Assembly (NCBI GenBank): GCA_021555105.2 | Contig: CP134604.1 | Location: 1,364,001 to 1,428,000 of the forward strand | DNA: 64,000 nt | Source of the DNA: Thalassospiraceae bacterium LMO-JJ14 | Lineage (GTDB): Bacteria > Pseudomonadota > Alphaproteobacteria > Rhodospirillales > Casp-alpha2 | Reading direction: 5' to 3' | Part shown: positions 1 to 64,000 of the stretch, in pieces | How the letters are laid out: each line of letters begins with the position of its first letter | Position numbering within the stretch: the stretch's first letter is position 1 | The notes under the pieces: model-generated | The model's database searches: none | What the model was told of the DNA's origin: nothing | Seen by the model: the letters and a program-made list of their open reading frames with translations, nothing else | Position numbers and translations under genes: made by a program

Positions 1-903
1 AGCCTCACGGGTTTGCCGCTGAACCATGAAGCCTTCGACGTGCCGGTCAACGACAGGTTCCTGCATACCGGCTGCCCGCACTACTATCGGTTCGGAAACG
101 AAGGCGAGAGCGAGGAAGAGTTCGCCACGCGGCGCGCCGACGAGTTGCGCCGGATGATCGAGGACGAAGGCCCCGATACCATCGCCGCTTTCATTGCCGA
201 GCCGGTCATGGGCGCCGGCGGCGTGCTGGTGCCGCCTGCGACCTACTGGGAAAAGATCAGCGCCGTTCTGAAAGATTACGACATTCTGTTCGTCGCGGAC
301 GAGGTTATCAACGGGTTCGGCCGGACCGGAAAACTGTTTGCCTGTGAACACTACGGGCTCGAGCCCGACGTCATGGTGTTCTCGAAACAACTGACGTCAT
401 CCTACCAGCCGCTCGCGGCAATTGTGATGAGCAACGCGCTATACCAGGGCATTGCCGACAATACGGCGCGCATCGGTGGCCTCGGCCACGGGTTCACCGG
501 TAGCGGACATCCGGTGGCGACGGCCGTTGCACTTGAAAACCTACGGATCATGGAGGAGCGCGAGCTTGTCGATCATGCTGCGCGGATGTCGCCGATCCTG
601 CTCAATGGCTTAAGGAGATTCGAGGATCATCCCCTAGTCGGCGAAGTTCGCGGCATCGGCATGATCGCCGCCGTCGAACTGGTCGCTGACAAGGCAACGA
701 AAGAGAGCTTTTCCCCGCCGGGCAAGGTCGGCGGTGCATTTTTCGAACGCGCACATCATCACGGCCTGATCATCCGCAACATTCAGGACAGCATCGCATT
801 GTGTCCGCCGCTGATCATCGAGGAAGACCAGATCGAGGAACTGCTACACCGCTTTGAGGCCACCCTCGATGACATCACTGTCTGGGCCGCAGATAACATG
901 TGA
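1..903 (+). CDS. Class III aminotransferase, 3' part
   Basis: PLP-dependent fold-type I aminotransferase of the omega-amino-acid:pyruvate/class III family, which moves an amino group from an amine or omega-amino acid to a keto acid in the cytoplasm. The frame is open from base 1, so the start lies outside the window and only about 300 C-terminal residues are seen. Seen: the AEPVMGAGG segment near base 200, the PLP-ring aspartate in VADEVINGFGRTG (about 292-330), and the Schiff-base lysine in SKQLTSS (codon 385-387). The C-terminal small domain ends at the TGA at 901-903. It converges on the sulfatase gene. The substrate cannot be told from this fragment. Family call secure. Confidence 0.93.
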   Translation, partial: SLTGLPLNHEAFDVPVNDRFLHTGCPHYYRFGNEGESEEEFATRRADELRRMIEDEGPDTIAAFIAEPVMGAGGVLVPPATYWEKISAVLKDYDILFVADEVINGFGRTGKLFACEHYGLEPDVMVFSKQLTSSYQPLAAIVMSNALYQGIADNTARIGGLGHGFTGSGHPVATAVALENLRIMEERELVDHAARMSPILLNGLRRFEDHPLVGEVRGIGMIAAVELVADKATKESFSPPGKVGGAFFERAHHHGLIIRNIQDSIALCPPLIIEEDQIEELLHRFEATLDDITVWAADNM

Positions 904-1018
904 GCCGGGTACCGGTTTATTACTGCTAGACACAACCCTGGCAGACTAAAGGGCGGCCCCGGAAGATTACGGTGCTGCCCTTTCTTTGTCGGGATATTTC
1001 TGTTTGTCCCTCGATCAG

Positions 1019-2560
1019 TCAGAACATGCCGACGATCGGCAGAGGTTCGGGCCGGATATCATCCGGCCGTGTGGCGCGCACCTTTTCCATCTCTTCGCGA
1101 AGCGACGCCGACTTTGCATCGTAGAAAAGATTGTTCATTTCATAGGGGTCGTTCTTGAGGTCATACAACTCGCCGTCGCCGCTCGTGAGCTCGATGGTAT
1201 AACGGTAGCGCTCGGTAACCACGGTTCTGAGATCAAGATCGACACCGCACCGCGAGGCATCCAGCCCCCATTCCACGTGCGCCATATTGCGCATCGCCGA
1301 GACGCCGCCGCCTAGAGCGGGCATCAGGGACTGACCGTGATAGCCGTCGAACGTGCCGCCGCCGATATCGACCAGCGTCGGCGCCAGGTCGACGGTCGAC
1401 ACCACGTTGTTGACGACCTTGCCCTGATCGATGCCGGGCCCGGCAGCAATCATGCCGACCCGGATCAGGCTGTCATAGAACATCGGCCCCTTGAACAGCA
1501 GCCCGTGGTCGCCGAGAAACTCGCCGTGGTCGGAGGTCATGACGACGATCGTATCGTCGATGATACCCTTCTCGGTCAAAGCCTGCATGATGCGCCCCAC
1601 GTTATGGTCGACGAGCGAGATCATGCCGAAATAATTCGCGGTAATATCCCGGATCTGGCGTTCCGTGAGTGTGCGTTGACGCGACAGCTTCTCGCGGACC
1701 GTGCGGAACTCATCCGTGGTTTTCGGGGTACGGGTCAGTGCCGCCTCGTGCCACCACGGTCGCCGGGACAGGTCGAGATCGTGGTGCTTCGGAATGTCCA
1801 CCTGGTTCGGATCGTACATCCGCCCGTAAGGGTCGGGTGCATCGAACTCATGGTGCGGGTCCGGGAACGATACCCAGAGCATGAACGGGTCGTCATTCTC
1901 GTCGTCGTGCCTGGCAATGAAATCGGTGGCCCGATCGCCGAGCCAGCTCGATGTATGGCAGGCCACGGGAAGATCGGAAACATGCGTTTGCTGTGCCCCG
2001 CTACGCGGCCGTTCGCCGCTGTGATACAGCGCATGTTTCTCTTTGCCGCGTCCGTCCGCGAATAGCCACTTCGTAAAGTGCAGGCCCTCGGGCGGTTCCC
2101 AGTCCGGCCACTTGACCGGACCGTCGATGAACAGTTCCAGATAGTCGAACCCCATGTAAGGGCCGAACCAGTCGTCGTAATACTTGTGCATGGTCTTGCG
2201 GCATTCCGGGCGGCCGGTCGCCTCGAACGTGAACTGCGTCGAAAAGTGCGCCTTGCCCATCAGCGCCGTCCTGTAACCCTGATCGGCGAGTTGCTGCGCG
2301 AACCCGCGCCCGATCATGTCGTCGGGCAAGTCGATGCCGTTGTCGCGCACCCCGTGCGTGAGCGGCAGCATACCGGTCAGGATCGATGCCCGAGCCGGTT
2401 GGCACAGCGGCCCCGGGCAATAACACCGCTCGAAGCGCGTGCCCCGCGCCGCCAGTGCATCCAGGTGCGGGGTTTTGATATCGCGCCGGGCAAAGGAATA
2501 GCAATCGGCACGATGCTGGTCGGTCGTGATCAGAAGAATATTGGGGCGGCGTTTTGGCAT
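1019..2560 (-). CDS. Type I sulfatase (arylsulfatase/choline-sulfatase-like)
   Basis: A 513-residue sulfatase of the alkaline-phosphatase superfamily, hydrolysing a sulfate ester. Seen: the formylglycine signature CQPAR (Cys53-Arg57) within a PLCQPARASILTG block, the N-terminal metal-site strand ILLITTDQHRAD, and the second metal cluster SDHGEFLGDHG. The first pair of the metal site is D-Q rather than D-D, as in many bacterial type I sulfatases. No signal peptide is visible: the protein starts MPKRRPNIL, so it should act in the cytoplasm. It lies 144 bases downstream of tctC on the same strand and is probably the last gene of that operon, which suggests the transporter imports an organosulfate. 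The substrate is unknown. An anaerobic or FGE-type maturation enzyme is not in the window. Confidence 0.93.
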   Translation of the reverse strand: MPKRRPNILLITTDQHRADCYSFARRDIKTPHLDALAARGTRFERCYCPGPLCQPARASILTGMLPLTHGVRDNGIDLPDDMIGRGFAQQLADQGYRTALMGKAHFSTQFTFEATGRPECRKTMHKYYDDWFGPYMGFDYLELFIDGPVKWPDWEPPEGLHFTKWLFADGRGKEKHALYHSGERPRSGAQQTHVSDLPVACHTSSWLGDRATDFIARHDDENDDPFMLWVSFPDPHHEFDAPDPYGRMYDPNQVDIPKHHDLDLSRRPWWHEAALTRTPKTTDEFRTVREKLSRQRTLTERQIRDITANYFGMISLVDHNVGRIMQALTEKGIIDDTIVVMTSDHGEFLGDHGLLFKGPMFYDSLIRVGMIAAGPGIDQGKVVNNVVSTVDLAPTLVDIGGGTFDGYHGQSLMPALGGGVSAMRNMAHVEWGLDASRCGVDLDLRTVVTERYRYTIELTSGDGELYDLKNDPYEMNNLFYDAKSASLREEMEKVRATRPDDIRPEPLPIVGMF

Positions 2561-2704
2561 GCGTCGTTCTTTCGGATGTTTGTTTTGTCTACTTGTTCTT
2601 GCGCCCTGTGAAAAGATTGATGGACGCTCCCGGATATTTGAGAGCGCCCATCAACTATGGACGGCGGCAGGGTCTGTAACCACCATCCCTTATCCATACT
2701 GCGA

Positions 2705-3667
2705 CTACTTGATGGAGCGGTATGCCTTGTCCTCGCTCTTCATGAACTCGCAGAATGACTTGCCGGGGATCCATACCGGATCGAAACCGAACTTGTCGCC
2801 AAAGTCCTTGAACGACTGACTTTGCGCGGCTCCACCGACGATTTCGATCGCTTTATCGATGACCGCGTCCGATGTGTCTTTATGCATATACACACCGCGG
2901 ATCATGCTGATTTCCTGGTCGATGCCGTGGTCCTTGAGCGTCGCCATGCCCTGCAGCGGGCCATGTTTGATGCTTTTCAGCGAGCCGCCGGCAACCAGCA
3001 CATTGGCGACGCCGGCCTTGACCTCTTCGAGCATCACGGGCGCGATCAGCACACCGGCATTGACCTGGTTGCCGATCAGCGCCTTTTTCAGCGGCGCACC
3101 GCCGTTAAAGGGAATGACCCGTACATCGATGCCGTATTTCTTGATCAGCAGATCTGCGGTTACATGATCGGGCGTGCCGAGCGCAGTCACACCAAGCGAC
3201 AGCTTGCCAGGCGCCGCCTTGGCGGCTTTTACGAAATCGCCGAAATTCTTGAAGCCTTGCTCCTTGTTGGCAATGATCCATGTCGGCGTCGCATAAACCC
3301 CGCCGACGCATTTATAGTCATCCATGCTGTAAGGAACGTTCTTGAAAACGATCGGCGCGGTGATGTCGGCGGAACCGTTCAGCACCATTGTATAGCCGTC
3401 GGGCTTGGCGTTCTTTACCGCCAGCATACCCGCCGTCCCGGACCCGCCGGTCACGTTTTCGACAAGGACGGCCTGACCGGAAATTTTTTCCATCTCCGTC
3501 GCCAGAGCACGGCCAACGGAATCGGTGCCGCCACCGGCGCGCCACGGCACGACGATGCGCAGTGTGTTGTCGGGATAAGCCGCAATTGCCTCGCCCGCCG
3601 CGCTGACGCATAGCGCACCGACAACGGCGGCCGACAGCACGCGTGTGAGTGTCTTCAGGTTTTTCAT
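2705..3667 (-). CDS. tctC: TctC-type periplasmic binding protein
   Basis: Extracytoplasmic substrate receptor of a tripartite tricarboxylate transporter (Bug family), 320 residues. Start chosen at 3667 (MKNLKTLTRV...) because it has AGGGAG eight bases upstream and directly opens a signal peptide, with cleavage near residue 29; the frame itself stays open further upstream. Mature protein begins YPDNTLRIVVPWRAGGGTD, the usual Bug-family ligand loop. The gene is two bases downstream of the tctA stop, so the three genes form a B-A-C operon, with the sulfatase following. Bug receptors bind many carboxylates, so the ligand cannot be assigned; the sulfatase neighbour suggests a sulfated acid (inference). 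Confidence 0.95.
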   Translation of the reverse strand: MKNLKTLTRVLSAAVVGALCVSAAGEAIAAYPDNTLRIVVPWRAGGGTDSVGRALATEMEKISGQAVLVENVTGGSGTAGMLAVKNAKPDGYTMVLNGSADITAPIVFKNVPYSMDDYKCVGGVYATPTWIIANKEQGFKNFGDFVKAAKAAPGKLSLGVTALGTPDHVTADLLIKKYGIDVRVIPFNGGAPLKKALIGNQVNAGVLIAPVMLEEVKAGVANVLVAGGSLKSIKHGPLQGMATLKDHGIDQEISMIRGVYMHKDTSDAVIDKAIEIVGGAAQSQSFKDFGDKFGFDPVWIPGKSFCEFMKSEDKAYRSIK

Positions 3668-3669
3668 GA

Positions 3670-5181
3670 TTATACTCCCTGTTCGAGTTTGGGTTTCGAG
3701 GTTGAACGCATTCTGCGGAAGCCCAGATAAAATTCCCTGATGACAAGGACTGAGATTCCGCCGAACATGATGGCCCTGGGCCACGTGGTCACGAACGTGG
3801 TCCAGTCGCCGGCCGAGTAGGCCAATCCGAGGCGAAGGTTGTATTCGATGATCGGCCCCAGGATCGCACCGAGGACGATGGTCACGACGGGGAATTTCCG
3901 GGCTTCGAAAAGATACCCGACGATGCCGCACGCAAGCGCGATATAGACCGGGAAGATATGGTTGTCCTCGGCGAAGGCGCCGATCACGGTAAATACGAGG
4001 ATGAATGGAAATATGGACGAACGGTCGCGTTTCAGGATCGCGATGAAGAAACGGATCGAGAGCAGCGCGACCACCAGCATGAAGATGTTGGCGTAAAACA
4101 ACGACGCGAGAATGCCGTATACGAAATCGGCGCTGGACGTCATCAGCGTCACACCCGGCTGCAGGCCATGCAGGATCATCGCGCCGAGCATGACCGCCGT
4201 CGATCCGTCGCCCGGAATGCCGAGGGTCAGCATCGGGATCATCGTGCCGCCTGTTGTTCCGTTGTTGGAACTTTCAGGCGCGAGGATTCCGTCCGGTTCG
4301 CCTTTGCCGAAATTTTCAGGGTTCTTGGACTGGCTGCGCACGGTGGCGTAGGCCATCCATACCGACCCGTCGGAACCGACACCCGGGATCGCGCCGACGA
4401 CGACACCGTAAAAAGTGCCGATCACCCATGCTCTCCAGCGCCGCATCATGTCGCCCAGCTGCGGCAAGGCCATGCCGACCTTCTCGCTGACGAGGCTGGA
4501 GCCGCGTCCGACCATGTCGATATCGGTCAGCACCACGGCAATACCAAAAAAACCGACGAGTACCGCCGAGAACGAAACCCCTGACGCCAGTATAGGATGA
4601 CCGAAGGAATAACGTTCGATTCCGTCCTGCACGTCGTATCCGACGCTGGCGATCATCAGCCCGATCAGGACCCCCATCATGCCGCGGATCATCGATGCAC
4701 GTGTGAAGGACGCCACCATCGTCAGACCGGCGATCGCCAGCAGCGCGATATCGGCGGGTTCCGAATGCAGCGCAACCGCCGAAATCAACGGGACGAAACT
4801 GACCGCCACGACCCAGCTGATCATGCCGCCCGCGAAAGACCCCATGGCCGAATAACCAAGCGCCAGACTCGCCTTGCCCTGTTGCGCCATCGGGAATCCA
4901 TCCAATGTTGTACACGCGGCTGCCGGCGTTCCGGGTGTGCGCAGCAGAATGGATGCGAAAGAGCCGCCCAGCTTGGTGCTGACGTAGATCCCCATGATGA
5001 TTTCGAATGCCGACAGAGGACTCATGGTGTAGGTAATCGGCAGCAAAACGATAATGGCCATCGGCGACGACAGACCTGGAAGCGCGCCGACAAGCAGTCC
5101 GAGAACGGTACCGGCCAGAATCAGCCCGAGGTGCGACGGGGCGCTAACCGTGACAAAAGCGTCAAGCAATCCTTCTATCAT
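3670..5181 (-). CDS. tctA: TctA large membrane subunit
   Basis: Large membrane component of the tripartite tricarboxylate transporter, 503 residues with about 12 hydrophobic segments. Family hallmarks are visible: the GLLVGALPGLSSPMAI segment near the N-terminus, and the second repeat GAIPGVGSDGSVWMAYA around residue 260 followed by GILAPESSNNGTTGG and GIPGDGSTAVMLGAM. It carries the ion-coupled translocation path. The start is at 5181, three bases after the tctB stop; the stop is two bases before tctC, so translation is probably coupled. Certain as to family. Confidence 0.96.
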   Translation of the reverse strand: MIEGLLDAFVTVSAPSHLGLILAGTVLGLLVGALPGLSSPMAIIVLLPITYTMSPLSAFEIIMGIYVSTKLGGSFASILLRTPGTPAAACTTLDGFPMAQQGKASLALGYSAMGSFAGGMISWVVAVSFVPLISAVALHSEPADIALLAIAGLTMVASFTRASMIRGMMGVLIGLMIASVGYDVQDGIERYSFGHPILASGVSFSAVLVGFFGIAVVLTDIDMVGRGSSLVSEKVGMALPQLGDMMRRWRAWVIGTFYGVVVGAIPGVGSDGSVWMAYATVRSQSKNPENFGKGEPDGILAPESSNNGTTGGTMIPMLTLGIPGDGSTAVMLGAMILHGLQPGVTLMTSSADFVYGILASLFYANIFMLVVALLSIRFFIAILKRDRSSIFPFILVFTVIGAFAEDNHIFPVYIALACGIVGYLFEARKFPVVTIVLGAILGPIIEYNLRLGLAYSAGDWTTFVTTWPRAIMFGGISVLVIREFYLGFRRMRSTSKPKLEQGV

Positions 5182-5184
5182 GGA

Positions 5185-5769
5185 TCAGACCCCCAGCGAC
5201 CTGAGTGCCGCACTGAGGGCCGGCGTAAGCGGATCCCACGTATGGCCGGTCAGCGGCATTTTGAGAAGATGGGCAAACAGCGTCCACAGCGCGAAACTGC
5301 CGACAATCGACACCAACAGGTTTTCCACCAGTTTTGTCCGTCCGAATACATAGAGCACAAAGAACAGGAACACTGGTGTCGCTATGGCAAAGCCGTACGC
5401 ATTCATTGCCTGCGAGTACACGATTAGCGCGGCAATCACCGCGATCCGGCGCAGGGTGGATATCTGGATGCCGAATAGTGTGGGATGAGGCGCTGCTGCT
5501 TCGAGTGCCTCTTCCTCGGCTTCGGCTACCGCTTCCTCGGCTGTCACTTCGTCAACGGGGATCGGTCCGCGGATAACGGTGATAGCCAAAAAGACCACTG
5601 CGAGCGCCATCAGCAGGCCGGAATAAATAAACGGAACCGTACGCCAGCTTACGCCCCCGGGACCTTCCGTCACCGGCGCGTCTGTTGGATTAACGAAAAC
5701 AAAGCCGACGATACCGATACCAAGGACGAACGTCCCGAGAAGAATTTCCTTGAACTTCTCACTCTGCAT
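5185..5769 (-). CDS. tctB: TctB small membrane subunit
   Basis: Small membrane subunit of the tripartite tricarboxylate transporter, 194 residues with four predicted helices: about 10-30, 45-65, 105-135 and 145-165. A glutamate/alanine-rich cytoplasmic loop (AEEAVAEAEEEALEAAA, about 78-93) separates the second and third. First gene of the tctBAC-sulfatase operon. The promoter region upstream carries the TTGTCGACAA core shared with the divergent GntR gene. The sequence is poorly conserved in this family, so the call rests on topology, length and position. Confidence 0.88.
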   Translation of the reverse strand: MQSEKFKEILLGTFVLGIGIVGFVFVNPTDAPVTEGPGGVSWRTVPFIYSGLLMALAVVFLAITVIRGPIPVDEVTAEEAVAEAEEEALEAAAPHPTLFGIQISTLRRIAVIAALIVYSQAMNAYGFAIATPVFLFFVLYVFGRTKLVENLLVSIVGSFALWTLFAHLLKMPLTGHTWDPLTPALSAALRSLGV

Positions 5770-6148
5770 TTTGCCCCCTGCTCGTCCCTCTGGGCCGACT
5801 CCCCTGTTGGAGTCGATGATGGCGTTTCGCCTTGATTATTGTCCGTCAACTATCACCATTTCAATCAAATTGTCGACAAAAAATTATCAAGTCTGTTAAT
5901 TTTAATGCTGAAGATCATCGATGAATATCATCCATCAACCAGCTTTAACCATGAGAAATATACTATAAAAAATTATAACTAATTGTAATAATTGATGTAT
6001 TAAGGGGTTTTTATCCGCCAATCAGAAGTGGGAACGCGTTTTGGCTAGCGAATAGAGAAGGCGATCATAATATATATATTGTCGACAATATGTCAGGTCT
6101 CTATGCTTTAGCGTACACGGGCGGCCGACACAGCCCGTCAGGGAGTAA
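5770..6148. promoter_or_regulatory. Divergent tctBAC/GntR control region
   Basis: A 379-base AT-rich region between divergent tctB and the GntR gene. It holds two copies of the 10-base palindrome TTGTCGACAA: one at 5870-5879, 101 bases upstream of tctB, and one at 6079-6088, extended to a perfect 16-base palindrome ATATTGTCGACAATAT at 6076-6091, 58 bases upstream of the regulator gene. Short palindromes of this kind are typical sites of FadR/FCD-type GntR proteins. I infer that the neighbouring regulator binds both and controls both directions. Transcription starts cannot be placed. Confidence 0.7.
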
Positions 6149-6841
6149 ATGGAAGGCCAAATGGGAATTAACCCGGCGGATAACCGCTCACCAACGCTAG
6201 TCGCGAAAATCGCCAAGAAACTCCGCACGGAGATTCTGGGTGGCGCGTTCATGCCGGGCGCCGCACTTCGCGAAATCCCGCTGGCCGAGAAATACGGAAC
6301 ATCACGGCAAACGATGCGCGAAGCGCTGCGCACGCTGGCTGATCACGGCCTGGTCGAACTGCATTCCCGGCGCGGCGCGGTCCTGCCAAAACTCACCGTG
6401 GCCCGCTCGCGCGAGATCTATACGTTGCGTTCCATTCTCGAGCCCTTCGCGTTGCGCACGGGGATGGTAGAGGGACGAATCAAAGAAATGGAACGGCTGA
6501 CAATTTTCGGGGCTTACGAGCACATGCGTAAATGCGCGGAGAACGGCAGTATCGCGGAACTGATCGAAGCCGACATGGCCTTTCATTGGGCGCTGTGTCA
6601 GCCGTGCGGCCATCAGATTCTGCTGGAATCGCTCGAACGCCTGCAGGCAGCCACGCAACTTTCGATGCTGCACATGAAGGTCTACGGTTCCGATGCGGAG
6701 GGCGAAGTGGAATCACATGCACCGATACTGCATGCCGTCAACATCCGTGATGCGGAGGGCGCCGCACAGGCCATGCATGACCACATCATCCGAAACGGCG
6801 AACGTCTTCTTATAAAGGTCGCCAATGGCCATGATGAATAA
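6149..6841 (+). CDS. GntR-family regulator, FCD type
   Basis: A 230-residue ligand-responsive transcription factor. Winged helix-turn-helix at about 20-80 (LREIPLAEKYGTSRQTMREALRTLADHGLVEL), followed by an all-helical FCD effector domain. The acidic and histidine residues that bind metal or carboxylate in FCD proteins are visible: AEADMAFHWALCQPCGH near 145-160 and ESHAPILHAV near 190-200, with the terminal HDHI. The start at 6149 has GGGAG five bases upstream; a second ATG at 6161 is possible. It is divergent from tctBAC-sulfatase and shares its operator core, so it probably senses the imported acid or a product of it. Confidence 0.93.
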   Translation: MEGQMGINPADNRSPTLVAKIAKKLRTEILGGAFMPGAALREIPLAEKYGTSRQTMREALRTLADHGLVELHSRRGAVLPKLTVARSREIYTLRSILEPFALRTGMVEGRIKEMERLTIFGAYEHMRKCAENGSIAELIEADMAFHWALCQPCGHQILLESLERLQAATQLSMLHMKVYGSDAEGEVESHAPILHAVNIRDAEGAAQAMHDHIIRNGERLLIKVANGHDE

Positions 6842-7368
6842 CACTGCGCAGGGTAAGGCTCATCCAACTCGTTAATCAGAGTGTTTCCCCTGAATTTTTT
6901 CGAACCTTCAGGCCTTCTCAGGTCAAGATATGGCGAAGCTGAATCGATGGTCGGGCCACGATCTGGAAGTGATTATAGGTGCCATATGGCATGTCTGCTT
7001 TGGATCATTTGCAGACTAACACCACACCTATGAATTCCGAACGTAATCGGTTTCACAGCGGACATCGATAAAAAGAAAGGGCCACTCGGAGAATATTCCG
7101 AGTGGCCCTTTCAATTACTCCGCCGTCTGCAAAGCAGACATGATCTTATCAGATACACAACTTGCAGCATCATGAAGAGTCTGCGAGGACAGATGAGCAT
7201 GCTTTTGGGTTACTTTCGCATCACTGTTCCACGTATGGATGATATGAATGTAGTGCACATCTGTCTCTTCATTGAGTGTTGTCCTGTCTTTATTCCCGGC
7301 TGGGACAAAAGCTTTATTGAATGCTCGCCAAATAGCAGGTCCGAATTTGAAAGGCAGTTAGGTGTTGA
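6842..7368. other. Long intergenic region with nested inverted repeats
   Basis: 527 bases between the ends of two convergent genes with no convincing coding frame. It contains a strong bidirectional terminator (listed separately), flanked by an inverted pair of 13 bases, CATGTCTGCTTTG at 6990-7002 and CAAAGCAGACATG at 7130-7142. Inside these are two self-complementary modules built on GTCTGC/GCAGAC: 6993-7016 (12-base spacer) and 7125-7139 (3-base spacer). The rest (7143-7368) shows nothing I can name. A small RNA, a protein-binding array or a decayed repeat element are all possible. Confidence 0.5.
7075..7112. terminator. Bidirectional rho-independent terminator
   Basis: A perfect 16-base-pair stem, left arm 7075-7090 and right arm 7097-7112, around a 6-base loop. 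The arms end in GAAA on one side and TTTC on the other, so a short T-rich tail follows in both directions. It lies between the convergent GntR and EamA genes but 230-260 bases from each stop codon. Confidence 0.85.
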
Positions 7369-8265
7369 TCAGTTTCGGTTGCGGCGCAAACGCCAAATCG
7401 ACTGCAGCATAACCGATGAAATCACGACGGCGCCGCCGACAAGCGTCATTTCGCTCGGTTGCTCATCTATCACGAGCCACACCCAAATAGGACCGAGAAC
7501 CGTTTCCAAAAGCAGAAGCAACGCGACCTCGGGCGCCGGAATGGTCCGCGGCCCAAGCGTAATCAGGCCGAAAGACAGCGGCATTATCACCAGCCCCAAC
7601 AGCACCATTAGCCCGAGCCGCGCGCCTTCCAGCTGAAGTGGTTCGGCTAACGGCATTGCGATCACCGCAGATATCAGCGCGCCGACAGCGGTCGCCGGGA
7701 TCATGTTCACATGTTTGTTGCGGCGGATAATGATGAATGTCACGGCAAGTGCGATCGCCGTGACCAACGCCAGCAGGTCGCCTAATGACGTGCCGGTGCG
7801 CACACCGTCGCCAACGACAATAGAAACACCAGTCATTGCCCCGGCGATTGCCAGCCATGTCGGCAGTGCGACACGCTCTTTAAGAACAATAATCGAGAGC
7901 AGTGCCGCGATCAGCGGCGTAGAAGCGAGGATTATAAGGACATTGGCGACCCGTGTGTGATCGACAGCCAGCACAAAAGTGATCGCGTTAATACTGTAGA
8001 TCAGTGCAACCGAGAAGCCGGCGAGGCCCAGCGCCTTGACCCCGGCCCACGCCTGCCCACGCACGGCCAATATGTAACAAACAGTCAGGCTTAACGACAT
8101 CAAAAGCCCTCGCCACAAGTTCATTGTCCAAGGGTCGATATCGATCAAACGTATTAACAAGGTGTCCGGGGTAAGTACCAGAACACCAAACAGGGTTAGA
8201 GCAAAACCACGGGCATGCTCCTTGGGGTCGGAGGCCGCTGGGATGTGTCCGCCGGGCAACGTCAT
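7369..8265 (-). CDS. EamA/DMT-family transporter
   Basis: Inner-membrane drug/metabolite transporter, 298 residues with ten hydrophobic segments arranged as two EamA repeats: about 20-150 and 160-290. Seen: the conserved start-of-repeat pattern LWRGLLMSLSLT in the first half and ILASTPLIAALLSIIVLKERV at the end of it, with the matching LLLLETVLGPIWVWLVIDEQPS in the second. Probably an exporter of an amino acid or related metabolite; substrate unknown. It is divergent from the broken TetR gene, which would be its natural regulator. Stop at 7369; start at 8265. Confidence 0.9.
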   Translation of the reverse strand: MTLPGGHIPAASDPKEHARGFALTLFGVLVLTPDTLLIRLIDIDPWTMNLWRGLLMSLSLTVCYILAVRGQAWAGVKALGLAGFSVALIYSINAITFVLAVDHTRVANVLIILASTPLIAALLSIIVLKERVALPTWLAIAGAMTGVSIVVGDGVRTGTSLGDLLALVTAIALAVTFIIIRRNKHVNMIPATAVGALISAVIAMPLAEPLQLEGARLGLMVLLGLVIMPLSFGLITLGPRTIPAPEVALLLLLETVLGPIWVWLVIDEQPSEMTLVGGAVVISSVMLQSIWRLRRNRN

Positions 8266-8468
8266 ATTCGTCCTTCCTTTTGATTGCTCCTTGTTCTACT
8301 CCGTCACCACGATAGCGGTCACGACAAGCTTTTCGTTTAGCAACTTGAAGGTCATCCTTTTCGATATTTTTCATTCTTTCGCTTTCAGAAACCGGGCAGA
8401 CGAAACAATGACAAAAAGAAAACGCCCTGGCTATTTCCAGCTTTGGCAGTCTCATTAATAAGTTGAGA

Positions 8469-8502
8469 CAGGGATGGTTCATCCACTGACGAACCACCCC
8501 TG
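8469..8502. promoter_or_regulatory. 34-base dyad between EamA and TetR genes
   Basis: Inverted repeat with 12-base arms and one mismatch: CAGGGATGGTTC at 8469-8480 and GAACCACCCCTG at 8491-8502, separated by 10 bases. It ends 24 bases upstream of the TetR start and lies in the 260-base divergent region. This fits an operator for the TetR protein, but the arms could also form an RNA hairpin in the TetR leader. Inference from position only. Confidence 0.5.
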
Positions 8503-8525
8503 CCAAACGGATACGATTATCACCT

Positions 8526-8850
8526 ATGCTGAACGAGAGCCATTCACGGATATTGAATGCCGCGGCCCGGCTGTATCGTGAACGGGGGATTGAGACGACG
8601 AGCGTCTGCGAGGTTACGATAGCTGCCGATATGACTCATGGGGGGGGGCTATCGGCACTTCACCTTAAAAGACGATCTAACGGCGGCAGTCATCGAACAT
8701 TCGGTCAGCGCTTGGACAAGAACCTTGGATGGGCTCATTGCCGAACATGTCGGCGACGAAGGGGTGCGGGCATATGTCGAAATGTATTTGTCGGTAGAGC
8801 ACATCGCGGACCCAGGCAAGGGATGCCCTATTGCCGCTTTGGCTCACTAA
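8526..8850 (+). pseudogene. TetR-family regulator, frameshifted and truncated
   Basis: The first 39 residues (SHSRILNAAARLYRERGIETTS...AADMTHGG) are a normal TetR helix-turn-helix start. They run into a tract of nine G (8640-8648), after which the TetR continuation YRHFTLKDDLTAAVIEHS is found in the next frame. Eight G would restore one frame. The second part continues as a TetR core (YVEMYLSVEHIADPGKGCPIAALAH) and meets TAA at 8848-8850, where related proteins go on for about 80 more residues. So there are two lesions: a homopolymer frameshift and loss of the C-terminal half. The tract could be a sequencing error or a slippage switch; the early stop argues for real decay. Confidence 0.75.
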
Positions 8851-8928
8851 GCGGAGAAGCTAATAGGTGGCTGGTTAGATTTCTGCAATACATAATCGCG
8901 CAGATTCACAACGCCCACCAAATCTGGA

Positions 8929-10104
8929 TTAATTCGCCGGTTTTTCGGCTTCGGCCGGGAACATTTCCGGCATCGCCTGTTTGAAGGCATCGCGGGCCTT
9001 GATAGCCTTTGGATATCCCCGTTCGGCGGCACGGTTGATCCAGTCGAAGGCCGTCTTCAGGTCCTGCGCCACACCTTTGCCCTCGTAATACAGGAAACCG
9101 AGGTTGTATTGCGCCTGGGTATGGCCGCTTTCGGCCGCGCGCTCGAACCACTTTGCCGCGTTGGCAAAATCCTGTCCGCCGGTCTGGCCTGTATAGTTCA
9201 TGATCCCGAGGTTGTATTGCGCGCCGACATGACCGGCTTCGCCGGCTTTCATGAAGAACTGCGCCGCCTTGCCGAAATTCTGCTCGACGCCGTCTCCGTT
9301 ATAGTATTTCAGGCCTTGCTGATAATCGGCCTCGCCGGGGCGCTGTTCTTCGGCAGCGGGTGGCGGTGGGGGAGCGTCGGTTGGCGCAGCTTCGCTGCTT
9401 GCGGGCAGGGATGCCTGTTCGCCCATGGCGGCGGGCTCGGCTGGCGGCTGCTCTGTTGTGGCGGCGCCATGTTGTGCATCCGGCATGCTTCCCGCCAGCG
9501 GCTGTTCACTGACGGCAGTGACCGGTACGGGGGCGGGTGCCCCTTCCATCGCGGGGGTGCCGTTGCCGATTGCAGACATCGCGGGAGCGGCGTTCATCGG
9601 TTCGGTGGGCGCAGCTTCGGGCTTGGCCGTTGCGGGTGCTGTTGATGCCATTTCAGTGGGCGTAGTTTCCGGCATCGTTGCGGGCATGGGGGGCACAGCC
9701 GCAGGTTTATCGGCCGGCATTCCCGGTTTTGCCTCGTTGGCAGGCATGCGTGTGATATTTTCCGGCGGCGGAGGAATACGCATCACGACGCGTGGCGTGC
9801 GGTTGGTTGGGGAAAAATTCATGATGTCGTTAATTTTTGTCCGGAACCAATAGACAAAGGTATCGCTTTTCTCGCTGACCGTATCGATCGTGTCGTGTTT
9901 GATGCCGAGCAGCGTATCGGCCGCACCGCCTGTCGTATTTTTGATCAGCTCGTCATCAAGCACCAGCACGGCAACATAGGTCAGTGCCGAAAGTCCCAGC
10001 AAGCTGAGGATCAGGTACTTGGCGATTTTCTCGATCACATTGTTTCCGTTCGAAAAAGTGCGAATCTGCAGATAAGCGTAGCCGCCTTTTGAAACAGTTT
10101 CCAT
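8929..10104 (-). CDS. Membrane-anchored Sel1-repeat protein
   Basis: A 391-residue protein with one N-terminal transmembrane segment (about 30-50, YLILSLLGLSALTYVAVLVL), a long proline/alanine/glutamate-rich linker (about 105-255), and a C-terminal Sel1-like repeat domain. Three repeats are visible: QQGLKYYNGDGVEQN..., YNLGIMNYTGQTG... and YNLGFLYYEGKGVAQD..., each ending in a KAGEAGH/RAAESGH/RAAERGY helix. Sel1 domains are protein-interaction scaffolds, and this one should face the periplasm. The linker probably spans the envelope. No enzyme signature; partner unknown. Divergent from the parvulin gene, with a 108-base shared upstream region. Confidence 0.82.
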   Translation of the reverse strand: METVSKGGYAYLQIRTFSNGNNVIEKIAKYLILSLLGLSALTYVAVLVLDDELIKNTTGGAADTLLGIKHDTIDTVSEKSDTFVYWFRTKINDIMNFSPTNRTPRVVMRIPPPPENITRMPANEAKPGMPADKPAAVPPMPATMPETTPTEMASTAPATAKPEAAPTEPMNAAPAMSAIGNGTPAMEGAPAPVPVTAVSEQPLAGSMPDAQHGAATTEQPPAEPAAMGEQASLPASSEAAPTDAPPPPPAAEEQRPGEADYQQGLKYYNGDGVEQNFGKAAQFFMKAGEAGHVGAQYNLGIMNYTGQTGGQDFANAAKWFERAAESGHTQAQYNLGFLYYEGKGVAQDLKTAFDWINRAAERGYPKAIKARDAFKQAMPEMFPAEAEKPAN

Positions 10105-10212
10105 AGCCTCGGTAAATTCGTGGACAGCGATCCTTGTAACTCATTCGCAGATGCGCTACGCACCCCAGCGAGAAATAAAGACAAGACGGAATTCCTTGAT
10201 ATGGAGAGTATG

Positions 10213-10512
10213 ATGTCCGACCAAATCCGTGCCTCGCATATTCTGGTGTCGACCGACACCCGCAGCAAAGATGATGCAAAAGCGGAATCCGAAGCGCTGC
10301 ACAAAAAAATTTCCGACGGCGCCGATTTTGCCGATATCGCGCGGGAAGCTTCCGATTGCCCTTCTGGAAAGAGTGGCGGCGATCTGGGGCAATTCGGGCG
10401 CGGCGTCATGGTACCTGAATTCGAACAGGCGGCCTTTGATCTTGAGGTTGGTGCGCTTAGCGGCCTGGTTGAAACCGATTTCGGTTACCACCTGATTCTG
10501 CGGACGGAATAA
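10213..10512 (+). CDS. Small parvulin-type peptidyl-prolyl isomerase
   Basis: A 99-residue single-domain parvulin (PpiC-like), catalysing cis-trans isomerisation of X-Pro bonds. Almost the whole protein is the catalytic domain: RASHILV start, then FADIAREASDCPSGKSGGDLGQFGRGVMVPEFEQAAFDL, and the ending TDFGYHLILRTE. The two active-site histidines (ASHILV and GYHLI) and the Cys/Asp position (SDCPS) are present. No signal peptide, so it should be cytoplasmic. The start at 10213 was chosen because GGAGA ends six bases upstream; ATG codons at 10201 and 10210 are alternatives. Confidence 0.93.
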   Translation: MSDQIRASHILVSTDTRSKDDAKAESEALHKKISDGADFADIAREASDCPSGKSGGDLGQFGRGVMVPEFEQAAFDLEVGALSGLVETDFGYHLILRTE

Positions 10513-10533
10513 TCCCCGGCGTTTACTTGCGGA

Positions 10534-10908
10534 TTATGTGATTACAGGGGCGTCCGGTTGATACTGGCCGTCCCTGTCTTCTATCTCGAGAACCCAGATG
10601 TCCGGGTCGTTCTTGACCCGGCGTTCGATATATTGCTCCACATCAGGGTCGGGTATCGGTTCGGCGCCGTTGCGCGACATCCAGACCTGACGGCCTTCGG
10701 CGTCACGCGACTGCGATAGCAGCACGGAACTCCCGTCCAGCCGGTCGAGACGGATCAGAATGCTGCCGGCATCCGGATCGCCACGGCGGCGCACCACGGC
10801 GGGAAGCGCCATAATGCCACACATCCGGATTTGCGCCGATACCCAGATCGACGCCTTAACTCTCGGTTCTTCCAAGGAATTTCCCCATACCGGCCAAAAC
10901 GGATGCAT
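10534..10908 (-). CDS. DUF1491 family protein
   Basis: A 124-residue protein matching the alphaproteobacterial DUF1491 family: PRVKASIWVSAQIRMCG near the start, VVRRRGDPDAGSILIRLDRLDGSSVLLSQSRDAEG in the middle, and NDPDIWVLEIEDRDGQY at the end. Function unknown. Relatives normally start just before the EPRVKASIWV block, so the first 15 residues may be untranslated; a TTG codon precedes EEPRV. It converges on the parvulin gene with a 21-base gap. Confidence 0.8.
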   Translation of the reverse strand: MHPFWPVWGNSLEEPRVKASIWVSAQIRMCGIMALPAVVRRRGDPDAGSILIRLDRLDGSSVLLSQSRDAEGRQVWMSRNGAEPIPDPDVEQYIERRVKNDPDIWVLEIEDRDGQYQPDAPVIT

Positions 10909-11009
10909 CGACGACTACCCAGTGTGACTCGCATACCGTAATTCACTATAATATCAGTAGATGGACGGCTCAATCTGCACGGTAAGTGTGCTTTCGGAGT
11001 TGAGGCGCA

Positions 11010-13283
11010 TTGGTCTTTGAAGAAGACAAAGTACCCCGAAAACTGCGTAGCGAAGCGGAAGATATTTCGCGCTTCCGCGACTATGCCGATGCCGATGCGG
11101 ACTGGTTCTGGGAACTCGATCCGAATTATCGCTTCGCTATTGTTTCAATGCGCCGTGAGGGGCGGTCCTCGGTTCGCGAATTCGACCTCCTTGGAAAAAC
11201 GCCTTGGGAATTCGCCGATGCGGATCCTGACAGTGATCATGAATGGGCTGCGTTCGTCGACAGACTCCAACGCCGTGAGTCATTTCGCGATTTTCGGATA
11301 TCGTTACGCCAGAAGTCCGGCGGCCTCGTTTATTGGCGCCTCAGCGGCAAACCCGTTCTGGGCGCTGATGGCATGTTTTTTGGTTACCGCGGGATCGCCA
11401 CGGACGAGACCGTGGATGCGATCCGCCGCACCCAGCAGGAAACTCTCGCCGCCGATTATCAGCTGACACTGGAATCCATGAGTGAGGGCGTGGCGTATTT
11501 TGACGACCGCCAGCGCCTCAGTTTCACCAATCCGGCATTCAGGAATCTGTTGCCGTTGCCGAGTGAGCTCTTTCAGGTCGGGACCAGCTACAGCAATTTG
11601 ATCGCGTGTCTGGCGCCGTTGATTTCCGAAGACCGCCGTAAGGCGTCGCAAATTCGCCGTGTCCTTGGTCATGGTTTGATCGATTGGCATTTTCAGGATG
11701 GCCGTAAACTTGGCGGTGAGATGCGGGCCCTGCCGTCGGGACGGTACATCTTGGTCGTCAACGAGGTTGCCGAGGCCACGGGGGCTGGTGCTCAACCGAA
11801 GGGCGGCCTTTTTTATGATACGCTTGAGGTCTCCAAGCAGGCATTCATAACGCTTGTGAGAGGTACGGTTGTTTTCGCCAATCAGGCGGCGGCGGATACA
11901 TTCGGTTGCTCAATCGGTGAAATGCTGGGCCGCAAGGTTTGGGATTTCATTCATCCCGATGACCGTGAACGCTTGGATCACTTCAACGCCGACAAGCACA
12001 ACGGGATGAATGCCCCGGAATCCTCTAAGGCACAGGCAATTCGCGCCGATGGTGAAAATTTGTGCCTGGAATTTTTTGTGTACGACGGCCTATGGAACGG
12101 CCAGCAGGCGACGCAGGTATTTATGCAGGACCGCACGGCAGAGCAGCTTGCCGAACAGGCGCTGATCGGCAGTGAGCAGAAATACAGAAACCTGATCGAT
12201 GGCTCCATTCAGGGCATGTTCGTGCACCACGATTGGGAAATCCTCTATGCCAACGATACGGCGGCACAGATTTTCGGTTACGAAGTGGATGACTTCATTG
12301 GCCGTAGCGTTCTCGATCTTGTTTCGCCGCAAGAGCGCGGCGTGATTGCGGACATCCGCCGGCGTCGTCTTGCCGGTGACCAGGATGTGCCTGAACGATA
12401 TGAATTTTCAGGTGTACAGGCCAATGGCTCGAAAGTCGTTGTGGAGATTTTTTCAAGGCTTGTGGAATGGGAAGGTCATACGGCCATCCAGGCGACGCTG
12501 ATGGATATTACGCGGCGCCGGGAAATCGAACAGAATCTCATCACCGCCAAGGAAGCCGCGGAAAAGGCGGACCGTTCGAAAACGGAATTTCTCGGCAATA
12601 TGTCACACGAACTGCGTACGCCGCTGAACGCCATCATCGGATTTTCACAGTTGATCCGGGACAAGATCATGGGCGATCTGAATCCGCATTATGTCGATTA
12701 TGCGGGCTCGATCCATGCATCGGGGATGCATCTTCTGGAAGTCGTCAATGATCTGCTGGATGTCGCTTCCATCGAAAGCGGGGCGATGGTGTTGAGTGAG
12801 GACGATGTCGAACTGGCGGTCGTGATCAGGTCCTGTGAACGAATGCTGCGTACCCGTGTGCAAAAGGCTGAGCTTTTGATCTCGGTGGATATTTCTGAAA
12901 AGGGAATGTCGGTGCGGGGTGATCCAAGGCGGTTGAAGCAGATTCTCATCAACCTCGTCAATAATGCCATCAAGTTCACACGTCCCGGCGGGCATATCAT
13001 CGTGCGTGCCTATCATAACGACATCGGCGAGCCGGTTCTGGAAGTTGAAGACAGCGGTATCGGAATTTCCAAAGAGGACCAGAAGATCATCTTCGATGCG
13101 TTCATTCGCGTAAAATCAGCCTTTGTCAGCGAACGCGAAGGCACCGGTCTTGGTCTGCCGCTTGTGCATGCCCTGACGGAACTGCACGGGGGGCGCATTA
13201 CACTGGAAAGCGCCATCGGCAAGGGGACGAAAATCGCCGTAATTCTGCCGAAAGAGCGCATGTTGCGGACGGGATTCAGATAA
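11010..13283 (+). CDS. Multi-PAS sensor histidine kinase
   Basis: A 757-residue soluble hybrid-free kinase; no transmembrane segment is seen. Four PAS-type domains in order: about 15-130 (DADWFWELDPNYRF), 145-250, 268-385 (FVFANQ-like AAADTFGCSIGEMLGRKVWDFIHPDDR) and 388-505 (YANDTAAQIFGYEVDDFIGRSVLDLV). Then HisKA with phosphoacceptor His533 in NMSHELRTPLNAIIGF, and HATPase_c with NLVNNAIKFT (N box), DSGIGI (G1) and GTGLGLPLV (G2). No cognate response regulator lies next to it. The start is a TTG with GAGG just upstream; there is no better ATG until well into the first PAS domain. A terminator follows. Confidence 0.93.
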   Translation: MVFEEDKVPRKLRSEAEDISRFRDYADADADWFWELDPNYRFAIVSMRREGRSSVREFDLLGKTPWEFADADPDSDHEWAAFVDRLQRRESFRDFRISLRQKSGGLVYWRLSGKPVLGADGMFFGYRGIATDETVDAIRRTQQETLAADYQLTLESMSEGVAYFDDRQRLSFTNPAFRNLLPLPSELFQVGTSYSNLIACLAPLISEDRRKASQIRRVLGHGLIDWHFQDGRKLGGEMRALPSGRYILVVNEVAEATGAGAQPKGGLFYDTLEVSKQAFITLVRGTVVFANQAAADTFGCSIGEMLGRKVWDFIHPDDRERLDHFNADKHNGMNAPESSKAQAIRADGENLCLEFFVYDGLWNGQQATQVFMQDRTAEQLAEQALIGSEQKYRNLIDGSIQGMFVHHDWEILYANDTAAQIFGYEVDDFIGRSVLDLVSPQERGVIADIRRRRLAGDQDVPERYEFSGVQANGSKVVVEIFSRLVEWEGHTAIQATLMDITRRREIEQNLITAKEAAEKADRSKTEFLGNMSHELRTPLNAIIGFSQLIRDKIMGDLNPHYVDYAGSIHASGMHLLEVVNDLLDVASIESGAMVLSEDDVELAVVIRSCERMLRTRVQKAELLISVDISEKGMSVRGDPRRLKQILINLVNNAIKFTRPGGHIIVRAYHNDIGEPVLEVEDSGIGISKEDQKIIFDAFIRVKSAFVSEREGTGLGLPLVHALTELHGGRITLESAIGKGTKIAVILPKERMLRTGFR

Positions 13284-13406
13284 TTTTTCCACTTTAGATC
13301 CCTGATCCAAAAGAATTTTCATAAAAATCTGCAAGGTTGTGACCGGGGTCACTGTGAAAAGCGTTAACCATCGCTATGTTGACGATGATATTCACTTCTT
13401 CTCCTT

Positions 13407-13436
13407 CACCGGGCCGACGGGTCCGGTGTTTTTTTT
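13407..13436 (+). terminator. Rho-independent terminator after kinase gene
   Basis: Nine-pair stem (13407-13415 with 13420-13428, one G-T pair, GACG loop) followed by eight T (13429-13436). It ends transcription of the histidine kinase 124 bases after its stop and overlaps the stop codon region of the convergent amidohydrolase gene by two bases. Confidence 0.85.
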
Positions 13437-14595
13437 ATGCCGGTGCGGCGATGACACGGCCGGCTTTGATCAGGGTCCGGTGCGCCGGTCTCGACACGAC
13501 CGCGTCTGCGACGTTTTCAGCATCGATCAAAACCAGATCCGCCCGGCACCCGAGGCCGGGGCCATGTCTGTCCAGACCCATCACCCGCGCGCCGCCCTGC
13601 GTAGACATTTCGAGGGCGAAAGCGAGTTCGTCATCGCGCCGGTAGTTTGAGCGATAGGCGAGCAACATGGCGCGCTCGAGCATGTCGGCATTGCCGAACG
13701 GCGTCCAGACATCGCGGACACCGTCGGAACCGGCAGCGGCCCGGATATTTCGTGTGCGCATTTCATCGAGCGGCGGAAACGGTTTGTACCCGGGCGCAGA
13801 GGTGATCACGGCAACGTCGAGTGCGGCGATCCGGTCCATCAACGACTGCATGCGGGATTCGCTGACCATGCCGATGCAAAATCCGTGGCTGACCGTGACG
13901 CGTCCCTGCAGGGCATATGCATCGACCGCATCCAGAATCAGATCAAGTGTGTCCGCGCCTGTCTCGCCTTCCTCATGATGGTGAATGTCAATGCCGGCCC
14001 CGGTGCGTTCAGCGATATCGAAAATGGTCCGGATATGGGCCTTGGCATCGCCATCGATAACCTGTGGGTCTATACCCCCGACAAGATCGACGCCCAGTTT
14101 TATGGCGGTTTCCATCAGCTCGGCGGTGCCGGGGCGGCGTATGATGCCAGTCTGTGGAAAAGCGACAAGCTGAATGTCCACACGGTCCGCGTATTCGGTT
14201 TTGATGCGAAGCAGAGTTTCTACATTCGATAGCCCGAGGTCGGGGTCGATATCGACATGGCTGCGGATCGCCGCAGTGCCGTTCATCATGGCCTGAGCGA
14301 TCAGCTTTTCCGCCTGGCGGGCGGTGTCGGCGCCAAGCTCGGCCCGCGCCGTGCGTTCGTTGGCAATTTTCTCGGCCAGGCTTTTGCCTGCCGAATGTGC
14401 GCGCCAGGGCAAACCCCATAGCGTCTTGTCGAGGTGCATATGCGCATCGACGAAAGCCGGCAGCACCAGTGCACCGGCGCCGTCCAGATGATCGGCATCG
14501 TCGATGCCTTCCATGACCATGACCCCGTCGGCGATATGTATGTCGCAGGCGGCACCGCCCATGGGACGGACATTGCGAATGCTGAGGTTGTTCAT
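13435..14595 (-). CDS. Cytosine-deaminase-like amidohydrolase
   Basis: A 386-residue metal-dependent hydrolase of the amidohydrolase superfamily, closest in pattern to CodA-type deaminases. Metal ligands are visible in VDAHMHLDKTLW, SHVDIDPDLG, DIHHHEEG, VSHGFCIGM and GSDGVRDVW, in the right order. It should hydrolyse or deaminate a cyclic amide, pyrimidine or related heterocycle; the true substrate cannot be told. Start chosen at 14595 (MNNLSIRNVRPM), which has AGGAG nine bases upstream; 20 further in-frame residues upstream look untranslated. No transporter or pathway partner beside it. Confidence 0.87.
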   Translation of the reverse strand: MNNLSIRNVRPMGGAACDIHIADGVMVMEGIDDADHLDGAGALVLPAFVDAHMHLDKTLWGLPWRAHSAGKSLAEKIANERTARAELGADTARQAEKLIAQAMMNGTAAIRSHVDIDPDLGLSNVETLLRIKTEYADRVDIQLVAFPQTGIIRRPGTAELMETAIKLGVDLVGGIDPQVIDGDAKAHIRTIFDIAERTGAGIDIHHHEEGETGADTLDLILDAVDAYALQGRVTVSHGFCIGMVSESRMQSLMDRIAALDVAVITSAPGYKPFPPLDEMRTRNIRAAAGSDGVRDVWTPFGNADMLERAMLLAYRSNYRRDDELAFALEMSTQGGARVMGLDRHGPGLGCRADLVLIDAENVADAVVSRPAHRTLIKAGRVIAAPA

Positions 14596-14742
14596 AGAGC
14601 GGTTACTCCTTAATTGCACACTAACCAAACCACCGGGCACGTTCCAGCGGCACAAAACAACGTCTGTCTGCGCAGGTCGTGTCTGGATAAAACTTTTCCG
14701 GGCGTGATAGGATCACGCCGAACAACGGGGGACACCCTTCAC

Positions 14743-15207
14743 GTGAGCAGCATTCTTGAGCGGTTTTCCGACCACACCCGGCGGATTTTCTCGCGCCATC
14801 GCGGCCGGGCCTTCCTTGAAGGCGCCATGGCGGCGTCGGCGCTTGTCGCGCTGGCGGATGGCGATGCATCGCTTGAAGAGGGGGCCGAGGTCGGCCGATT
14901 GATGCGGGTTCTGGATGTGCTGCGCGATCATCACCCCGAACAGGGCGTGGAGAGCTATCTGCGTTATATCGACACGCTGCGCAAAAACCCGGCCGAGGCC
15001 GAGGATGTCCGTCAAAAGGTCAAAGCGGCCGCCGGCACGGATCTGGAAGCGGCGGCGCTGCTGGTCGTGGTCTGCCATGCGATCAGCGAGGCGGACGGTA
15101 TCGTCAGGGTAAGCGAGATAGAAGAAATCGAACGCCTTTCAAAAATGCTCGGTGTTACGGCCGAGAGCGCGATCAATCTGATCGCTCCACAAGAAACAAT
15201 CGCATAA
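14743..15207 (+). CDS. TerB-like protein
   Basis: A 154-residue, all-helical TerB-family protein. The repeated acidic helices of the family are visible: ASALVALADGDASLEEGAEVGRLMRVLDVL (about 28-58) and a second copy VVVCHAISEADGIVRVSEIEEIERLSKMLGV (about 108-140). TerB domains bind metal ions and act in stress or membrane-associated complexes, but this is a lone copy without other ter genes. The start is GTG at 14743 with GGGGG about 11 bases upstream. Ends 14 bases before the CoA-transferase gene and may be co-transcribed with it. Confidence 0.8.
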   Translation: MSSILERFSDHTRRIFSRHRGRAFLEGAMAASALVALADGDASLEEGAEVGRLMRVLDVLRDHHPEQGVESYLRYIDTLRKNPAEAEDVRQKVKAAAGTDLEAAALLVVVCHAISEADGIVRVSEIEEIERLSKMLGVTAESAINLIAPQETIA

Positions 15208-15221
15208 ATACCGGGAGAGAC

Positions 15222-16415
15222 ATGACCATGAGCGACTATCAAGGACCCTTATCGCGCTTTACCGTACTGGATCTGACGCGGGTTCGTTCGGGACCGACGG
15301 CGGTGCGTCAGTTCGCCGACTGGGGTGCCAATGTCATCAAGATCGAAGCACCTGAAGCGGTCGATACGGCCAAAGGTATGGGGGGTGCCAGAAGCGGCCC
15401 GGATTTCCAGAGCATCCACCGCAACAAGCGGTCGCTGACGCTGAATCTGAAGGAACCGGAAGCCCTCGGGATTTTTCTGAAAATGGTCGAAACCGCAGAT
15501 GTGGTGGTGGAAAACTTCCGTCCTGATGTGAAGGCACGCCTTGGCGTTGCCTATGACGACCTGAAAAAGGTCAACAAGGGGATCGTTTTGCTGTCGATCT
15601 CCGGCTTCGGCCAGGACGGTCCATACGAAAAGCGGCCCGGGTTCGACCAGATCGCCCAGGGCATGGGCGGATTGATGTCGATTACCGGCGCTCCCGGCGA
15701 AGGGCCGATGCGGGCCGGCATCCCGGTCGCCGATCTGACGGCTGGGATGTATGGCGCCATGGGCGTGCTGACGGCGCTTCTGGAGCGCGAGGTTTCGGGC
15801 GAAGGACAGTGGGTGCAGACGTCACTGTTGCAGGCCATGGTGGCGATGCTCGATTTTCAGGCGGCGCGCTATCTGATCAAGGGCGAGGTCGCGGGACAAG
15901 CCGGCAATAACCATCCGACCTCGATCCCGACCGGGGTTTTCAAGACGTCGGATGGATACATCAACATCGCCGCCGCCGGCGATCAGATGTGGGACCGCAT
16001 CTGTACCCTGTTCGGCGATGACGAGATCACCAACAATCCGGACTTCGCGACCGGCGAGTTGCGTTCTGAAAACCGAGATGCCGTCAACGCGGCGCTCGAA
16101 AAGCACACCGTCACCTTTACCTCTGACGGCTTGATCGAGGCTTTGATCGAGGCCAGTGTACCGTGCGGACCGATCAATACGATCGACAAGATTTTCGCCG
16201 ACCCGCAGGTCAATCATCTGAACCTGCGCCACCCGGTCGAAAGCAAAACACTCGGCAAGATGGATCTGCTGGCGCAGGCGGTGGTCCTGTCGCGCTTCGA
16301 TCCGCGAACCGGGATGGCAACGCCGGAACGAGGTGAGCACACGGACGATATCCTCAAGGAATACGGCTACGATGACGCACAAATCGCCGCATTCCGCGAC
16401 AAGATCGTCGTTTGA
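15222..16415 (+). CDS. CaiB/BaiF-family CoA-transferase
   Basis: Class III CoA-transferase of 397 residues, moving CoA between carboxylic acids through an aspartyl-CoA thioester. Seen: the N-terminal VLDLTRVRSGPTAVRQFADWGANVIKIE, the HRNKRSLTLNLK block, and the likely nucleophile Asp171 in IPVADLTAGMYGA. Start ATG with GGGAGAG seven bases upstream. It is followed five bases later by a hot-dog thioesterase, so the pair probably activates and releases the same acyl group. Substrate unknown: carnitine, formate/oxalate and aryl-acid relatives all share these motifs. Confidence 0.94.
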   Translation: MTMSDYQGPLSRFTVLDLTRVRSGPTAVRQFADWGANVIKIEAPEAVDTAKGMGGARSGPDFQSIHRNKRSLTLNLKEPEALGIFLKMVETADVVVENFRPDVKARLGVAYDDLKKVNKGIVLLSISGFGQDGPYEKRPGFDQIAQGMGGLMSITGAPGEGPMRAGIPVADLTAGMYGAMGVLTALLEREVSGEGQWVQTSLLQAMVAMLDFQAARYLIKGEVAGQAGNNHPTSIPTGVFKTSDGYINIAAAGDQMWDRICTLFGDDEITNNPDFATGELRSENRDAVNAALEKHTVTFTSDGLIEALIEASVPCGPINTIDKIFADPQVNHLNLRHPVESKTLGKMDLLAQAVVLSRFDPRTGMATPERGEHTDDILKEYGYDDAQIAAFRDKIVV

Positions 16416-16419
16416 ACAG

Positions 16420-16854
16420 ATGAGCGAGCACGGTTTCGACCTGACCCGGCGTGAGACGTTCAGCGATTTCACGCCGGTAACCATCCGGTTTTCCGATCAG
16501 GACAGCATGGGTCACGTCAACAATGTGTCCTTCGGGGCATATATTGAAGCGGCGCGGACCATGCTGGTTCAGGGCCTCCTTGATCAATTCGATCATCCCG
16601 ATCTGGATTTCATCCTCGCCCGCGTCGTCATCGATTACCTGCGCGAATTGCATTATCCCGGCACGGTCGACGTCGGGGCGAGGCTGATCAGGATTGGAAC
16701 GAAATCCCTGACATCCGGATATGGTGTCTTCAAGGGAGACGTATGCGTCGCGACATCGGAAAGCGTCAACGTTTTCTATGACATGAAGTCGCGTTCCTCC
16801 GTCGTGCCGCCGCTGGAAGTGCAGGAAGCGGTTCGGCGCAAAATTGCCGGATAG
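16420..16854 (+). CDS. Hot-dog fold acyl-CoA thioesterase (4HBT type)
   Basis: A 144-residue thioesterase of the 4-hydroxybenzoyl-CoA/YbgC type. The family signature is RFSDQDSMGHVNNVSFGAYIEAAR at about 21-44, including the conserved D-x-x-G-H-V-N-N with the catalytic aspartate. It hydrolyses an acyl-CoA, most likely the product of the neighbouring CoA-transferase five bases upstream. The start at 16420 is the first good ATG after that gene's stop; an in-frame region upstream overlaps the transferase and is not used. Confidence 0.9.
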   Translation: MSEHGFDLTRRETFSDFTPVTIRFSDQDSMGHVNNVSFGAYIEAARTMLVQGLLDQFDHPDLDFILARVVIDYLRELHYPGTVDVGARLIRIGTKSLTSGYGVFKGDVCVATSESVNVFYDMKSRSSVVPPLEVQEAVRRKIAG

Positions 16855-16867
16855 TGCGAATTATTCC

Positions 16868-16912
16868 GCCCGTCCTTGCATAGGAATAACAGCAAGGCGT
16901 CAACGGGCCTTT
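16868..16912 (+). terminator. Likely terminator after thioesterase gene
   Basis: Nested stem: GCCCGT (16868-16873) with ACGGGC (16903-16908) and, inside, CCTTGC (16874-16879) with GCAAGG (16892-16897), followed by CTTT. It would close the TerB/CoA-transferase/thioesterase unit and separate it from the unknown three-gene operon that starts at 16980. Confidence 0.6.
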
Positions 16913-16979
16913 GCCGTGACCACCATCGCGGGTATCCTCGCAATGGTTGAGTCATGAACAGACGGAATATGGGGCGCGG

Positions 16980-18596
16980 ATGTCGACGGCACTGGAGAAT
17001 CTCAATCTGGAAGAAGGCAAGAGCGACACGCTCAGGGCCGTATTCGCAGGGATTGCCGAAGCCACTTCCGCAGATGGTGGTCCGCGCTATTCCGCGAAGG
17101 TCAGCCGCGAGCTGGCGCGAATTATCGTCTGCCGCAGTTATGCAAAACCGCTTTTGGAATTGTCGCATCTTTTGGTTGCGGCATCGGCAGGCCCCAGCCG
17201 GTACGAGGATCTGTTCTGGGGAATGCCGCGTGCCAGTGCGGGGGACTTTCGCCGCGCGTTCATGGCGCTGGATAACAGGAATGCGGATGTCTGGATAAGC
17301 GACAATGGGGTGCGTTACGAAGACGGTAATGGCGGTTTTCAGATATCCTATGGGCGGATGCCGTTGCTGGCGGCGCTATTGGAATTCATGGTCATGACCG
17401 TCGGTTATCCCGAGCTTGAGGGCATGACGGATACTTTGCGTCAACGAGATGTGGACAGTGAAGCTGTCCTCGATGCGGCACGCGCCCTGCAGCGTGGTCT
17501 TTATTCATATCTCAAGGCGCACCTGCCGGCCGTGCAGCGCCAGCGCCGCGAGCGGCATTTCCTGACCTATACGGATGCCCATGCGGGAAACCGTACCGGG
17601 ACCGAGGCCATCAACGACGATGTGGTGCTGGGATACTGGCAGACATATGCCGATTCTGACGAGATCGACGCCAAGACTTTCCGCGCCGTCTACGATACGG
17701 CCCGGAAACTGATTTCAGCCCTTGATGCCGCGCAGGAGCGACTTTCGGGGGCCTATGCAAAATCCATTGGCACGGATGTCGAGGCTGGCGAAGTCGACCC
17801 TGCGGACATGGAACGCGTGGTCGGTGCGCTTGACGAAGACGATGGGCCGCTTTTACGCCTGATTGAAATCTGTGATGAAAATGTGAAGTTCGTTAACGTG
17901 AACGAGGCCGAGACCCTGTCCGATTTGCCGCTCGGCGATGCAACGGCCAGGCGCATTCCGGTATCGGTACTGCGCAACGCCGTGTTCGGCGCGGTACAAC
18001 TGCGGATCAGCACGGCCTTGCGGCGCGGCAATATACCCAGGTCCGGCCTTCTCCCGGATGGGCAGGGGTATTACCTGGAAAGGCTGCAAGCCTACGCCGA
18101 CATCATCGCCGGCACGGAAAGATTGGCGTTGGCGGCGCTATGGGCGCTGCATCAATCCGCTCGCATCGAAGCCGTTGAACTTGCCCTCGCGCTTGCGCCG
18201 GATATCAACTGGGGACATCTGACCCCGCCGCAAACCGAAGCCGGCGGTGAAGATGTCGTGGATTTGGCGGCCATGGCGGCTGCGCGACAGTTCTTTGCCC
18301 TGTCGGCGGATGCCAAGGGCGACGAGATTCCGGCGCTGCTGTCCGACGCCCGGCGCGCGTGGCGAAGTGTCAACCGGACCGGGTTTCGCGATGAGGCGGA
18401 CGAAGAGACCCTTGATATCATGGCGGCTGGCGTGCCGGAGGTGTTGCGTCTGATCCAGTCCGTTCACCGCATACTTGGCCGTGAATTGGGTATGGTCGAT
18501 TGGACCGCCTTTGAAACCTCGGACATCGGCACCTTTGCGGCGATGTTCGATAAACTGTATGACCTTGGAGAGGAGGCGGATAGCCATGCCTGCTGA
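16980..18596 (+). CDS. Unknown protein A of a three-gene operon
   Basis: I do not recognise this 538-residue protein. It is rich in Ala, Leu, Arg, Glu and Asp, looks almost wholly helical, and has no signal peptide, transmembrane segment, P-loop or metal motif. Regions that look ordered include about 165-210 (AARALQRGLYSYLKAHLPAVQRQRRERHF...) and 330-430 (RIPVSVLRNAVFGAVQLRISTALRRGN... with YLERLQAYADIIAGTERLALAALWALHQSARIEAVELALALAPDINW). Stop overlaps the start of protein B by 11 bases. Start at 16980 is an ATG preceded by a weak purine-rich stretch; a TTG at 16947 would add 11 residues. Probably a cytoplasmic scaffold or sensor for B and C (inference). Confidence 0.8.
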   Translation: MSTALENLNLEEGKSDTLRAVFAGIAEATSADGGPRYSAKVSRELARIIVCRSYAKPLLELSHLLVAASAGPSRYEDLFWGMPRASAGDFRRAFMALDNRNADVWISDNGVRYEDGNGGFQISYGRMPLLAALLEFMVMTVGYPELEGMTDTLRQRDVDSEAVLDAARALQRGLYSYLKAHLPAVQRQRRERHFLTYTDAHAGNRTGTEAINDDVVLGYWQTYADSDEIDAKTFRAVYDTARKLISALDAAQERLSGAYAKSIGTDVEAGEVDPADMERVVGALDEDDGPLLRLIEICDENVKFVNVNEAETLSDLPLGDATARRIPVSVLRNAVFGAVQLRISTALRRGNIPRSGLLPDGQGYYLERLQAYADIIAGTERLALAALWALHQSARIEAVELALALAPDINWGHLTPPQTEAGGEDVVDLAAMAAARQFFALSADAKGDEIPALLSDARRAWRSVNRTGFRDEADEETLDIMAAGVPEVLRLIQSVHRILGRELGMVDWTAFETSDIGTFAAMFDKLYDLGEEADSHAC

Positions 18597-19119
18597 CGAT
18601 CCTGTCCGGAAACTGGCCCTCGCCGCGCTTGATGCCGATGCGCAGGCGCGCGATCTGCTTGATGCATCTGCCGCAACCGCGACGCGTCTCGCAGTTTCGG
18701 TGCTGTATCGTTACGCAAGTGACCTGAGCTACGAGCTTTCCCCCGCCGATGCGCAAAAACTGGCATCGGACGATGCCGCACAGGCGGATCTCGCCGGTCT
18801 GATCGCAGCCAACGCTTTTGCCTATATGCCGCGGCAGGCGGCGGCGGCATCCGGGGCGGTCTCGCGCCGCGAGAGCGGGACGGCGGTACTTACCTTAACG
18901 CCGTCACAAGCGGAACCGGGGCAGGTTTATCTGGGCATCGAACTTTTTGATCCGGAAGCGCCGCCGCCGGTGCATCTGTTCATCAGGCACGCCGATGGCC
19001 CGTGGCGCCGTATTCAGTTGCCGCCCTTCAGCGGCGCCAGGGCACAAATGTTACTCGATGCGACAGGTGAAACCGCCTCTGCGCTGGCGGATCCCGAGAC
19101 GGAGGTTTATCTCCGTTGA
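18586..19119 (+). CDS. Unknown protein B of a three-gene operon
   Basis: A 177-residue protein I do not recognise. The N-terminal half (1-85) is helical and alanine-rich (LALAALDADAQARDLLDASAATATRLAVSVLYRYASDL). The C-terminal half (about 95-177) alternates short strands and prolines (SGTAVLTLTPSQAEPGQVYLGIEL, PVHLFIRHADGPWRRIQLPPFSGARAQMLLD) like a small beta-sandwich. No signal peptide or membrane segment. Its start overlaps the end of gene A and has a strong GGAGAGGAGG upstream. Its stop TGA overlaps the TTG start of gene C (TTGA), so A, B and C should be made together, suggesting a complex. Confidence 0.8.
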   Translation: MPADDPVRKLALAALDADAQARDLLDASAATATRLAVSVLYRYASDLSYELSPADAQKLASDDAAQADLAGLIAANAFAYMPRQAAAASGAVSRRESGTAVLTLTPSQAEPGQVYLGIELFDPEAPPPVHLFIRHADGPWRRIQLPPFSGARAQMLLDATGETASALADPETEVYLR

Positions 19120-20378
19120 ACGGTGCCGCATTTTTTATTCTGACGACAGAAGGCCCGGTCGCGATTCAACGCATCAGCGAAGAAGATCCGGCCGTCCGTT
19201 CCGTCATCTGCCTCGACGGACTAACGCAGATTCTGCCGATCAGTGCGTCTTATGAAGCGTTCGTTCGCAGTCCCGCCGGTGTGATCGAACGGATGACCGG
19301 ACACGGCGCTTATCGGATGGATGTTGCGGCAAGGATCGACGAAGGCCGATCATGGCAGCTAGCGGCATTTCTTGCTCATGCGGCCCGGCTGAAAGGCGGG
19401 GCGGGGGAGATTACGGTTTTTGCCACCGGCGAAGTCGACAGCGCGCTTGCAGTGCGCCCGGTCGAACATGTCGATCTGAAACTGAAGGCGCTGGCACGGT
19501 TCCTTGCGGACAATGAAATCGCATCTGAAAAAGCGGTTGTCCTGGTGCCGGATAGCACGGCCGATCTCCCGGATCAGATTGCAGGCATTCCGCTCAGAAA
19601 GCTCAGCAGCATTCCCGAAGCGTTGCAAGTGACGGGGATTGAAATGCCGCCGCCATCGCAGGGGCGTGGCGCTGGTGACGCAGGTGCCACCCTGGCGCGG
19701 CGCCAGCGGACACGGACGCTGCCATTTCTGTTTGCCGCAGCTTTGATCGCGGCCGCTCTTTTCTGGGTTGGCGGAGACTTCGCCCGCTGGTCGGCTTTAT
19801 TTGAACAGGGCCGGATACTCGAGCTTGAACAGGATATGGCAAAGGCCGGAGAAGACGGTTTCGGGCGTCTGCGAGCGGACGCATACAGGGTGTGGCGCGA
19901 CTTATCGAAACCTGGGGAGGTGCCTGATCTTTCCGGCGCGCTGTTTGTCACCGAGCAGTTTGCGGATTGCGCCGATACGTCGAAGCGACGAAAACGACCG
20001 ATGACACCGGTGTTCAAGGAAGCCGGCACCGTCTGCATGGTGGAAATCCGCGGCGTTGCCGCTGGCGGCGCGGTGCTGATCGGCAGGCTTGCTTACTGGC
20101 CGGATGGCCTTGGTCAGGGCGAGCGGTCGGCGCGGACAATGCGCGGCAGCCAAGAACCCTCGGGTCGCACCTGGACGCTGGAATTCGACAATCCACCACA
20201 ACCGGGCGCGGCATTGCGGCTCGTCGTTATTTCCGGTGCGGTTGATGTTCGCGGATCGCAACCGTGGTATCAGGACCTGTTGGCCGCCCCCCTCGACAGC
20301 GCGGTCTTTAACGCCGCCCAGGAGCGGTTGACAAGCCTCGGCTTCGAAGTGACGGCGCTGGACTGGCAGCGTCAGTGA
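19116..20378 (+). CDS. Membrane protein C with Lon(S16)-like N-terminal domain
   Basis: A 420-residue protein with one transmembrane helix (201-220) between a cytoplasmic and a periplasmic part. By eye, residues 60-170 follow the Lon protease S16 fold: a strand then DEGRSWQLAAFLAHA (Lon has KDGPSAG with the catalytic Ser; here Ser79), then ATGEVDSALAVRPVEHVDLKLKALARF (Lon: TGEx...VLPIGGxKEKxLAA), then VVLVPDSTADLPD and SSIPEAL as in the Lon C-terminus. The position of the catalytic Lys aligns with Asp120, so the domain may be inactive or use Lys122. The periplasmic part (221-420) has two Cys (284, 307). TTG start with GGAGGT upstream. The S16 link is an inference from pattern, not a search. 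Confidence 0.75.
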   Translation: MNGAAFFILTTEGPVAIQRISEEDPAVRSVICLDGLTQILPISASYEAFVRSPAGVIERMTGHGAYRMDVAARIDEGRSWQLAAFLAHAARLKGGAGEITVFATGEVDSALAVRPVEHVDLKLKALARFLADNEIASEKAVVLVPDSTADLPDQIAGIPLRKLSSIPEALQVTGIEMPPPSQGRGAGDAGATLARRQRTRTLPFLFAAALIAAALFWVGGDFARWSALFEQGRILELEQDMAKAGEDGFGRLRADAYRVWRDLSKPGEVPDLSGALFVTEQFADCADTSKRRKRPMTPVFKEAGTVCMVEIRGVAAGGAVLIGRLAYWPDGLGQGERSARTMRGSQEPSGRTWTLEFDNPPQPGAALRLVVISGAVDVRGSQPWYQDLLAAPLDSAVFNAAQERLTSLGFEVTALDWQRQ

Positions 20379-20397
20379 GGCTGCCTTGGGCCGCCGG

Positions 20398-21627
20398 TCA
20401 GGCTTTTTGCAGGACGAACTGGCCGACGTCGATGGCGCCCGATCTGAAACCGGCTTGGCAATAGGCGAGATAATATTCCCATAACCGGCGGAAGCGCTCG
20501 TCGAAGCCGTGCCGTCTTATTTCGGGCCAGGCCCCGGTGAACCTGGACTGCCATTCGCCAAGTGTTTGCGCGTAACTTTGACCGAAAAAGAATGCATCCT
20601 TCAGATCCAGCCCGCCCAGGCGGGCGTTTTCGCGGAAGGCCTCGACGGAAGGCAGCATGCCGCCCGGGAACACATAACGCTGGATGAAATCCGCTTTAAT
20701 GCGATAGCTGTCGAAGCGGTTCTCATGGATGGTGATCACCTGCAGCGCGGCGCGGCCGTGATCGGCAAGGCGGTTGCGCAGCCCGGCAAAAAAATGCGGC
20801 CAGTTGTTCTCGCCGACGGCTTCGAACATCTCAATCGAGGCGATGCCGTCATATTTGCCGGCAACGTCGCGATAATCCTCGATGCGGATATCGACGCGCC
20901 CATTCAGTCCTTTCCGTGCAATTTGCTCGGTGGCAAAATCGTGCTGCGCGTTCGACAACGTTATACCGGTCACGCGGCAGCCGTGCTGCTCGGCCAGATA
21001 GGCGGAAAAGCCGCCCCAGCCACAACCGATTTCCAGGATGTGCTGGCCGGGTTTGGCGCCGATCATCTCCGCCATGCGCCGGTATTTGCGCAGCTGCGCG
21101 CGTTCCAGCGGGTCGTTTGGGCAGTCATAAATGCCTGATGAGTACGTCATCGTCGGGTCCAGCCACTCACGATAGAAGGCATTGCCCAGATCATAATGCG
21201 CCTGAATGTTGCGCCGCGAGCCGCGCCGCGTGTTGGCGCGGAGCAGATGATATACTCGGTCGATGATGCGCCGGAACCGCGTGCCTTCGACCTTGAACTC
21301 GATGGCTTCATCATTTCTGGCGATGAGTTCCAACAACGCATTGAGATCCGACGTCGACCAGTCGGCATCGATATAGCCTTCGGCGAAACCGATATCGCCG
21401 CCGGTAAATAACCGGCGGATCGCACGCCAGGAATGAATAATGAAATCAGCAGCCGGGCCGGGGACCGTGCCGGTGAACGTTTTCATTTCGCCATTCGGCA
21501 GTGTCAGCGTCAGCGTGCCGGTGCGGATGCCGGATGCCAGCCTGAACAGCCATTTGTCGGCGAGAGAGGGCGATTGCCCCTGCAATGCCGGGGCGGGCGT
21601 GCCGGTTCTGCTGTAAACGATACCCAT
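20398..21627 (-). CDS. Cyclopropane-fatty-acyl-phospholipid synthase family methyltransferase
   Basis: A 409-residue SAM-dependent methyltransferase acting on unsaturated acyl chains of membrane phospholipids. Seen: AHYDLGNAFYREWLDPTMTYSSGIY (substrate/bicarbonate region), the SAM loop ILEIGCGWGGFSAYLAE, and IASIEMFEAVGENNWPHFFAGL, then IQRYVFPGGMLPS. Last gene of an operon with DUF1365 and an FAD oxidoreductase, driven by an RpoE-type promoter. In Rhodobacter the RpoE-ChrR regulon includes CfaA and the methylated-furan fatty-acid methyltransferase UfaM, both of this family, so the product could be a cyclopropane or a furan/methylated fatty acid; sequence alone does not decide. Confidence 0.93.
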   Translation of the reverse strand: MGIVYSRTGTPAPALQGQSPSLADKWLFRLASGIRTGTLTLTLPNGEMKTFTGTVPGPAADFIIHSWRAIRRLFTGGDIGFAEGYIDADWSTSDLNALLELIARNDEAIEFKVEGTRFRRIIDRVYHLLRANTRRGSRRNIQAHYDLGNAFYREWLDPTMTYSSGIYDCPNDPLERAQLRKYRRMAEMIGAKPGQHILEIGCGWGGFSAYLAEQHGCRVTGITLSNAQHDFATEQIARKGLNGRVDIRIEDYRDVAGKYDGIASIEMFEAVGENNWPHFFAGLRNRLADHGRAALQVITIHENRFDSYRIKADFIQRYVFPGGMLPSVEAFRENARLGGLDLKDAFFFGQSYAQTLGEWQSRFTGAWPEIRRHGFDERFRRLWEYYLAYCQAGFRSGAIDVGQFVLQKA

Positions 21628-21646
21628 TTCAGTTTCCCTGTGTTCT

Positions 21647-22438
21647 TTAAAGTTCGGGTTTTATGATGCTGACATCGCCACGCTGCTGTGGCTTGTGCGA
21701 GAAATACGGGATGCCTTTCCGCCATAGCCGAAAGGCTTCGTAGTGAATGCCGGCGATGACCTTCAGCGTCATCAGCGGGTGGCGCAGCATCGCAGAGATC
21801 AGTTTTCGTGTGCTCAAATCTTCGCGGACGCCGGTAAAACTGGCGTTCAGCAGCGGCCCGCTTTCGTCGGATTGGCGGATCACCACGCACACCTTGTCGT
21901 TCGGCGGCAGGATGGAAAAATCGTACCGACAGTCCATCGGTGTGAAAGGCGACACATACATTGCCTTGTCACAGGCCTGATGAATGGGGGTGACGGTGCC
22001 CGGTTCCATATCGCTATCGACGGGCAGGACGTAGGTATGCCTTTCGCCGTAGGTATTGTTGACCTGATATAATATGACCCGTGTCCGGCCGCCGTCGTCA
22101 TCGCAGAAATAGACGGTCAACGGGTTGAACACATAGCCGAGGATGCGTGGATAACAAAGAACGCGGACGTTCAAAGCGGTGGCATCGAACCCGGCGTCGC
22201 TCAGTTTCTGATCGACCCAGGAACGGAGACTGCCCGAACCGGCACCGTGATCGCGTTCAAGGAACGACAGCAACCCCCAGCGGTTTATTCTCAAGACAGA
22301 CTGTTGTCCTGCAATCTCGTCCAGTTGGTCGAGGTCGAGCAGCAGCGAAAACACCCGGTATTCCAGAAAATGGGTCTTCGGCCGCAGCCTGCGGTGCACG
22401 ACGCGGCCGGTGTATATGGCGCCGAAATCCCCGGTCAT
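21647..22438 (-). CDS. DUF1365 family protein
   Basis: A 263-residue DUF1365 protein, starting IYTGRVVHRRLRPKTHFLEYRVFSLLLDLDQLDE as is typical for the family, with RVLCYPRILGYVFNPLTVYFCDD in the middle and PFTPMDCRYDFSILPPND after it. The biochemical role is not established; the family nearly always sits between an FAD-dependent oxidoreductase and a cyclopropane-synthase homologue, so a part in modifying membrane fatty acids is likely. Its ATG overlaps the upstream gene's stop (ATGA). Ends 20 bases before the methyltransferase start. Confidence 0.93.
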   Translation of the reverse strand: MTGDFGAIYTGRVVHRRLRPKTHFLEYRVFSLLLDLDQLDEIAGQQSVLRINRWGLLSFLERDHGAGSGSLRSWVDQKLSDAGFDATALNVRVLCYPRILGYVFNPLTVYFCDDDGGRTRVILYQVNNTYGERHTYVLPVDSDMEPGTVTPIHQACDKAMYVSPFTPMDCRYDFSILPPNDKVCVVIRQSDESGPLLNASFTGVREDLSTRKLISAMLRHPLMTLKVIAGIHYEAFRLWRKGIPYFSHKPQQRGDVSIIKPEL

Positions 22439-23769
22439 GCGGCGCAGACCTCGGCCGGTGGGGCGAGATGAATGCGTCCCGACTCATCGTCCACGGTCCA
22501 GGGGCGGCGCACTGCACCGGCGCTTTCCGCCGCCCAGAGACCGGACTGCAATCCATCCTCGTGAAACCCGGTGCCGAAATAACTGCCGCAATACCAGGTG
22601 CGGCGGTGCCCCTGCAGACGCCAGAGCTGTTGCTGCGCATCGTTGGTATGGTTGTCGAACAGGGGATGATCGTAATGAAAGGTGCGGAGAATCTTCTCGT
22701 TAGCCGGCGGCCTTACCGGATTAAGAGTTACGAACAGATTCCCGGCATCGCCCAGATTCTGAAGATTATTCATCCAGTAAGTGACGCAGACGGCATGTGC
22801 ATCACCGGCCTCGGTCGGGCGTGCAATGTAATTCCAGCTCGACCATGTGCGGCGCCGTATCGGCATCAGGTCTGTATCGTTGTGCAGTACCGCGAGGTTC
22901 CGCTGGTACTTGAACGGCGACAGCAGGTTGCGCTCCATATCGTCGGCATCGTCCAGCATTTTGAGGGTTTCGTCGGCATGTGCGGCCATGATGACGGCGT
23001 CGAAGCGATCCTCGTGGCCTTTGCTGTCAATCACGGTGACGCCGTGCGCGTTACGGCGAATGGCCCGCACACCGCCGGTTCGGGCCGGAATACCCGCGGC
23101 AATCTTTTCCACATAGGATCGGCTGCCACCGGTGACGGTGTGCCAGGCAGGGCGCCCGACATATTTAAACAAGCCGTGGTTGACGAAGAACCTGACAAAT
23201 GCGGCGGCTGGATAGTCGCGCATCCCTTCAGCGGTGCCTGACCAGATCGCGGCAGCCATCGGCAACAGGTGATCGCGCTGGAACCCCGGCGAATAACCGC
23301 CCTGGTCCAGCAATGCTCCCAGCGTCATATTTTCGAGTTCACCTTCCGCCAGCATCATGGGTGCTGTCGAATAGAAACGGTGCAGGTCCATCAGCATGCG
23401 CCAGAAACGCGGTTTGATGATGTTTGACGGCTGAGCGAACACGCCGGCCAGTGTGCCGCCTGAATATTCGAATTTGCCGTCATCGGCCGAAACCGCGAAC
23501 GACATATCCGACGCATGCGTGGCGACGCCCAGATGCTGCAACAGGGCCTTGAAATTCGGATACGTCCAGTCATTGAAGACAATGAAGCCGGTATCGACAT
23601 CTACAGTACCTGACGGTCCTGGTACGCTCACCGTATTTGCATGTCCGCCGAGCCTGTTTTCGCGTTCATACAGGACAACTTCATGACGTCCCGACAATAA
23701 CCAGGCGGCAGAAAGTCCGGAAATTCCGGCGCCGATGACGGCGTATCGTTTTGCGGGGCCTTCTTTCAT
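22435..23769 (-). CDS. FAD-dependent amine-oxidase-fold protein
   Basis: A 444-residue flavoprotein of the protoporphyrinogen/phytoene-desaturase-like superfamily. N-terminal dinucleotide motif AVIGAGISGLSAAWLLSGRHEVVLYERENRLGGHANT binds FAD; ATGFHEDGLQSGLWAAESAG near the C-terminus is the closing FAD motif. First gene of the operon with DUF1365 and the cyclopropane-synthase homologue; probably oxidises or desaturates the fatty-acyl product. The promoter TGATCC-N16-CGTA on this strand (23820-23845) puts it under RpoE, which responds to singlet oxygen in relatives. Confidence 0.92.
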   Translation of the reverse strand: MKEGPAKRYAVIGAGISGLSAAWLLSGRHEVVLYERENRLGGHANTVSVPGPSGTVDVDTGFIVFNDWTYPNFKALLQHLGVATHASDMSFAVSADDGKFEYSGGTLAGVFAQPSNIIKPRFWRMLMDLHRFYSTAPMMLAEGELENMTLGALLDQGGYSPGFQRDHLLPMAAAIWSGTAEGMRDYPAAAFVRFFVNHGLFKYVGRPAWHTVTGGSRSYVEKIAAGIPARTGGVRAIRRNAHGVTVIDSKGHEDRFDAVIMAAHADETLKMLDDADDMERNLLSPFKYQRNLAVLHNDTDLMPIRRRTWSSWNYIARPTEAGDAHAVCVTYWMNNLQNLGDAGNLFVTLNPVRPPANEKILRTFHYDHPLFDNHTNDAQQQLWRLQGHRRTWYCGSYFGTGFHEDGLQSGLWAAESAGAVRRPWTVDDESGRIHLAPPAEVCAA

Positions 23770-23819
23770 GTCGGCTGCCTTTTTTAATCTCGTCTGCGTT
23801 TTCGTTGTAGCAAACCTTT

Positions 23820-23845
23820 TACGCAGCCGGTTTTGCCATGGATCA
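23820..23845 (-). promoter_or_regulatory. RpoE (ECF11-type) promoter, left operon
   Basis: On the minus strand, TGATCC (complement of 23840-23845), exactly 16 bases, then CGTAAA (CGTA is the complement of 23820-23823). The -10 element lies 50 bases upstream of the FAD-oxidoreductase start. The architecture equals that of the opposite promoter at 23864-23889, and TGATC(C) is the known -35 of RpoE-ChrR-type ECF sigma factors. Confidence 0.8.
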
Positions 23846-23863
23846 CCAAATTAATCCGGCAAA

Positions 23864-23889
23864 TGATCCGTTGCCGAAGAAGGTGCGTA
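23864..23889 (+). promoter_or_regulatory. RpoE (ECF11-type) promoter for rpoE-chrR
   Basis: TGATCC at 23864-23869, 16-base spacer, CGTA at 23886-23889. It directs transcription of rpoE-chrR, so the sigma factor would control its own operon. Predicted transcription start is near 23896, leaving a leader of about 110 bases before the chosen rpoE start at 24007. An ATG at 23899 in the same frame would give a near-leaderless, longer form; I consider it less likely. Confidence 0.8.
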
Positions 23890-24006
23890 CTACCTAGTAT
23901 GAGTTATGGCATCGATACTGCGAATACATGGACTGGGAGAAGGTTTCCGCTTTCTGCCGCAACCGCCGTTCGCCTTGATCAACGGCGCAGGCCTGTCGGG
24001 TGGACG

Positions 24007-24582
24007 ATGACGGATGAAACGGACACGGCGGAAACAGCGGACGGCGCTACGTCATTGATGCATCGCGTCGCGGCGTCGGGTGATCGACAGGCCTTTGCCG
24101 TTCTGTTCGCCCATTTCGCTCCGCGCGTGAAATCCTACATGTTGAAACTCGGCACCAATGACTCGCTCGCCGATGAGCTGGCGCAAGAAACCCTGCTGAT
24201 GGTCTGGCGTAAAGCCGGGCAGTTCGACCGTGCCAAGGCATCGCCGTCGACGTGGATATTCACCATCGCACGAAATCTGAGGATCGATGCATTTCGCAAG
24301 ATATCCAGACCGGAACTGGATCCGAACGATCCGGCACTGGTCCCCGATCACGAAGAACCGCAGGATGACCGCGTCGTCCGTTTACAACAGGCGCAAAAAG
24401 TGCGCGACGCGATGGCCTTGCTCAATGAAGAGCAATCGGAAGTCGTGCGGTTGTCCTTTTTTGAAGACATGAGCCACAGCGCTATTGCAGAGCGCCTCGG
24501 GCTTCCGTTGGGAACGGTGAAATCAAGACTGCGCTTGGCCTTTTCGAAAATTCGCGATGCCGTCGGAGAGAGTTTGAAATGA
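24007..24582 (+). CDS. rpoE: ECF sigma factor, RpoE of the RpoE-ChrR pair
   Basis: A 191-residue extracytoplasmic-function sigma factor. Region 2 at about 30-95 (FAVLFAHFAPRVKSYMLKLG...ADELAQETLLMVWRKAGQFD...WIFTIARNLRIDAFRK) contacts the -10 element; region 4 at about 130-185 (LNEEQSEVVRLSFFEDMSHSAIAERLGLPLGTVKSRLRLAFSKIRDAV) is the -35 helix-turn-helix. The partner anti-sigma gene overlaps its stop by four bases. In relatives this sigma is freed by singlet oxygen and organic peroxides. The start at 24007 gives the normal length; the frame is open back to 23833. Confidence 0.94.
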   Translation: MTDETDTAETADGATSLMHRVAASGDRQAFAVLFAHFAPRVKSYMLKLGTNDSLADELAQETLLMVWRKAGQFDRAKASPSTWIFTIARNLRIDAFRKISRPELDPNDPALVPDHEEPQDDRVVRLQQAQKVRDAMALLNEEQSEVVRLSFFEDMSHSAIAERLGLPLGTVKSRLRLAFSKIRDAVGESLK

Positions 24583-25235
24583 CGATTCAGCATCATATTC
24601 CTGATGAAACGCTTGTGTCCTATGCCGCGGGCGATCTGGACGACGCGACGTCGCTGGTGGTGGCGACGCATCTGGCATTGTGCCCGTCTTGCCGCAGGTC
24701 GGTTGCCGTCGCAGACGATATCGGCGGCGTCATGCTGGATGAACTGATGCCGGCCCGTATGTCGGATGATGCGCTCGCACATGTGTTGGCGCTAACTGAA
24801 CGCCCACTCACGGAAACAGCGCGGCCCGAACCGGCGTCTTCACATGCGGCGGTCGTTTTTCCGGAACCGCTTCGCCGGCGCATTGGCGGTGATCTGGATG
24901 ATGTCAGGTGGAAACGTATCGGCCCCGGTGTGCAGCAATTGAAGCTCGAAAATCCGGATAATGCATCTCAGGCACGGCTGCTCAGGATCGCTGGCGGACA
25001 GGGCGTTCTGGAGCACGGTCACACCGGCGAAGAATTTACGTTGGTTCTTGCCGGTGGCTTTTCGCACGGCACTCAGTCGTTCGCGCGTGGTGACGTCGAA
25101 TGGGCCGATACAGAAATCATACACCACCCGGTGGCCGATGAAGGCGAGGGATGTGTATGCCTGGCCGTGACATCGGGTCCCCTGAAATTCTTCGATATTT
25201 TCGGTAAAATTGCCCAACCTTTCATCGGCATATGA
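24579..25235 (+). CDS. chrR: ChrR-type zinc anti-sigma factor
   Basis: A 218-residue ChrR protein that holds RpoE inactive in the cytoplasm. The N-terminal ZAS domain has His5/His6 and His31-x3-Cys35-x2-Cys38 (HLALCPSC), the zinc site that locks the sigma factor. The C-terminal cupin domain (about 100-218) keeps the metal ligands of ChrR: HGHTGEEFTLVLAGGF near 145-160 and the later IIHHPVADEGEGC. In Rhodobacter the cupin domain is needed for the singlet-oxygen response. Translationally coupled to rpoE (ATGA overlap). Confidence 0.95.
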   Translation: MTIQHHIPDETLVSYAAGDLDDATSLVVATHLALCPSCRRSVAVADDIGGVMLDELMPARMSDDALAHVLALTERPLTETARPEPASSHAAVVFPEPLRRRIGGDLDDVRWKRIGPGVQQLKLENPDNASQARLLRIAGGQGVLEHGHTGEEFTLVLAGGFSHGTQSFARGDVEWADTEIIHHPVADEGEGCVCLAVTSGPLKFFDIFGKIAQPFIGI

Positions 25236-25358
25236 AACGTTCTATTTGGATTGACGACTGGACGTTGTTGCATTTTTTTGCGACGATGTATTGTAAGGAA
25301 CTTGTAAGGGTTCAGTAGGTTTACGAACTGGAATTCAAATCAAAGCAGGTTCAAAGCA

Positions 25359-25841
25359 TTGAAGTATATAGATTATTTATCTTTCATCTTCATATTGGGG
25401 CTTGCCTCGGGCGTGGTTGGCTGTGCGGACGTAAGCGTTGAAAAAACCCGGACTTTCAATCCAGACGTTCAACCGCTTTTGAAACAACTCCACATGCAAT
25501 ACGGTTCAATGGCTTTGCGTAAGCAAAACGAAGGCAACCCGGACTCTGTACACCACTTCAACGCCAAAGCCCTGCAAGCGGCCGAAGGGCTGGTTGTGAA
25601 GGCAGATCAGCCTGCGGATGACGAGAGCCGAGATGCTTACCGGCGCCTGACGGCGGGGTTAACAGAAGCTGCCATGCCTGTGGACCCGGCCGTTAAGGCT
25701 AGGGCGCAGGTTATGTTCGATTGCTGGCTAGATGAGCGGGCGCAAGGCGTGGACAAGGATGATATCAAAGCCTGCAAACAGGAATTCGAGCGTGCGCTCC
25801 TGTCGATTGAAAGCGCATCAAGCGGCGTGGCTTTCCAATGA
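25359..25841 (+). CDS. Putative lipoprotein related to OmpA-family N-termini
   Basis: A 160-residue exported protein. The N-terminus MKYIDYLSFIFILGLASGVVGC is a lipoprotein signal with a lipobox at VVGC, so Cys22 should be lipidated. The C-terminal stretch MFDCWLDERAQGVDKDDIKACKQEFERAL resembles the FDCWxEQ...DIAACR segment found ahead of the OmpA domain in some alphaproteobacterial outer-membrane lipoproteins, but no peptidoglycan-binding OmpA domain follows. Two cysteines there may form a disulfide. Function unknown. TTG start; its last four bases overlap the downstream receiver-kinase gene. Confidence 0.7.
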   Translation: MKYIDYLSFIFILGLASGVVGCADVSVEKTRTFNPDVQPLLKQLHMQYGSMALRKQNEGNPDSVHHFNAKALQAAEGLVVKADQPADDESRDAYRRLTAGLTEAAMPVDPAVKARAQVMFDCWLDERAQGVDKDDIKACKQEFERALLSIESASSGVAFQ

Positions 25842-27001
25842 CGCTCAATCTCATCATTGTTGACGGGAATCCGGCGGATCTTGCGATCATTCGGCGTATG
25901 CTGAACTCAAGCGATCTTGATGTCGAGCTTACCGAATTGGTTTGTGCGCGTGATTTCCTCGCGTTGCCGCTCTCTGAATACGATTGCGCCTTGATTGATG
26001 CCCGGCTTCCTGACCGTGACGGCATAGAGTCACTGGCCGAATCCTGTAGCGGGAAATCCTATCCACCGTGCCCGATGATCGTGATGTCGAACCACGGGGA
26101 CGAGCATACGGCTGCGCGTGCCTTCAAGGCAGGGGCCAACGATTATCTGATCAAAGACTCGATGACGCCGAACAGTCTTAGGCGGACCGTCGTCAATGCC
26201 ATCGACAAATGGCATACAGAAGATGCGATGCGCAATGACTGGGAATGGCAACGGCATGCACTTCGCGATGCTGAACGCGCGAATACCGCCAAATCGCGGT
26301 TCATCGCCAATCTTTCCCATCAGCTGCGCACGCCACTGACGACTATCATAGGTTTCTCGGAGCTTATCGAAGTTGCCGGTCTTGGCGACGATCGAGAAAA
26401 CTGGGAAAGATATAAACACTATGCTGGCCATATCAGCAGTTGCGCGCGCGAAGTCCTGGAATTGATGAACGGGATTATCGATCTGGCGCGCATTGAAAAT
26501 GGCGAAACCCCGGTTACCACGTCCAGCTTTGATCCGAGGCAGGCGCTGAAAGAAGTAATCGATGCCTTTTCAGAACACGCAATAAATGCCCATGTTGGAC
26601 TTCGTGTCGATGACCGGATGGCGCCGCATTTAATGGTTTCGGACGATCGTGCCATCATGGTCATTATGACCAACCTTTTGTCGAACGCTATCAAGTTCAC
26701 ACCTGCCGGGCGGCACGTTCAGGTGCATTTACGGGAACTGGATGGTGATAAATGCCTGTTTTCCGTCGCTGATGCCGGGTCTGGGATGACGCCGGATGAC
26801 CTGCGTGAGGTGACGCGGCCCTTCGAACAGTACAGGGCGCAAGTCATGTCGTCCGGGAATGAAGTAGGTATCGGATTGCCCCTGGTGAACTCGCTTGTCC
26901 AGACGCTGGGCGGCGATCTGAAATTCGACACCACGCCAGGCATAGGCACGACGGCGACGGTGGTTTTGCCGAAATCGGTTTCCGGTGAGGCCTCGCAGTA
27001 A
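25838..27001 (+). CDS. Receiver-histidine kinase fusion
   Basis: A 387-residue soluble protein with an N-terminal receiver domain (1-120: Asp9, phosphoacceptor Asp54 in LIDARLPDRDG, Lys105 in DYLIKDS) joined to HisKA (His160 in NLSHQLRTPLTTIIGF) and HATPase_c (LLSNAIKFT, DAGSGM, GIGLPLVNS). The residue after the phospho-His is Gln, not the usual acidic one, seen in a minority of kinases and possibly slowing autophosphorylation. The second G2 glycine pattern is also slightly off (VGIGLPL). Receiver-first kinases relay a signal from another kinase. ATGA overlap with the upstream lipoprotein suggests they work together. Confidence 0.88.
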   Translation: MTLNLIIVDGNPADLAIIRRMLNSSDLDVELTELVCARDFLALPLSEYDCALIDARLPDRDGIESLAESCSGKSYPPCPMIVMSNHGDEHTAARAFKAGANDYLIKDSMTPNSLRRTVVNAIDKWHTEDAMRNDWEWQRHALRDAERANTAKSRFIANLSHQLRTPLTTIIGFSELIEVAGLGDDRENWERYKHYAGHISSCAREVLELMNGIIDLARIENGETPVTTSSFDPRQALKEVIDAFSEHAINAHVGLRVDDRMAPHLMVSDDRAIMVIMTNLLSNAIKFTPAGRHVQVHLRELDGDKCLFSVADAGSGMTPDDLREVTRPFEQYRAQVMSSGNEVGIGLPLVNSLVQTLGGDLKFDTTPGIGTTATVVLPKSVSGEASQ

Positions 27002-27004
27002 GCC

Positions 27005-28279
27005 TTAAACGTTGTCGAAGCGGCCCAGGGAATAAGCTGAAATATCGATATTCGGGGTCTCGTCCATGGCGAGAGCGGCGACAATCCTGCCGGTCATGGG
27101 CGCCGCGGTCAGTCCCAGATGGCCATGCCCGAATGCCGAAATTACACCGGGCAGGCCCGGCACCAAACCGATGGCGGGTAACGTGTCCGGGAATGAAGGG
27201 CGCTGCCCCATCCAGACTTCGCGGGCCTCTGCATTGAGTTTCGGCAACAACCGTTTCGCCGGTCCGGCCAGCACATGGGCACGGCGGTAATCCGGTGGAT
27301 GGTCGAGACCCGCGAATTCCGCCGTGCCGGCACAGCGAATACCCGCGGACATGCTGGAAGCGACGAACTTTGAATCCGTCACCATGACGGAATTGTTGAG
27401 CGTCACACCCGGATCGGTGAAGACGATGTGATAACCGCGCTCGGATTCCAGCGGTACTTTAATGCCGTGCGGTTTCAGTAGTTTTGCAGACCACGGGCCG
27501 GCACTGAGAACGACCTTATCGGCGGTTTTCGTGCCGGCATCGGTTTCAAGCGTAACGCCGCCACCCGCGATCGGCTTGATGGCGTTGACCCGCGCCTTCA
27601 GCAGGGTGCCGCCCGCGGATTGGAATTTCTCGGCTAGTACCTTGCCGATGGCGCCCGGATCGATGGCGCGTCCCTGACCTTTGATCAGGATCGCCGCTTT
27701 GTATTCAGGCGAGATATCCGGTTCCACATCTTGCAGGGCTTTGCCGTCGATCAGTTCCAGCGGCACGCCGCGTTCCCTGCGGATGCGCCATTCAAGATTT
27801 TCAAGATTGGCTTTTTCAGGGTCGCGGTATGCGAAGACATACATGGAATCGCGAACAAGGTCTTCGTGCCCCGTACCGGACAGGTGATGCCGGAAAAGTT
27901 CCACCGTCGGGCGGTGAAGCTGCAGCATGGCATCGGCAATGGCGGGGATGCGGTCTGCGCGCCCGGCGGCGAAGAACTGAATCATCCAGGGCAGAAACTT
28001 GGGCAGGTAAGACCAGCGGAGTGCGACCGGACCTTCCGGATCGAGCAGCCATTTTGGGACATTTTTCCATAGCCCTGGCATCGATTGTGGCACGCATGAC
28101 CAGGTCGAGATCACGCCGGCATTGCCGTAGGACGCCGCATCCGCCGGCGGGTTCGGATCGATCAGGGTGACTGTGAGCCCGCGCTCGATCAGCGATAATG
28201 CCGAGCAGATACCGACGATGCCGGCTCCGACGACGGCATGGCCAAGATTCTCGGGCCCGTCGGCCTGAGGCTTTGTCAT
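27005..28279 (-). CDS. DadA-like FAD-dependent D-amino-acid dehydrogenase
   Basis: A 424-residue flavoenzyme of the DAO/DadA family, oxidising a D-amino or secondary amino acid to the keto or imino acid. FAD motif at the start (HAVVGAGIVGICSALSLIERGLTVTLID), the family segment DAASYGNAGVIS, and the C-terminal SAFGHGHLGLTAAPMTGRIVAAL. Start chosen at 28279, which has AAGGAA nine bases upstream and lies 13 bases after the TRAP permease stop, so it is the third gene of the TAXI operon. The transporter therefore probably brings in its amino-acid substrate (inference). The frame is open further upstream but overlaps the permease. Confidence 0.92.
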   Translation of the reverse strand: MTKPQADGPENLGHAVVGAGIVGICSALSLIERGLTVTLIDPNPPADAASYGNAGVISTWSCVPQSMPGLWKNVPKWLLDPEGPVALRWSYLPKFLPWMIQFFAAGRADRIPAIADAMLQLHRPTVELFRHHLSGTGHEDLVRDSMYVFAYRDPEKANLENLEWRIRRERGVPLELIDGKALQDVEPDISPEYKAAILIKGQGRAIDPGAIGKVLAEKFQSAGGTLLKARVNAIKPIAGGGVTLETDAGTKTADKVVLSAGPWSAKLLKPHGIKVPLESERGYHIVFTDPGVTLNNSVMVTDSKFVASSMSAGIRCAGTAEFAGLDHPPDYRRAHVLAGPAKRLLPKLNAEAREVWMGQRPSFPDTLPAIGLVPGLPGVISAFGHGHLGLTAAPMTGRIVAALAMDETPNIDISAYSLGRFDNV

Positions 28280-28292
28280 TTCAGCAGTTCCT

Positions 28293-30389
28293 TCAGGTGG
28301 TCGCGGCGCTGGTTTCGGCAGTCTGTGCACGCCAGCCGAGATATTGCTGTGCGGCGACAGGAGCAAAGAAGACCAGAGCCCAAAGATCGCTCTCGACACC
28401 GGGCGCGATCAGGAACAACCCGGCAAGTGCTGAAAGCACACGCACGGGGCCCGGCATCGGCGCCAAGCAGTAAGCCGACACGCACATCGCCATGAGGACG
28501 ACCCCGACCCCGCAGGTCAGCGTTGTCGAAAGGAAGGCGCTGAGGGTGTAGTACTCGGGGAGGACAATCAGCATTGCCGGAGAATAAACAAACACCATCG
28601 GTACAATCAGCTTGCCGATGCCGAGTGTAAACGCCGAGACGCCGGTTCTGAATGGGTTGGCGTTGGCAATACCGGCCGCCGCATAAGCGGATGCGCAGAC
28701 CGGGGGCGTGATCTCGGAAATGACGCCGTAGTAGAGCACGAACAGATGCGAAGCCAATGGTGGCACACCCAGCTTGCCCAATGCCGGCTGGGCAACGGTC
28801 GCCAGCATGATGTAAAGCGCCGTCGTCGGCAGCCCGGCGCCCATCAGGATGCAGGTGATGGCAATCATGACCAGCGACACGAACAGGGTGATCCCAGGAA
28901 CCTGGAAATCCGAGAACGGGATGAAGCTCAGGATCGGGTAAAGTCCTTCGGCGATGGTCTGCGCGCTATTGGTGACCATGAAGCCGAGACGGAAGCCGAG
29001 GCCTGTCGAGTTGACGACACCGACGACGATGCCGATGGCGGCACAAACGGCGCCGACGGCGAGAGCATATTTAACCCCAAGCGCACAGCCTTCCAGCACG
29101 TCGCGAACGGTGATCCGATGCATCGGGTTCAGGAAGCCGATCGCCAGGGCTGACGTAATCCCCCAGAATGCGGCCATATTCGGCGAGAAGCCGCTGAACA
29201 GCACATAAATCAGCACGCCCAGCGGGGCCGCTGTCGGCCAACCGCGTTTGACCACACCCCACAGCTTGGGAATTTCTTCGGACGGCAGGCCCTTGAGCCC
29301 GAGACGCTTGGCCTGGAAGTGGACGATGCAGAGAACGCCGATGTAATGCATCGCCGCCGGTGCAATGGCGGCGACCACGATGGTGGTGTAGGGCACTTCC
29401 AGGAATTCGGCCATGACGAACGCGGCGGCACCCATGATCGGCGGTGTGATCTGTCCACCGGCACTGGCGGCGGCTTCAACGCCGCCGGCAAGGTGGCCGG
29501 GGTAACCCATACGTTTCATGTTGGGGATCGTCAGCGATCCGGTGGACACCGTGTTGGCGATGGACGATCCGGAAATGGTGCCGAAGAAGGCCGACGAGAC
29601 GACGCTGACCTTGGCCAAGCCGCCGGTATAGCGCCCGGCAATGACCGTGGCGATGTCGACAAAGAACTGGCCGAGGCCCATGCGCTGCGCCAGCACGCCG
29701 AACAGAACGAAATGGAATACGACGGTTGAAACGATCCACAGCGTCACGCCGTAAATCCCTTCGGCAGGGAAGTACATGTTGTTGATGTATTGCGCCCAGC
29801 TGATGCCCGGATGCTTCAGAATCTGGATCGGAATGTACTGACCGAAGATGGCATAGCCGGTGAAGATCAGGATGATGATCGGCACGATAATGCCGAGCGA
29901 GCGGCGCACCGCTTCCAGCAGCACGATGATCAGCAGCGTGCCGAAGACGATATCGATATCCATCGGATTGCCCTGGCGCAGCACCTGGTCGGGCATCTTC
30001 AGATGGTAACCGAAAATGTTCCAGTCGATGGCGAACCACGTGACGCCGATATAGAGCGAGCACGCAACCCCGACGATGATGAAAACCCAGTCCCAGATAG
30101 GTACGTTAGAATAACGCCACCAAGTGTTGGGCCGAGGATCCCCGCCCAAGCCGCTTTTGAGTGCTGGAAAGCCGATAAACACCAGCAGGATCACCCCGGA
30201 CATATGGAATCCCATGTGCCAGTAGTCGATCGGGGTGCCGAGCCCGGCTGTCAGATAATGATAAAGTGCGAATAAAATTGAAAAAGCGAATGAGAACTTC
30301 AGGAGTACAGGGCCGAGTGCCCGGGTATTCAGGCCGGAATCATATTTTCGTTCCAGTTCCTCGGCTTTTTTAATATCGAACTCAGCCAT
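28293..30389 (-). CDS. TAXI-TRAP fused permease (4TM/12TM)
   Basis: Fused DctQ-DctM type permease of the TAXI-TRAP family, 698 residues with many hydrophobic segments. Seen: N-terminal part with four helices (about 25-200), then the large DctM-like part with FFGTISGSSIANTVSTGSLTIPNMKRMGY (about 275-305), GGQITPPIMGAAAFVMAE and GAGLPTTALYIMLATVAQPALGKLGV, the family hallmark loops. It imports a carboxylate or amino acid with sodium. Start set at MAEFDIKKAEEL; an ATG 18 bases upstream (30407) is an alternative, neither has a strong ribosome site. Downstream of the receptor gene and upstream of dadA-like. Confidence 0.93.
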   Translation of the reverse strand: MAEFDIKKAEELERKYDSGLNTRALGPVLLKFSFAFSILFALYHYLTAGLGTPIDYWHMGFHMSGVILLVFIGFPALKSGLGGDPRPNTWWRYSNVPIWDWVFIIVGVACSLYIGVTWFAIDWNIFGYHLKMPDQVLRQGNPMDIDIVFGTLLIIVLLEAVRRSLGIIVPIIILIFTGYAIFGQYIPIQILKHPGISWAQYINNMYFPAEGIYGVTLWIVSTVVFHFVLFGVLAQRMGLGQFFVDIATVIAGRYTGGLAKVSVVSSAFFGTISGSSIANTVSTGSLTIPNMKRMGYPGHLAGGVEAAASAGGQITPPIMGAAAFVMAEFLEVPYTTIVVAAIAPAAMHYIGVLCIVHFQAKRLGLKGLPSEEIPKLWGVVKRGWPTAAPLGVLIYVLFSGFSPNMAAFWGITSALAIGFLNPMHRITVRDVLEGCALGVKYALAVGAVCAAIGIVVGVVNSTGLGFRLGFMVTNSAQTIAEGLYPILSFIPFSDFQVPGITLFVSLVMIAITCILMGAGLPTTALYIMLATVAQPALGKLGVPPLASHLFVLYYGVISEITPPVCASAYAAAGIANANPFRTGVSAFTLGIGKLIVPMVFVYSPAMLIVLPEYYTLSAFLSTTLTCGVGVVLMAMCVSAYCLAPMPGPVRVLSALAGLFLIAPGVESDLWALVFFAPVAAQQYLGWRAQTAETSAATT

Positions 30390-30420
30390 AATCCAAACAC
30401 CCGCCATAAATGGATAAAGA

Positions 30421-30487
30421 GACGGACAGGAGCCCGTCGAAAATTACAAAGAAAATCGGCGAGACGTGCCTTTCAGCGCGTCCCGCC
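30421..30487 (-). terminator. Hairpins between TAXI receptor and permease genes
   Basis: On the minus strand a 12-pair stem with one mismatch (30476-30487 with 30458-30469, 6-base loop) is followed by a T-rich stretch, and a second smaller stem (GACGG/CCGTC type, 30421-30438) comes next. No strong T tract. Such hairpins commonly protect the receptor mRNA or cut down read-through, so that the binding protein is made in excess over the permease. Confidence 0.55.
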
Positions 30488-30503
30488 AATCTCATACGGC
30501 TGA

Positions 30504-31496
30504 TTACTTGATCAGGCCGGCTTCTTTGTAGAACTTCTCGGCACCCGGGTGGATCGGGATCAGCACGCCCTTGAGGGCGGTTTCGAGCTGAATTGCTTTA
30601 CCCTTCGAGTGACCTTTGTCGAGCAGCTTGCGGGTGTTCTTGTTCCACAAGGCTTTCGTGATGTCATAGATCAGATCATCCGGTTGGTTGGCACCGGTGA
30701 TCAACTGACCGTTCACGGCAACCGTCGGCACATCGTAGGTGATGTTTTCGTAGGTGCCGGCGGGGATCAGCGACTCGACATAGTAAGGAATGATGCCGTT
30801 GATCGTTTTCTGGTCGTCAGCAGTGAACTTGTAGAGCTCGAAGCCCTTGGTCGAGCCCAACTGGATCAGGGCTGCGAACGGTGTACCGCCGGCGTAGAAG
30901 AACGCATCGAGCTGACCATCGGCCAGGCGCTGCGTGCTCTGACCAAGGCCCAGTTCGTTCTCGTCAGCCTTGATGCCGTATTTTTTGAGGATCATGCGCA
31001 CCGAAACCTGGGTGCCCGAACCGGCTGCAGCAACACCAACGCTTTTGCCGTTCAGATCCTTGAGGCCAGACAGGGTGGAACCCTTCGGCGTTACAAGATG
31101 CATGTCTTCCGGATACAGGTTGGCGATGATGCGAATGTTCTTCTTGGCATTGCCTTTGAACTTGCCTTCGCCGTTGTAACCTTGCGTCACGCTCTGCGCA
31201 CCGGCGAGGCCGGCGTCGAGCTGACCTGCATCGATGGCGTTAACGTTGGCGACGGATGCATTGGTCGAAACTGCGATGGCGACCAGGCCCGCCACGCCGC
31301 AGCTACCGCCCTTGTCGCACGGGCGTGAGCCCGGCGGGTTGGAGATCGCGTTGGCGATGAGGCCGCCAATCGGATAGTAGGTGCCACCGGCGCCGCCGGT
31401 GCCGATGCGCCAGAATTTCATTTCCTGGGCTTCGGCAACGCTGCCGAGAGCAATGGTTGCGACCGCGGCTGCGGTCAAAAGCTTAATGTGTTTCAT
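30504..31496 (-). CDS. TAXI-family TRAP solute receptor
   Basis: Periplasmic binding protein of the TAXI family (330 residues), typified by FWRIGTGGAGGTYYPIGGLIANAIS right after the signal peptide (cleavage near residue 23, VAEA). Also seen: SVANVNAIDAGQLDAGLAGAQ and KSVGVAAAGSGTQVSVRMILKKYGI, the usual second-lobe motif. A Cys pair (CDKGGSC) is an unusual insertion. Start chosen at 31496: GGGAG lies about ten bases upstream, while an ATG three codons earlier is too close to it. First gene of the TAXI operon; divergent from a LysR gene. Confidence 0.95.
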   Translation of the reverse strand: MKHIKLLTAAAVATIALGSVAEAQEMKFWRIGTGGAGGTYYPIGGLIANAISNPPGSRPCDKGGSCGVAGLVAIAVSTNASVANVNAIDAGQLDAGLAGAQSVTQGYNGEGKFKGNAKKNIRIIANLYPEDMHLVTPKGSTLSGLKDLNGKSVGVAAAGSGTQVSVRMILKKYGIKADENELGLGQSTQRLADGQLDAFFYAGGTPFAALIQLGSTKGFELYKFTADDQKTINGIIPYYVESLIPAGTYENITYDVPTVAVNGQLITGANQPDDLIYDITKALWNKNTRKLLDKGHSKGKAIQLETALKGVLIPIHPGAEKFYKEAGLIK

Positions 31497-31837
31497 GTGC
31501 GTCATTCTCCCTGTGAGTTCATTCGCGTGAATTTTCGACACCGCCCTACATTGATTGTGACTGGTGCGGTCGATATTGGCGCATTGCTTGAAAATGTCAT
31601 TTATCGTTGGTTTCTCGCCCCCTGCGCCGTTTTTCGACACCCGCACGTACGTCACATCAGATACACGCAGTGTCTAGCCTTAGACTCTCAAAGGCTAACA
31701 CTATGTTGTCAAATTCATTTTAACCGAGACCCTATGCGTTTATGTTATATATTGTTTGCAGTGCACCAATTATTCACTACGAATGAACTGCTTTCAAACC
31801 GCCCGAAAACTGTCTGAAAAATCCGGAGCGCGACGCC
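31497..31837. promoter_or_regulatory. Divergent TAXI/LysR control region
   Basis: 341 bases between divergent genes. The clearest feature is a dyad with arms AGTGTCTAGCCTT (31669-31681) and AAGGCTAACACT (31691-31702), complementary except for one extra base, with a 9-base spacer. It is 136 bases upstream of the LysR start. LysR proteins bind such interrupted dyads (T-N11-A type), so I infer autoregulation and control of the TAXI operon. No other gene is seen here. Confidence 0.6.
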
Positions 31838-32740
31838 ATGTCCCTTAATCTCAAGCAGATCGAAGCCTTCCGTGCCGTCATGTTGACCGGTACCATGGTC
31901 CGCGCGGCAGAGGCGCTTTACGTATCGCAGCCGGCCGTCAGCCGTTTGATCGCCGACCTGGAACGCGATCTGGGTTATCTGCTGTTTAACCGTACCCGTG
32001 GCCGGTTGCAGCCGACGGAAGAAGGCAATGCGCTGTATGCCGAAGTGCAGCGCTCGTTCGTCGGTTTGTCGCAGGTTGAGACGGCAGCGCGGGCGCTGGC
32101 CAGAGATTCGTCAGGCGTTCTGCGTATCGTTGCCATGCCGTCGTTGACCGGCGAGCCGTTAACACGGGCCATTGCGGTTTACGCCCGCGAGAATCCCGAT
32201 GTTTCGTTCGAGGTCGAAGTCCGTCCGCGCCGTCAAGTTGTCGAATGCATTGCCGCCCAGCAATACGATATCGGTGTCACGACACTGCCGGTAGACATGC
32301 CGAGCATCGATGTCCGACAGTTGAGCGAGGGTAATTCTGTCTGCGTCGTGCCGGCGGATCACCCTTTGGCGGCAAAGGACGTCATCCATGCCCAAGATCT
32401 GGAAGGGGAGCCTTTCGTCTCGTTTTCAACCGATACGCTGTTCCGTATTCGTGTCGACCGGATATTCGAGGATCTGGGTGTGACCCGGCGCATGAGATTT
32501 GAAACCAGGACGGCGGAGGTCGCGTGCAACCTGGTTGCCGAAGGCGCGGGTGTGGCCATCGTCGGGACCTGGGACGTGCCGGCTTCCAATCGACCCGAGC
32601 TTGTATTGCGGGCTTTCGAGCCGGCATTACCGTTGCGCATCGGCGCGTTGGTCCCGGCACACAGGCCTTCGTCACGGCGTGTGGAAATGTTCATCGATAC
32701 CTTGGCGACTTCCTATGGCGAGACTTCCATGCCGCACTGA
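31838..32740 (+). CDS. LysR-family transcriptional regulator
   Basis: A 300-residue LysR-type regulator. Helix-turn-helix at about 4-62 (LKQIEAFRAVMLTGTMVRAAEALYVSQPAVSRLIADLERDLGYLLFNRTRGRLQPTEEG), then a periplasmic-binding-fold effector domain from about 90. It lies between the divergent TAXI operon and the flavoenzyme operon on its own strand 131 bases downstream, so it is the likely controller of uptake and oxidation. Relatives of this helix-turn-helix (as in NocR/OccR-type regulators) respond to opines or amino acids, which would fit the neighbours, but the ligand is inferred. Confidence 0.93.
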   Translation: MSLNLKQIEAFRAVMLTGTMVRAAEALYVSQPAVSRLIADLERDLGYLLFNRTRGRLQPTEEGNALYAEVQRSFVGLSQVETAARALARDSSGVLRIVAMPSLTGEPLTRAIAVYARENPDVSFEVEVRPRRQVVECIAAQQYDIGVTTLPVDMPSIDVRQLSEGNSVCVVPADHPLAAKDVIHAQDLEGEPFVSFSTDTLFRIRVDRIFEDLGVTRRMRFETRTAEVACNLVAEGAGVAIVGTWDVPASNRPELVLRAFEPALPLRIGALVPAHRPSSRRVEMFIDTLATSYGETSMPH

Positions 32741-32871
32741 GGTGAAAACGTCTGAGCCACGATGTCAGGCCTCAATATAATATTTTGGCATAGATAAGGC
32801 ATATTTTCTGATTTGACTTATGTGCTGCGCTGACGGTTTCCTGTACACCGAAACAGGGAGGAGCCCCGAAG

Positions 32872-34023
32872 ATGCCGGACATAACGGCACCCGGAAAATC
32901 TGTGGGAAATTTTGACGTCGCCGTCATCGGTGGCGGCATGATTGGCCCGGCAATATCGCTGGGGCTTCTCGAGCGCGGTCTCAGCGTCTGCATCCTCGAT
33001 GAAGGTGACGACGTGTTGCGCGTGGCGCGGGGCAATTTCGGCCTGGTGTGGTTCCAGGGCAAGGGCTTCGGCATGCCCCGATATGTCGACTGGACGCGGC
33101 GCTCGGCGGCGCTATATCCGGATTTTGCGGCGGAGCTTCAGGAACACACCGGAGTCGATGTAGGTCATGCCAACCCGGGCGGACTGGAACTGTTGCTGGG
33201 CGAAGAGGAACTGGCGCATCGTCGGCACTTCATCGGACAAATTTACCAACAGGGCGGGGGCAGGAAATATGAGGTTGAGTTTCTAGACCGCAAGCAGGTC
33301 GATGATATGTTGCCGGGTATCGTCCTGGGCGACGAGGTTGTCGGCGCGTCCTACAGTCCCGTCGACGGACACGTCAATCCGTTGTTTCTGCTTCGCGCCA
33401 TGCACACCCGGTTTCAGCAGGCAGGCGGCCGGTATCTGCCGCATCACCGTGTCTCGGCAGTGCGCCGAACCGGTGACGCCTACGAGTTGAGCACGAAAGC
33501 CGGCACCGTCAGCGCCGCCAAGGTCGTCATCGCGGCGGGGCATGGCCTGAAGGAACTGGGGCCGCCGCTGGGACTCGACATTCCGATCCGCCCGCAGCGC
33601 GGCCACATTCTGGTCACCGAACGCACGAAACAGATACTGCCGATGCCGATGAGTGCGTTTCGCCAAACGGTTGAAGGTTCGATCATGTTGGGCGTATCGG
33701 CGGAAGAGGCAGGCTACAACGATGCCGTCGATACGGCCACGGTGGCCAGAATCGCCGAGCGCGCGAGCCGGACCATTCCGGCACTCAGGCATCTCAATAT
33801 CGTCCGCAGCTGGGCGGCGCTCAGGGTGCTGACACCGGACAAATGCCCGGTCTATGCCGAGTCTGAAAGTCATCCCGGTGTCTATGCCATCGCCTCTCAT
33901 AGTGGCGTGACGCTGGCAGCGGTAAATGCCAAGGTTGCGGCGAACTGGATTGCCGGCGATCCGGCCCCTGAAGAATTCGAGGCCTTTGGCGTGGAGAGGT
34001 TCGATGCTCAAAAGACGGCATAG
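32872..34023 (+). CDS. FAD-dependent oxidoreductase, HcnC/OoxB-like subunit
   Basis: A 383-residue DAO-family flavoprotein. N-terminal FAD motif DVAVIGGGMIGPAISLGLLERGLSVCILDE, then family segments GNFGLVWFQGKGFG and PQRGHILVTER, ending IASHSGVTLAAVNAKVAANWI. Together with the two following genes it matches the HcnC (glycine/opine/proline oxidase beta subunit) arrangement: catalytic flavoprotein, small ferredoxin, FAD/NAD-type flavoprotein. Its end overlaps the ferredoxin gene by 20 bases. Likely substrate a secondary or D-amino acid. Confidence 0.9.
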   Translation: MPDITAPGKSVGNFDVAVIGGGMIGPAISLGLLERGLSVCILDEGDDVLRVARGNFGLVWFQGKGFGMPRYVDWTRRSAALYPDFAAELQEHTGVDVGHANPGGLELLLGEEELAHRRHFIGQIYQQGGGRKYEVEFLDRKQVDDMLPGIVLGDEVVGASYSPVDGHVNPLFLLRAMHTRFQQAGGRYLPHHRVSAVRRTGDAYELSTKAGTVSAAKVVIAAGHGLKELGPPLGLDIPIRPQRGHILVTERTKQILPMPMSAFRQTVEGSIMLGVSAEEAGYNDAVDTATVARIAERASRTIPALRHLNIVRSWAALRVLTPDKCPVYAESESHPGVYAIASHSGVTLAAVNAKVAANWIAGDPAPEEFEAFGVERFDAQKTA

Positions 34024-34303
34024 CGATGCGGCCGTGGTGCGGATCAGCATCGACGGCGAGCAGGTCGAGGCACGGGCCGGCGAAAGTGTCGCCGCTGCGG
34101 TTTTGGCGCATACGGAAGGTGCGACCCGGACCACGCCTCTCAGTGATGCACCGCGCGCGCCGTATTGCATGATGGGTGTGTGCTTTGAATGCCTGATGGA
34201 AATCGACGGCGTCGCCAATCGTCAGGCCTGCATGATACGCGTCGCGGACGGAATGTCGGTGAAGCGCCAGCAGGGCGCACGTAGTGTGGAGGGTAGAGAA
34301 TGA
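34004..34303 (+). CDS. Small [2Fe-2S] subunit, HcnA-like
   Basis: A 99-residue iron-sulfur protein of the HcnA/OoxX type. The cluster ligands are visible: YCMMGVCFECLMEIDGVANRQAC, i.e. C-x4-C-x2-C followed by a fourth Cys 11 residues later, plus an N-terminal beta-grasp half (VRISIDGEQVEARAGESVAAAVLAH). It carries electrons between the two flavoproteins of the complex. The start ATG overlaps the upstream gene by 20 bases and the stop overlaps the next ATG (ATGA). Such short genes are easily missed. Confidence 0.92.
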   Translation: MLKRRHSDAAVVRISIDGEQVEARAGESVAAAVLAHTEGATRTTPLSDAPRAPYCMMGVCFECLMEIDGVANRQACMIRVADGMSVKRQQGARSVEGRE

Positions 34304-35712
34304 GCCTTCCCGCATTCGACCTGGCGATTGTCGGCGCCGGTCCGGCCGGATTGGCGGCAGCGCATGAGGCCCGCAATCTCGGACTTTCGGTTGTCGTCAT
34401 CGATGAGCAGGATGGTCCGGGCGGACAGATTTACCGCGATGTCGAGCGTGTCGCCATGCATCGCGCGCACGACCTTGATGTACTCGGGCCCGATTACAAA
34501 TACGGCTTCGGGCTGGTCGAAAGCCTGCGTGCCTCGGGGGTTACGCATTTGGCGGGGTACATCGTATGGCAGATTGAAAGCGGCGGCACCGTCTGGTGTT
34601 CGGACGGCAGTCAGGCGAAACGCGTTGACGCCAGACGGGTATTGTTGGCGACCGGCGCCATGGAGCGTCCGGTACCGGTGCCGGGATGGACGCTGCCGGG
34701 CGTGATGACCGCGGGGGCGGCGCAGATATTGATGAAGAGCGCCGGGATGGTGCCGGGCGGGCCGATTGCCATTTGCGGCAGCGGGCCGTTGTTGCTGCTG
34801 ATTACCGATCAACTGGTCCGCGCCGGTGCAAATATCGCCGTGGTCGCCGAGACGACATCATTCACGGATTACCTGAGGGCGGCGCCGAAGCTGCCCAAGG
34901 CCCTGCTGGGGATTGAATATCTGCAGAAGGGACTTGCCATGCGCCGCCGTATCAAGGCCGCCGGCGTGCGGATGTTGAGTGGTATATCCGAGCTTCGTGT
35001 TCTGGGCGACGAAAAGGCCGATGGCGTCTCGTTCAAACGCGGTGGACGGACACACACGGTTCAGGCATCGAGCGTGCTTTTGCACCAGGGCGTGGTGCCG
35101 AATACGCAAGCAACGCGCCAGTTGCGGCTTCAGCATCTTTGGCATGAAGAACAGCATTACTGGTATCCGAAAACCCTAGACAATGGCGCCACCGAGCTTG
35201 AAGCGGTCTACCTTGCCGGTGACGGCTGCGGTATTTACGGCGCGCGCGCGGCGGAGGCATCCGGCCGCTTGAGCGCGTTGCAGATCGCGCGTTCGCTTGA
35301 TGTCATCGATGACAAGAATTTTACTCTCAAGTCAGCGCCCTGGCTTTCCGAACAGAAGCATCATCGCGCCGTGCGGCCGTTGCTGGATGCGCTCTTTCCG
35401 CCGCCTTCGGATATCCTCAATCCGCCGGACGATGCCACGATCGTCTGCCGTTGCGAGGAAGTGACGGCGGGCAGTATCCGCAAGGCCGTCGCGCTGGGTG
35501 CGCAGGGACCGAACCAGTTGAAGGCATTCTTGCGCGCCGGTATGGGGCCCTGTCAGGGGCGGATGTGCGGCCTGACGGTGACGGAAGTCATGGCCAGGGC
35601 AAGCGGCAAGTCACCGGCCGACATCGGTGCGTATCGAATCCGCCCGCCGCTGAAGCCGCTGACGCTGGCCGAGCTTGCCGATATGGATCCGGCGGATATG
35701 GACGCCGAATAA
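34300..35712 (+). CDS. FAD/NAD(P)-binding oxidoreductase with BFD-type [2Fe-2S] domain, HcnB-like
   Basis: A 470-residue pyridine-nucleotide-disulfide-type flavoprotein. FAD motif LAIVGAGPAGLAAAHEARNLGLSVVVIDEQDGPGGQIY at the start; second nucleotide-binding fold PIAICGSGPLLLLITDQLVRAGANIAVVAE (about 150-180); C-terminal BFD-like [2Fe-2S] domain (about 380-430) with CRCEEVTAGSIRKAV and GPCQGRMCGLTV giving four Cys. This is the alpha subunit of HcnABC/opine-oxidase/proline-dehydrogenase complexes, probably at the inner face of the membrane feeding quinones. Substrate cannot be told. Confidence 0.93.
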   Translation: MSLPAFDLAIVGAGPAGLAAAHEARNLGLSVVVIDEQDGPGGQIYRDVERVAMHRAHDLDVLGPDYKYGFGLVESLRASGVTHLAGYIVWQIESGGTVWCSDGSQAKRVDARRVLLATGAMERPVPVPGWTLPGVMTAGAAQILMKSAGMVPGGPIAICGSGPLLLLITDQLVRAGANIAVVAETTSFTDYLRAAPKLPKALLGIEYLQKGLAMRRRIKAAGVRMLSGISELRVLGDEKADGVSFKRGGRTHTVQASSVLLHQGVVPNTQATRQLRLQHLWHEEQHYWYPKTLDNGATELEAVYLAGDGCGIYGARAAEASGRLSALQIARSLDVIDDKNFTLKSAPWLSEQKHHRAVRPLLDALFPPPSDILNPPDDATIVCRCEEVTAGSIRKAVALGAQGPNQLKAFLRAGMGPCQGRMCGLTVTEVMARASGKSPADIGAYRIRPPLKPLTLAELADMDPADMDAE

Positions 35713-35719
35713 ACCGGCG

Positions 35720-37003
35720 TTACTTCATCGTTCCCGTCATCCGGTCCTTGAGCTTGTACCAGTTCATCATAATCGGCAGGAACCATGGCGTGCCGTTGTA
35801 GAACGGGATGGCGCGGAACGGCAGTTTGTCGAATGCCGAGGCGCCTTCTTCCATGCCCATGACGACCATTGCGGCCTTCTGTCCCATCCATCTGGCCCAG
35901 ACCACACCCGACCCGCAAAATCCGGTCGCATAGATCACACCGTCGTGGATCGTCAGTTTGGGCAGTTCGTCCATCGGAAACGCAACGAAACCGAACCAGT
36001 GATGCGAAAGCCGGGTTTCCGAAAGGTCCGGGAAGATTTCCAGCAGACCGCTGCGCAGGCGTTCGCGTGCCTTGGCGGCATCGTCGTCATAGCGCCTTCC
36101 ACCCAGCAGAATGCGCGTGCCGTCCGGCGACGGCCGGTAGTAATGGCCGAGCAACCGTGTTTCGCCGTGCATCTGCTGCTTCGGCATCAACGTCTTCATC
36201 ATGTTCTGGCCCAAAGGTTCGGTCGCGATCATTTCCGAGACCACCGGCACCAGGCGGCGGCGCAGCCAGGGCAGTCCCTTGTCGGTATAACCGTTGGTGG
36301 CGACGATAACGTGATTGGCCTTGACCGTGCCCTTGGGCGTCGTGATCACGAATGTGCCGCCGACACGTTCGATGCCGGTAACACCGGTGCCGCTAAAAAT
36401 CTTGGCGCCAGCGGCTTCAGCGACACGGCGTAATTCACGGTGCAGCTTGCCGGGATGAATGCCGCCGATATCGCTGCGCACGATGCCGCCGTGATAAAGT
36501 TCGGAGCCGATCTCTTCAGACTGGTTGCTGCGCTCGACAAGCTTGGGTTCGAGGCCGAGGTGACGATTCAGCATATCCGCTTCGCGTTTCATGGATTCGA
36601 AGATTTCCGGACGCATGGCGCCGGTGAACCGACCGCATGGCTGATAGTCACAGTCGAGTTCTTCATTGGTAATGAAGTCGTACAGGTCCTCTCTGGCAGT
36701 GATCCCTTCGCTATAGACGGCCTTGGCTTGTTCCATACCGAACTTGCTGACCAGCTTTGTAAACGATAACCGGATATTGCCACTGGTTATCCCGCCGTTG
36801 CGGCTGGATGCGCCGTCACCAGGGCGGTCGCGCTCCAGCAGGATCACATCGCGTCCGGCCCGCGCCAACGGGATTGCCGCGCCCAGCCCGGCATAGCCGG
36901 CGCCGACGATGACCACGTCCGCACTTTCCGGCGGCGCGCCGTTCTCGGCAGCTTGCGGTTCAGCTTCTTCCCACCAATAGGGGAGGTCCTTGACGTTGCT
37001 CAT
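35720..37003 (-). CDS. FAD-dependent amine oxidoreductase (PuuB/DAO family)
   Basis: A 427-residue flavoenzyme. FAD motif VVIVGAGYAGLGAAIPLARAGRDVILLERDRPGDGASSRNGGITSGN near residue 30, with the GASSRNGG block typical of gamma-glutamylputrescine and related amine oxidases. The C-terminal ATGFCGSGVVWARWMGQKAA is the closing FAD motif. It oxidises an amine or amino acid. Start chosen at 37003 (MSNVKDLPYWWEEAEPQ), matching the WW/YWW N-terminus of this group; the frame runs further upstream without good start signals. It converges on the HcnB-like gene (7 bases between stops), so it is not in the same operon. Confidence 0.9.
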   Translation of the reverse strand: MSNVKDLPYWWEEAEPQAAENGAPPESADVVIVGAGYAGLGAAIPLARAGRDVILLERDRPGDGASSRNGGITSGNIRLSFTKLVSKFGMEQAKAVYSEGITAREDLYDFITNEELDCDYQPCGRFTGAMRPEIFESMKREADMLNRHLGLEPKLVERSNQSEEIGSELYHGGIVRSDIGGIHPGKLHRELRRVAEAAGAKIFSGTGVTGIERVGGTFVITTPKGTVKANHVIVATNGYTDKGLPWLRRRLVPVVSEMIATEPLGQNMMKTLMPKQQMHGETRLLGHYYRPSPDGTRILLGGRRYDDDAAKARERLRSGLLEIFPDLSETRLSHHWFGFVAFPMDELPKLTIHDGVIYATGFCGSGVVWARWMGQKAAMVVMGMEEGASAFDKLPFRAIPFYNGTPWFLPIMMNWYKLKDRMTGTMK

Positions 37004-37094
37004 GGGTTTATCTCGCAGAAAAATTGTGGACGGGCATTCAGCAAACTTAGTCCCCGGATTGCAGGCTTGCCAATGGCGGGGTTGATCAAGGCAC

Positions 37095-37118
37095 AAAAAA
37101 AGCACGCCGAAGCGTGCT
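37095..37118 (-). terminator. Terminator of the cold-shock gene
   Basis: Minus strand: eight-pair stem (AGCACGCC...GCGTGCT type, 37101-37118) with a UUCG tetraloop, followed by seven T (complement of the A run 37095-37101). A classic rho-independent terminator about 50 bases downstream of the cspA-like stop. Confidence 0.92.
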
Positions 37119-37133
37119 CTTTCGAAAGGCGAC

Positions 37134-37157
37134 CGCCCCCGGAATGAACCGGGGGCG
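37134..37157 (-). terminator. Second GC-rich hairpin after cold-shock gene
   Basis: Nine-pair stem (37134-37142 with 37149-37157), loop of six bases, lying between the csp stop codon and the main terminator. It has no T tract and probably protects the 3' end of the short mRNA. Confidence 0.7.
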
Positions 37158-37168
37158 AGCCCTATGTA

Positions 37169-37378
37169 TTAGTCTTCGACCGTAAGATTTTCGGCGGACG
37201 ACTTGCCGTTTTTGCCCGGCTGCAGTTCGTAATTGACCTTTTGGCCTTCACGAAGCGTGCTCAGACCGGCGCGCTCAACAGCGGAGATGTGCACGAATGC
37301 ATCATTGCCGCCATCGGACGGTTCGATAAAGCCGAAACCCTTGGTCGGGTTGAACCATTTAACAGTACCAGTAGCCAT
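37169..37378 (-). CDS. cspA: Cold-shock protein, CspA family
   Basis: A 69-residue single-domain nucleic-acid chaperone. RNP1 motif KGFGFIEP and RNP2-like DAFVHISAVE are intact: MATGTVKWFNPTKGFGFIEP... and ...GGNDAFVHISAVERAG. It melts RNA structure and counters transcription termination in the cold or stationary phase. A monocistronic unit with its own terminator. The 210-base upstream region to the next gene contains a small hairpin (CCGCACAGTGCGG, 37413-37425) and can hold a leader, but no cold-box was recognised. Confidence 0.97.
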   Translation of the reverse strand: MATGTVKWFNPTKGFGFIEPSDGGNDAFVHISAVERAGLSTLREGQKVNYELQPGKNGKSSAENLTVED

Positions 37379-37588
37379 CGTTTTTTCCTCTAACAGTTGG
37401 CATGGACGGCGTCACCGCACAGTGCGGAGACGGGTCCGATAACGCTCACATTGTCAGTGGATCTCGAAGCTCACCGGCGAGCCGGTTCTCATAGGACTCA
37501 TAACAAATGTAATACGCAAGCGGACTATGCGGCCAAAACGTGCGTAAAGTCAATTAATATGAGAATCCAGATTATTTTTCGTGCGGTC

Positions 37589-38983
37589 TCATCCAGCGCT
37601 CAAAGACGCGGTTACGGCACTGAAGTCATTGCGGTTTTCAAGGTCCATCAGGGCCTCGAACGCGGTATCGGCAGCGGCCTCGCCGATCGCCCGTGCCGCG
37701 CAATCCGAGAACTTGTCGTGCAACTCGTCACGGGACATGGCGTTATCGCCACTGCGTCCGACCATGTTGTCGATGCGCCTGGTGAGCGTGCGTCCGTCCT
37801 TGAGGGTCACGGAGACTTTCGCATCCCAGGTGCCGCCATTCGGTGTGCCGCCTTCGCGGAATTCGGAGGCCCTGGTAATTTTCAGCAAATCGACGATGGC
37901 GGGGTCGAGGAAGGCATCGTCTTCGAAATCCTTGAGCCGGACAGCACCGTCCTTGAGCGCGCGCGCGACTGCATACTGTTGTGAAAACTTGGCCTGCAGG
38001 ACGCTGTTCGGAAACGGTGTATTGGTATGACGCAGACGCCTGGGGTGGACGTGGATGTCGATCGCGCTGACCTGCGCCGCCGTGACGCCATCGTCCTTCA
38101 CAAGGCTTAACATCGCCGAAATGGCGTGATGCGTCGATCCGCAGCAGGGGAATTGTTTGATGCCGATGCTCGGCAATTCGATGGTCAGCGGTTCTGTCCA
38201 CGCCGATGTCAGGGGCGCCGGGTTGAAGGTGCCTTCGCCGTTGAAGACGTTAAAGAAGCCCTGATGGTGTTCCATGGCTCGGGCATTGGCCTCGAACCCA
38301 CGCTCGGCGATCAGCGCCGCCATCAGTCCGGCGCGGCCGGCATGTCCGACATGCAGCGGTTTGGTCATGGTGCCGAAGTTGGCCTTGATGCCGCTCGCCA
38401 GCGAGGCGGCGATGGCCAGCGCGCGCGTCGTCTGATCGGCGTCGAATTTCAGCGCATACGCCGCCGCAGCCACGGTGCCGAATATGCCCAGCGTCGCCGT
38501 CGGATGCCAGCCCTTGTCGTAATGATGCGGGTGCAGCGCCATGGCGAAGCGGTGCTCGACCTCGAAGCCGACGACATAGGCATCGATCAGTGCGCGCCCG
38601 GAAAGGCCATGTTGTTCAGCCAGGGCGAACAGGACCGGGACCAGCGGCACGGACTGGTGCCCGCCGAGCACATCGGAAAAATCATCGAAATCGAGGGCAT
38701 GCGATGCGACACCGTTGATCAGCGTTGCATCGAGTGCGCTGGTGCGCCGGTCGGTGCCGAGAATCAGGCACGGTCCCGCGGCGTCTCCGATGCCGGGTGT
38801 AGAAAGCAGGATTTGCGTGCACGGCTCGGGCAGGCCGGCGAGGGTGACGCCGATGGTGTCGGCAATGCCGGCCTTGGCGGTGTGCAGTGCGCCGGGCGTG
38901 ATCTTCGACGGATCGAAACCGATGATGTGTTCGGCGAGCAATGCAAGAACGGCGCCCGCCTCCGTGGTGTTCAATCCGTCCAT
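37589..38983 (-). CDS. MmgE/PrpD family protein
   Basis: A 464-residue protein of the 2-methylcitrate dehydratase/cis-aconitate decarboxylase family. Conserved blocks: LALLAEHIIGF, GVTLAGLPEPC, ALINGVASHALDFDDFSDVLGGHQSVPLVPVLFALAE (the HALDFDD signature), LAIAASLASGIKANFGTMTKPLHVGHAGRAGLMAALIAERGF. Members dehydrate, hydrate or decarboxylate tri- or dicarboxylic acids. Here it sits 12 bases after the TcuA-like dehydrogenase, so the two probably act in sequence on a tricarboxylate-like acid. Confidence 0.93.
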   Translation of the reverse strand: MDGLNTTEAGAVLALLAEHIIGFDPSKITPGALHTAKAGIADTIGVTLAGLPEPCTQILLSTPGIGDAAGPCLILGTDRRTSALDATLINGVASHALDFDDFSDVLGGHQSVPLVPVLFALAEQHGLSGRALIDAYVVGFEVEHRFAMALHPHHYDKGWHPTATLGIFGTVAAAAYALKFDADQTTRALAIAASLASGIKANFGTMTKPLHVGHAGRAGLMAALIAERGFEANARAMEHHQGFFNVFNGEGTFNPAPLTSAWTEPLTIELPSIGIKQFPCCGSTHHAISAMLSLVKDDGVTAAQVSAIDIHVHPRRLRHTNTPFPNSVLQAKFSQQYAVARALKDGAVRLKDFEDDAFLDPAIVDLLKITRASEFREGGTPNGGTWDAKVSVTLKDGRTLTRRIDNMVGRSGDNAMSRDELHDKFSDCAARAIGEAAADTAFEALMDLENRNDFSAVTASLSAG

Positions 38984-38995
38984 TTTATATTCCCC

Positions 38996-40495
38996 TTAGG
39001 CCACGGCTTTGTTGCTGACCGCATATGTAGCGGCGCTTTCACCTGCCAGCTTGCCGAATACAGTGCCGGCCATCAAGCCGCTGCCGCCCGGATAATTCTC
39101 ATAGAACAGTCCGCCGACCAGCTCGCCTGCGGCATAAAGACCCGGAATCGAGCGGTCGCTCATGTCCTGGACGGCACCGTCCTTGTCGATGCGCAACCCA
39201 CCGAAGGTAAACGTGACGCCGGTCGTCGTCACGAACGCCTCGAACGGCGCTTCGCTGATCGGTAGCGCCCAGTTGGTTTTGTTGACGGCCAGTCCCTTTG
39301 TGGTGACGCCATCCAGAACGGACGGGTTGAAGTCGCCGGGCTGACAGGCAGCGTTGAACTCATCAACGGTTTTTGTCAGCGCCGCTGGATCGATTTCCAG
39401 ATGCGCGGCAAGTTCAGCAATACTGTCGGCGGTATATTTCGTCACTTGCTTGATGCGGTATTCGTCACGCAGCAGGGGGATGGTTTTCTGGTCGAAGATC
39501 TGGATCGCGGTGCGGAACGGCTGCTTCATGATCTCGCGGCCGAACTTCACATAGGTGTGGTTGCGCAGATCCTCGCCTTCGTCGACGAAGCGCTCGCCCT
39601 TCAGGTTGACCATGATGCCCCACGGATAGGAGTGCTTCTGGAAGTTATCCAGCACCTCGTAATCGCCGTATGGCGGCGCTGAAATATCCCAGCCCACCGA
39701 ATGGCATCCCGACCAGTTGCCGAACGGGCGTGCGCCGATGTCGATGGCCATGCGGATGCCGTCGCCCATGTTGTGGCGTGTGCCGCGTACCCGGGCCAGA
39801 TCCCAGCCCGTGCCCAGATACTGCGCGCGCATGGCGGGATTGGATTCGAACCCGCCGCAGGCCAGAACCACGGCATCGGTCTGGATATCCTCGTAGCCGC
39901 CCGGCCCCCGGACCTGCAGACCGATGATGCGCCGCTTGCGGTCCTGGTGGAGTTGCGTCGCCCCCGTCGAATAGCGAATTTCGCAACCCATTTTGAGCGC
40001 GTGCGCCAGTTCCATCTCGACCAGCCCGGCACCGCCGCCGACGGCTTCGATATTGACGCCGCCATAGAAGTGATGCTTGCCGTCGACCAGGAAAGACTGG
40101 CGCCCGAACATCGGAATGAAGCGCACGCCGTGTTCGCGCAGCCAGACCATCGCCGGGCGCGACCCGTCGATCAACTGCCACGCCATGTCCTCGTCGGCCT
40201 GATGGTGGGTGACTTTCATCAGGGCATCGTAAAAAACGTTGCGGTCATGAACCGGCAGCACAATCTGTTCACGTTCGGCATCCGACAGATCGGTCAGGAC
40301 GTCCGTCGCCGCGTCTTCAACGCCGGTATGACAAAAGCGGAAGCCGCCGGCGGTGAAGTAAGAGTTGCCGCCTTTTTCGTCTTCGGATGCTTTTTCAAGT
40401 ATGAGCACGTCAGCGCCGCTCTCGCGCGCCGCCATGGCGGCACATAGCGCGGCATTCCCCGCGCCGACGACGACGACATCGTATCTTTTCGACAT
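38996..40495 (-). CDS. FAD-dependent tricarballylate dehydrogenase-like (TcuA/fumarate reductase family)
   Basis: A 499-residue flavoprotein of the fumarate reductase/succinate dehydrogenase FAD group, most like TcuA in pattern. FAD motif YDVVVVGAGNAALCAAMAARESGADVLILEKASEDEKGGNSYFTAGGFRF at the start; TDAVVLACGGFESNP; C-terminal GLYAAGELVGGLFYENYPGGSGLMAGTVFGKLAG. It desaturates a carboxylic acid (tricarballylate to cis-aconitate in TcuA). Start at 40495 chosen because FAD motif begins eight residues later, with AGGAA upstream. Divergent from a LysR gene, matching the tcuR-tcuA layout, but no tcuB or tcuC follows. Confidence 0.9.
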   Translation of the reverse strand: MSKRYDVVVVGAGNAALCAAMAARESGADVLILEKASEDEKGGNSYFTAGGFRFCHTGVEDAATDVLTDLSDAEREQIVLPVHDRNVFYDALMKVTHHQADEDMAWQLIDGSRPAMVWLREHGVRFIPMFGRQSFLVDGKHHFYGGVNIEAVGGGAGLVEMELAHALKMGCEIRYSTGATQLHQDRKRRIIGLQVRGPGGYEDIQTDAVVLACGGFESNPAMRAQYLGTGWDLARVRGTRHNMGDGIRMAIDIGARPFGNWSGCHSVGWDISAPPYGDYEVLDNFQKHSYPWGIMVNLKGERFVDEGEDLRNHTYVKFGREIMKQPFRTAIQIFDQKTIPLLRDEYRIKQVTKYTADSIAELAAHLEIDPAALTKTVDEFNAACQPGDFNPSVLDGVTTKGLAVNKTNWALPISEAPFEAFVTTTGVTFTFGGLRIDKDGAVQDMSDRSIPGLYAAGELVGGLFYENYPGGSGLMAGTVFGKLAGESAATYAVSNKAVA

Positions 40496-40604
40496 TGGAT
40501 ATTCCTCATAATAAACGGCCATTCAGGCATTGAGGAAATTTTGGCGCTTCTTGATTGTAAAGTAAATTTAAATTAGATTTATTTTTATTAAGGATAGATA
40601 ATTT
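40496..40604. promoter_or_regulatory. Divergent LysR/TcuA-like control region
   Basis: 109-base, very AT-rich spacer between the divergent genes. An imperfect dyad TAAAT-N9-ATTTA (40563-40581) lies about 25 bases upstream of the LysR start and is a candidate LysR site. No promoter could be assigned. Confidence 0.4.
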
Positions 40605-41516
40605 ATGAACATTCCCTACGGCATCAAGGACATTGAGGTTTTTGTCGGGGTCATCGACACCGGAAGCTTCAAGGAAACGGCGCGTAAGCTGAACGTGACG
40701 CAGTCGGCGTTGACGCAACGGCTACGCAAGCTCGAGGAAGCCCTGGGTGCCAGACTGATTGACCGTACCACGCGGTCCGTCGCGTTGACGTCGGTGGGCG
40801 AAGCGTTTTTGCCGAATGCGCGTCGTCTGCTGGGACAGTTCGAACAAGCCTATGGCGATATCCGTGAGGTTATCGATGTTTCCGGCGGACGTGTGACGCT
40901 GGCCAGTCTGATTTCGGTGGCGACCTATGTATTGCCGACGGTCATCAGCCGCTTCACGAAGGACCACCCCAACGTCGGTGTCCGCATCATCGATGTTTCC
41001 GAACGTGAGATCATGCCCTACGTGCGCCGCGGCGAGGCGGAATTCGCCATCGATATGAAGACCGACGAGATCGAGGACGATCTGGCGGCGACGCATTTGA
41101 TGTATGACCGGTTTGTGCTGGCGTGCCGCGATGACCATCCGCTGGCCGAAGGCGGCTCGGTCGATACCGCCGATCTGGCCGGGTTGTCGCTGATGGTGCT
41201 GGGGTCGCGAAGCGGTACCAGCCGTGTCCTGCAGACGCATCTGGCCGAACGGCCGAAAAGCGCGAAGTGTATGCACGAAGTTCAGCACTTGTCGACGATG
41301 GTCGGTTTCCTTGAAGCCGGCATGGGTGCCGGGATCGTTCCCAGCATGGTGATGCGCGGGATATCCTCGCGACGGCTTGTGTCCCGGCCATTGGCCGCGC
41401 CCGCCCTTTCAAGGGAACTGGTGCTGGTCGAACGCAGCGGCGCAACGCTGTCACCGGCGGCGGAACAGTTGAAGCAAATGCTTCTCGTCAAATTCAAGGA
41501 ACTTGAGGATGCCTGA
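40605..41516 (+). CDS. LysR-family transcriptional regulator
   Basis: A 303-residue LysR-type regulator. Helix-turn-helix at about 5-65 (IKDIEVFVGVIDTGSFKETARKLNVTQSALTQRLRKLEEALGARLIDRTTRSVALTSVGEAFL), then the effector-binding fold (VTLASLISVATYVLPTVISRFTKDHPNVGVRIIDVSE). Divergent from the TcuA-like/MmgE operon by 109 bases and probably its activator; the inducer should be the acid handled by that operon (inference). The gene runs into a remnant of a LysE gene on the other strand. Confidence 0.93.
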   Translation: MNIPYGIKDIEVFVGVIDTGSFKETARKLNVTQSALTQRLRKLEEALGARLIDRTTRSVALTSVGEAFLPNARRLLGQFEQAYGDIREVIDVSGGRVTLASLISVATYVLPTVISRFTKDHPNVGVRIIDVSEREIMPYVRRGEAEFAIDMKTDEIEDDLAATHLMYDRFVLACRDDHPLAEGGSVDTADLAGLSLMVLGSRSGTSRVLQTHLAERPKSAKCMHEVQHLSTMVGFLEAGMGAGIVPSMVMRGISSRRLVSRPLAAPALSRELVLVERSGATLSPAAEQLKQMLLVKFKELEDA

Positions 41517-41541
41517 AATCAGGTTCTGGACGTAAGAAATT

Positions 41542-41715
41542 TCAGCTCTGCAAGCGTAAAGAAAAGCCCAAGCGTCGCCTGTATCCAGCGCCGCGCCCGT
41601 CGTGCATGGCCGTGCCGATGATCGACATGATATTCGGTCCTGGACTGGCAAGGCCCACCGGACAAGTGGAATACGCAATCAGGATGCCGGGCAGATAAAG
41701 TGCGATGGAGTCCAT
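41542..41715 (-). pseudogene. LysE/RhtB-family exporter remnant
   Basis: Minus strand, about 57 codons beginning MDSIALYLPGILIAYSTCPVGLASPGPNIMSIIGTAMHDGRGAG, the first 45 residues of a LysE-family amino-acid exporter (helix 1 and the SPGPN motif). The frame then loses similarity (YRRRLGFSL...) and stops at 41542, where an intact protein would go on for another 150 residues. The LysR gene ends 26 bases away, so the rest is deleted. An alternative start nine bases upstream (41730) exists. A decayed gene, not expected to work. Confidence 0.7.
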
Positions 41716-41749
41716 ATTCACTTCTTTCATGGGACTGCCCCGGGTGTGA

Positions 41750-42118
41750 CTAACGGCTCAAGTAGCGCGAACCGGCCGGGATGCAGGATTTCGGCACGGT
41801 GACGTCTATTTCGCCCAGCAGCATGAACGACAGGGTCTTGCCGTGCAGGTCCTGGGTCAGCGCACTGTTGACGCCGCCTTCGAGCGCATTGTCGATAACG
41901 AAGTTCATCGCCGCAAGGTTTGGTAGTTCATAGCGCATCACTTCGCTCGCACCCTTGTGACGGAATACATCCATCACCCGCTCGGACGTGACCTGTTCCA
42001 GCAGATACGGGAACGCTTCCGCCATATACGGGATCAGCGAAATGTTCGAGCGGTTGCCCTTGTCGCCGGCGCGACCGTGAGCGACGGCATGCAGCGGCAC
42101 GGTGATGTTGTTCGTCAT
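41750..42118 (-). CDS. AtuA-associated C-terminal domain protein
   Basis: A 122-residue protein (ITVPLHAVAHGRAGDKGNRSNISLIPYMAEAF...) equal to the small C-terminal domain fused to or encoded next to AtuA/DUF1446 proteins. The signature HGRAGDKGNRSNISLI near residue 14-29 is the recognisable block. Function is not established. Its start overlaps the stop of the AtuA gene (ATGA), so the two are translated together and probably form one complex. Last intact gene of the left arm of the locus. Confidence 0.87.
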   Translation of the reverse strand: MTNNITVPLHAVAHGRAGDKGNRSNISLIPYMAEAFPYLLEQVTSERVMDVFRHKGASEVMRYELPNLAAMNFVIDNALEGGVNSALTQDLHGKTLSFMLLGEIDVTVPKSCIPAGSRYLSR

Positions 42119-43482
42119 GGATGAACCTCCTCGGCGCGCGCCTGTGCTTCGACCGGGCCGCGCGGCACAAGCACGGATGCGGTATTGACCTGACCCGTGA
42201 TGTTGCAGCGATACCCGCCGCCACCCGCGGGGCCGGAACAGAACAGGCTCAGCACCTCGTCATTGACGTATTGCGCCGTTGCCTTGTCCAGCGTGCGGAT
42301 CGCCGCGCGCAGCCGGTATTCCCCGTCCATGGGCATGTTTTTAGCGCGTTCGCGCTCGGCCCCATCGTTGTCGAAGACGGCGCCGGTGCCGATGATCTCG
42401 ATCCTGACCGGCTCGATGACGCCGTGCTTCGCGACGCGCGAGCGGACCACGTCTGCGGCAAGCCTTGCCCGCGCCAGGGCATTCGGGCCGGCATAGATCA
42501 TTTCCGATTCGGCAAGCCATCCGCCATCCGCCGATATCGTCACCTTGAGCGTCTCGGGCGGCGGTGCACCTCGTGCACCGATGATGCGGACCCGGTCCTT
42601 GCCGTCGTCTTCGAGCGTCACGTTGGTGATGTCGAGCGACACATCAGGCGTCAGATACGCCGACGGGTCATGCACCTCGTACAGCATCTGTTCGGTGACG
42701 GTGGCTTTCGTGACCAGGCCGCCGGTGTTGTCGGCCTTGGTGATGACGATGCTGCCGTCCGCTTCGATCTCGCCGATGGGAAAGCCCAGTTCGTCCATGC
42801 CCGGCACGTCCTTGAAGCCCGGGTCGCAGAAATAACCGCCGGTAACCTGTCCGCCGCATTCCAGCAGGTGCCCGGCCAACGTGCCGGCTGCCAGCAGATC
42901 CCAGTCTTCAGCCTCCCAGCCGTATTCATGGATCAGCGGACCGAGCACCAGAGCGGCATCGGTCGTGCGCCCGACCAGCACCACATCGACGCCGAGTTTC
43001 AGCGCTTCGGCCACCGGGCGTGCGCCAAGGTAGGCATTGGCGGCGATGATTTCCTTGCCGTCGATGCTGATGCCTTCGACGGCGGGCAGGCCGGCGATCT
43101 CGTCGGCATCCATGAACGCAAGCAGGTCATCGCCAAGAACCACGGCAACCCGCAGGCCTTCGACGCCGAGTTCCTTTGCCAGCTCATGTGTCCGTCGGGC
43201 GCCGCCGAGCGGGTTGGCGTTGCCGAGGTTGGCGACAATCGTCACGCCATGCTGCTTGGCAGCGGCGAGGACGTTTCGCAGATACGGCTCCAGATACGGC
43301 GAATACCCAAGTTCGGGTTTGCGCATCTTGATCCGTTGCGCGATGGCCAGGGTGCGCTCACCCATGACTTCGAAAATCAGATAGCGGGGGCCGTCCCTGT
43401 CCTTCAGGGTCTCGACCACGGCGACTCCGGCATCAAGCCGATCACCCGCAAATCCGGCCCCGCTGCCGATATATACCGTCAT
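42115..43482 (-). CDS. AtuA family protein (DUF1446)
   Basis: A 455-residue AtuA/DUF1446 protein. Seen: YIGSGAGFAGDRLDAGVAVVETLKD start, then GYSPYLEPYLRNVLAAAKQHGVTIVANLGNANPLGGARRTHELAKELG, and VVLVGRTTDAALVLGPLIHEYGW further on. Named for the acyclic terpene utilization cluster, where the role of AtuA itself is not defined; related genes also occur in CoA-ester and organic-acid catabolic clusters. One base after the HpcH aldolase gene. C-terminal small domain is encoded separately downstream. Confidence 0.9.
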   Translation of the reverse strand: MTVYIGSGAGFAGDRLDAGVAVVETLKDRDGPRYLIFEVMGERTLAIAQRIKMRKPELGYSPYLEPYLRNVLAAAKQHGVTIVANLGNANPLGGARRTHELAKELGVEGLRVAVVLGDDLLAFMDADEIAGLPAVEGISIDGKEIIAANAYLGARPVAEALKLGVDVVLVGRTTDAALVLGPLIHEYGWEAEDWDLLAAGTLAGHLLECGGQVTGGYFCDPGFKDVPGMDELGFPIGEIEADGSIVITKADNTGGLVTKATVTEQMLYEVHDPSAYLTPDVSLDITNVTLEDDGKDRVRIIGARGAPPPETLKVTISADGGWLAESEMIYAGPNALARARLAADVVRSRVAKHGVIEPVRIEIIGTGAVFDNDGAERERAKNMPMDGEYRLRAAIRTLDKATAQYVNDEVLSLFCSGPAGGGGYRCNITGQVNTASVLVPRGPVEAQARAEEVHP

Positions 43483-43483
43483 G

Positions 43484-44245
43484 TCATGCCTTCCGGATGT
43501 CTTCTGCGACGGCCTTGGCGCCGTCCAGAATGTAGCTGTGTTCGGATGCGATAAAATACATGGTGACGCCGAGTGCCTTCAGATCCGGCACCCATGACGT
43601 ATTGGGCGCGAAGGTGACGAGGCACTTGCCGTGCTTTTTCGCCGCTTCGCCGACGCGGCGGATGGCGAGCCGGACTTCCGGTGCCGCTGGATCGGTGAGG
43701 CCGTAGCAAAGCGCGAGATCGGCGGGGCCGACGAACAGCGCGTCGATGCCTTCGACGGCAGCGATTTCGTCGATATCGTCGACGGCTTCCGGCTCCTCGA
43801 TCTGCGCCAGCACCACGGTTTCCGTGTCACTCTGTTTCAGAATGTCCGGCATTTTGCGCGTTGCGTATCCCGCCCAGCGGCTCGATCCGGCAAAACCGCG
43901 CCCGCCGTGCCCGAAACGCGCGGCCCTGGCAATGTCGCGGGCCTTTTCGGCGGTGTTCACATGCGGCACGACAAGCCCGGTGGCGCCGGAGTCCAGCATC
44001 GTCAGGATTTGCGCCGGTGAGTCGTCGGGGATACGAACCAGTGCCGGAAAGTTCAGCGCCCGTGCCATGCCGAGACAGGCATCGACCGCGCCCCGGTCGA
44101 ACGGTGCGTGCTCGGCATCGAGGGCAACAAAATCCATGCCCGACATGGCGAGGATTTCGACGAGTTGGAAAGCCGGTGTCTTCATGAAGGTTCCGGAGAG
44201 CATGTCGCCCGCCAGCATTCGGGATTTCAGCGTTGCTTGTGACAT
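43484..44245 (-). CDS. HpcH/HpaI-family class II aldolase
   Basis: A 253-residue metal-dependent aldolase with a TIM barrel, cleaving a 4-hydroxy-2-oxo acid into pyruvate and an aldehyde. Seen: FVALDAEHAPFDRGAVDACL, ARIPD-like LVRIPDDSPAQILTMLDSGATGLVVPHVNTAEKARDIARAARFG, the arginine of RWAGYA, and metal ligands in LAQIEEPEAVDDI and ALFVGPADLALCYG. In this cluster it would cut the 2-keto-3-deoxy acid made by the dehydratase on the right arm. Fourteen bases after the Ldh gene. Confidence 0.94.
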   Translation of the reverse strand: MSQATLKSRMLAGDMLSGTFMKTPAFQLVEILAMSGMDFVALDAEHAPFDRGAVDACLGMARALNFPALVRIPDDSPAQILTMLDSGATGLVVPHVNTAEKARDIARAARFGHGGRGFAGSSRWAGYATRKMPDILKQSDTETVVLAQIEEPEAVDDIDEIAAVEGIDALFVGPADLALCYGLTDPAAPEVRLAIRRVGEAAKKHGKCLVTFAPNTSWVPDLKALGVTMYFIASEHSYILDGAKAVAEDIRKA

Positions 44246-44259
44246 CGGTTACTCCGTTG

Positions 44260-45369
44260 CTATGCGTTTGCGGTCGCGGTCCTGGTCATGGTCTCGCGCG
44301 ATAGGCCGATGTTTTCGCCGGCGTCGAGAATGCTGTTCCATGCGGCGGCGGCGATGTCGAAACCGTTTACAGTCCGCTCCGCACGCGCCTTGCGTTCGGG
44401 ATCGCCGGGGATCATCACCGGGGCTTCGGGATCGCGCGGCCGCGCCGAGCGGACATAATCGATGTAATCCGAAACCGAGGCTGCGAAGCCGTGACCGTCA
44501 TCCAGAAGTTCCGGTTTCAGGTATACGGAGAACATGCCGTTATGTGTTTTTGTGCCGGGTCCGGTGGTGCCGGAACCGGTCAGGGCGCCGGCCAGCAGTT
44601 CGCACGCCAGCGCCAGTCCCGAACCCTTGTGCTCGCCGAAGGTGACCAGCGCGCCCGCCCCGGCACGCGGGTCGGCGACCTGGCCGGGTTTTAAGTCGCC
44701 GTAAAGCGCATGCGGGTCGGTCGTCGGCTGGCCGTCGCCGTCAATCAGCGCACCTTCGGGGACCGGCTTGCCGCCGCGAAGCGCCACCATGACCTTGCCT
44801 TCGGCAACCTTCGACGTTGCAAAATCGAGGATGAAGTCGTCGCCGCCCGGGTTCAGCACGCCGATGGTGACGGGTGCCGTCGAAACGCGCCGGTCGGCCG
44901 CGCCAAACGGGGCGACCAGCATGCTTTGTGAGACGTTGGTAAAATGGATCGATACAAGTCCGGCGTCGCACGCACGTTCGGCCCAGAAGCCGATCCGCCC
45001 GAGATGGCCGGCGCGGCGCAGTGCGACAATGGCGATACCGTCGGCCTTGGCCTTATCGATGCCGATGTCGACGGCTTCGCGCCCGACCACCTGGCCGAAG
45101 CCCTTGTTGCCATCGATCAGGGCGAAATTGCCGCCTTCGGCGACCACTTCCGCGGACTGGCCGAATTTCAGATTTTCCGTTCGCTCCCACATCAGATAAC
45201 GCGGGATGCGGACGACACCATGACTGTCGTGACCGGAAAGATTGGAATTCACCAGATTGGCGCTGATCGCTTCGGACTCCGTCGCTGACGCACCGGCGCG
45301 TTCGAAAATGTCGGCGCCGAGCCGGGTCATCCCGGCAGCGGTTACGCGGGTCGGTTGATTGTCGGTCAT
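44260..45369 (-). CDS. Ldh-family NAD(P)-dependent 2-hydroxyacid dehydrogenase
   Basis: A 369-residue member of the malate/L-lactate/ureidoglycolate dehydrogenase (Ldh_2) family, with a fold unrelated to classic malate dehydrogenase. Seen: LVNSNLSGHDSHGVVRIPRYL with the catalytic His, FALIDGNKGFGQVVGREAVD, AAPFGAADRRVSTAPVTIGV-like central segment, and GEHKGSGLALACELLAGALTG. It reduces or oxidises a 2-oxo/2-hydroxy acid such as lactate, malate or sulfolactate. Three bases after the D-hydroxyacid dehydrogenase, so both stereochemistries may be handled. Confidence 0.93.
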   Translation of the reverse strand: MTDNQPTRVTAAGMTRLGADIFERAGASATESEAISANLVNSNLSGHDSHGVVRIPRYLMWERTENLKFGQSAEVVAEGGNFALIDGNKGFGQVVGREAVDIGIDKAKADGIAIVALRRAGHLGRIGFWAERACDAGLVSIHFTNVSQSMLVAPFGAADRRVSTAPVTIGVLNPGGDDFILDFATSKVAEGKVMVALRGGKPVPEGALIDGDGQPTTDPHALYGDLKPGQVADPRAGAGALVTFGEHKGSGLALACELLAGALTGSGTTGPGTKTHNGMFSVYLKPELLDDGHGFAASVSDYIDYVRSARPRDPEAPVMIPGDPERKARAERTVNGFDIAAAAWNSILDAGENIGLSRETMTRTATANA

Positions 45370-45372
45370 GGC

Positions 45373-46341
45373 TTAGCGAAGTCCGTCCAGATTGAAGATC
45401 ATGTCATCTTTCAGCCGGCCGTCGAAGCAGTCGAGAATGTTCTCGGCCGCCATGCGCGCCATGGCAATGGATGACGAGATTGATGCGGCGCCGTTGTGCG
45501 GGGTGACGATGACATCGTCACGCTTTAGGACCGGATGGTCGGGTTCCGGCGGCTCACGGTCGAGAACATCGATCCCGGCTGCGAAGACCTTGCCGGCATC
45601 CAGCGCCGCCAACATCGCATCGTCATCGACGATGCCGCCGCGCGCACAATTGAGAACAATGACGCCATCCTTCATGGCGGTGAACTCGGCGGTTCCGACA
45701 AGGTGCCTTGTCTTGTCGTCCAGCGGCACATGCAGGGTAACGTAATCGGCTTCGGCCAGGGCGTCGTGGAAATCGGTTATCAGCCGGATACCCATTTCCC
45801 CGGCGAGCGCATAGTCGGGCGCGATGTCGGCGGCGATGACGTTCATGCCGAAAGCCGTGCAGAGCGGCGCGACGAGACGGCCGATGCGTCCGAAGCCGAC
45901 GATCAGGATTGTCGCACCCCTGAGATCGCGGAGTTGGAATTCGTTGCGGTTCTTCCAGTTGCCGCCCTTGGCCATCTTGTCCTGTGCCGGCAGTTCGCGC
46001 GCCAGCGCCAGCATCAGCGCCATGGTATGCTCGGCGACCGAAAGCGAATTTGCGCCGGCCGCTATGGCGACCGGAATGCCCCGTCCCGACAGGTAATCGA
46101 CATCGATCAGGTCGCAGCCGACACCATGGCGCGAGACGATTTCAAGATCGTTGGCATGGCTCAGGACGTCCGCCGTCAGATGCGCCGAACGCACAGCGAT
46201 GGCATGAACGCCGGGCATATGCGCTATCAGTGTTTCGGGGCGGATGTCGCCTTTCAGATTGATGATTTCGATGTCATCGCGCGCACCCAGGATATCAAAG
46301 GCGCAGGCGTGCATGGTCTCCGTGACGAGGACGCGTTTCAT
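45373..46341 (-). CDS. D-2-hydroxyacid dehydrogenase
   Basis: A 322-residue NAD-dependent D-isomer-specific dehydrogenase. Rossmann motif GFGRIGRLVAPLCTAFGMNVIAADI near the middle; catalytic Arg in VLNCARGGIVDDDAML; Glu in DREPPEPDHP; His in VTPHNGAAS. It interconverts a 2-oxo acid and the D-hydroxy acid, here probably alongside the Ldh-type enzyme three bases downstream. Relatives include phosphoglycerate, glycerate and hydroxypyruvate dehydrogenases, so the substrate is open. Confidence 0.94.
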   Translation of the reverse strand: MKRVLVTETMHACAFDILGARDDIEIINLKGDIRPETLIAHMPGVHAIAVRSAHLTADVLSHANDLEIVSRHGVGCDLIDVDYLSGRGIPVAIAAGANSLSVAEHTMALMLALARELPAQDKMAKGGNWKNRNEFQLRDLRGATILIVGFGRIGRLVAPLCTAFGMNVIAADIAPDYALAGEMGIRLITDFHDALAEADYVTLHVPLDDKTRHLVGTAEFTAMKDGVIVLNCARGGIVDDDAMLAALDAGKVFAAGIDVLDREPPEPDHPVLKRDDVIVTPHNGAASISSSIAMARMAAENILDCFDGRLKDDMIFNLDGLR

Positions 46342-46361
46342 GATGTTTCCGTTTTTTGTTG

Positions 46362-47270
46362 TTACTCGGCGGCAGGTTTGGCGCCGAAGTATTTGTTCTT
46401 AACCAGTGTCTGACTTTCGTAGATGGAGCCTTTCTTGAGCGGTTCGGGGTAGGGCAGGCGGATCGGTGTCGGCACGACCCGGGGTTCGTTCGTCACTTCA
46501 CCTGCGATCATCGTTGCCTTGTATTGATCCCATGAACCGATGCGGCTCATGCCGCGGATGTCCCAGGCATCTGCGGCGGCAACCTGCAAAAGCAAAAGCC
46601 GGCGGTCCTTGCCCGACGTGTTCAGCGCAGAGCCGTGCATGGTGCGGACGTGGTGGAAGCTGCAGGCCCCGGCCTTGCCCTTGATCTTTTCAGCTTTCGA
46701 AAAATCGATGCCGGACGATTCTGGGTCGATGGCGCCGACGAAATGCCCGTCCTGATGATGGTCATAGGTCGGCCCCTTGTGAGAGCCGGGAATACACAGC
46801 AATTGGCCGTTATCGTCGGTCATGGCGTCGAGCATGACGCCGACCGCGAGAACGTCGTCGTTGGTGTGCGGATAAAAGGCCCAGTCCTGATGCCATTCGA
46901 CCGGCGAGCCGTATTCGGCGGATTTCAGATTGATCTTGGAGCCGTGCATTCTGAGGTTCGGGCCGATCAGCGCCGTCAGCGCGGCAATCAGCTTCGGTTT
47001 CTTGGCCATTTCATGGAACACCGGGTGATTTAGGAACGGCTCCTTGATGCGGCGCACGCGCGGGTTGTCCGGTGTGTGGCTAGGTTCCAGGTCAATGACA
47101 CCGGTATGTTCGCTGAGTCCGTGGGCGCTGTTGACGATCTCGTGCATCGCGGCGTCCATTTTTTCAAGGTCTTCGGCGGAAAAAATGTCCTCGACGACAA
47201 CAAAGCCTTTTTCTTTGTATCCGCGAACCTGTTCATCCGTGATGACTGAGAGTGGATCATGCGTATCCAT
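46362..47270 (-). CDS. Phytanoyl-CoA dioxygenase-family (PhyH) oxygenase
   Basis: A 302-residue Fe(II)/2-oxoglutarate-dependent oxygenase. The iron triad is visible: His127 and Asp129 in EWHQDWAFYPHT, and His212 in VRTMHGSALNTSGKDRR, followed by the Arg that binds 2-oxoglutarate. It hydroxylates a small acid or CoA ester, and so may start the pathway of this locus (inference). First enzyme gene after the GntR regulator, 37 bases apart, same strand. A second PhyH gene occurs at 56235 with only weak resemblance. Confidence 0.93.
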   Translation of the reverse strand: MDTHDPLSVITDEQVRGYKEKGFVVVEDIFSAEDLEKMDAAMHEIVNSAHGLSEHTGVIDLEPSHTPDNPRVRRIKEPFLNHPVFHEMAKKPKLIAALTALIGPNLRMHGSKINLKSAEYGSPVEWHQDWAFYPHTNDDVLAVGVMLDAMTDDNGQLLCIPGSHKGPTYDHHQDGHFVGAIDPESSGIDFSKAEKIKGKAGACSFHHVRTMHGSALNTSGKDRRLLLLQVAAADAWDIRGMSRIGSWDQYKATMIAGEVTNEPRVVPTPIRLPYPEPLKKGSIYESQTLVKNKYFGAKPAAE

Positions 47271-47307
47271 TGAAGTGGTTCCTCGTGGTTACCGGTTTCT
47301 ATCCGGC

Positions 47308-48030
47308 TTACCTGCCGGATTGGACGAAATATTCCGGAAAGTGAGCGCGCAGTTCTTCCGATGTGAAAACGGTGCCTTTCAGGTGCTCACGGACTGCCGC
47401 TTCTGCCGCGTCCACGTCGTGCGAGGCAATCGTCTTAACAATCGCCTTGTGGTCGCGCAGGATGGATTTGACCTTGCCCTTGGTCGGCAGGTGCAGCCGG
47501 CGTAGCCTGTCGAGGTGTGCGCGTTGCCCATCGACAATGTTCCAAAGGCCGCCGACACCGGCAAATTTATACATCAGTTCATGAAAGCGGTTGTCATGCA
47601 GAGTGAAAGAGGAATAGTCGTTGATGGAATCGGCTGCCACCTGCAACGCGATGGAATCGCGCAGTTCCGAAATTTGTGATTTCGAGATATCCTGGGCAAG
47701 AATGCGGGCAATCTCGACTTCTACGCTCCGGCGCAGGAAGTGCGCCTCTCTTGCGCTCTGAACGTCAATGCATGAGACCTCGGTCCTCGATTGCGGAAAA
47801 ATGTCGACCAGTCCTTCCTCTTCCAGAAGTATCATGGCTTCGCGAACCGGTGTCTGGCTGACCCGGTATCTGTCGGCAATTTCATTTTTTGAGAGGACCG
47901 TGCCGGGTGGTAGCGTCAGGTCGACGATCAAGTTCCGCAAATCAGAGTAAATCTGCTGCACGGTTGTCATTCGGACCCCGCGTTTTGCGGCGGAAGGCAG
48001 GGAATTTAGTGCGGAAACCTCAATTGGCAT
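47308..48030 (-). CDS. GntR-family regulator, FCD type
   Basis: A 240-residue FadR-subfamily regulator. Winged helix at about 25-90 (LIVDLTLPPGTVLSKNEIADRYRVSQTPVREAMILLEEEGLVDIFPQSRTEV), then an all-helical FCD domain with metal/carboxylate ligands near LHDNRFHELMY and HVDAAEAAVREH. A start at 47970 (MTTVQQIYSDL, 220 residues) is equally possible and closer to typical family length. It lies in the centre of the divergent catabolic locus, so it is the obvious controller of both arms. Confidence 0.92.
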   Translation of the reverse strand: MPIEVSALNSLPSAAKRGVRMTTVQQIYSDLRNLIVDLTLPPGTVLSKNEIADRYRVSQTPVREAMILLEEEGLVDIFPQSRTEVSCIDVQSAREAHFLRRSVEVEIARILAQDISKSQISELRDSIALQVAADSINDYSSFTLHDNRFHELMYKFAGVGGLWNIVDGQRAHLDRLRRLHLPTKGKVKSILRDHKAIVKTIASHDVDAAEAAVREHLKGTVFTSEELRAHFPEYFVQSGR

Positions 48031-48088
48031 TGCTTGAAAACCGTGAATTTCATTCCATTAATGCAGTGTAATGATGATGGAAATCGAC

Positions 48089-48149
48089 TTGACTCGACAA
48101 CTGATATATTAGTATTTCAATATCTGACAAGTCAATCTTGTCCAAACAA
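48089..48149. promoter_or_regulatory. Candidate operator cluster between GntR and dctP genes
   Basis: The 142-base divergent spacer holds GACAA/TTGTC half-sites at 48096-48100, 48126-48130 and 48138-48142. The last two form the perfect inverted repeat GACAA-N7-TTGTC (48126-48142). There is also TTGT-N4-ACAA (48138-48149) and TTGACT...AGTCAA (48089-48094 and 48130-48135). Half-sites resemble the TTGTCGACAA core upstream of tctB, as expected for another FCD-type GntR protein. Which one is bound cannot be told. Confidence 0.45.
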
Positions 48150-48172
48150 TTTTTTAATTGGGAGATTCCATA

Positions 48173-49204
48173 ATGTTGAAAAAGTCTTTGATGGCCCTGT
48201 CGATTGGGGCTCTCGTGTTGGCGATGGCGCCGGATGGTGCCGCTGCCAAAACCCTTAAGGTCCAGGCGAGCTCCAAGGCCGGTGACTGGGCGCACCGCTT
48301 CATGACTGACGATTGGGCGCCGAAGCTGGAAGCCATGACCGGTGGTAAGATTAAAATCGACGTGCTGCCGACAAAGGCAGTCGTCCCGCACCGTGAAACG
48401 ATCGATGCGGTTGCCAATGGTATCCTTGATGGCGACCTGAACGCTGTTTCCTATTTCTCCGGTCGCGACCCGGTGTTTGCTATGATCGGCGATCTGATCG
48501 CCGGTTACGATACCGTCGACCAGGTTCGGACCTTCTGCCAGTATGGTGGCGGCAAGGAAATTCTTCAAAAAGCGTATGACAAATACGAAAAGGGAAAAGT
48601 CCATGTCGTCGGCTGCGGTCCATACGCCAAGGAAGCATTCGTTTCGACGATTCCGATCAAAAGTGTTGCCGATTTCAAAGGGGTGAAGGTCCGTTCGCCG
48701 GAAGGTCTTGCCGCTGAAGTGTTCAAGCGCGCGGGCGCAGCACCGGTGTCGCTCCCGTTCTCGGAAGTTTATTCCGCGCTTGAGAAGAAAGTCATCGACG
48801 CCGCTGATGCTTCGGCACACGTCAACAACAACGCGCAGGGTTTGTACAAAGTTGCCAAGTTCCCGATCTACCCGGGTATCCACTCCATGGCCGTTCTGCA
48901 GTTCATCGTGAACAAGAAGGTCTGGGACAAGCTGGGCAAGGAAGGCCAGACGGCCCTCGAAGTCTGGTACCAGGCCGCTTACGACGCCATGCGCCGTGAA
49001 GCAGATCTTCAGGACCAGGCAATCGCTGCCAAGCAACGCGCCGGTAGCGATATCACGGTTATCGACTGGTCAACCGAAGAGCGCGCCAAGTTCCGCGAAA
49101 TTGCGGTTGGTGCCTGGCACGATTTCGCCGCTAAGTCACCGTTGGCGAAAGAAGCACTGGACGCTCATCTGAAATACATGAAGTCCGTAGGCTTGCTGAA
49201 ATAA
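48173..49204 (+). CDS. DctP-type TRAP solute receptor
   Basis: Periplasmic receptor of a TRAP transporter, 343 residues. Signal peptide 1-25 (MLKKSLMALSIGALVLAMAPDGAAA). Mature part shows the DctP family pattern: KLEAMTGGKIKIDVLPTKAVVP, VADFKGVKVRSPEGLAAEVFKRAGAAPVSLPFSEVYSALEKKVIDAADAS with the ligand-binding Arg in VRSPEG. The start at 48173 has GGGAGA about eight bases upstream. In the TakP/2-oxo acid subgroup by general look, but the ligand is unproven. First gene of the right arm. Confidence 0.95.
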   Translation: MLKKSLMALSIGALVLAMAPDGAAAKTLKVQASSKAGDWAHRFMTDDWAPKLEAMTGGKIKIDVLPTKAVVPHRETIDAVANGILDGDLNAVSYFSGRDPVFAMIGDLIAGYDTVDQVRTFCQYGGGKEILQKAYDKYEKGKVHVVGCGPYAKEAFVSTIPIKSVADFKGVKVRSPEGLAAEVFKRAGAAPVSLPFSEVYSALEKKVIDAADASAHVNNNAQGLYKVAKFPIYPGIHSMAVLQFIVNKKVWDKLGKEGQTALEVWYQAAYDAMRREADLQDQAIAAKQRAGSDITVIDWSTEERAKFREIAVGAWHDFAAKSPLAKEALDAHLKYMKSVGLLK

Positions 49205-49221
49205 GTAAAAAGACCATTGGT

Positions 49222-49248
49222 GCCGCCACGCCGTTCCGGCGTGGCGGC
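49222..49248 (+). terminator. Hairpin between dctP and dctQM
   Basis: A 12-pair GC-rich stem (49222-49233 with 49237-49248) and a 3-base loop, then CCTTAATATATAAAAAA. It lies 18 bases after the receptor stop. Acts as a partial terminator or mRNA-stabilising structure that keeps receptor levels above permease levels; the permease gene follows 52 bases later. Confidence 0.75.
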
Positions 49249-49299
49249 CCTTAATATATAAAAAAAATCGGTTAGCGATTTCGTTTCAGGGAGAGGGCG

Positions 49300-51333
49300 A
49301 TGTCTGGAATTACGGAGCGTCTCGTCGGCGCACCGATCGGGGCCAATTTTAACCAGTCTGTCGATCACGTCAGCCGGTTCTTGGGGCTCTCGGTCAGTTT
49401 TCTGTATCTGCTGGCGGCTGCATGTACGCTTTGGGAAGTTATCGCCCGCTATATATTCAATTCTCCGACACAGTGGGTTTTCGAAGTCGTCATGGTACTC
49501 TGCGCTTGTTCGTGGATGCTGTCAGCCGGCTTCGTCACATTGCAGAAGCGGCATATCGGGATCACCGTCCTTTACCTTATGGCGCCCAAGCGCGTCCGTT
49601 GGTGGCTCGATTTTTTTGCGATGGCCGTCGGCGTTATCGCCCTCTACATGCTGGTATCCGATACGCTGGTCAGAGCGCTGGAAAGCATCGATCTGACTGA
49701 GCGAGGCGGAACCGCCTGGAACTCGCCATTGCCGATGGTTCTGAAAACCGTGCTTGTGAGCGGTTTGTTTCTTTACCTCGTTCAGTTGCTGGTCAATTTA
49801 CGCAGGCACTTTCAATCCAAACCCCTGCAGGTCACGGTTTACGCCGTATTAGCCCTGATTTGCCTGCGTCTGCTGGTTCAGGTTTTCGCGCATTACGGCG
49901 ATGTCAGCAGCATGTGGGTCGGCCTGGAGGATAACCTGGCCGAACGCAGCGGCGAAATCATCGATCAGTTCCGTGTTGACCGCGAAGAGGTCGGCATCGG
50001 CATGATTTCGCTGCTGATCGTCGCCGCGCTGCTGGTACTGATGATGACGGGCATGCCGCTCGGTATCGTCACGCTGATCATCTCCGTTACCTGTGCTTTG
50101 GCGTTCTATGGATTGCAGGGCATGTATCTTGTGTCCACGAACGCCATGGACCTGTTGGAAAAGTATCCCTTGGTCGCGGTGCCGTTCTTCGTGCTCATGG
50201 CGTCGATACTGGAGCGTGCCGGTATCGCCCAGGATCTGTTCGATGCGATGTCGATCTTCGCCGGCGGTCTGCGCGGCGGTGTTGCCGTGCAGACGACCGT
50301 TGTTGCCGTGATCCTGGCGGCGATGTCCGGGGTCATGGGCGGCGAGATCGTCATGCTGGGTCTCGTCGCGCTGCCGCAGATGCTGCGGCTCGGTTATGAT
50401 CGCAAATTGACGATCGGTCTGATCTGTGCGGCGGGGGCGCTGGCGACCCTGATTCCGCCTTCGATCGTTATGATCGTTTATGGTCTGAGCGCCAACGTCG
50501 GTATCGGCGATCTGTTCTCGGCCGGTTTCATTCCGGGGCTGATGCTGGCGACGTTCTATGTGTCGTTCGTTCTGGCACGATGCAATCTCAATCCTACATT
50601 GGCGCCGACGGCGGCTGAGATCGCCCTGAAGACAGGCGAGGAAGCCAAGCTCGGACGCCATCAGGTGATCGCCGTTGCGTTGTGCATCCTTCTGATTTTC
50701 TGCGTCATGGGATCGATCTACGGCGGCATTACCAGTGTTACCGAAGCCGCCGCCGTCGGTGTCTTCGGCGCGATTTTGGTTGCCGCTGTGCGCTTCAAAT
50801 TCAACTATAACCTGCTGCGCGATTGCCTTGCCAACACCATGGCCGTGGTCGGGACTATCATCTGGCTGATCCTGGGCGCGGTCGCATTCGTCGGGCTGTA
50901 TAACCTGATCGGCGGTGCCGACTTCATGCGTAGCCTGATCAAGGGGGCCGGTCTGGGTCCGCTTGGCACGATCTTCGTGATGATGGCCATCCTGGTTGTG
51001 CTGGGCACGTTCATGGAATGGATCGCGATTATTTTCATTACCGTCCCGGTGTTTGCGCCGGTGGTCCGCGATCTGGCGCCGGAACTGGGTATGCAGCCGG
51101 AATGGGCGGCGGTGTGGTTCGGTATTCTGTTCGTCATGAATATCCAGATATACTTCCTGTCACCACCGTTCGGCCCGGCTTGTTTCTGGCTGAAATCCGT
51201 GGCCCCAAGGGATGTGAGCCTGCAGGAAATCTTCGTCAGTGTGTTGCCGTTCATCGTCTTGCAGATCATCGGCATGTTGCTGGTCATGTTCTTCCCGCAG
51301 ATCGCCCTTTGGATGCCGCAGGCGCTGAATTGA
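49300..51333 (+). CDS. Fused TRAP permease DctQM
   Basis: Fused small and large TRAP permease subunits in one 677-residue protein. The DctQ part is about 20-170 with four helices and the characteristic ARYIFNSPTQWVFEVVMVLCACSWMLSAGF. A linker (about 170-240) holds one extra segment (VYAVLALICLRLLVQV). The DctM part follows with FFVLMASILERAGIAQDLFDAM, GAMSG-type MSGVMGGEIVMLGLVALPQML, GALATLIPPSIVMIVYG and a C-terminal VFFPQIALWMP. Start has GGGAGAGGGCG just upstream. Driven by sodium or protons. Confidence 0.94.
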   Translation: MSGITERLVGAPIGANFNQSVDHVSRFLGLSVSFLYLLAAACTLWEVIARYIFNSPTQWVFEVVMVLCACSWMLSAGFVTLQKRHIGITVLYLMAPKRVRWWLDFFAMAVGVIALYMLVSDTLVRALESIDLTERGGTAWNSPLPMVLKTVLVSGLFLYLVQLLVNLRRHFQSKPLQVTVYAVLALICLRLLVQVFAHYGDVSSMWVGLEDNLAERSGEIIDQFRVDREEVGIGMISLLIVAALLVLMMTGMPLGIVTLIISVTCALAFYGLQGMYLVSTNAMDLLEKYPLVAVPFFVLMASILERAGIAQDLFDAMSIFAGGLRGGVAVQTTVVAVILAAMSGVMGGEIVMLGLVALPQMLRLGYDRKLTIGLICAAGALATLIPPSIVMIVYGLSANVGIGDLFSAGFIPGLMLATFYVSFVLARCNLNPTLAPTAAEIALKTGEEAKLGRHQVIAVALCILLIFCVMGSIYGGITSVTEAAAVGVFGAILVAAVRFKFNYNLLRDCLANTMAVVGTIIWLILGAVAFVGLYNLIGGADFMRSLIKGAGLGPLGTIFVMMAILVVLGTFMEWIAIIFITVPVFAPVVRDLAPELGMQPEWAAVWFGILFVMNIQIYFLSPPFGPACFWLKSVAPRDVSLQEIFVSVLPFIVLQIIGMLLVMFFPQIALWMPQALN

Positions 51334-51369
51334 TGACGACGTCAAAAATGTTGTTTCAGGAGTACTGAT

Positions 51370-51519
51370 ATGTCGATGCCCGGAGACCTGCATGACGACC
51401 TTGAAGAGGACGAAACGATCGACAGCAATCACTATGGGGTGTTGACCGGTATTGCCGGAATTCTCATAGGCGCCGGTCTGATCGTGTTCATGTTCATGCT
51501 GGCGGACGGTTTTTCGTAA
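51370..51519 (+). CDS. Small single-span membrane protein
   Basis: A 49-codon gene between dctQM and the dehydratase. Acidic N-terminus (PGDLHDDLEEDETIDSN), then one hydrophobic helix (about 23-44: VLTGIAGILIGAGLIVFMFML). AGGAG ends nine bases before its ATG; the stop is followed by the dehydratase ATG nine bases on. Position and translation signals support a real gene; it would be expected to interact with the TRAP permease. I know no family for it. Confidence 0.72.
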   Translation: MSMPGDLHDDLEEDETIDSNHYGVLTGIAGILIGAGLIVFMFMLADGFS

Positions 51520-51528
51520 GAAACGACG

Positions 51529-53268
51529 ATGAGTAAAAATAAGAAAAAATACGAAGACCTGCGTTCGGCACGCTGGTATGCACCGGATGACCTGCGCTCA
51601 TTCGGCCACCGTTCACGCACACTGCAGATGGGTTACGATCCCAGCGACTGGGTCGGCAAGCCGACCATCGCCATTATCAATACCTGGTCGGATATCAATC
51701 CGTGCCACGCGCATTTCAAGCAGCGCGTCGACGATGTGAAGCGCGGCATCCTGCAGGCCGGGGGCTTCCCGATCGAATTGCCGGCGCTGTCGCTGTCTGA
51801 AAATTACGTCAAGCCGACGACCATGCTGTACAGGAACCTGCTGGCGATGGAAGTCGAGGAGCTTCTGCGCTGCCATCCGGTGGACGGTGCCGTGCTGATG
51901 GGCGGCTGCGACAAAACGACGCCGGGCCTTGTTATGGGTGCGCTCAGTGCCGGTCTGCCGATGCTGTTTTTACCTGCGGGGCCGATGCTGCGCGGCAACT
52001 ACAAGGGCCAGCCGCTCGGCAGTGGTTCGGACGGATGGAAATACTGGGACGAACGCCGCGCCGGCAATCTTTCGGCGGAAGAGTGGGGCGAAGTCGAGGC
52101 GGGTATCGCGCGTTCCTACGGTCATTGCATGACGATGGGGACGGCGTCGACGATGACCGCCATCGCCGAAGCGATGGGACTGACCCTGCCCGGCGCCAGT
52201 TCGATCCCCGCCGCTGATGCCAACCACATTCGCATGTCTGCCGCCTGTGGCCGCCGCGCCGTCGAAATGGTCTGGGAGGACCTGACGCCCGACAAGATCA
52301 TCGACCGCGCCGCCATGGACAATGCCGTCACCGTCGCCATGTCGATGGGTTGTTCGACCAATGCCGTCGTGCACCTGATCGCCATGGCCAGGCGCGCCGG
52401 TGTCGATTTGACCCTCGATGACCTTGATGCGACGTCGCGTCATGTGCCGGTGATTGCGAACGTGCGGCCAAGCGGGTCCACTTATCTGATGGAAGATTTC
52501 TATTATGCGGGCGGGCTGCGCGGGCTGATGACGCGTTTGACCGACAAACTCAACCTTGATGCCATGACCGTTGTGGGGCGGACGCTGGGCGAAACGCTGG
52601 AAGGTGCCGAAGTCTATAACGATGACGTCATCCGGCCGATCGACAATCCGATCTATGCGCATGGATCGCTGGCGTTGCTCAGGGGCAACCTGGCGCCGAA
52701 CGGCTGCGTCATCAAGCCGAGCGCGTGCGATCCCCGTTTCGATCATCACCAGGGCCCGGCGCTGGTATTCGACAGCTATCCGGAAATGAAGGCCGCTGTC
52801 GATGACGAGAATCTCGACGTCACTGCCGATCATGTGCTGGTGCTCAGGGGCGCCGGACCGCAAGGCGGGCCGGGGATGCCGGAATGGGGCATGCTGCCGA
52901 TCCCCAAGAAGCTCTTGAAGGAAGGGGTGCGCGACATGCTCAGGATGTCGGATGCCCGCATGAGCGGCACCAGCTACGGTGCCTGTATCCTGCATGTCTC
53001 GCCGGAAAGTCACATTGGCGGGCCGCTGGCGCTTTTGAAAACCGGCGATATCGTCAAGATCGATATCCCGAACCGGACCATCGACATGCTGGTCAGCGAT
53101 GCGGAGCTGGAAACGCGCCGTGCCGCGTGGACGCAGCCGAAACCGAAGTTCGAACGCGGCTACGGCTGGATGTTCGCGCAGCATATCAAGCAGGCTGACG
53201 AGGGCTGCGATTTCGACTACCTGGAAACATCCTTCGGCGGCCCGACGCCAGAGCCGGACATATTTTAA
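51529..53268 (+). CDS. IlvD/Edd-family dehydratase
   Basis: A 579-residue iron-sulfur dehydratase of the dihydroxy-acid/sugar-acid group. Cluster ligands are visible: Cys59 in SDINPCHAHF, Cys127 in GGCDKTTPG, and Cys200 in SYGHCMTMGTAST. The NPCHAHF and the GTAST segments fit the branch of sugar-acid dehydratases (arabonate, xylonate, and similar) better than valine-pathway IlvD, and the cluster supports that. It removes water to give a 2-keto-3-deoxy acid. Nine bases after the small membrane protein gene. Confidence 0.94.
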   Translation: MSKNKKKYEDLRSARWYAPDDLRSFGHRSRTLQMGYDPSDWVGKPTIAIINTWSDINPCHAHFKQRVDDVKRGILQAGGFPIELPALSLSENYVKPTTMLYRNLLAMEVEELLRCHPVDGAVLMGGCDKTTPGLVMGALSAGLPMLFLPAGPMLRGNYKGQPLGSGSDGWKYWDERRAGNLSAEEWGEVEAGIARSYGHCMTMGTASTMTAIAEAMGLTLPGASSIPAADANHIRMSAACGRRAVEMVWEDLTPDKIIDRAAMDNAVTVAMSMGCSTNAVVHLIAMARRAGVDLTLDDLDATSRHVPVIANVRPSGSTYLMEDFYYAGGLRGLMTRLTDKLNLDAMTVVGRTLGETLEGAEVYNDDVIRPIDNPIYAHGSLALLRGNLAPNGCVIKPSACDPRFDHHQGPALVFDSYPEMKAAVDDENLDVTADHVLVLRGAGPQGGPGMPEWGMLPIPKKLLKEGVRDMLRMSDARMSGTSYGACILHVSPESHIGGPLALLKTGDIVKIDIPNRTIDMLVSDAELETRRAAWTQPKPKFERGYGWMFAQHIKQADEGCDFDYLETSFGGPTPEPDIF

Positions 53269-53287
53269 TCAGAAATTGGAGATTCAC

Positions 53288-54013
53288 ATGAGCACGACCG
53301 AGCTCACCGCGGAAACGCGCGACAAATTCCAAAAAGTATCGACGGCGACGATCAGCACGGCCCTGTTCAAGGTCGGCCTCAAGAACCAGTTTCTGCAGGA
53401 TGTCCATCCGGTCAGCCCGAAAGGGGCGAATATGGTCGGCCAAGCCTATACGTTGCGCTACATTCCCGCGCGCGAGGATCTGAATCCGATCAGCGTGTTC
53501 CAGAACCCGTCACATCCGCAGCGGGTTGCCGTCGAGCAATGCCCGCCCGGCCACGTCATGGTTATCGACAGCCGCAAGGATCCGCGCGCCGCGTCGGCGG
53601 GATCGATCCTGGTGACGCGCATGATGAAGCGCGGCGTTGCCGGCGTCATCACCGACGGCGGTTTCCGGGATTCGCCGGAAATAAGCAAGCTGGACATCCC
53701 CTGTTACCACAACCGGCCTTCCGCGCCGACCAACCTGACGATCCATCAGGCAATCGAGCTTAACGGCCCGATCGGATGCGGTGACGTCGCCGTGTTTCCG
53801 GGCGATGTCATCGTCGGCGATGACGAAGGGGTGGTGGTAATCCCGCTCTACATTGCCGACGAGATCGCCTACGAGGCGACCGAGATGACGGCGTTTGAGG
53901 ATTTCGTGACTGAGCGGGTCAACGAAGGGCATGGCGTTATCGGCCTGTATCCGGCGACCAAGGACGAGACCAGGGAAGATTTTGCCCAATGGCGCAAAAA
54001 GAACGGCCGTTAA
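53288..54013 (+). CDS. RraA-family aldolase/decarboxylase-like protein 1
   Basis: A 241-residue RraA-fold protein. Seen: the catalytic loop GVAGVITDGGFRDSPE with G-x-TDG-x2-RD, and GDVIVGDDEGVVVIP near the C-terminal part. Members include HMG/CHA class II pyruvate aldolases and oxaloacetate decarboxylases (true RraA inhibits RNase E but is shorter and lacks a catabolic context). With TRAP and dehydratase genes, an aldolase role is likelier. Start ATG at 53288 has a GGAG seven bases upstream. Twenty bases after the dehydratase gene. Confidence 0.92.
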   Translation: MSTTELTAETRDKFQKVSTATISTALFKVGLKNQFLQDVHPVSPKGANMVGQAYTLRYIPAREDLNPISVFQNPSHPQRVAVEQCPPGHVMVIDSRKDPRAASAGSILVTRMMKRGVAGVITDGGFRDSPEISKLDIPCYHNRPSAPTNLTIHQAIELNGPIGCGDVAVFPGDVIVGDDEGVVVIPLYIADEIAYEATEMTAFEDFVTERVNEGHGVIGLYPATKDETREDFAQWRKKNGR

Positions 54014-54038
54014 GACCAGACAAGCAGGGGAGAGAATC

Positions 54039-54740
54039 ATGAGCGACATTACCGAAGACGATCTGAAAATTCTGACGCAATGGGATACCCCGACGATTTG
54101 CAATGCGCTTGAGGAAATCATGCCCGAGCGACGCGGCCACGGGTACACAACAGAGCAGCTCGTGCCGCTCGATGCCGACCTGCCGCCGATGTGCGGCTAT
54201 GCCCGGACTGCGATGATCCGTGCAGCCGGGCCGTCATCGGATACCATCGAGCAAGCGGCTGCAAAGCGGCTGCCGTATTACGAATACGTTTCCAATGCGC
54301 CGGGACCGACAATCGTCATCATTCAGGACATCGACCCCCATCCCGGCCACGGTGCCTTTTGGGGTGAAGTGCATACACACGTGCACAAGGGACTGGGCGC
54401 TGTCGGCGCAGTCACCAACGGCTCGATCCGCGATATTCCCGACAGCGTGCGCGGCTTCAACCTGTTGGGCGGCAAAATCGGGCCGAGCCATGCTTACGTG
54501 CATGTCGTCGATTTCGATTGTCAGGTTACGGTTTATGGTCTGACGGTCGCGACCAACGACATTGTTCACGCCGACCGGCATGGCGCAGTGATGATCCCGC
54601 GGCAAGCCGTGAATAAGATCCCCGACGTCGTCGCCCTGCAACAGCGCAAGGAAGCAAAAATTCTCGATGCGGCGAAAAGCCCGGATTTCAATTTCGAGAA
54701 ACTCAAGGCCGCGATCGGGGCTTCCAAGGAAGTGCACTAA
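54039..54740 (+). CDS. RraA-family aldolase/decarboxylase-like protein 2
   Basis: A 233-residue RraA-fold protein, only distantly similar to its neighbour. Loop GAVTNGSIRDIPD carries Asn where protein 1 has Asp (VTNG vs ITDG), which alters a residue next to the metal-binding site. The motif NDIVHADRHGAVMIP is intact. It has a 10-residue insertion with GHGAFWGEVHTHV. So the two genes are likely to differ in substrate or one may be non-catalytic. Start ATG with AGGGGAGAG upstream; last gene of the right arm. Confidence 0.9.
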   Translation: MSDITEDDLKILTQWDTPTICNALEEIMPERRGHGYTTEQLVPLDADLPPMCGYARTAMIRAAGPSSDTIEQAAAKRLPYYEYVSNAPGPTIVIIQDIDPHPGHGAFWGEVHTHVHKGLGAVGAVTNGSIRDIPDSVRGFNLLGGKIGPSHAYVHVVDFDCQVTVYGLTVATNDIVHADRHGAVMIPRQAVNKIPDVVALQQRKEAKILDAAKSPDFNFEKLKAAIGASKEVH

Positions 54741-54762
54741 CCCCGTTTGGCGGATTGTCGCC

Positions 54763-56100
54763 TCAGGCCTGCGCTGCCGGCAGCCTGAGGATGAATGTGG
54801 ATCCGCTGCCGGGCGCCGATTGAACGCCAATGCTGCCGCCGAAGCTTTCGACGATATTGCGGCATTCCGCAAGACCAAGGCCATAGCCGGGAATGCTACC
54901 CATGTCGCGGGCACGTTCGAACTGCCCGAAAATTCTGTTCTGATCGTCGGTGGAAATGCCAACGCCGTTGTCTTTGACCGACAATGACACCCAGCCGGTA
55001 TCTTCGGCCGATGTTATGTGGATTTCGAGCGGCCGCTCAGTAGCGCAATACTTGATCGCATTATCCACAAGGTTCTGGAAAACCCGCGTTATCTGAAACG
55101 GTATCGCCATGACGCCATGTTCGACGGCGATGTTCACCTTGGCGCCTGCGGCATCGATCTTGTGTTGCAGCGACTTTAGGGCGTCTTCTATGCAGGCTTG
55201 CGTGTTGACGGCTTGCGCCGGACGTTCTTCATGCCCGTCACGAGACTGCTCGAGAAGATCATGGATAAAGCGGCTCATCCGCAAAGCCGCTTCGTGTGCC
55301 GATGCAACGAACTGGATTTTGCGGTTTTCTTCCGAAGCCGGCAGGTGGTTGATGGCTTCTAGATAGCCGACAATGGCATTGAGCGGCGTGTTCAGGTCAT
55401 GCGCCACGGCCCCGGAAAAACGTTCCAGTTTGTCGTTCGCGGCGCGGAGCTGGAACTCGGCGACGCTATAGGATGTCCAGACAAAGCCGTGGGTCCAGCC
55501 AATCGATACGGCGATGCCGAAAAAGACATAGGCGATCTCGAACGACGGGACCTGCATGTTCACCGGTACCGGAAGTTCGACAAAAAGCCGCAACACGGCG
55601 CGAACGATGCTGATGGCGGCAAACGCGCCGAAGACGAACCCGAGAATTCGGCAACCGGGTTTCAGAGCGGTTTCGGGTTCGCGGAATAGGGTGCGCGCAG
55701 TGATGGTGCAGACGATTGCGTAAGCCGTGGAATGCAGCACGGCAATGCCGGAAAAATTCCCGCTGACAAAAAGAAAATAGACATCGCCGGCAGCGCAGCA
55801 GAAAACCGTCACGCCCTCTATCACGTAAAGCGGCGTTAAGCCCTGAAGGCGCCGCATGGCGCGGGCAGCCGCCAGAAAGGCGATGATGAAGCACTGAATG
55901 CCGATGAATGCGAAGTAATGGTTGGCGGATGAAGTCCCGACACCCGTCAATACGGCGCCCAGACTGCTGATCGCCATGGCCGACGCCATCTCAAGCAGAC
56001 CGGGTGCGCTCACCCGCAACCGCCAGAAAGTCATCAGCACCGCAGCCATGACGACTTGAACGACGCAAAGCGACAAAAGGACGGGGGCTATGTAAAACAT
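54763..56100 (-). CDS. Integral-membrane sensor histidine kinase
   Basis: A 445-residue kinase. N-terminal sensor with about seven hydrophobic segments (1-205), then HisKA with phosphoacceptor His234 in GAVAHDLNTPLNAIVGY, and HATPase_c with VFQNLVDNAIKY (N box), VSLSVKDNGVGIS (G1) and PGYGLGLAECRNIVESFGG (G2). The membrane part has no known ligand domain. No response regulator next to it. Converges on the RraA gene and is divergent from the PhyH gene at 56235, 134 bases apart. Confidence 0.9.
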   Translation of the reverse strand: MFYIAPVLLSLCVVQVVMAAVLMTFWRLRVSAPGLLEMASAMAISSLGAVLTGVGTSSANHYFAFIGIQCFIIAFLAAARAMRRLQGLTPLYVIEGVTVFCCAAGDVYFLFVSGNFSGIAVLHSTAYAIVCTITARTLFREPETALKPGCRILGFVFGAFAAISIVRAVLRLFVELPVPVNMQVPSFEIAYVFFGIAVSIGWTHGFVWTSYSVAEFQLRAANDKLERFSGAVAHDLNTPLNAIVGYLEAINHLPASEENRKIQFVASAHEAALRMSRFIHDLLEQSRDGHEERPAQAVNTQACIEDALKSLQHKIDAAGAKVNIAVEHGVMAIPFQITRVFQNLVDNAIKYCATERPLEIHITSAEDTGWVSLSVKDNGVGISTDDQNRIFGQFERARDMGSIPGYGLGLAECRNIVESFGGSIGVQSAPGSGSTFILRLPAAQA

Positions 56101-56234
56101 GGCCGGATACTATCCGAGACACCGGGGGCATGAAACCGGATAGTGAGGCCTCAGACACATACCTGGTATTGACGTTTTTTGTCTGTATTCGTGCGCCGGC
56201 TCTGGCACTATCGAAGCCGGATAAGGAGGCCGCC

Positions 56235-57071
56235 ATGGGCAAGGTGCTGAGCGACAAACAGATCAAACAATTCCAAACCGACGGTTTTCTGTCGCCGGTC
56301 CGGTTTCTCGACGAGGCAGAGGCCCTTGGGTATCTGGCGCGTCTTCAGACATTCGAACAGACGCATCCGGAACATGCCGGGAAACTCGATTTCAAGGCGA
56401 ATCTGCTGCTTGACTGGATCGACGGTCTTGCGCGCCGAAACCATGTTCTCGACATCATCGAAGACCTGCTCGGCCCGGACATCTTGAACTGGAACGCGAC
56501 ATTTCGTTTCAAGAACCCGGACGGCAAGGCACATGCGGCCTGGCATCAGGACAGCATGTACATCAGGCTGAAACCGTTCCTGATTATCGCCTGGCTGGCG
56601 GTGTCGGCGGCGAGTGCGAAGCACGGCTGCCTCAAGGTCATCCCCGGATCGCACAAGTGGCCGTTGCTGAAGCATGCCGAAGGCGATAACGGCGACAGCA
56701 TTCTTTCCCGCGCGCAGTACATCACCGACGATTTCGATGCTTCGGGCGCGGTCGAGGCGGAACTCAAGCCGGGGGAGGCTTGTCTGTTCGATCACCGCAT
56801 CATTCATGCCTCCGGTCCCAATACGTCGGGTGAACGGCGGGTCGGCTTGCTGCTCGACTACCTGCCGACGCGGGCCGAAAAGGAAGGGCCCCGCGACAGT
56901 GCCATGCTGGTCCGGGGACATGATGGATTCGGCCATTTCGAACTGGAAACGCAGCCGGTGGGTGAAGCAACACCGGAAAACATCGAACAGCAGCGCCAGG
57001 CGCTGGAAATGATTACCGCGACCATGTACGAGGGCTCGGCCTTCACCCCGAAGGGGCTGGTTGAACCGTAA
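56235..57071 (+). CDS. Phytanoyl-CoA dioxygenase-family (PhyH) protein
   Basis: A 278-residue Fe(II)/2-oxoglutarate-dependent oxygenase. Iron triad: His104 and Asp106 in AAWHQDSMY, and His191 in FDHRIIHASGPNTSGERR, with the 2-oxoglutarate Arg201/202. It has strong AAGGAGG upstream of the ATG. It is unlike the PhyH protein at 46362 outside the triad. Monocistronic by position: divergent from the kinase, and followed by the riboswitch. The substrate is unknown. Confidence 0.92.
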   Translation: MGKVLSDKQIKQFQTDGFLSPVRFLDEAEALGYLARLQTFEQTHPEHAGKLDFKANLLLDWIDGLARRNHVLDIIEDLLGPDILNWNATFRFKNPDGKAHAAWHQDSMYIRLKPFLIIAWLAVSAASAKHGCLKVIPGSHKWPLLKHAEGDNGDSILSRAQYITDDFDASGAVEAELKPGEACLFDHRIIHASGPNTSGERRVGLLLDYLPTRAEKEGPRDSAMLVRGHDGFGHFELETQPVGEATPENIEQQRQALEMITATMYEGSAFTPKGLVEP

Positions 57072-57130
57072 GACCTAAAATAGCCGCCCAGTGTGTTGTC
57101 ATTTTTTGCAGGTTTATTTACCTTAAAATT

Positions 57131-57316
57131 TCGTGGTTCTGCCCAATCGACCGAGCGGGCGGATTAAAAGGGAATACGGTGAGGCGTACCCATCAGGGAC
57201 CGAATCCGTGACTGCCCTCGCAACTGTAAGCGCGAGCCACTTCCATCATGCCACTGGGCGAAAGCCTGGGAAGGCGGAAGATCGGTTATGAAGCGTGAGT
57301 CAGGAGACCTGCCCGA
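57131..57316 (+). promoter_or_regulatory. Cobalamin riboswitch
   Basis: Aptamer of the adenosylcobalamin class. Seen in order: GGTGAGGCGT then CCCATCAGGGACCGAATCCGTGACTGCCC, GCAACTGTAAGC, the B12-box core GCCACTGG at 57250-57257, and GGGCGAAAGCCTGGGAAGGCGG, ending AGGAGACCTGCC. Downstream an expression platform is visible: a nine-pair stem (57332-57340 with 57346-57354) and a short TGCAC/GTGCA stem (57360-57364 with 57370-57374) just before the ribosome-binding site of the CbiM-type gene. Binding of adenosylcobalamin should lower expression. Confidence 0.95.
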
Positions 57317-57390
57317 ATGTCGATCCAACCTGATGCCAACGGATTGTTGGCGTCTCTGATGCACGATGGGTGCAAAGAAAGGTATATACT

Positions 57391-58077
57391 ATGCATATGG
57401 AACCTGGCGTCGTTGACGGCGCTAAACTGATTCTCAGCTATGCCACGGCTGCGGGCTCATTGGGCTTGGTCGCCAAATTGGGTTATGAAACCATCAAAAA
57501 CGATGGCGGTGTGACATCATTGGTTGCACGGTCCACCGCTGCAACGGCTTTGGTCTTCAGCTTCTTTGAAATCCTGCCGCATTACCCGGTCGGTGTTTCC
57601 GAAGTTCACCTGATTCTCGGCTCTACGCTGTTTCTGATTCTCGGTGCCGGTCCGGCTGCTTTTGGACTGGCCGCCGGATTGTTGATACAGGGAGTGTTTT
57701 TCGCCCCCTTCGATCTTCCGCAATACGGGATGAATATCACCACATTGCTGGTGCCGCTCTATGCCATGAGCTTCCTGGCTGGGAAAATTATTCCCAAGAA
57801 AACGGCCTACAAGGATATCAAGTACAGTCAAGCCTTGGCACTATCCACGGCATATCAGGCAGGGATCGTCAGCTGGGTCGCATTTTGGGCGCTTTACGGT
57901 CACGGCTTCGGCGCGGAAAATCTTACCAATGTTCTGTCATTCGGCTCCGCATACATGCTGGTGATCATTGTTGAGCCTCTTGTCGATCTGGGCGTGCTCG
58001 CAATTGCAAAGACCATGTACGGCTTTAAAGACAGCGCGTTTACGCATCGCCGTTTGTATGAGGCGGAAGCCGCTTGA
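57391..58077 (+). CDS. CbiM-type cobalt transporter subunit
   Basis: A 228-residue membrane protein of the CbiM/NikM energy-coupling family. It starts MHMEPG, the Met1-His2 metal-binding N-terminus of CbiM, and shows EVHLILGSTLFLILG (the second conserved His region) and about six hydrophobic segments: 15-35, 45-65, 75-110, 115-135, 160-185, 195-215. It imports cobalt for B12 synthesis, in line with its cobalamin riboswitch. No CbiN, CbiQ or ATPase gene is next to it. The start at 57391 has AAAGG upstream. Confidence 0.88.
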   Translation: MHMEPGVVDGAKLILSYATAAGSLGLVAKLGYETIKNDGGVTSLVARSTAATALVFSFFEILPHYPVGVSEVHLILGSTLFLILGAGPAAFGLAAGLLIQGVFFAPFDLPQYGMNITTLLVPLYAMSFLAGKIIPKKTAYKDIKYSQALALSTAYQAGIVSWVAFWALYGHGFGAENLTNVLSFGSAYMLVIIVEPLVDLGVLAIAKTMYGFKDSAFTHRRLYEAEAA

Positions 58078-58158
58078 TTTGAACGGAATCCGCAATTGAT
58101 AACAGGGCGGTAGAAATTTGCCGCCTTGTTCTTGCGCCTGACATGTAGGAGTAGGGAA

Positions 58159-58647
58159 ATGAGAAAAATTATTGTCGCCGTTATATGCGGTGTTTTCCTG
58201 CTGGCGCAGCAAGCATCCGCCGACGGCATGAACCGTGACGGCATTATGGTCGAACAGGCTTGGGCGCGGGCAACGGCGGGCCCCGCCAAAGCCGGCGCCG
58301 CCTATATGACGCTGATTAATATGGGCAAAGAGGCGGATCGTCTCGTCGATGTTCAATCAGAGCTTGCGGCGCGGACCGAAATCCATACCCACCTGATGGA
58401 ATCGGGCATCATGAGAATGCGCCGGGTGGACGGCGTCGAGATTGCCCCCGGCACCACGGAAATCCTGCAGCCGGGCGGCCTGCACATCATGTTCATGGGC
58501 TTGAAAGCACCGTTCAAGGAAGGTCAGGAACTGCCGCTGACACTTGTTTTCGAGAAGGCGGGCCGGATCGATATAACGTTCGAGGTGCAGGGGGTCGGCA
58601 CCAAGTCCATGCCACAGGGGCACAACATGCACAAGCACGGCAGTTGA
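58159..58647 (+). CDS. Periplasmic copper chaperone PCu(A)C
   Basis: A 162-residue exported protein. Signal peptide 1-21 (MRKIIVAVICGVFLLAQQASA). The copper site H-x10-M-x21-H-x-M is exact: His76, Met87, His109, Met111. Delivers Cu(I) to the CuA site of cytochrome oxidase in the periplasm. The extra C-terminal tail HNMHKHGS is His/Met-rich and may hold a second metal ion. Follows the CbiM-type gene by 81 bases; no SCO gene nearby. ATG with GTAGGG upstream. Confidence 0.94.
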   Translation: MRKIIVAVICGVFLLAQQASADGMNRDGIMVEQAWARATAGPAKAGAAYMTLINMGKEADRLVDVQSELAARTEIHTHLMESGIMRMRRVDGVEIAPGTTEILQPGGLHIMFMGLKAPFKEGQELPLTLVFEKAGRIDITFEVQGVGTKSMPQGHNMHKHGS

Positions 58648-58674
58648 CGGATTCGGGTGCCGGGCAGCGGCCGG

Positions 58675-59115
58675 TCAGTCTTGCCCGGTGGCCAATTCCA
58701 GGGCCTCGAATCGGCTGCGGTCGGGGCGCGGCCTGAAGGCATTCAACGCCGTCGCGCCGTCCTTGGTGACGCCGCAAATCAACCAGATGAAATCCACCTC
58801 GTAGGTCATCGCAAGGTCGGTTGCCGACGGTTCCGCCGGGTGGTCGGGGTGCGAATGATAATGGCCGATGATTTCGCTGCCGTCGGCCTGGGCTTCCAGC
58901 GCGCGCATCAGATCGAAACGGAGCTTGGGGTCGACCTCGAAGCCCGTTTTCGGATCTTGGGCCGTGACGTTTTCGCTTTCATGCACGCCGGTGATGCTCA
59001 CCGTGCCGTCGTTGTGGCGGATGCCGGAGAGCAGTCCACACGCTTCATGCGGATAGCCCCGTTCCGCGTGCACGCGGATGCGCGCGGCGAGGCCGTCGCT
59101 GAGGCGAACGGTCAT
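58675..59115 (-). CDS. JAMM/Mov34 metalloprotease-domain protein
   Basis: A 146-residue MPN+/JAMM protein. The zinc motif is complete: Glu24 (HEACGLLSG), then His87-x-His89-Pro (HSHPDHPAEP), Ser97 and Asp100. Bacterial JAMM proteins clip ubiquitin-like sulfur carriers or act in cofactor pathways, but no ThiS/MoaD or E1-like gene is here. The start at 59115 overlaps the upstream membrane protein's stop by four bases (ATGA), so these two should be produced together. Confidence 0.92.
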   Translation of the reverse strand: MTVRLSDGLAARIRVHAERGYPHEACGLLSGIRHNDGTVSITGVHESENVTAQDPKTGFEVDPKLRFDLMRALEAQADGSEIIGHYHSHPDHPAEPSATDLAMTYEVDFIWLICGVTKDGATALNAFRPRPDRSRFEALELATGQD

Positions 59116-59450
59116 CTGGGATCGACACGCCCGAGGATGCGTCCGTCCTGGGTGTCGATGGCGATCACGCCGTTGCAGACACTGGCCGGGCCAAGCAGAA
59201 GATAAGCGCGGCGCCCGTCCGGGCGAACGTCTTCGATGTAACACTCATCGGCCAAGCCCAGGTTCAATGCGCCGAAGGCATCGGGTGCCGCGGATATGGC
59301 GGCGGCGGGGGTATCCGGGCGTGACCCGAACAGTTTCCATCCGGGATCGACGGACTTCTTGTACAGGCCGAATCCGATCAGCCCGACCGCAAGCACGATC
59401 AGGGCCCCCATGCCGATAACAATCGCCTTTAATGCCTTCATCGTATCCAC
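59112..59450 (-). CDS. Small single-pass membrane protein of unknown family
   Basis: A 112-residue protein with one N-terminal transmembrane helix (about 9-30, AIVIGMGALIVLAVGLIGFGLY) and a small soluble domain (about 45-112) with strands (ECYIEDVRPDGRRAYLLLG, NGVIAIDTQDGRILG) and two Cys. A start nine bases later (MKALK) is possible. Coupled to the JAMM gene. I do not recognise it; likely faces the periplasm. Confidence 0.72.
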   Translation of the reverse strand: MDTMKALKAIVIGMGALIVLAVGLIGFGLYKKSVDPGWKLFGSRPDTPAAAISAAPDAFGALNLGLADECYIEDVRPDGRRAYLLLGPASVCNGVIAIDTQDGRILGRVDPR

Positions 59451-59539
59451 ATATCCTTATCCACTGGTCTTCATCGTCGCCGGGGCTATTCTTGTCAAGA
59501 GATTGGGCATCGGTGCCACGATAGGGCATAAAGGCGGTT

Positions 59540-60508
59540 ATGAGCGAGGCACGCGAAATCACCCTGACCGTCGACGCCGCCGATGCCGGCGCGCGTCTGG
59601 ATAAATGGCTGGCCGACAATGCCGGTAATCTGTCCAGAACGCGGGTACAGGCGCTGATCAATGCGGGTCATTTGCGTGGCCCGGGGGGTGCCGCCGGGGA
59701 TATTTCGCGTAAGGTCAGGGCCGGCGAGAGCTATACCCTGACCGTCCCGCCGCCGATACCGGCCCGCCCGGGTGCAGAGGATATCCCGCTCGAGGTGCTG
59801 TATGAGGATGAACATTTGATCGTGCTGGTAAAACCGACCGGGCTGGTCGTGCATCCGGCACCCGGCCATTCAGGCGGGACACTGGTAAACGCACTTTTGC
59901 ATCATTGCCGCGGCTCGCTGTCCGGGATCGGCGGGGTAACGCGCCCGGGGATTGTACACCGGCTCGACAAGGATACATCCGGTGTCATGGTGTGCGCCAA
60001 GAGCGACATCGCACATCGCGGTCTGGTCGAGCAGTTTCAGGTGCACAGTATCAAGCGCGCCTATATGGCGGTTGTCTGGGGGATGCCGAACTCGCGTGCA
60101 GGACGCATCGAAAACCGCATCGGCCGCGATCCCAAAAACCGGAAACGCATGGCGGTTGTCGCTTCCGGCGGCAAACTGGCGGTCACGGATTACCGGGTAA
60201 TCAGGCCGATTGGTGCTGTCGCGGCATTAATGGATTGCCATTTATTCACAGGACGGACTCACCAAATTCGTGTTCAAATGTCATCAATGGGTCATCCGCT
60301 GGTGGGCGATCCTTTGTATCATACAAGGGGAAGCAGCCGAAAAGATCGGGAAATTGTGATCCAGGGCCAGCCCGGCGCGTACAAACATCAGGCGTTGCAC
60401 GCGTACAAACTCGGTTTCGAGCATCCGGTTACACACAAGGAGCTTGATTTCGAGATTGAACTATCAAATGAGATTAATGAGTTAATTGATAGTTTAGAAA
60501 CATTATAA
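59540..60508 (+). CDS. rluD: RluD-type 23S rRNA pseudouridine synthase
   Basis: A 322-residue RluA/RluD-family enzyme. N-terminal S4 RNA-binding domain (about 18-70, ARLDKWLADNAGNLSRTRVQALINAGHL), then the catalytic domain with the signature PGIVHRLDKDTSGVMV, nucleophile Asp143, and LFTGRTHQIRVQMSSMGHPLVGDPLY. RluD targets helix 69 of 23S rRNA; sequence alone cannot exclude the RluA/C groups. Divergent from the JAMM pair. RpoH follows. Confidence 0.92.
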   Translation: MSEAREITLTVDAADAGARLDKWLADNAGNLSRTRVQALINAGHLRGPGGAAGDISRKVRAGESYTLTVPPPIPARPGAEDIPLEVLYEDEHLIVLVKPTGLVVHPAPGHSGGTLVNALLHHCRGSLSGIGGVTRPGIVHRLDKDTSGVMVCAKSDIAHRGLVEQFQVHSIKRAYMAVVWGMPNSRAGRIENRIGRDPKNRKRMAVVASGGKLAVTDYRVIRPIGAVAALMDCHLFTGRTHQIRVQMSSMGHPLVGDPLYHTRGSSRKDREIVIQGQPGAYKHQALHAYKLGFEHPVTHKELDFEIELSNEINELIDSLETL

Positions 60509-60633
60509 TAAGACTATATCCGAGTAAAAAACTCGGGTACAATGAACAAAACGATCGTCACGGACTCACGGGAATCGGGCAATGCCCGGACGTGCGGACT
60601 GAATGATGATGAAACTTAGGGAAGATAGGCACA

Positions 60634-61518
60634 ATGGGCACGCTCGCCAAAGATTTCAATCCGACCCCTGAGGAAAACCTGTCGCGTTATCTTCAGGTTA
60701 TCCGCCGCTATCCGATGCTGACGCACGAAGAGGAAATTGCCCTCGCAGAACGGTGGCGCGATCACAAGGATGACGAGGCCGCGCATCAAATGGTCAACAG
60801 CCACCTGCGTCTGGTCGCCAAAATTGCCATGGGCTATCGCGGCTACGGCCTGCCGGTAGGCGAACTGATCTCGGAAGGCAACATCGGCATGATGCAGGCC
60901 GTCAAGCGGTTCGACCCGGACAAGGGGTTTCGTCTGGCGACCTACGCCATGTGGTGGATTCGCGCCTCGATGCAGGAATATATCCTGCATTCATGGTCGC
61001 TGGTAAAGATGGGAACCACGGCAGCGCAGAAAAAGCTGTTCTTCAATTTGCGCCGGATCAAAAGCGAACTGCAGGCCATACATGACGGCGATCTGACGCC
61101 GGAACATACCGCGTTGATCGCAACGCGGCTCAAGGTTTCCGAGCAGGAAGTCACGAATATGAACCGCCGCCTGGCCGGTCCGGACCATTCACTCAATGCC
61201 CCGCTGCGAGACGATAGCGAGGGGGAATGGATCGATTGGCTCGAAGACGACGGCCACTCGCAGGAAACAATTGTCGCCGAGCGTCAGGAGTCGAGAAACC
61301 GACACCAGATGCTGCTTGGGGCGATGAAGTGTCTGACCGAACGTGAACGCCATATCCTCATGGAACGTCGGCTTAAGGACGAGCCGATGACACTGCAGGA
61401 TCTTAGCGATGTGTACGGCATCAGCCGCGAACGTGTGCGCCAGATCGAGGTGCGGGCGTTCGAAAAGGTTCGCAAGTCCGTACGTAACGCGGCGATCAAG
61501 GAGCACATGGTCAACTGA
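60634..61518 (+). CDS. rpoH: RNA polymerase heat-shock sigma factor RpoH (sigma-32)
   Basis: A 294-residue group 3 sigma factor. Core region 2: LVAKIAMGYRGYGLPVGELISEGNIGMMQAVKRFDPDKGFRLATYAMWWIRASMQEYIL, then the RpoH-box KLFFNLRRIKSELQAIHDG (about 135-150) that is specific to sigma-32, and region 4.2 GISRERVRQIEVRAFEKVR. Directs heat-shock transcription; level normally set by RNA structure and FtsH/DnaK. A small hairpin (CCGAGT-A5-ACTCGG, 60520-60536) lies upstream, 97 bases before the start. Stop overlaps the unknown convergent gene by eight bases. Confidence 0.96.
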   Translation: MGTLAKDFNPTPEENLSRYLQVIRRYPMLTHEEEIALAERWRDHKDDEAAHQMVNSHLRLVAKIAMGYRGYGLPVGELISEGNIGMMQAVKRFDPDKGFRLATYAMWWIRASMQEYILHSWSLVKMGTTAAQKKLFFNLRRIKSELQAIHDGDLTPEHTALIATRLKVSEQEVTNMNRRLAGPDHSLNAPLRDDSEGEWIDWLEDDGHSQETIVAERQESRNRHQMLLGAMKCLTERERHILMERRLKDEPMTLQDLSDVYGISRERVRQIEVRAFEKVRKSVRNAAIKEHMVN

Positions 61519-62290
61519 TCGGGTTCGTTCCGCTTGCCTTGTCGGTGAAATCGCCTTCGACCGGCGGTGTGCCGAAATACAGTTTTCTGAAACGCCGTAG
61601 CGACTTGCCCTTCAGGTGCGAAGCCGTACGCTCGAACAATTCATGCGCGTTGCCCGGCGCGCGGCTTTTCAGTATCTGAAAGAAATCCCGGATATCACTG
61701 AAGCCCTGCTTTCCGTTCTCGGCAATGGTTGCAGCGAGAATGCGCTCGAGATCCGCGATATGGCCACCCGTGACGAGTGCATCGGCGAGGCGTCGGTTCG
61801 ACTGAAACGTTTCGACGCTGATTACCGGTAACAGGGCGCGGCAGGCCGGTGAGCTGAGTGCGTGATGATCCGATTTCCCGTTGAGTTTTTCCCGTGCCCG
61901 GCGCATGCCGCTGTCTATGACGCTACGTGCGCCCTTGGGGGATTTGCTGTTGCACACGGCACGGTGTGACAGAGGCAGCCTGCCCCCGGCGAGGGCACGG
62001 CGGACGGCGCGTTCGGTTTCATCGCCCGGTGTGAGATACACGTCGCCGGCTGTGGTTGAAGAGGTGCTCGTCAAGGTTTGCCGCGCATGTTGAATGGCGC
62101 GGAAAATGACGGCGTGTGTTATCGCGGGGTTGGCATTTTTATCGAGCAAACCGGCCCTGGTCAGGGTCTGCGTAATAATATGCAAATCTTCGGGGGCATT
62201 TGTGGCATTCGGACCGATGCCATGACGCAGCACCGAACGGACCTGCCGGGGCTCGCTTTTAGGTGTGGCATAGGCGTCAAAGTTTCCCAT
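61511..62290 (-). CDS. Hypothetical protein of unknown family
   Basis: A 259-residue soluble, basic protein that I do not recognise. Likely helical segments include 45-75 and 190-245 (DALVTGGHIADLERILAATIAENGKQGFSDIRDFFQILKSRAPGNAHELFERTASHL). No signal peptide, membrane segment or enzyme motif. GGAG is seven bases upstream of the ATG. Its end overlaps the 3' end of rpoH by eight bases in convergent arrangement. An inverted repeat (62342-62356) lies 52 bases upstream of its start. Confidence 0.6.
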   Translation of the reverse strand: MGNFDAYATPKSEPRQVRSVLRHGIGPNATNAPEDLHIITQTLTRAGLLDKNANPAITHAVIFRAIQHARQTLTSTSSTTAGDVYLTPGDETERAVRRALAGGRLPLSHRAVCNSKSPKGARSVIDSGMRRAREKLNGKSDHHALSSPACRALLPVISVETFQSNRRLADALVTGGHIADLERILAATIAENGKQGFSDIRDFFQILKSRAPGNAHELFERTASHLKGKSLRRFRKLYFGTPPVEGDFTDKASGTNPIS

Positions 62291-62341
62291 GAAAGGTCTC
62301 CTTCCCAGGCGGAGTCTTCAAGTAGCACGTGCCAATAACGG

Positions 62342-62356
62342 ACACCTTTAAGGTGT
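62342..62356. promoter_or_regulatory. Inverted repeat upstream of hypothetical gene
   Basis: Fifteen-base odd-centred palindrome ACACCTTTAAGGTGT, in the 143-base spacer between the hypothetical gene and the nitroreductase gene, both on the minus strand. It would be near the promoter of the hypothetical gene. A repressor site is possible; no proof. Confidence 0.35.
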
Positions 62357-62433
62357 GTCTTATGTATATAAATCTACTTTATAGATATAAACATGAAAAG
62401 TCGTATTTACATAAACATTCAGTTGTATGTACA

Positions 62434-63261
62434 TCACAGCTTGTATCCGGTTCGCTTGATATAGGCGGCAAATGCAAGCCGTTCCGTGTTCGCCGTCTGG
62501 CGGGCCTTGTCGTCGGACCAGCCATAATTTTCCTTACTGCCATAACGGTCGGGATTGCGTTGCTTGCCATACGGGTTCGTCAGGCTGCGGCGGCGGTCAT
62601 AGCTTTCGACTTCGGCTTCCAGATTGCTGTCGTCGTAGCTGTCCTTGTGTACGGTCAAGCGCATCGGCAGCCGCACGCTGATGGCCGGATCGTCCGCGGG
62701 ATGACCGACACACAGACCGGCAAACGGAAAAACGCCCGCCGGCAGCCCAGCAAGTTCAGCAATTTCGTCGGTGACTTCGCGTGCAGCGCTGATCGGGCAG
62801 CAACCAAGACCCTCGGCTTCGGCGGCGATGATGAAATTCTGCATGACGATGGCGGCGTCGGCGGCGGCATTCAAGAACGCGTCCAGCGGTTCGTGCGCAA
62901 ACGATGTGCCGCGAAGCTCGCACACGCGCCGGATACGCCGCCCGTCGCCGCAAAACAGCAAAAATACCGGCGCCTGCTTGATCCACGGCATGGAAGGAAA
63001 CAGATCGGTGACCTTGTCCCGCTTGGATGCATCATTGAACTGGATAATCGCTACCTGTTGCAGATCGGACTTGGCCGGCGCTGACAGGGCACAGGCATAA
63101 ATAACATCGAGTACATCCTGTGAAACCGGGGTGTCCTTGTATCTGCGCCGTGAACGGTGCCTGAGTTGCAGGGCCTGCGTGCCTTCCGCAGGGCGATCCC
63201 CGCCGATCTCGGTGGGTTCGGCAAAGCGGGCGGCGATCAGATCACGTAGTGTCTCGGTCAT
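62434..63261 (-). CDS. Nitroreductase-family protein
   Basis: A 275-residue FMN-dependent nitroreductase-family protein. FMN-binding Arg cluster LRHRSRRRYKDTPVSQDVLDVIYACALSAPAKSDLQQVAIIQF at about 33-75; ALNAAADAAIVMQNFIIAAEAEGLGCCPI in the middle; LCVGHPADDPAISVRLPM near the end. Reduces nitro groups, quinones or a dehydro-intermediate. It has a longer C-terminal tail (YDDSN...YKL, about 45 residues) than simple NfsB types. Start has GGAG seven bases upstream; follows an MFS gene 11 bases upstream, so an operon is likely. Confidence 0.92.
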   Translation of the reverse strand: MTETLRDLIAARFAEPTEIGGDRPAEGTQALQLRHRSRRRYKDTPVSQDVLDVIYACALSAPAKSDLQQVAIIQFNDASKRDKVTDLFPSMPWIKQAPVFLLFCGDGRRIRRVCELRGTSFAHEPLDAFLNAAADAAIVMQNFIIAAEAEGLGCCPISAAREVTDEIAELAGLPAGVFPFAGLCVGHPADDPAISVRLPMRLTVHKDSYDDSNLEAEVESYDRRRSLTNPYGKQRNPDRYGSKENYGWSDDKARQTANTERLAFAAYIKRTGYKL

Positions 63262-63271
63262 GGCGGGTCTC

Positions 63272-64000
63272 CTAGGGATTGAGTTCTCGATGCGAACGCC
63301 GGGCGTTCAGGGCGGCGGCGGCGGTCATGACGATCATGACGATGGGAAAGGCAATGCCGGGTATATCGGGAAACGCGGCGACCACGGCGCTGGCGCCGGC
63401 GCCGGCGGACATCTGCAACGCACCCAGAAGCGCCGTCGCGGTGCCGGCCCTGGCCTTGAACGGGCTGAGTGCGCCGGCGACACCCAGTGGCAGGATCGTC
63501 CCCAGGGCAAATCCGAAGATCACCATGAAGAACATGATCGTGACAACGCTGGCGAACCCGCTCATCGACAGCAACAACATGGCTGAGGCCGAGGCGCACA
63601 TGCCCAAGGCGCTGGCGATAACGACTTTGGAAGGCTCGGTGATACGTTCGCTGAAAACCGAAACGGCGGCGGCACCCAGCATATAGGCGCCGGAATGCAG
63701 GAACGCAAGAAAGCCGAATGAGGACGGGGTCAGGCCCAGTTGCCGGATCATCAACTCAGGACCGCCGGAGTGAAACGCATACAAGGACCCCAGTGCCAGC
63801 GCGTTGGTGACGGCGAAGCGCCTGAAGGTCGGGTCCTTGATGATCGACAGATAATTGAGCGCGACCTGCGGCACGGAAATGTCCTCGGATGACGGGGTGC
63901 CGGTCTCGGGCATGGCGAAAAAGCACAGGATCAGGACACCGGCGCCGAGCAGGGTTGTGATCGCCATGTTCGCTTGCCAACCGACGTAGTCCTGTGTGAA
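63272..64000 (-). CDS. MFS multidrug transporter (Bcr/CflA type), 3' part
   Basis: C-terminal 242 residues of a Bcr/CflA-type major facilitator exporter; the frame is open to the right edge of the window. Seen: about seven hydrophobic segments and a long loop (MPETGTPSSEDISVPQVALNYLSIIKDPTFRRFAVTNALALGSLYAFHSGGPELMIRQLG) that matches the mid-protein loop of this group. Effluxes drugs or metabolites with protons. Eleven bases upstream of the nitroreductase gene, suggesting one unit. Confidence 0.88.
   Translation of the reverse strand, partial: FTQDYVGWQANMAITTLLGAGVLILCFFAMPETGTPSSEDISVPQVALNYLSIIKDPTFRRFAVTNALALGSLYAFHSGGPELMIRQLGLTPSSFGFLAFLHSGAYMLGAAAVSVFSERITEPSKVVIASALGMCASASAMLLLSMSGFASVVTIMFFMVIFGFALGTILPLGVAGALSPFKARAGTATALLGALQMSAGAGASAVVAAFPDIPGIAFPIVMIVMTAAAALNARRSHRELNP

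Follow-up and report, generated by a model that had tools for sequence, protein, structure and literature searches.

New putative partner proteins A and B are inherited with a predicted membrane-anchored, motor-less Lon-type protease

The window analysed here is the whole 64,000-nucleotide stretch of contig CP134604.1 from Thalassospiraceae bacterium LMO-JJ14, and all features described lie on its forward (+) strand. Three consecutive open reading frames occupy the locus: gene A (16980-18596; ATG at 16980, TGA ending at 18596, 538 aa), gene B (18586-19119; ATG at 18586, TGA ending at 19119, 177 aa) and gene C (19116-20378; TTG at 19116, TGA ending at 20378, 420 aa). A and B overlap by 11 nt (18586-18596), and B and C share the 4-nt stop-start overlap TTGA (19116-19119), exactly where the first-pass annotation had placed an overlapping three-gene operon. 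Most of the named loci, 54 in all, show the same 4-nt B/C overlap, and the start codons of all three genes are consistent with those of their homologues. Since these homologues keep the order A-B-C across Alpha- and Gammaproteobacteria, the three frames are not chance ORFs. A, B and C are genuine, translationally coupled genes. Their existing annotation consists of hypothetical proteins only, and searches of the three window proteins against Pfam, NCBIfam and PADLOC returned nothing above curated cut-offs. No sigma-70-like promoter was detected around them and terminator-like sites were not clearly above shuffled sequences, both scans being uninformative for this organism.

Within the order, 41 genomes have A or C, and 37 of these have both (Fisher p ~1e-43); across the 54 named loci A is found in 52, B in 53 and C in 54. 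Homologues of the three genes therefore do occur together, and this near-obligate linkage supports the proposal that they act as one unit; an undescribed complex, as first suggested, is plausible. The system is patchily distributed in the order, where 38 of 317 genomes carry it.

In its predicted structure (AlphaFold pLDDT 89), protein C is a membrane-anchored Lon-type protease whose residues 1-178 (19116-19649) adopt the fold of the Lon (S16) proteolytic domain. VIA placed this part of the model (~1-178) on Lon, RadA and LonC domains at Z 13-15, the alignments with Lon, LonB and LonC spanning 150-180 residues, while Foldseek matches reached E values as low as 5e-6 and the matches of the C profile to the PDB were nearly all Lon or CalpL. 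The first-pass annotation had seen the Lon fold in residues 60-170 and had proposed HHpred or Foldseek as the check; the model, VIA, Foldseek and profiles agree on an S16 fold and extend it to the whole of residues 1-178. The Lon model is absent from Pfam matches up to E 1 among the 54 C members, and because the similarity exists at the profile and fold level only, we call C Lon-type and not a member of the Pfam Lon family. When whole genomes were searched with the profile, ordinary Lon and LonB-like proteases were among the weak matches, and four such matches from the phylum search (L047-L050) proved to be of these ordinary kinds and not new members.

The equivalent of the catalytic serine is Ser79 (19350-19352), located in a G-x-S-W-Q motif within the CalpL-aligned region, and that of the catalytic lysine is Lys122 (19479-19481), which in profile alignments to known Lons falls on Lys625 of MtaLonC and on the GGVTQK lysine of archaeal LonB. 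Serine and lysine are 43 residues apart both in C (79-122) and in MtaLonC (582-625, with the catalytic Ser582 taken from PDB entry titles). Only five columns are invariant among the 54 C sequences, some of which are just 21-30% identical to window C, and Ser79 and Lys122 (54/54 each) are both included. The alignment to known lysines, the spacing and the invariance together indicate that the dyad looks intact, not degenerate. Asp120 (19473-19475), which the earlier reading had put at the catalytic lysine position, instead occupies a variable column whose commonest residue reaches 24%, and that assignment has to be replaced by Lys122.

In classical Lon a small residue follows the catalytic serine (SAG), whereas in C homologues the residue next to Ser79 is an invariant Trp, so that the oxyanion and S1 geometry may differ from those of the classical enzyme. 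This Trp, together with the presence of the RadA and ComM Lon-like domains among the nearest folds (VIA Z 15 and 13), would suit a scaffold without catalytic activity, like those of RadA and ComM, within a purely structural or signalling complex. However, the RadA and ComM domains are non-proteolytic domains fused to an ATPase, whereas C has no ATPase and retains an invariant dyad at the exact Lon spacing even in its most divergent homologues, and the matches obtained with sequence profiles are to proteolytic Lons and CalpL rather than to RadA. A dead scaffold is thus improbable, and we infer that C is proteolytically active.

The single span claimed earlier for C is present. The core of the transmembrane helix, defined by hydropathy and a positive-inside count, comprises residues 202-220 (19719-19775), and the AlphaFold model has a helix at 203-230. 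It is preceded by RRQRTR, from which a cytoplasmic N-terminus is predicted, and K/R residues are more numerous before the span than after it in 40 of 50 C homologues. On this topology, called from hydropathy and charge only, the Lon domain is probably cytoplasmic, and the C-terminal part (residues 227-420; 19794-20375), modelled as helices followed by a beta domain, is probably periplasmic. The latter holds the two cysteines already noticed in the first reading, Cys285 (19968-19970) and Cys307 (20034-20036), which are conserved in 47/52 and 46/52 homologues, respectively. The chain of C thus consists of the Lon domain, a single span and the C-terminal part, with no AAA+ module, and neither Pfam nor PADLOC detected an ATPase, CARF, SAVED or PDZ domain in window C (for CARF and SAVED, no match up to E 5). 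Other C proteins possess DUF4384 or a protein kinase domain, the latter recognised by sequence motifs; such additions fit the expectation for a signalling module.

Protein A is probably cytoplasmic, and its confident model is almost all-helical (AlphaFold pLDDT 87.5, pTM 0.78). Foldseek returned nothing for this model at E<=0.001, and VIA comparison with PDB folds gave nothing above Z 5.0, which is no proof of a new fold. The homologue alignment comprised 47 rows, and the A profile gave chance-level matches only against the PDB. A has no Pfam match above cut-off and no recognisable ATPase. Weak matches of A to DUF7873 (E 0.005) and to Cas11e (E 0.013) were discarded, being single-member or sub-threshold.

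Read from sequence, protein B comprises an N-terminal alpha part and a C-terminal beta part; it has no family match in Pfam, NCBIfam or PADLOC, and its profile likewise gave chance-level matches only against the PDB. Between the two parts lies AAAASG (residues 85-90; 18838-18855), a candidate hinge or cleavage site, whose Ala-Ala-Ala is near-invariant in the 52-row homologue alignment (A85 50/52, A86 48/52, A87 52/52). This segment may serve as the site at which B is cut, or the hinge could be structural, and B is a candidate substrate of C. A and B are described here as new putative partner proteins inherited with C.

At least 23 of the 54 named loci have ABC inside an uncharacterised envelope operon that encodes a lytic transglycosylase, lipoproteins, a coiled coil, and polytopic and TonB-like proteins, and in many loci it is flanked by an SLT transglycosylase and an N7-N5-N8-N10-N4 module. 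This residence within a large envelope operon in many relatives suggests an undescribed envelope signalling system. Profile searches with N10 and N5 did not find the envelope module in the single-contig genome of the window, where ABC stands alone and must therefore work without it. Throughout the genus ABC lies among the same neighbours. Caspase, trypsin-like, FGE-like or kinase-like genes accompany ABC at some loci.

By sequence comparison, the nearest described relatives of C are the CRISPR-associated CARF-Lon and SAVED-Lon effectors, as PADLOC models run against the 54 C members matched CARF_LON (19), CRISPR-Lon (9) and SAVED_LON_TM (9), with a best E of 6e-5. This kinship, along with the caspase and other genes just mentioned, speaks for an anti-phage or programmed-death system related to SAVED/CARF-Lon (CalpL) and using an envelope trigger. 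We consider such a role rather unlikely, given that window C has no CARF or SAVED domain in Pfam or PADLOC searches, that the neighbours of ABC are constant within the genus, and that it commonly sits in an envelope operon rather than in a defence island. Moreover, searches with a Terasakiella C as query found no match among 50,697 phage records and a single weak one among 72,556 plasmid records. No type III CRISPR system or nucleotide cyclase was recognised among the recurring ABC neighbours, which were scanned for some Cas families.

Most likely, ABC is a membrane signalling protease that is regulated and site-specific, and B is its candidate substrate. In the specific form that we favour, with somewhat better than even confidence, it is a three-protein inner-membrane signalling protease that responds to an envelope change by cutting a partner, most plausibly B. 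Lon usually works as a degradation machine driven by ATP; in C, the span and the two-cysteine periplasmic domain would replace the ATPase motor, with the catalytic domain on the cytoplasmic side and with A, a large helical adaptor, and B, an alpha-hinge-beta protein, as dedicated cytoplasmic partners in the complex. An envelope change, sensed by C through its periplasmic part or, in relatives, alternatively by the envelope machine encoded around ABC, would activate the Lon domain, which would cut its partner, most plausibly B at the Ala-Ala-Ala hinge, and thereby release or destroy a cytoplasmic signal. As C has no unfoldase, it should make limited, specific cuts and not degrade proteins.

The lack of an unfoldase also speaks against C as a housekeeping quality-control protease to which A and B, as adaptors, would bring inner-membrane proteins that are damaged or orphan. 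Its membrane anchor and Lon family membership would agree with that role, and YlbL of Bacillus subtilis, an anchored, ATPase-less Lon, helps clear a membrane protein (PMC6051672). Nevertheless, A has no recognisable ATPase or known fold, the patchy spread is unlike housekeeping, and a dedicated substrate is suggested by how strictly the three genes stay together, making this explanation quite improbable.

A wider form of the signalling-protease proposal is tentative, with the balance leaning against it: ABC may be the regulatory core of an undescribed trans-envelope machine of Alpha- and Gammaproteobacteria (comprising an ion-driven unit in the inner membrane, TonB-like links, lipoproteins of the outer membrane and a lytic transglycosylase), in which the Lon cut would report envelope state to a cytoplasmic partner and of which the window genus would hold a stand-alone derivative. 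As a signalling protease, the ABC family would form a second branch, besides the CRISPR Lon effectors, in which a Lon domain serves as a switch, in this case one operating across the inner membrane. The family further offers a way into an operon whose dozen genes are conserved in Alpha- and Gammaproteobacteria and mostly, with few exceptions, belong to no assigned family, with the hinge of B as a precise substrate prediction and Ser79 and Lys122 as clean knock-out points.

Compared with the MEROPS S16 proteases (E. coli Lon, archaeal LonB and MtaLonC), C shares the fold (Z 13-15) and the Ser-Lys distance of 43, but it has no AAA+ ATPase, no Pfam Lon match in single-sequence scans, and S-W-Q at the nucleophile in place of S-A-G. 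CalpL and the other SAVED-Lon and CARF-Lon proteins of type III CRISPR have an ATPase-less Lon domain that is profile-similar to that of C, and CalpL works with two partners, specifically cutting one of them, CalpT (PMC11417357), just as C is accompanied by A and B. In contrast, C has a span and a predicted periplasmic two-cysteine domain where no CARF or SAVED was detected, and neither A nor B matches a sigma factor or an anti-sigma factor. The membrane-anchored Lon domain without an AAA+ module is shared with YlbL; yet YlbL has a PDZ domain and a protease thought to be extracytoplasmic, whereas C has no PDZ match, a Lon domain predicted to be cytoplasmic, and partners A and B. The whole word 'Lon' is absent from the main text of the papers searched on NTP-dependent and DGR-linked conflict systems. 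Finally, the operon of the relatives resembles Tol-Pal and Exb-TonB by eye only, through a polytopic protein (N10) whose TTVVGLP segment is ExbB/MotA-like, a protein with one span, proline-rich proteins of TonB-like kind, and lipoproteins. N10 and N9 have no significant match to MotA, ExbB or ExbD (chance-level matches only for their profiles against the PDB, none to ExbB or ExbD, and a Pfam MotA_ExbB match in one N10 member only, E 0.78), and, beyond the Tol-Pal and Exb-TonB plan, this operon includes a lytic transglycosylase as well as the Lon trio.

The genome containing the window (3.89 Mb, one contig) carries the three coupled genes A (16980-18596), B (18586-19119) and C (19116-20378), and the coordinates of these open reading frames are exactly those of the first-pass annotation. 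A and B overlap by 11 nt, and B and C by TTGA. None of the three products matched a family above cut-off in Pfam, NCBIfam or PADLOC, and on a public plasmid record the corresponding products of a distant relative are labelled only 'hypothetical protein'.

The AlphaFold model of C is confident (pLDDT 89) and bears out the Lon fold already claimed for it: the best Foldseek matches are Lon and RadA Lon-like domains, and with VIA residues 1 to about 178 align with Lon, RadA and LonC domains (Z 13-15, 2.7-4 Å). Profile evidence agrees independently of the fold. Nearly all PDB matches of a C N-domain profile were Lon proteases or CalpL, at modest E-values (best 0.004), and the PADLOC models matching members of the C family are of the CARF_LON, CRISPR-Lon and SAVED_LON types. 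Owing to the unanimity of the PDB profile matches and their agreement with the modelled fold, the Lon-type assignment is firm, even though the E-values are modest. This domain is of a kind already known; in the open-licence papers searched we found no description of the C architecture, of its partners A and B, or of the surrounding operon.

Asp120 had been placed at the position of the catalytic lysine. HMMER alignments point instead to Lys122, which sits on Lys625 of MtaLonC and on the lysine that ends GGVTQK in archaeal LonB, and Asp120 is variable across the homologues. The Ser-Lys spacing is 43 both in C (79-122) and in MtaLonC (582-625, with the catalytic serine taken as 582 from the titles of S582A entries). 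The E. coli Lon dyad, S679 and K722, has the same spacing. Only Tyr46, Ser79, Trp80, Gly105 and Lys122 are invariant in 54 C homologues, which speaks against C being a dead scaffold, since such a scaffold would hardly be expected to retain exactly that dyad. The family bears the signature G-x-S-W-Q where Lon has S-A-G.

A single hydrophobic span lies C-terminal to the Lon domain. Among 50 homologues with a clear span, Lys/Arg are more numerous before it than after it in 40 (mean 3.9 vs 1.6), a bias that would place the Lon domain in the cytoplasm and the C-terminal part in the periplasm. The C-terminal part holds Cys285 (47/52 homologues) and Cys307 (46/52), whose conservation makes a disulphide between them likely. 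This part is swapped for DUF4384 in one member (L032; Pfam E 3e-13) and looks DUF4384-like by eye in another (L031), and is replaced too in a C homologue (L056:9124-11745, + strand) that joins the Lon domain to a Ser/Thr kinase-like domain recognised by motifs, a span and a TonB-like C-terminus. At another locus (L058), a separate kinase-like gene lies two genes upstream of A.

The model of A is almost all-helical and confident (pLDDT 87.5, pTM 0.78); against PDB folds, Foldseek returned no match at E 0.001 and the best VIA score was Z 5.0. B is built of one alpha and one beta part, linked by an Ala-rich stretch in which A85 (50/52 sequences), A86 (48/52) and A87 (52/52) form the best-conserved run within residues 76-124, the stretch examined. 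For a protease without an unfoldase, a hinge of this conservation within a dedicated partner would be a natural candidate site of specific cleavage.

Searches for C recovered it from 13 of the 61 relatives, from 38 of the order's 317 genomes and from about 14 of 398 sampled phylum genomes, four ordinary Lon proteases having been taken out of the last count. Scanning named genomes with a sequence pattern yielded 54 loci, mainly from Rhodospirillales (Terasakiella, Nisaea, Thalassobaculum, Aestuariispira, Curvivirga) with some from Gammaproteobacteria. The gene order A-B-C is constant across them, and the expectation that the three occur together held, with A detected in 52, B in 53 and C in all 54. 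Of the order's 317 genomes, 37 hold both A and C, three hold A only and one holds C only (Fisher p about 1e-43); the matches in these four genomes are fragments or lie on small contigs, the pattern expected from contig breaks. Some genomes hold two divergent copies of the trio (L024 and L032 in G052; L022 and L029 in G007), and in G052 one copy lies inside the envelope operon and the other adjoins different secreted-protein genes. At L028 (G033:C40) a single in-frame TGA breaks the C homologue, which may reflect either a disrupted gene or a sequencing error.

In relatives, the trio sits within a long operon ordered N6, N9, N3, A, B, C, N7, N5, N8, N10, N4S, N4L, N12. N6 is secreted and CsgG-like by eye, N9 has one span, and Pfam identifies N3 as an SLT lytic transglycosylase at E about 1e-25. 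After C come N7 and N5, by eye a lipoprotein and a secreted coiled coil respectively, the small secreted N8, the polytopic N10, which resembles ExbB/MotA by eye, the TonB-like, proline-rich N4S and N4L, and N12, by eye another lipoprotein. The transglycosylase, A, B, C, N7, N5 and N10 occur together in at least 23 of the 54 named loci, many of the remainder being short contigs, and of 28 genomes of the order with N10, 26 also have C. The second half of the operon lies upstream in the gammaproteobacterial L151 and L162, and on the opposite strand in L157 (gammaproteobacterial) and L167 (alphaproteobacterial). A variant locus, L062 and L178 (Methylobacterium aquaticum plasmid pMaq22A_2p), has a caspase family gene and a further hypothetical gene ahead of A, B and C, and after them genes for a trypsin-like serine protease and an OmpA-family protein, a cluster of three different protease types. 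Downstream of a divergent trio, at L060:4997-7814 (- strand), lie a Sel1-repeat-like protein and, after it, a formylglycine-generating-enzyme-like piece.

In the genus of the window the trio has no such operon around it; a thioesterase-like gene borders it on one side and a cyclopropane-fatty-acid-synthase-like cluster on the other. Profile searches of the window's genome for N10 and N5 found neither gene. Its genus mate G001 has the trio alone at one site and N9-N3-N7-N5-N8-N10-N4S-N4L without it at another (contig C4, 1-16000). The trio and this envelope module are thus separable units that often travel together. The adjoining cluster (20398-25235; cyclopropane-fatty-acid-synthase-like, DUF1365-like, amine-oxidase-like, ECF sigma and ChrR-like anti-sigma genes), by eye a singlet-oxygen stress regulon, is conserved beside the trio in the genus and is probably unrelated to it. 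Also conserved in the genus, upstream, is a small TerB-like-looking protein (14614-15207, + strand; ALADGDASLEEGAEVGRLMR). Sensor-kinase-type genes with related kinase parts flank the region on both sides (11010-13283 and 25838-27001), the second with a receiver domain at its start.

We infer that the trio carries signals across the inner membrane by means of limited proteolysis. A signal from the periplasm or the envelope would pass through the span of C to its Lon domain, which would then cut a dedicated cytoplasmic partner, probably B, and the B fragment or released A would relay the signal onward. This prediction is specific and testable, and hence of high interest, although its central signalling claim is one we infer. 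YlbL illustrates that a membrane-anchored Lon without an ATPase can function in cells (PMC6051672); it has a PDZ domain, whereas C has no PDZ match and is therefore kept out of that family. CalpL, an ATPase-less Lon activated by a ligand, specifically cleaves its partner CalpT (PMC11417357). Effectors of its family would be expected to carry a CARF/SAVED sensor; none was found in C with Pfam or PADLOC, and C is accordingly kept apart from them. The CalpL-CalpT cleavage provides a working model for how the trio may act.
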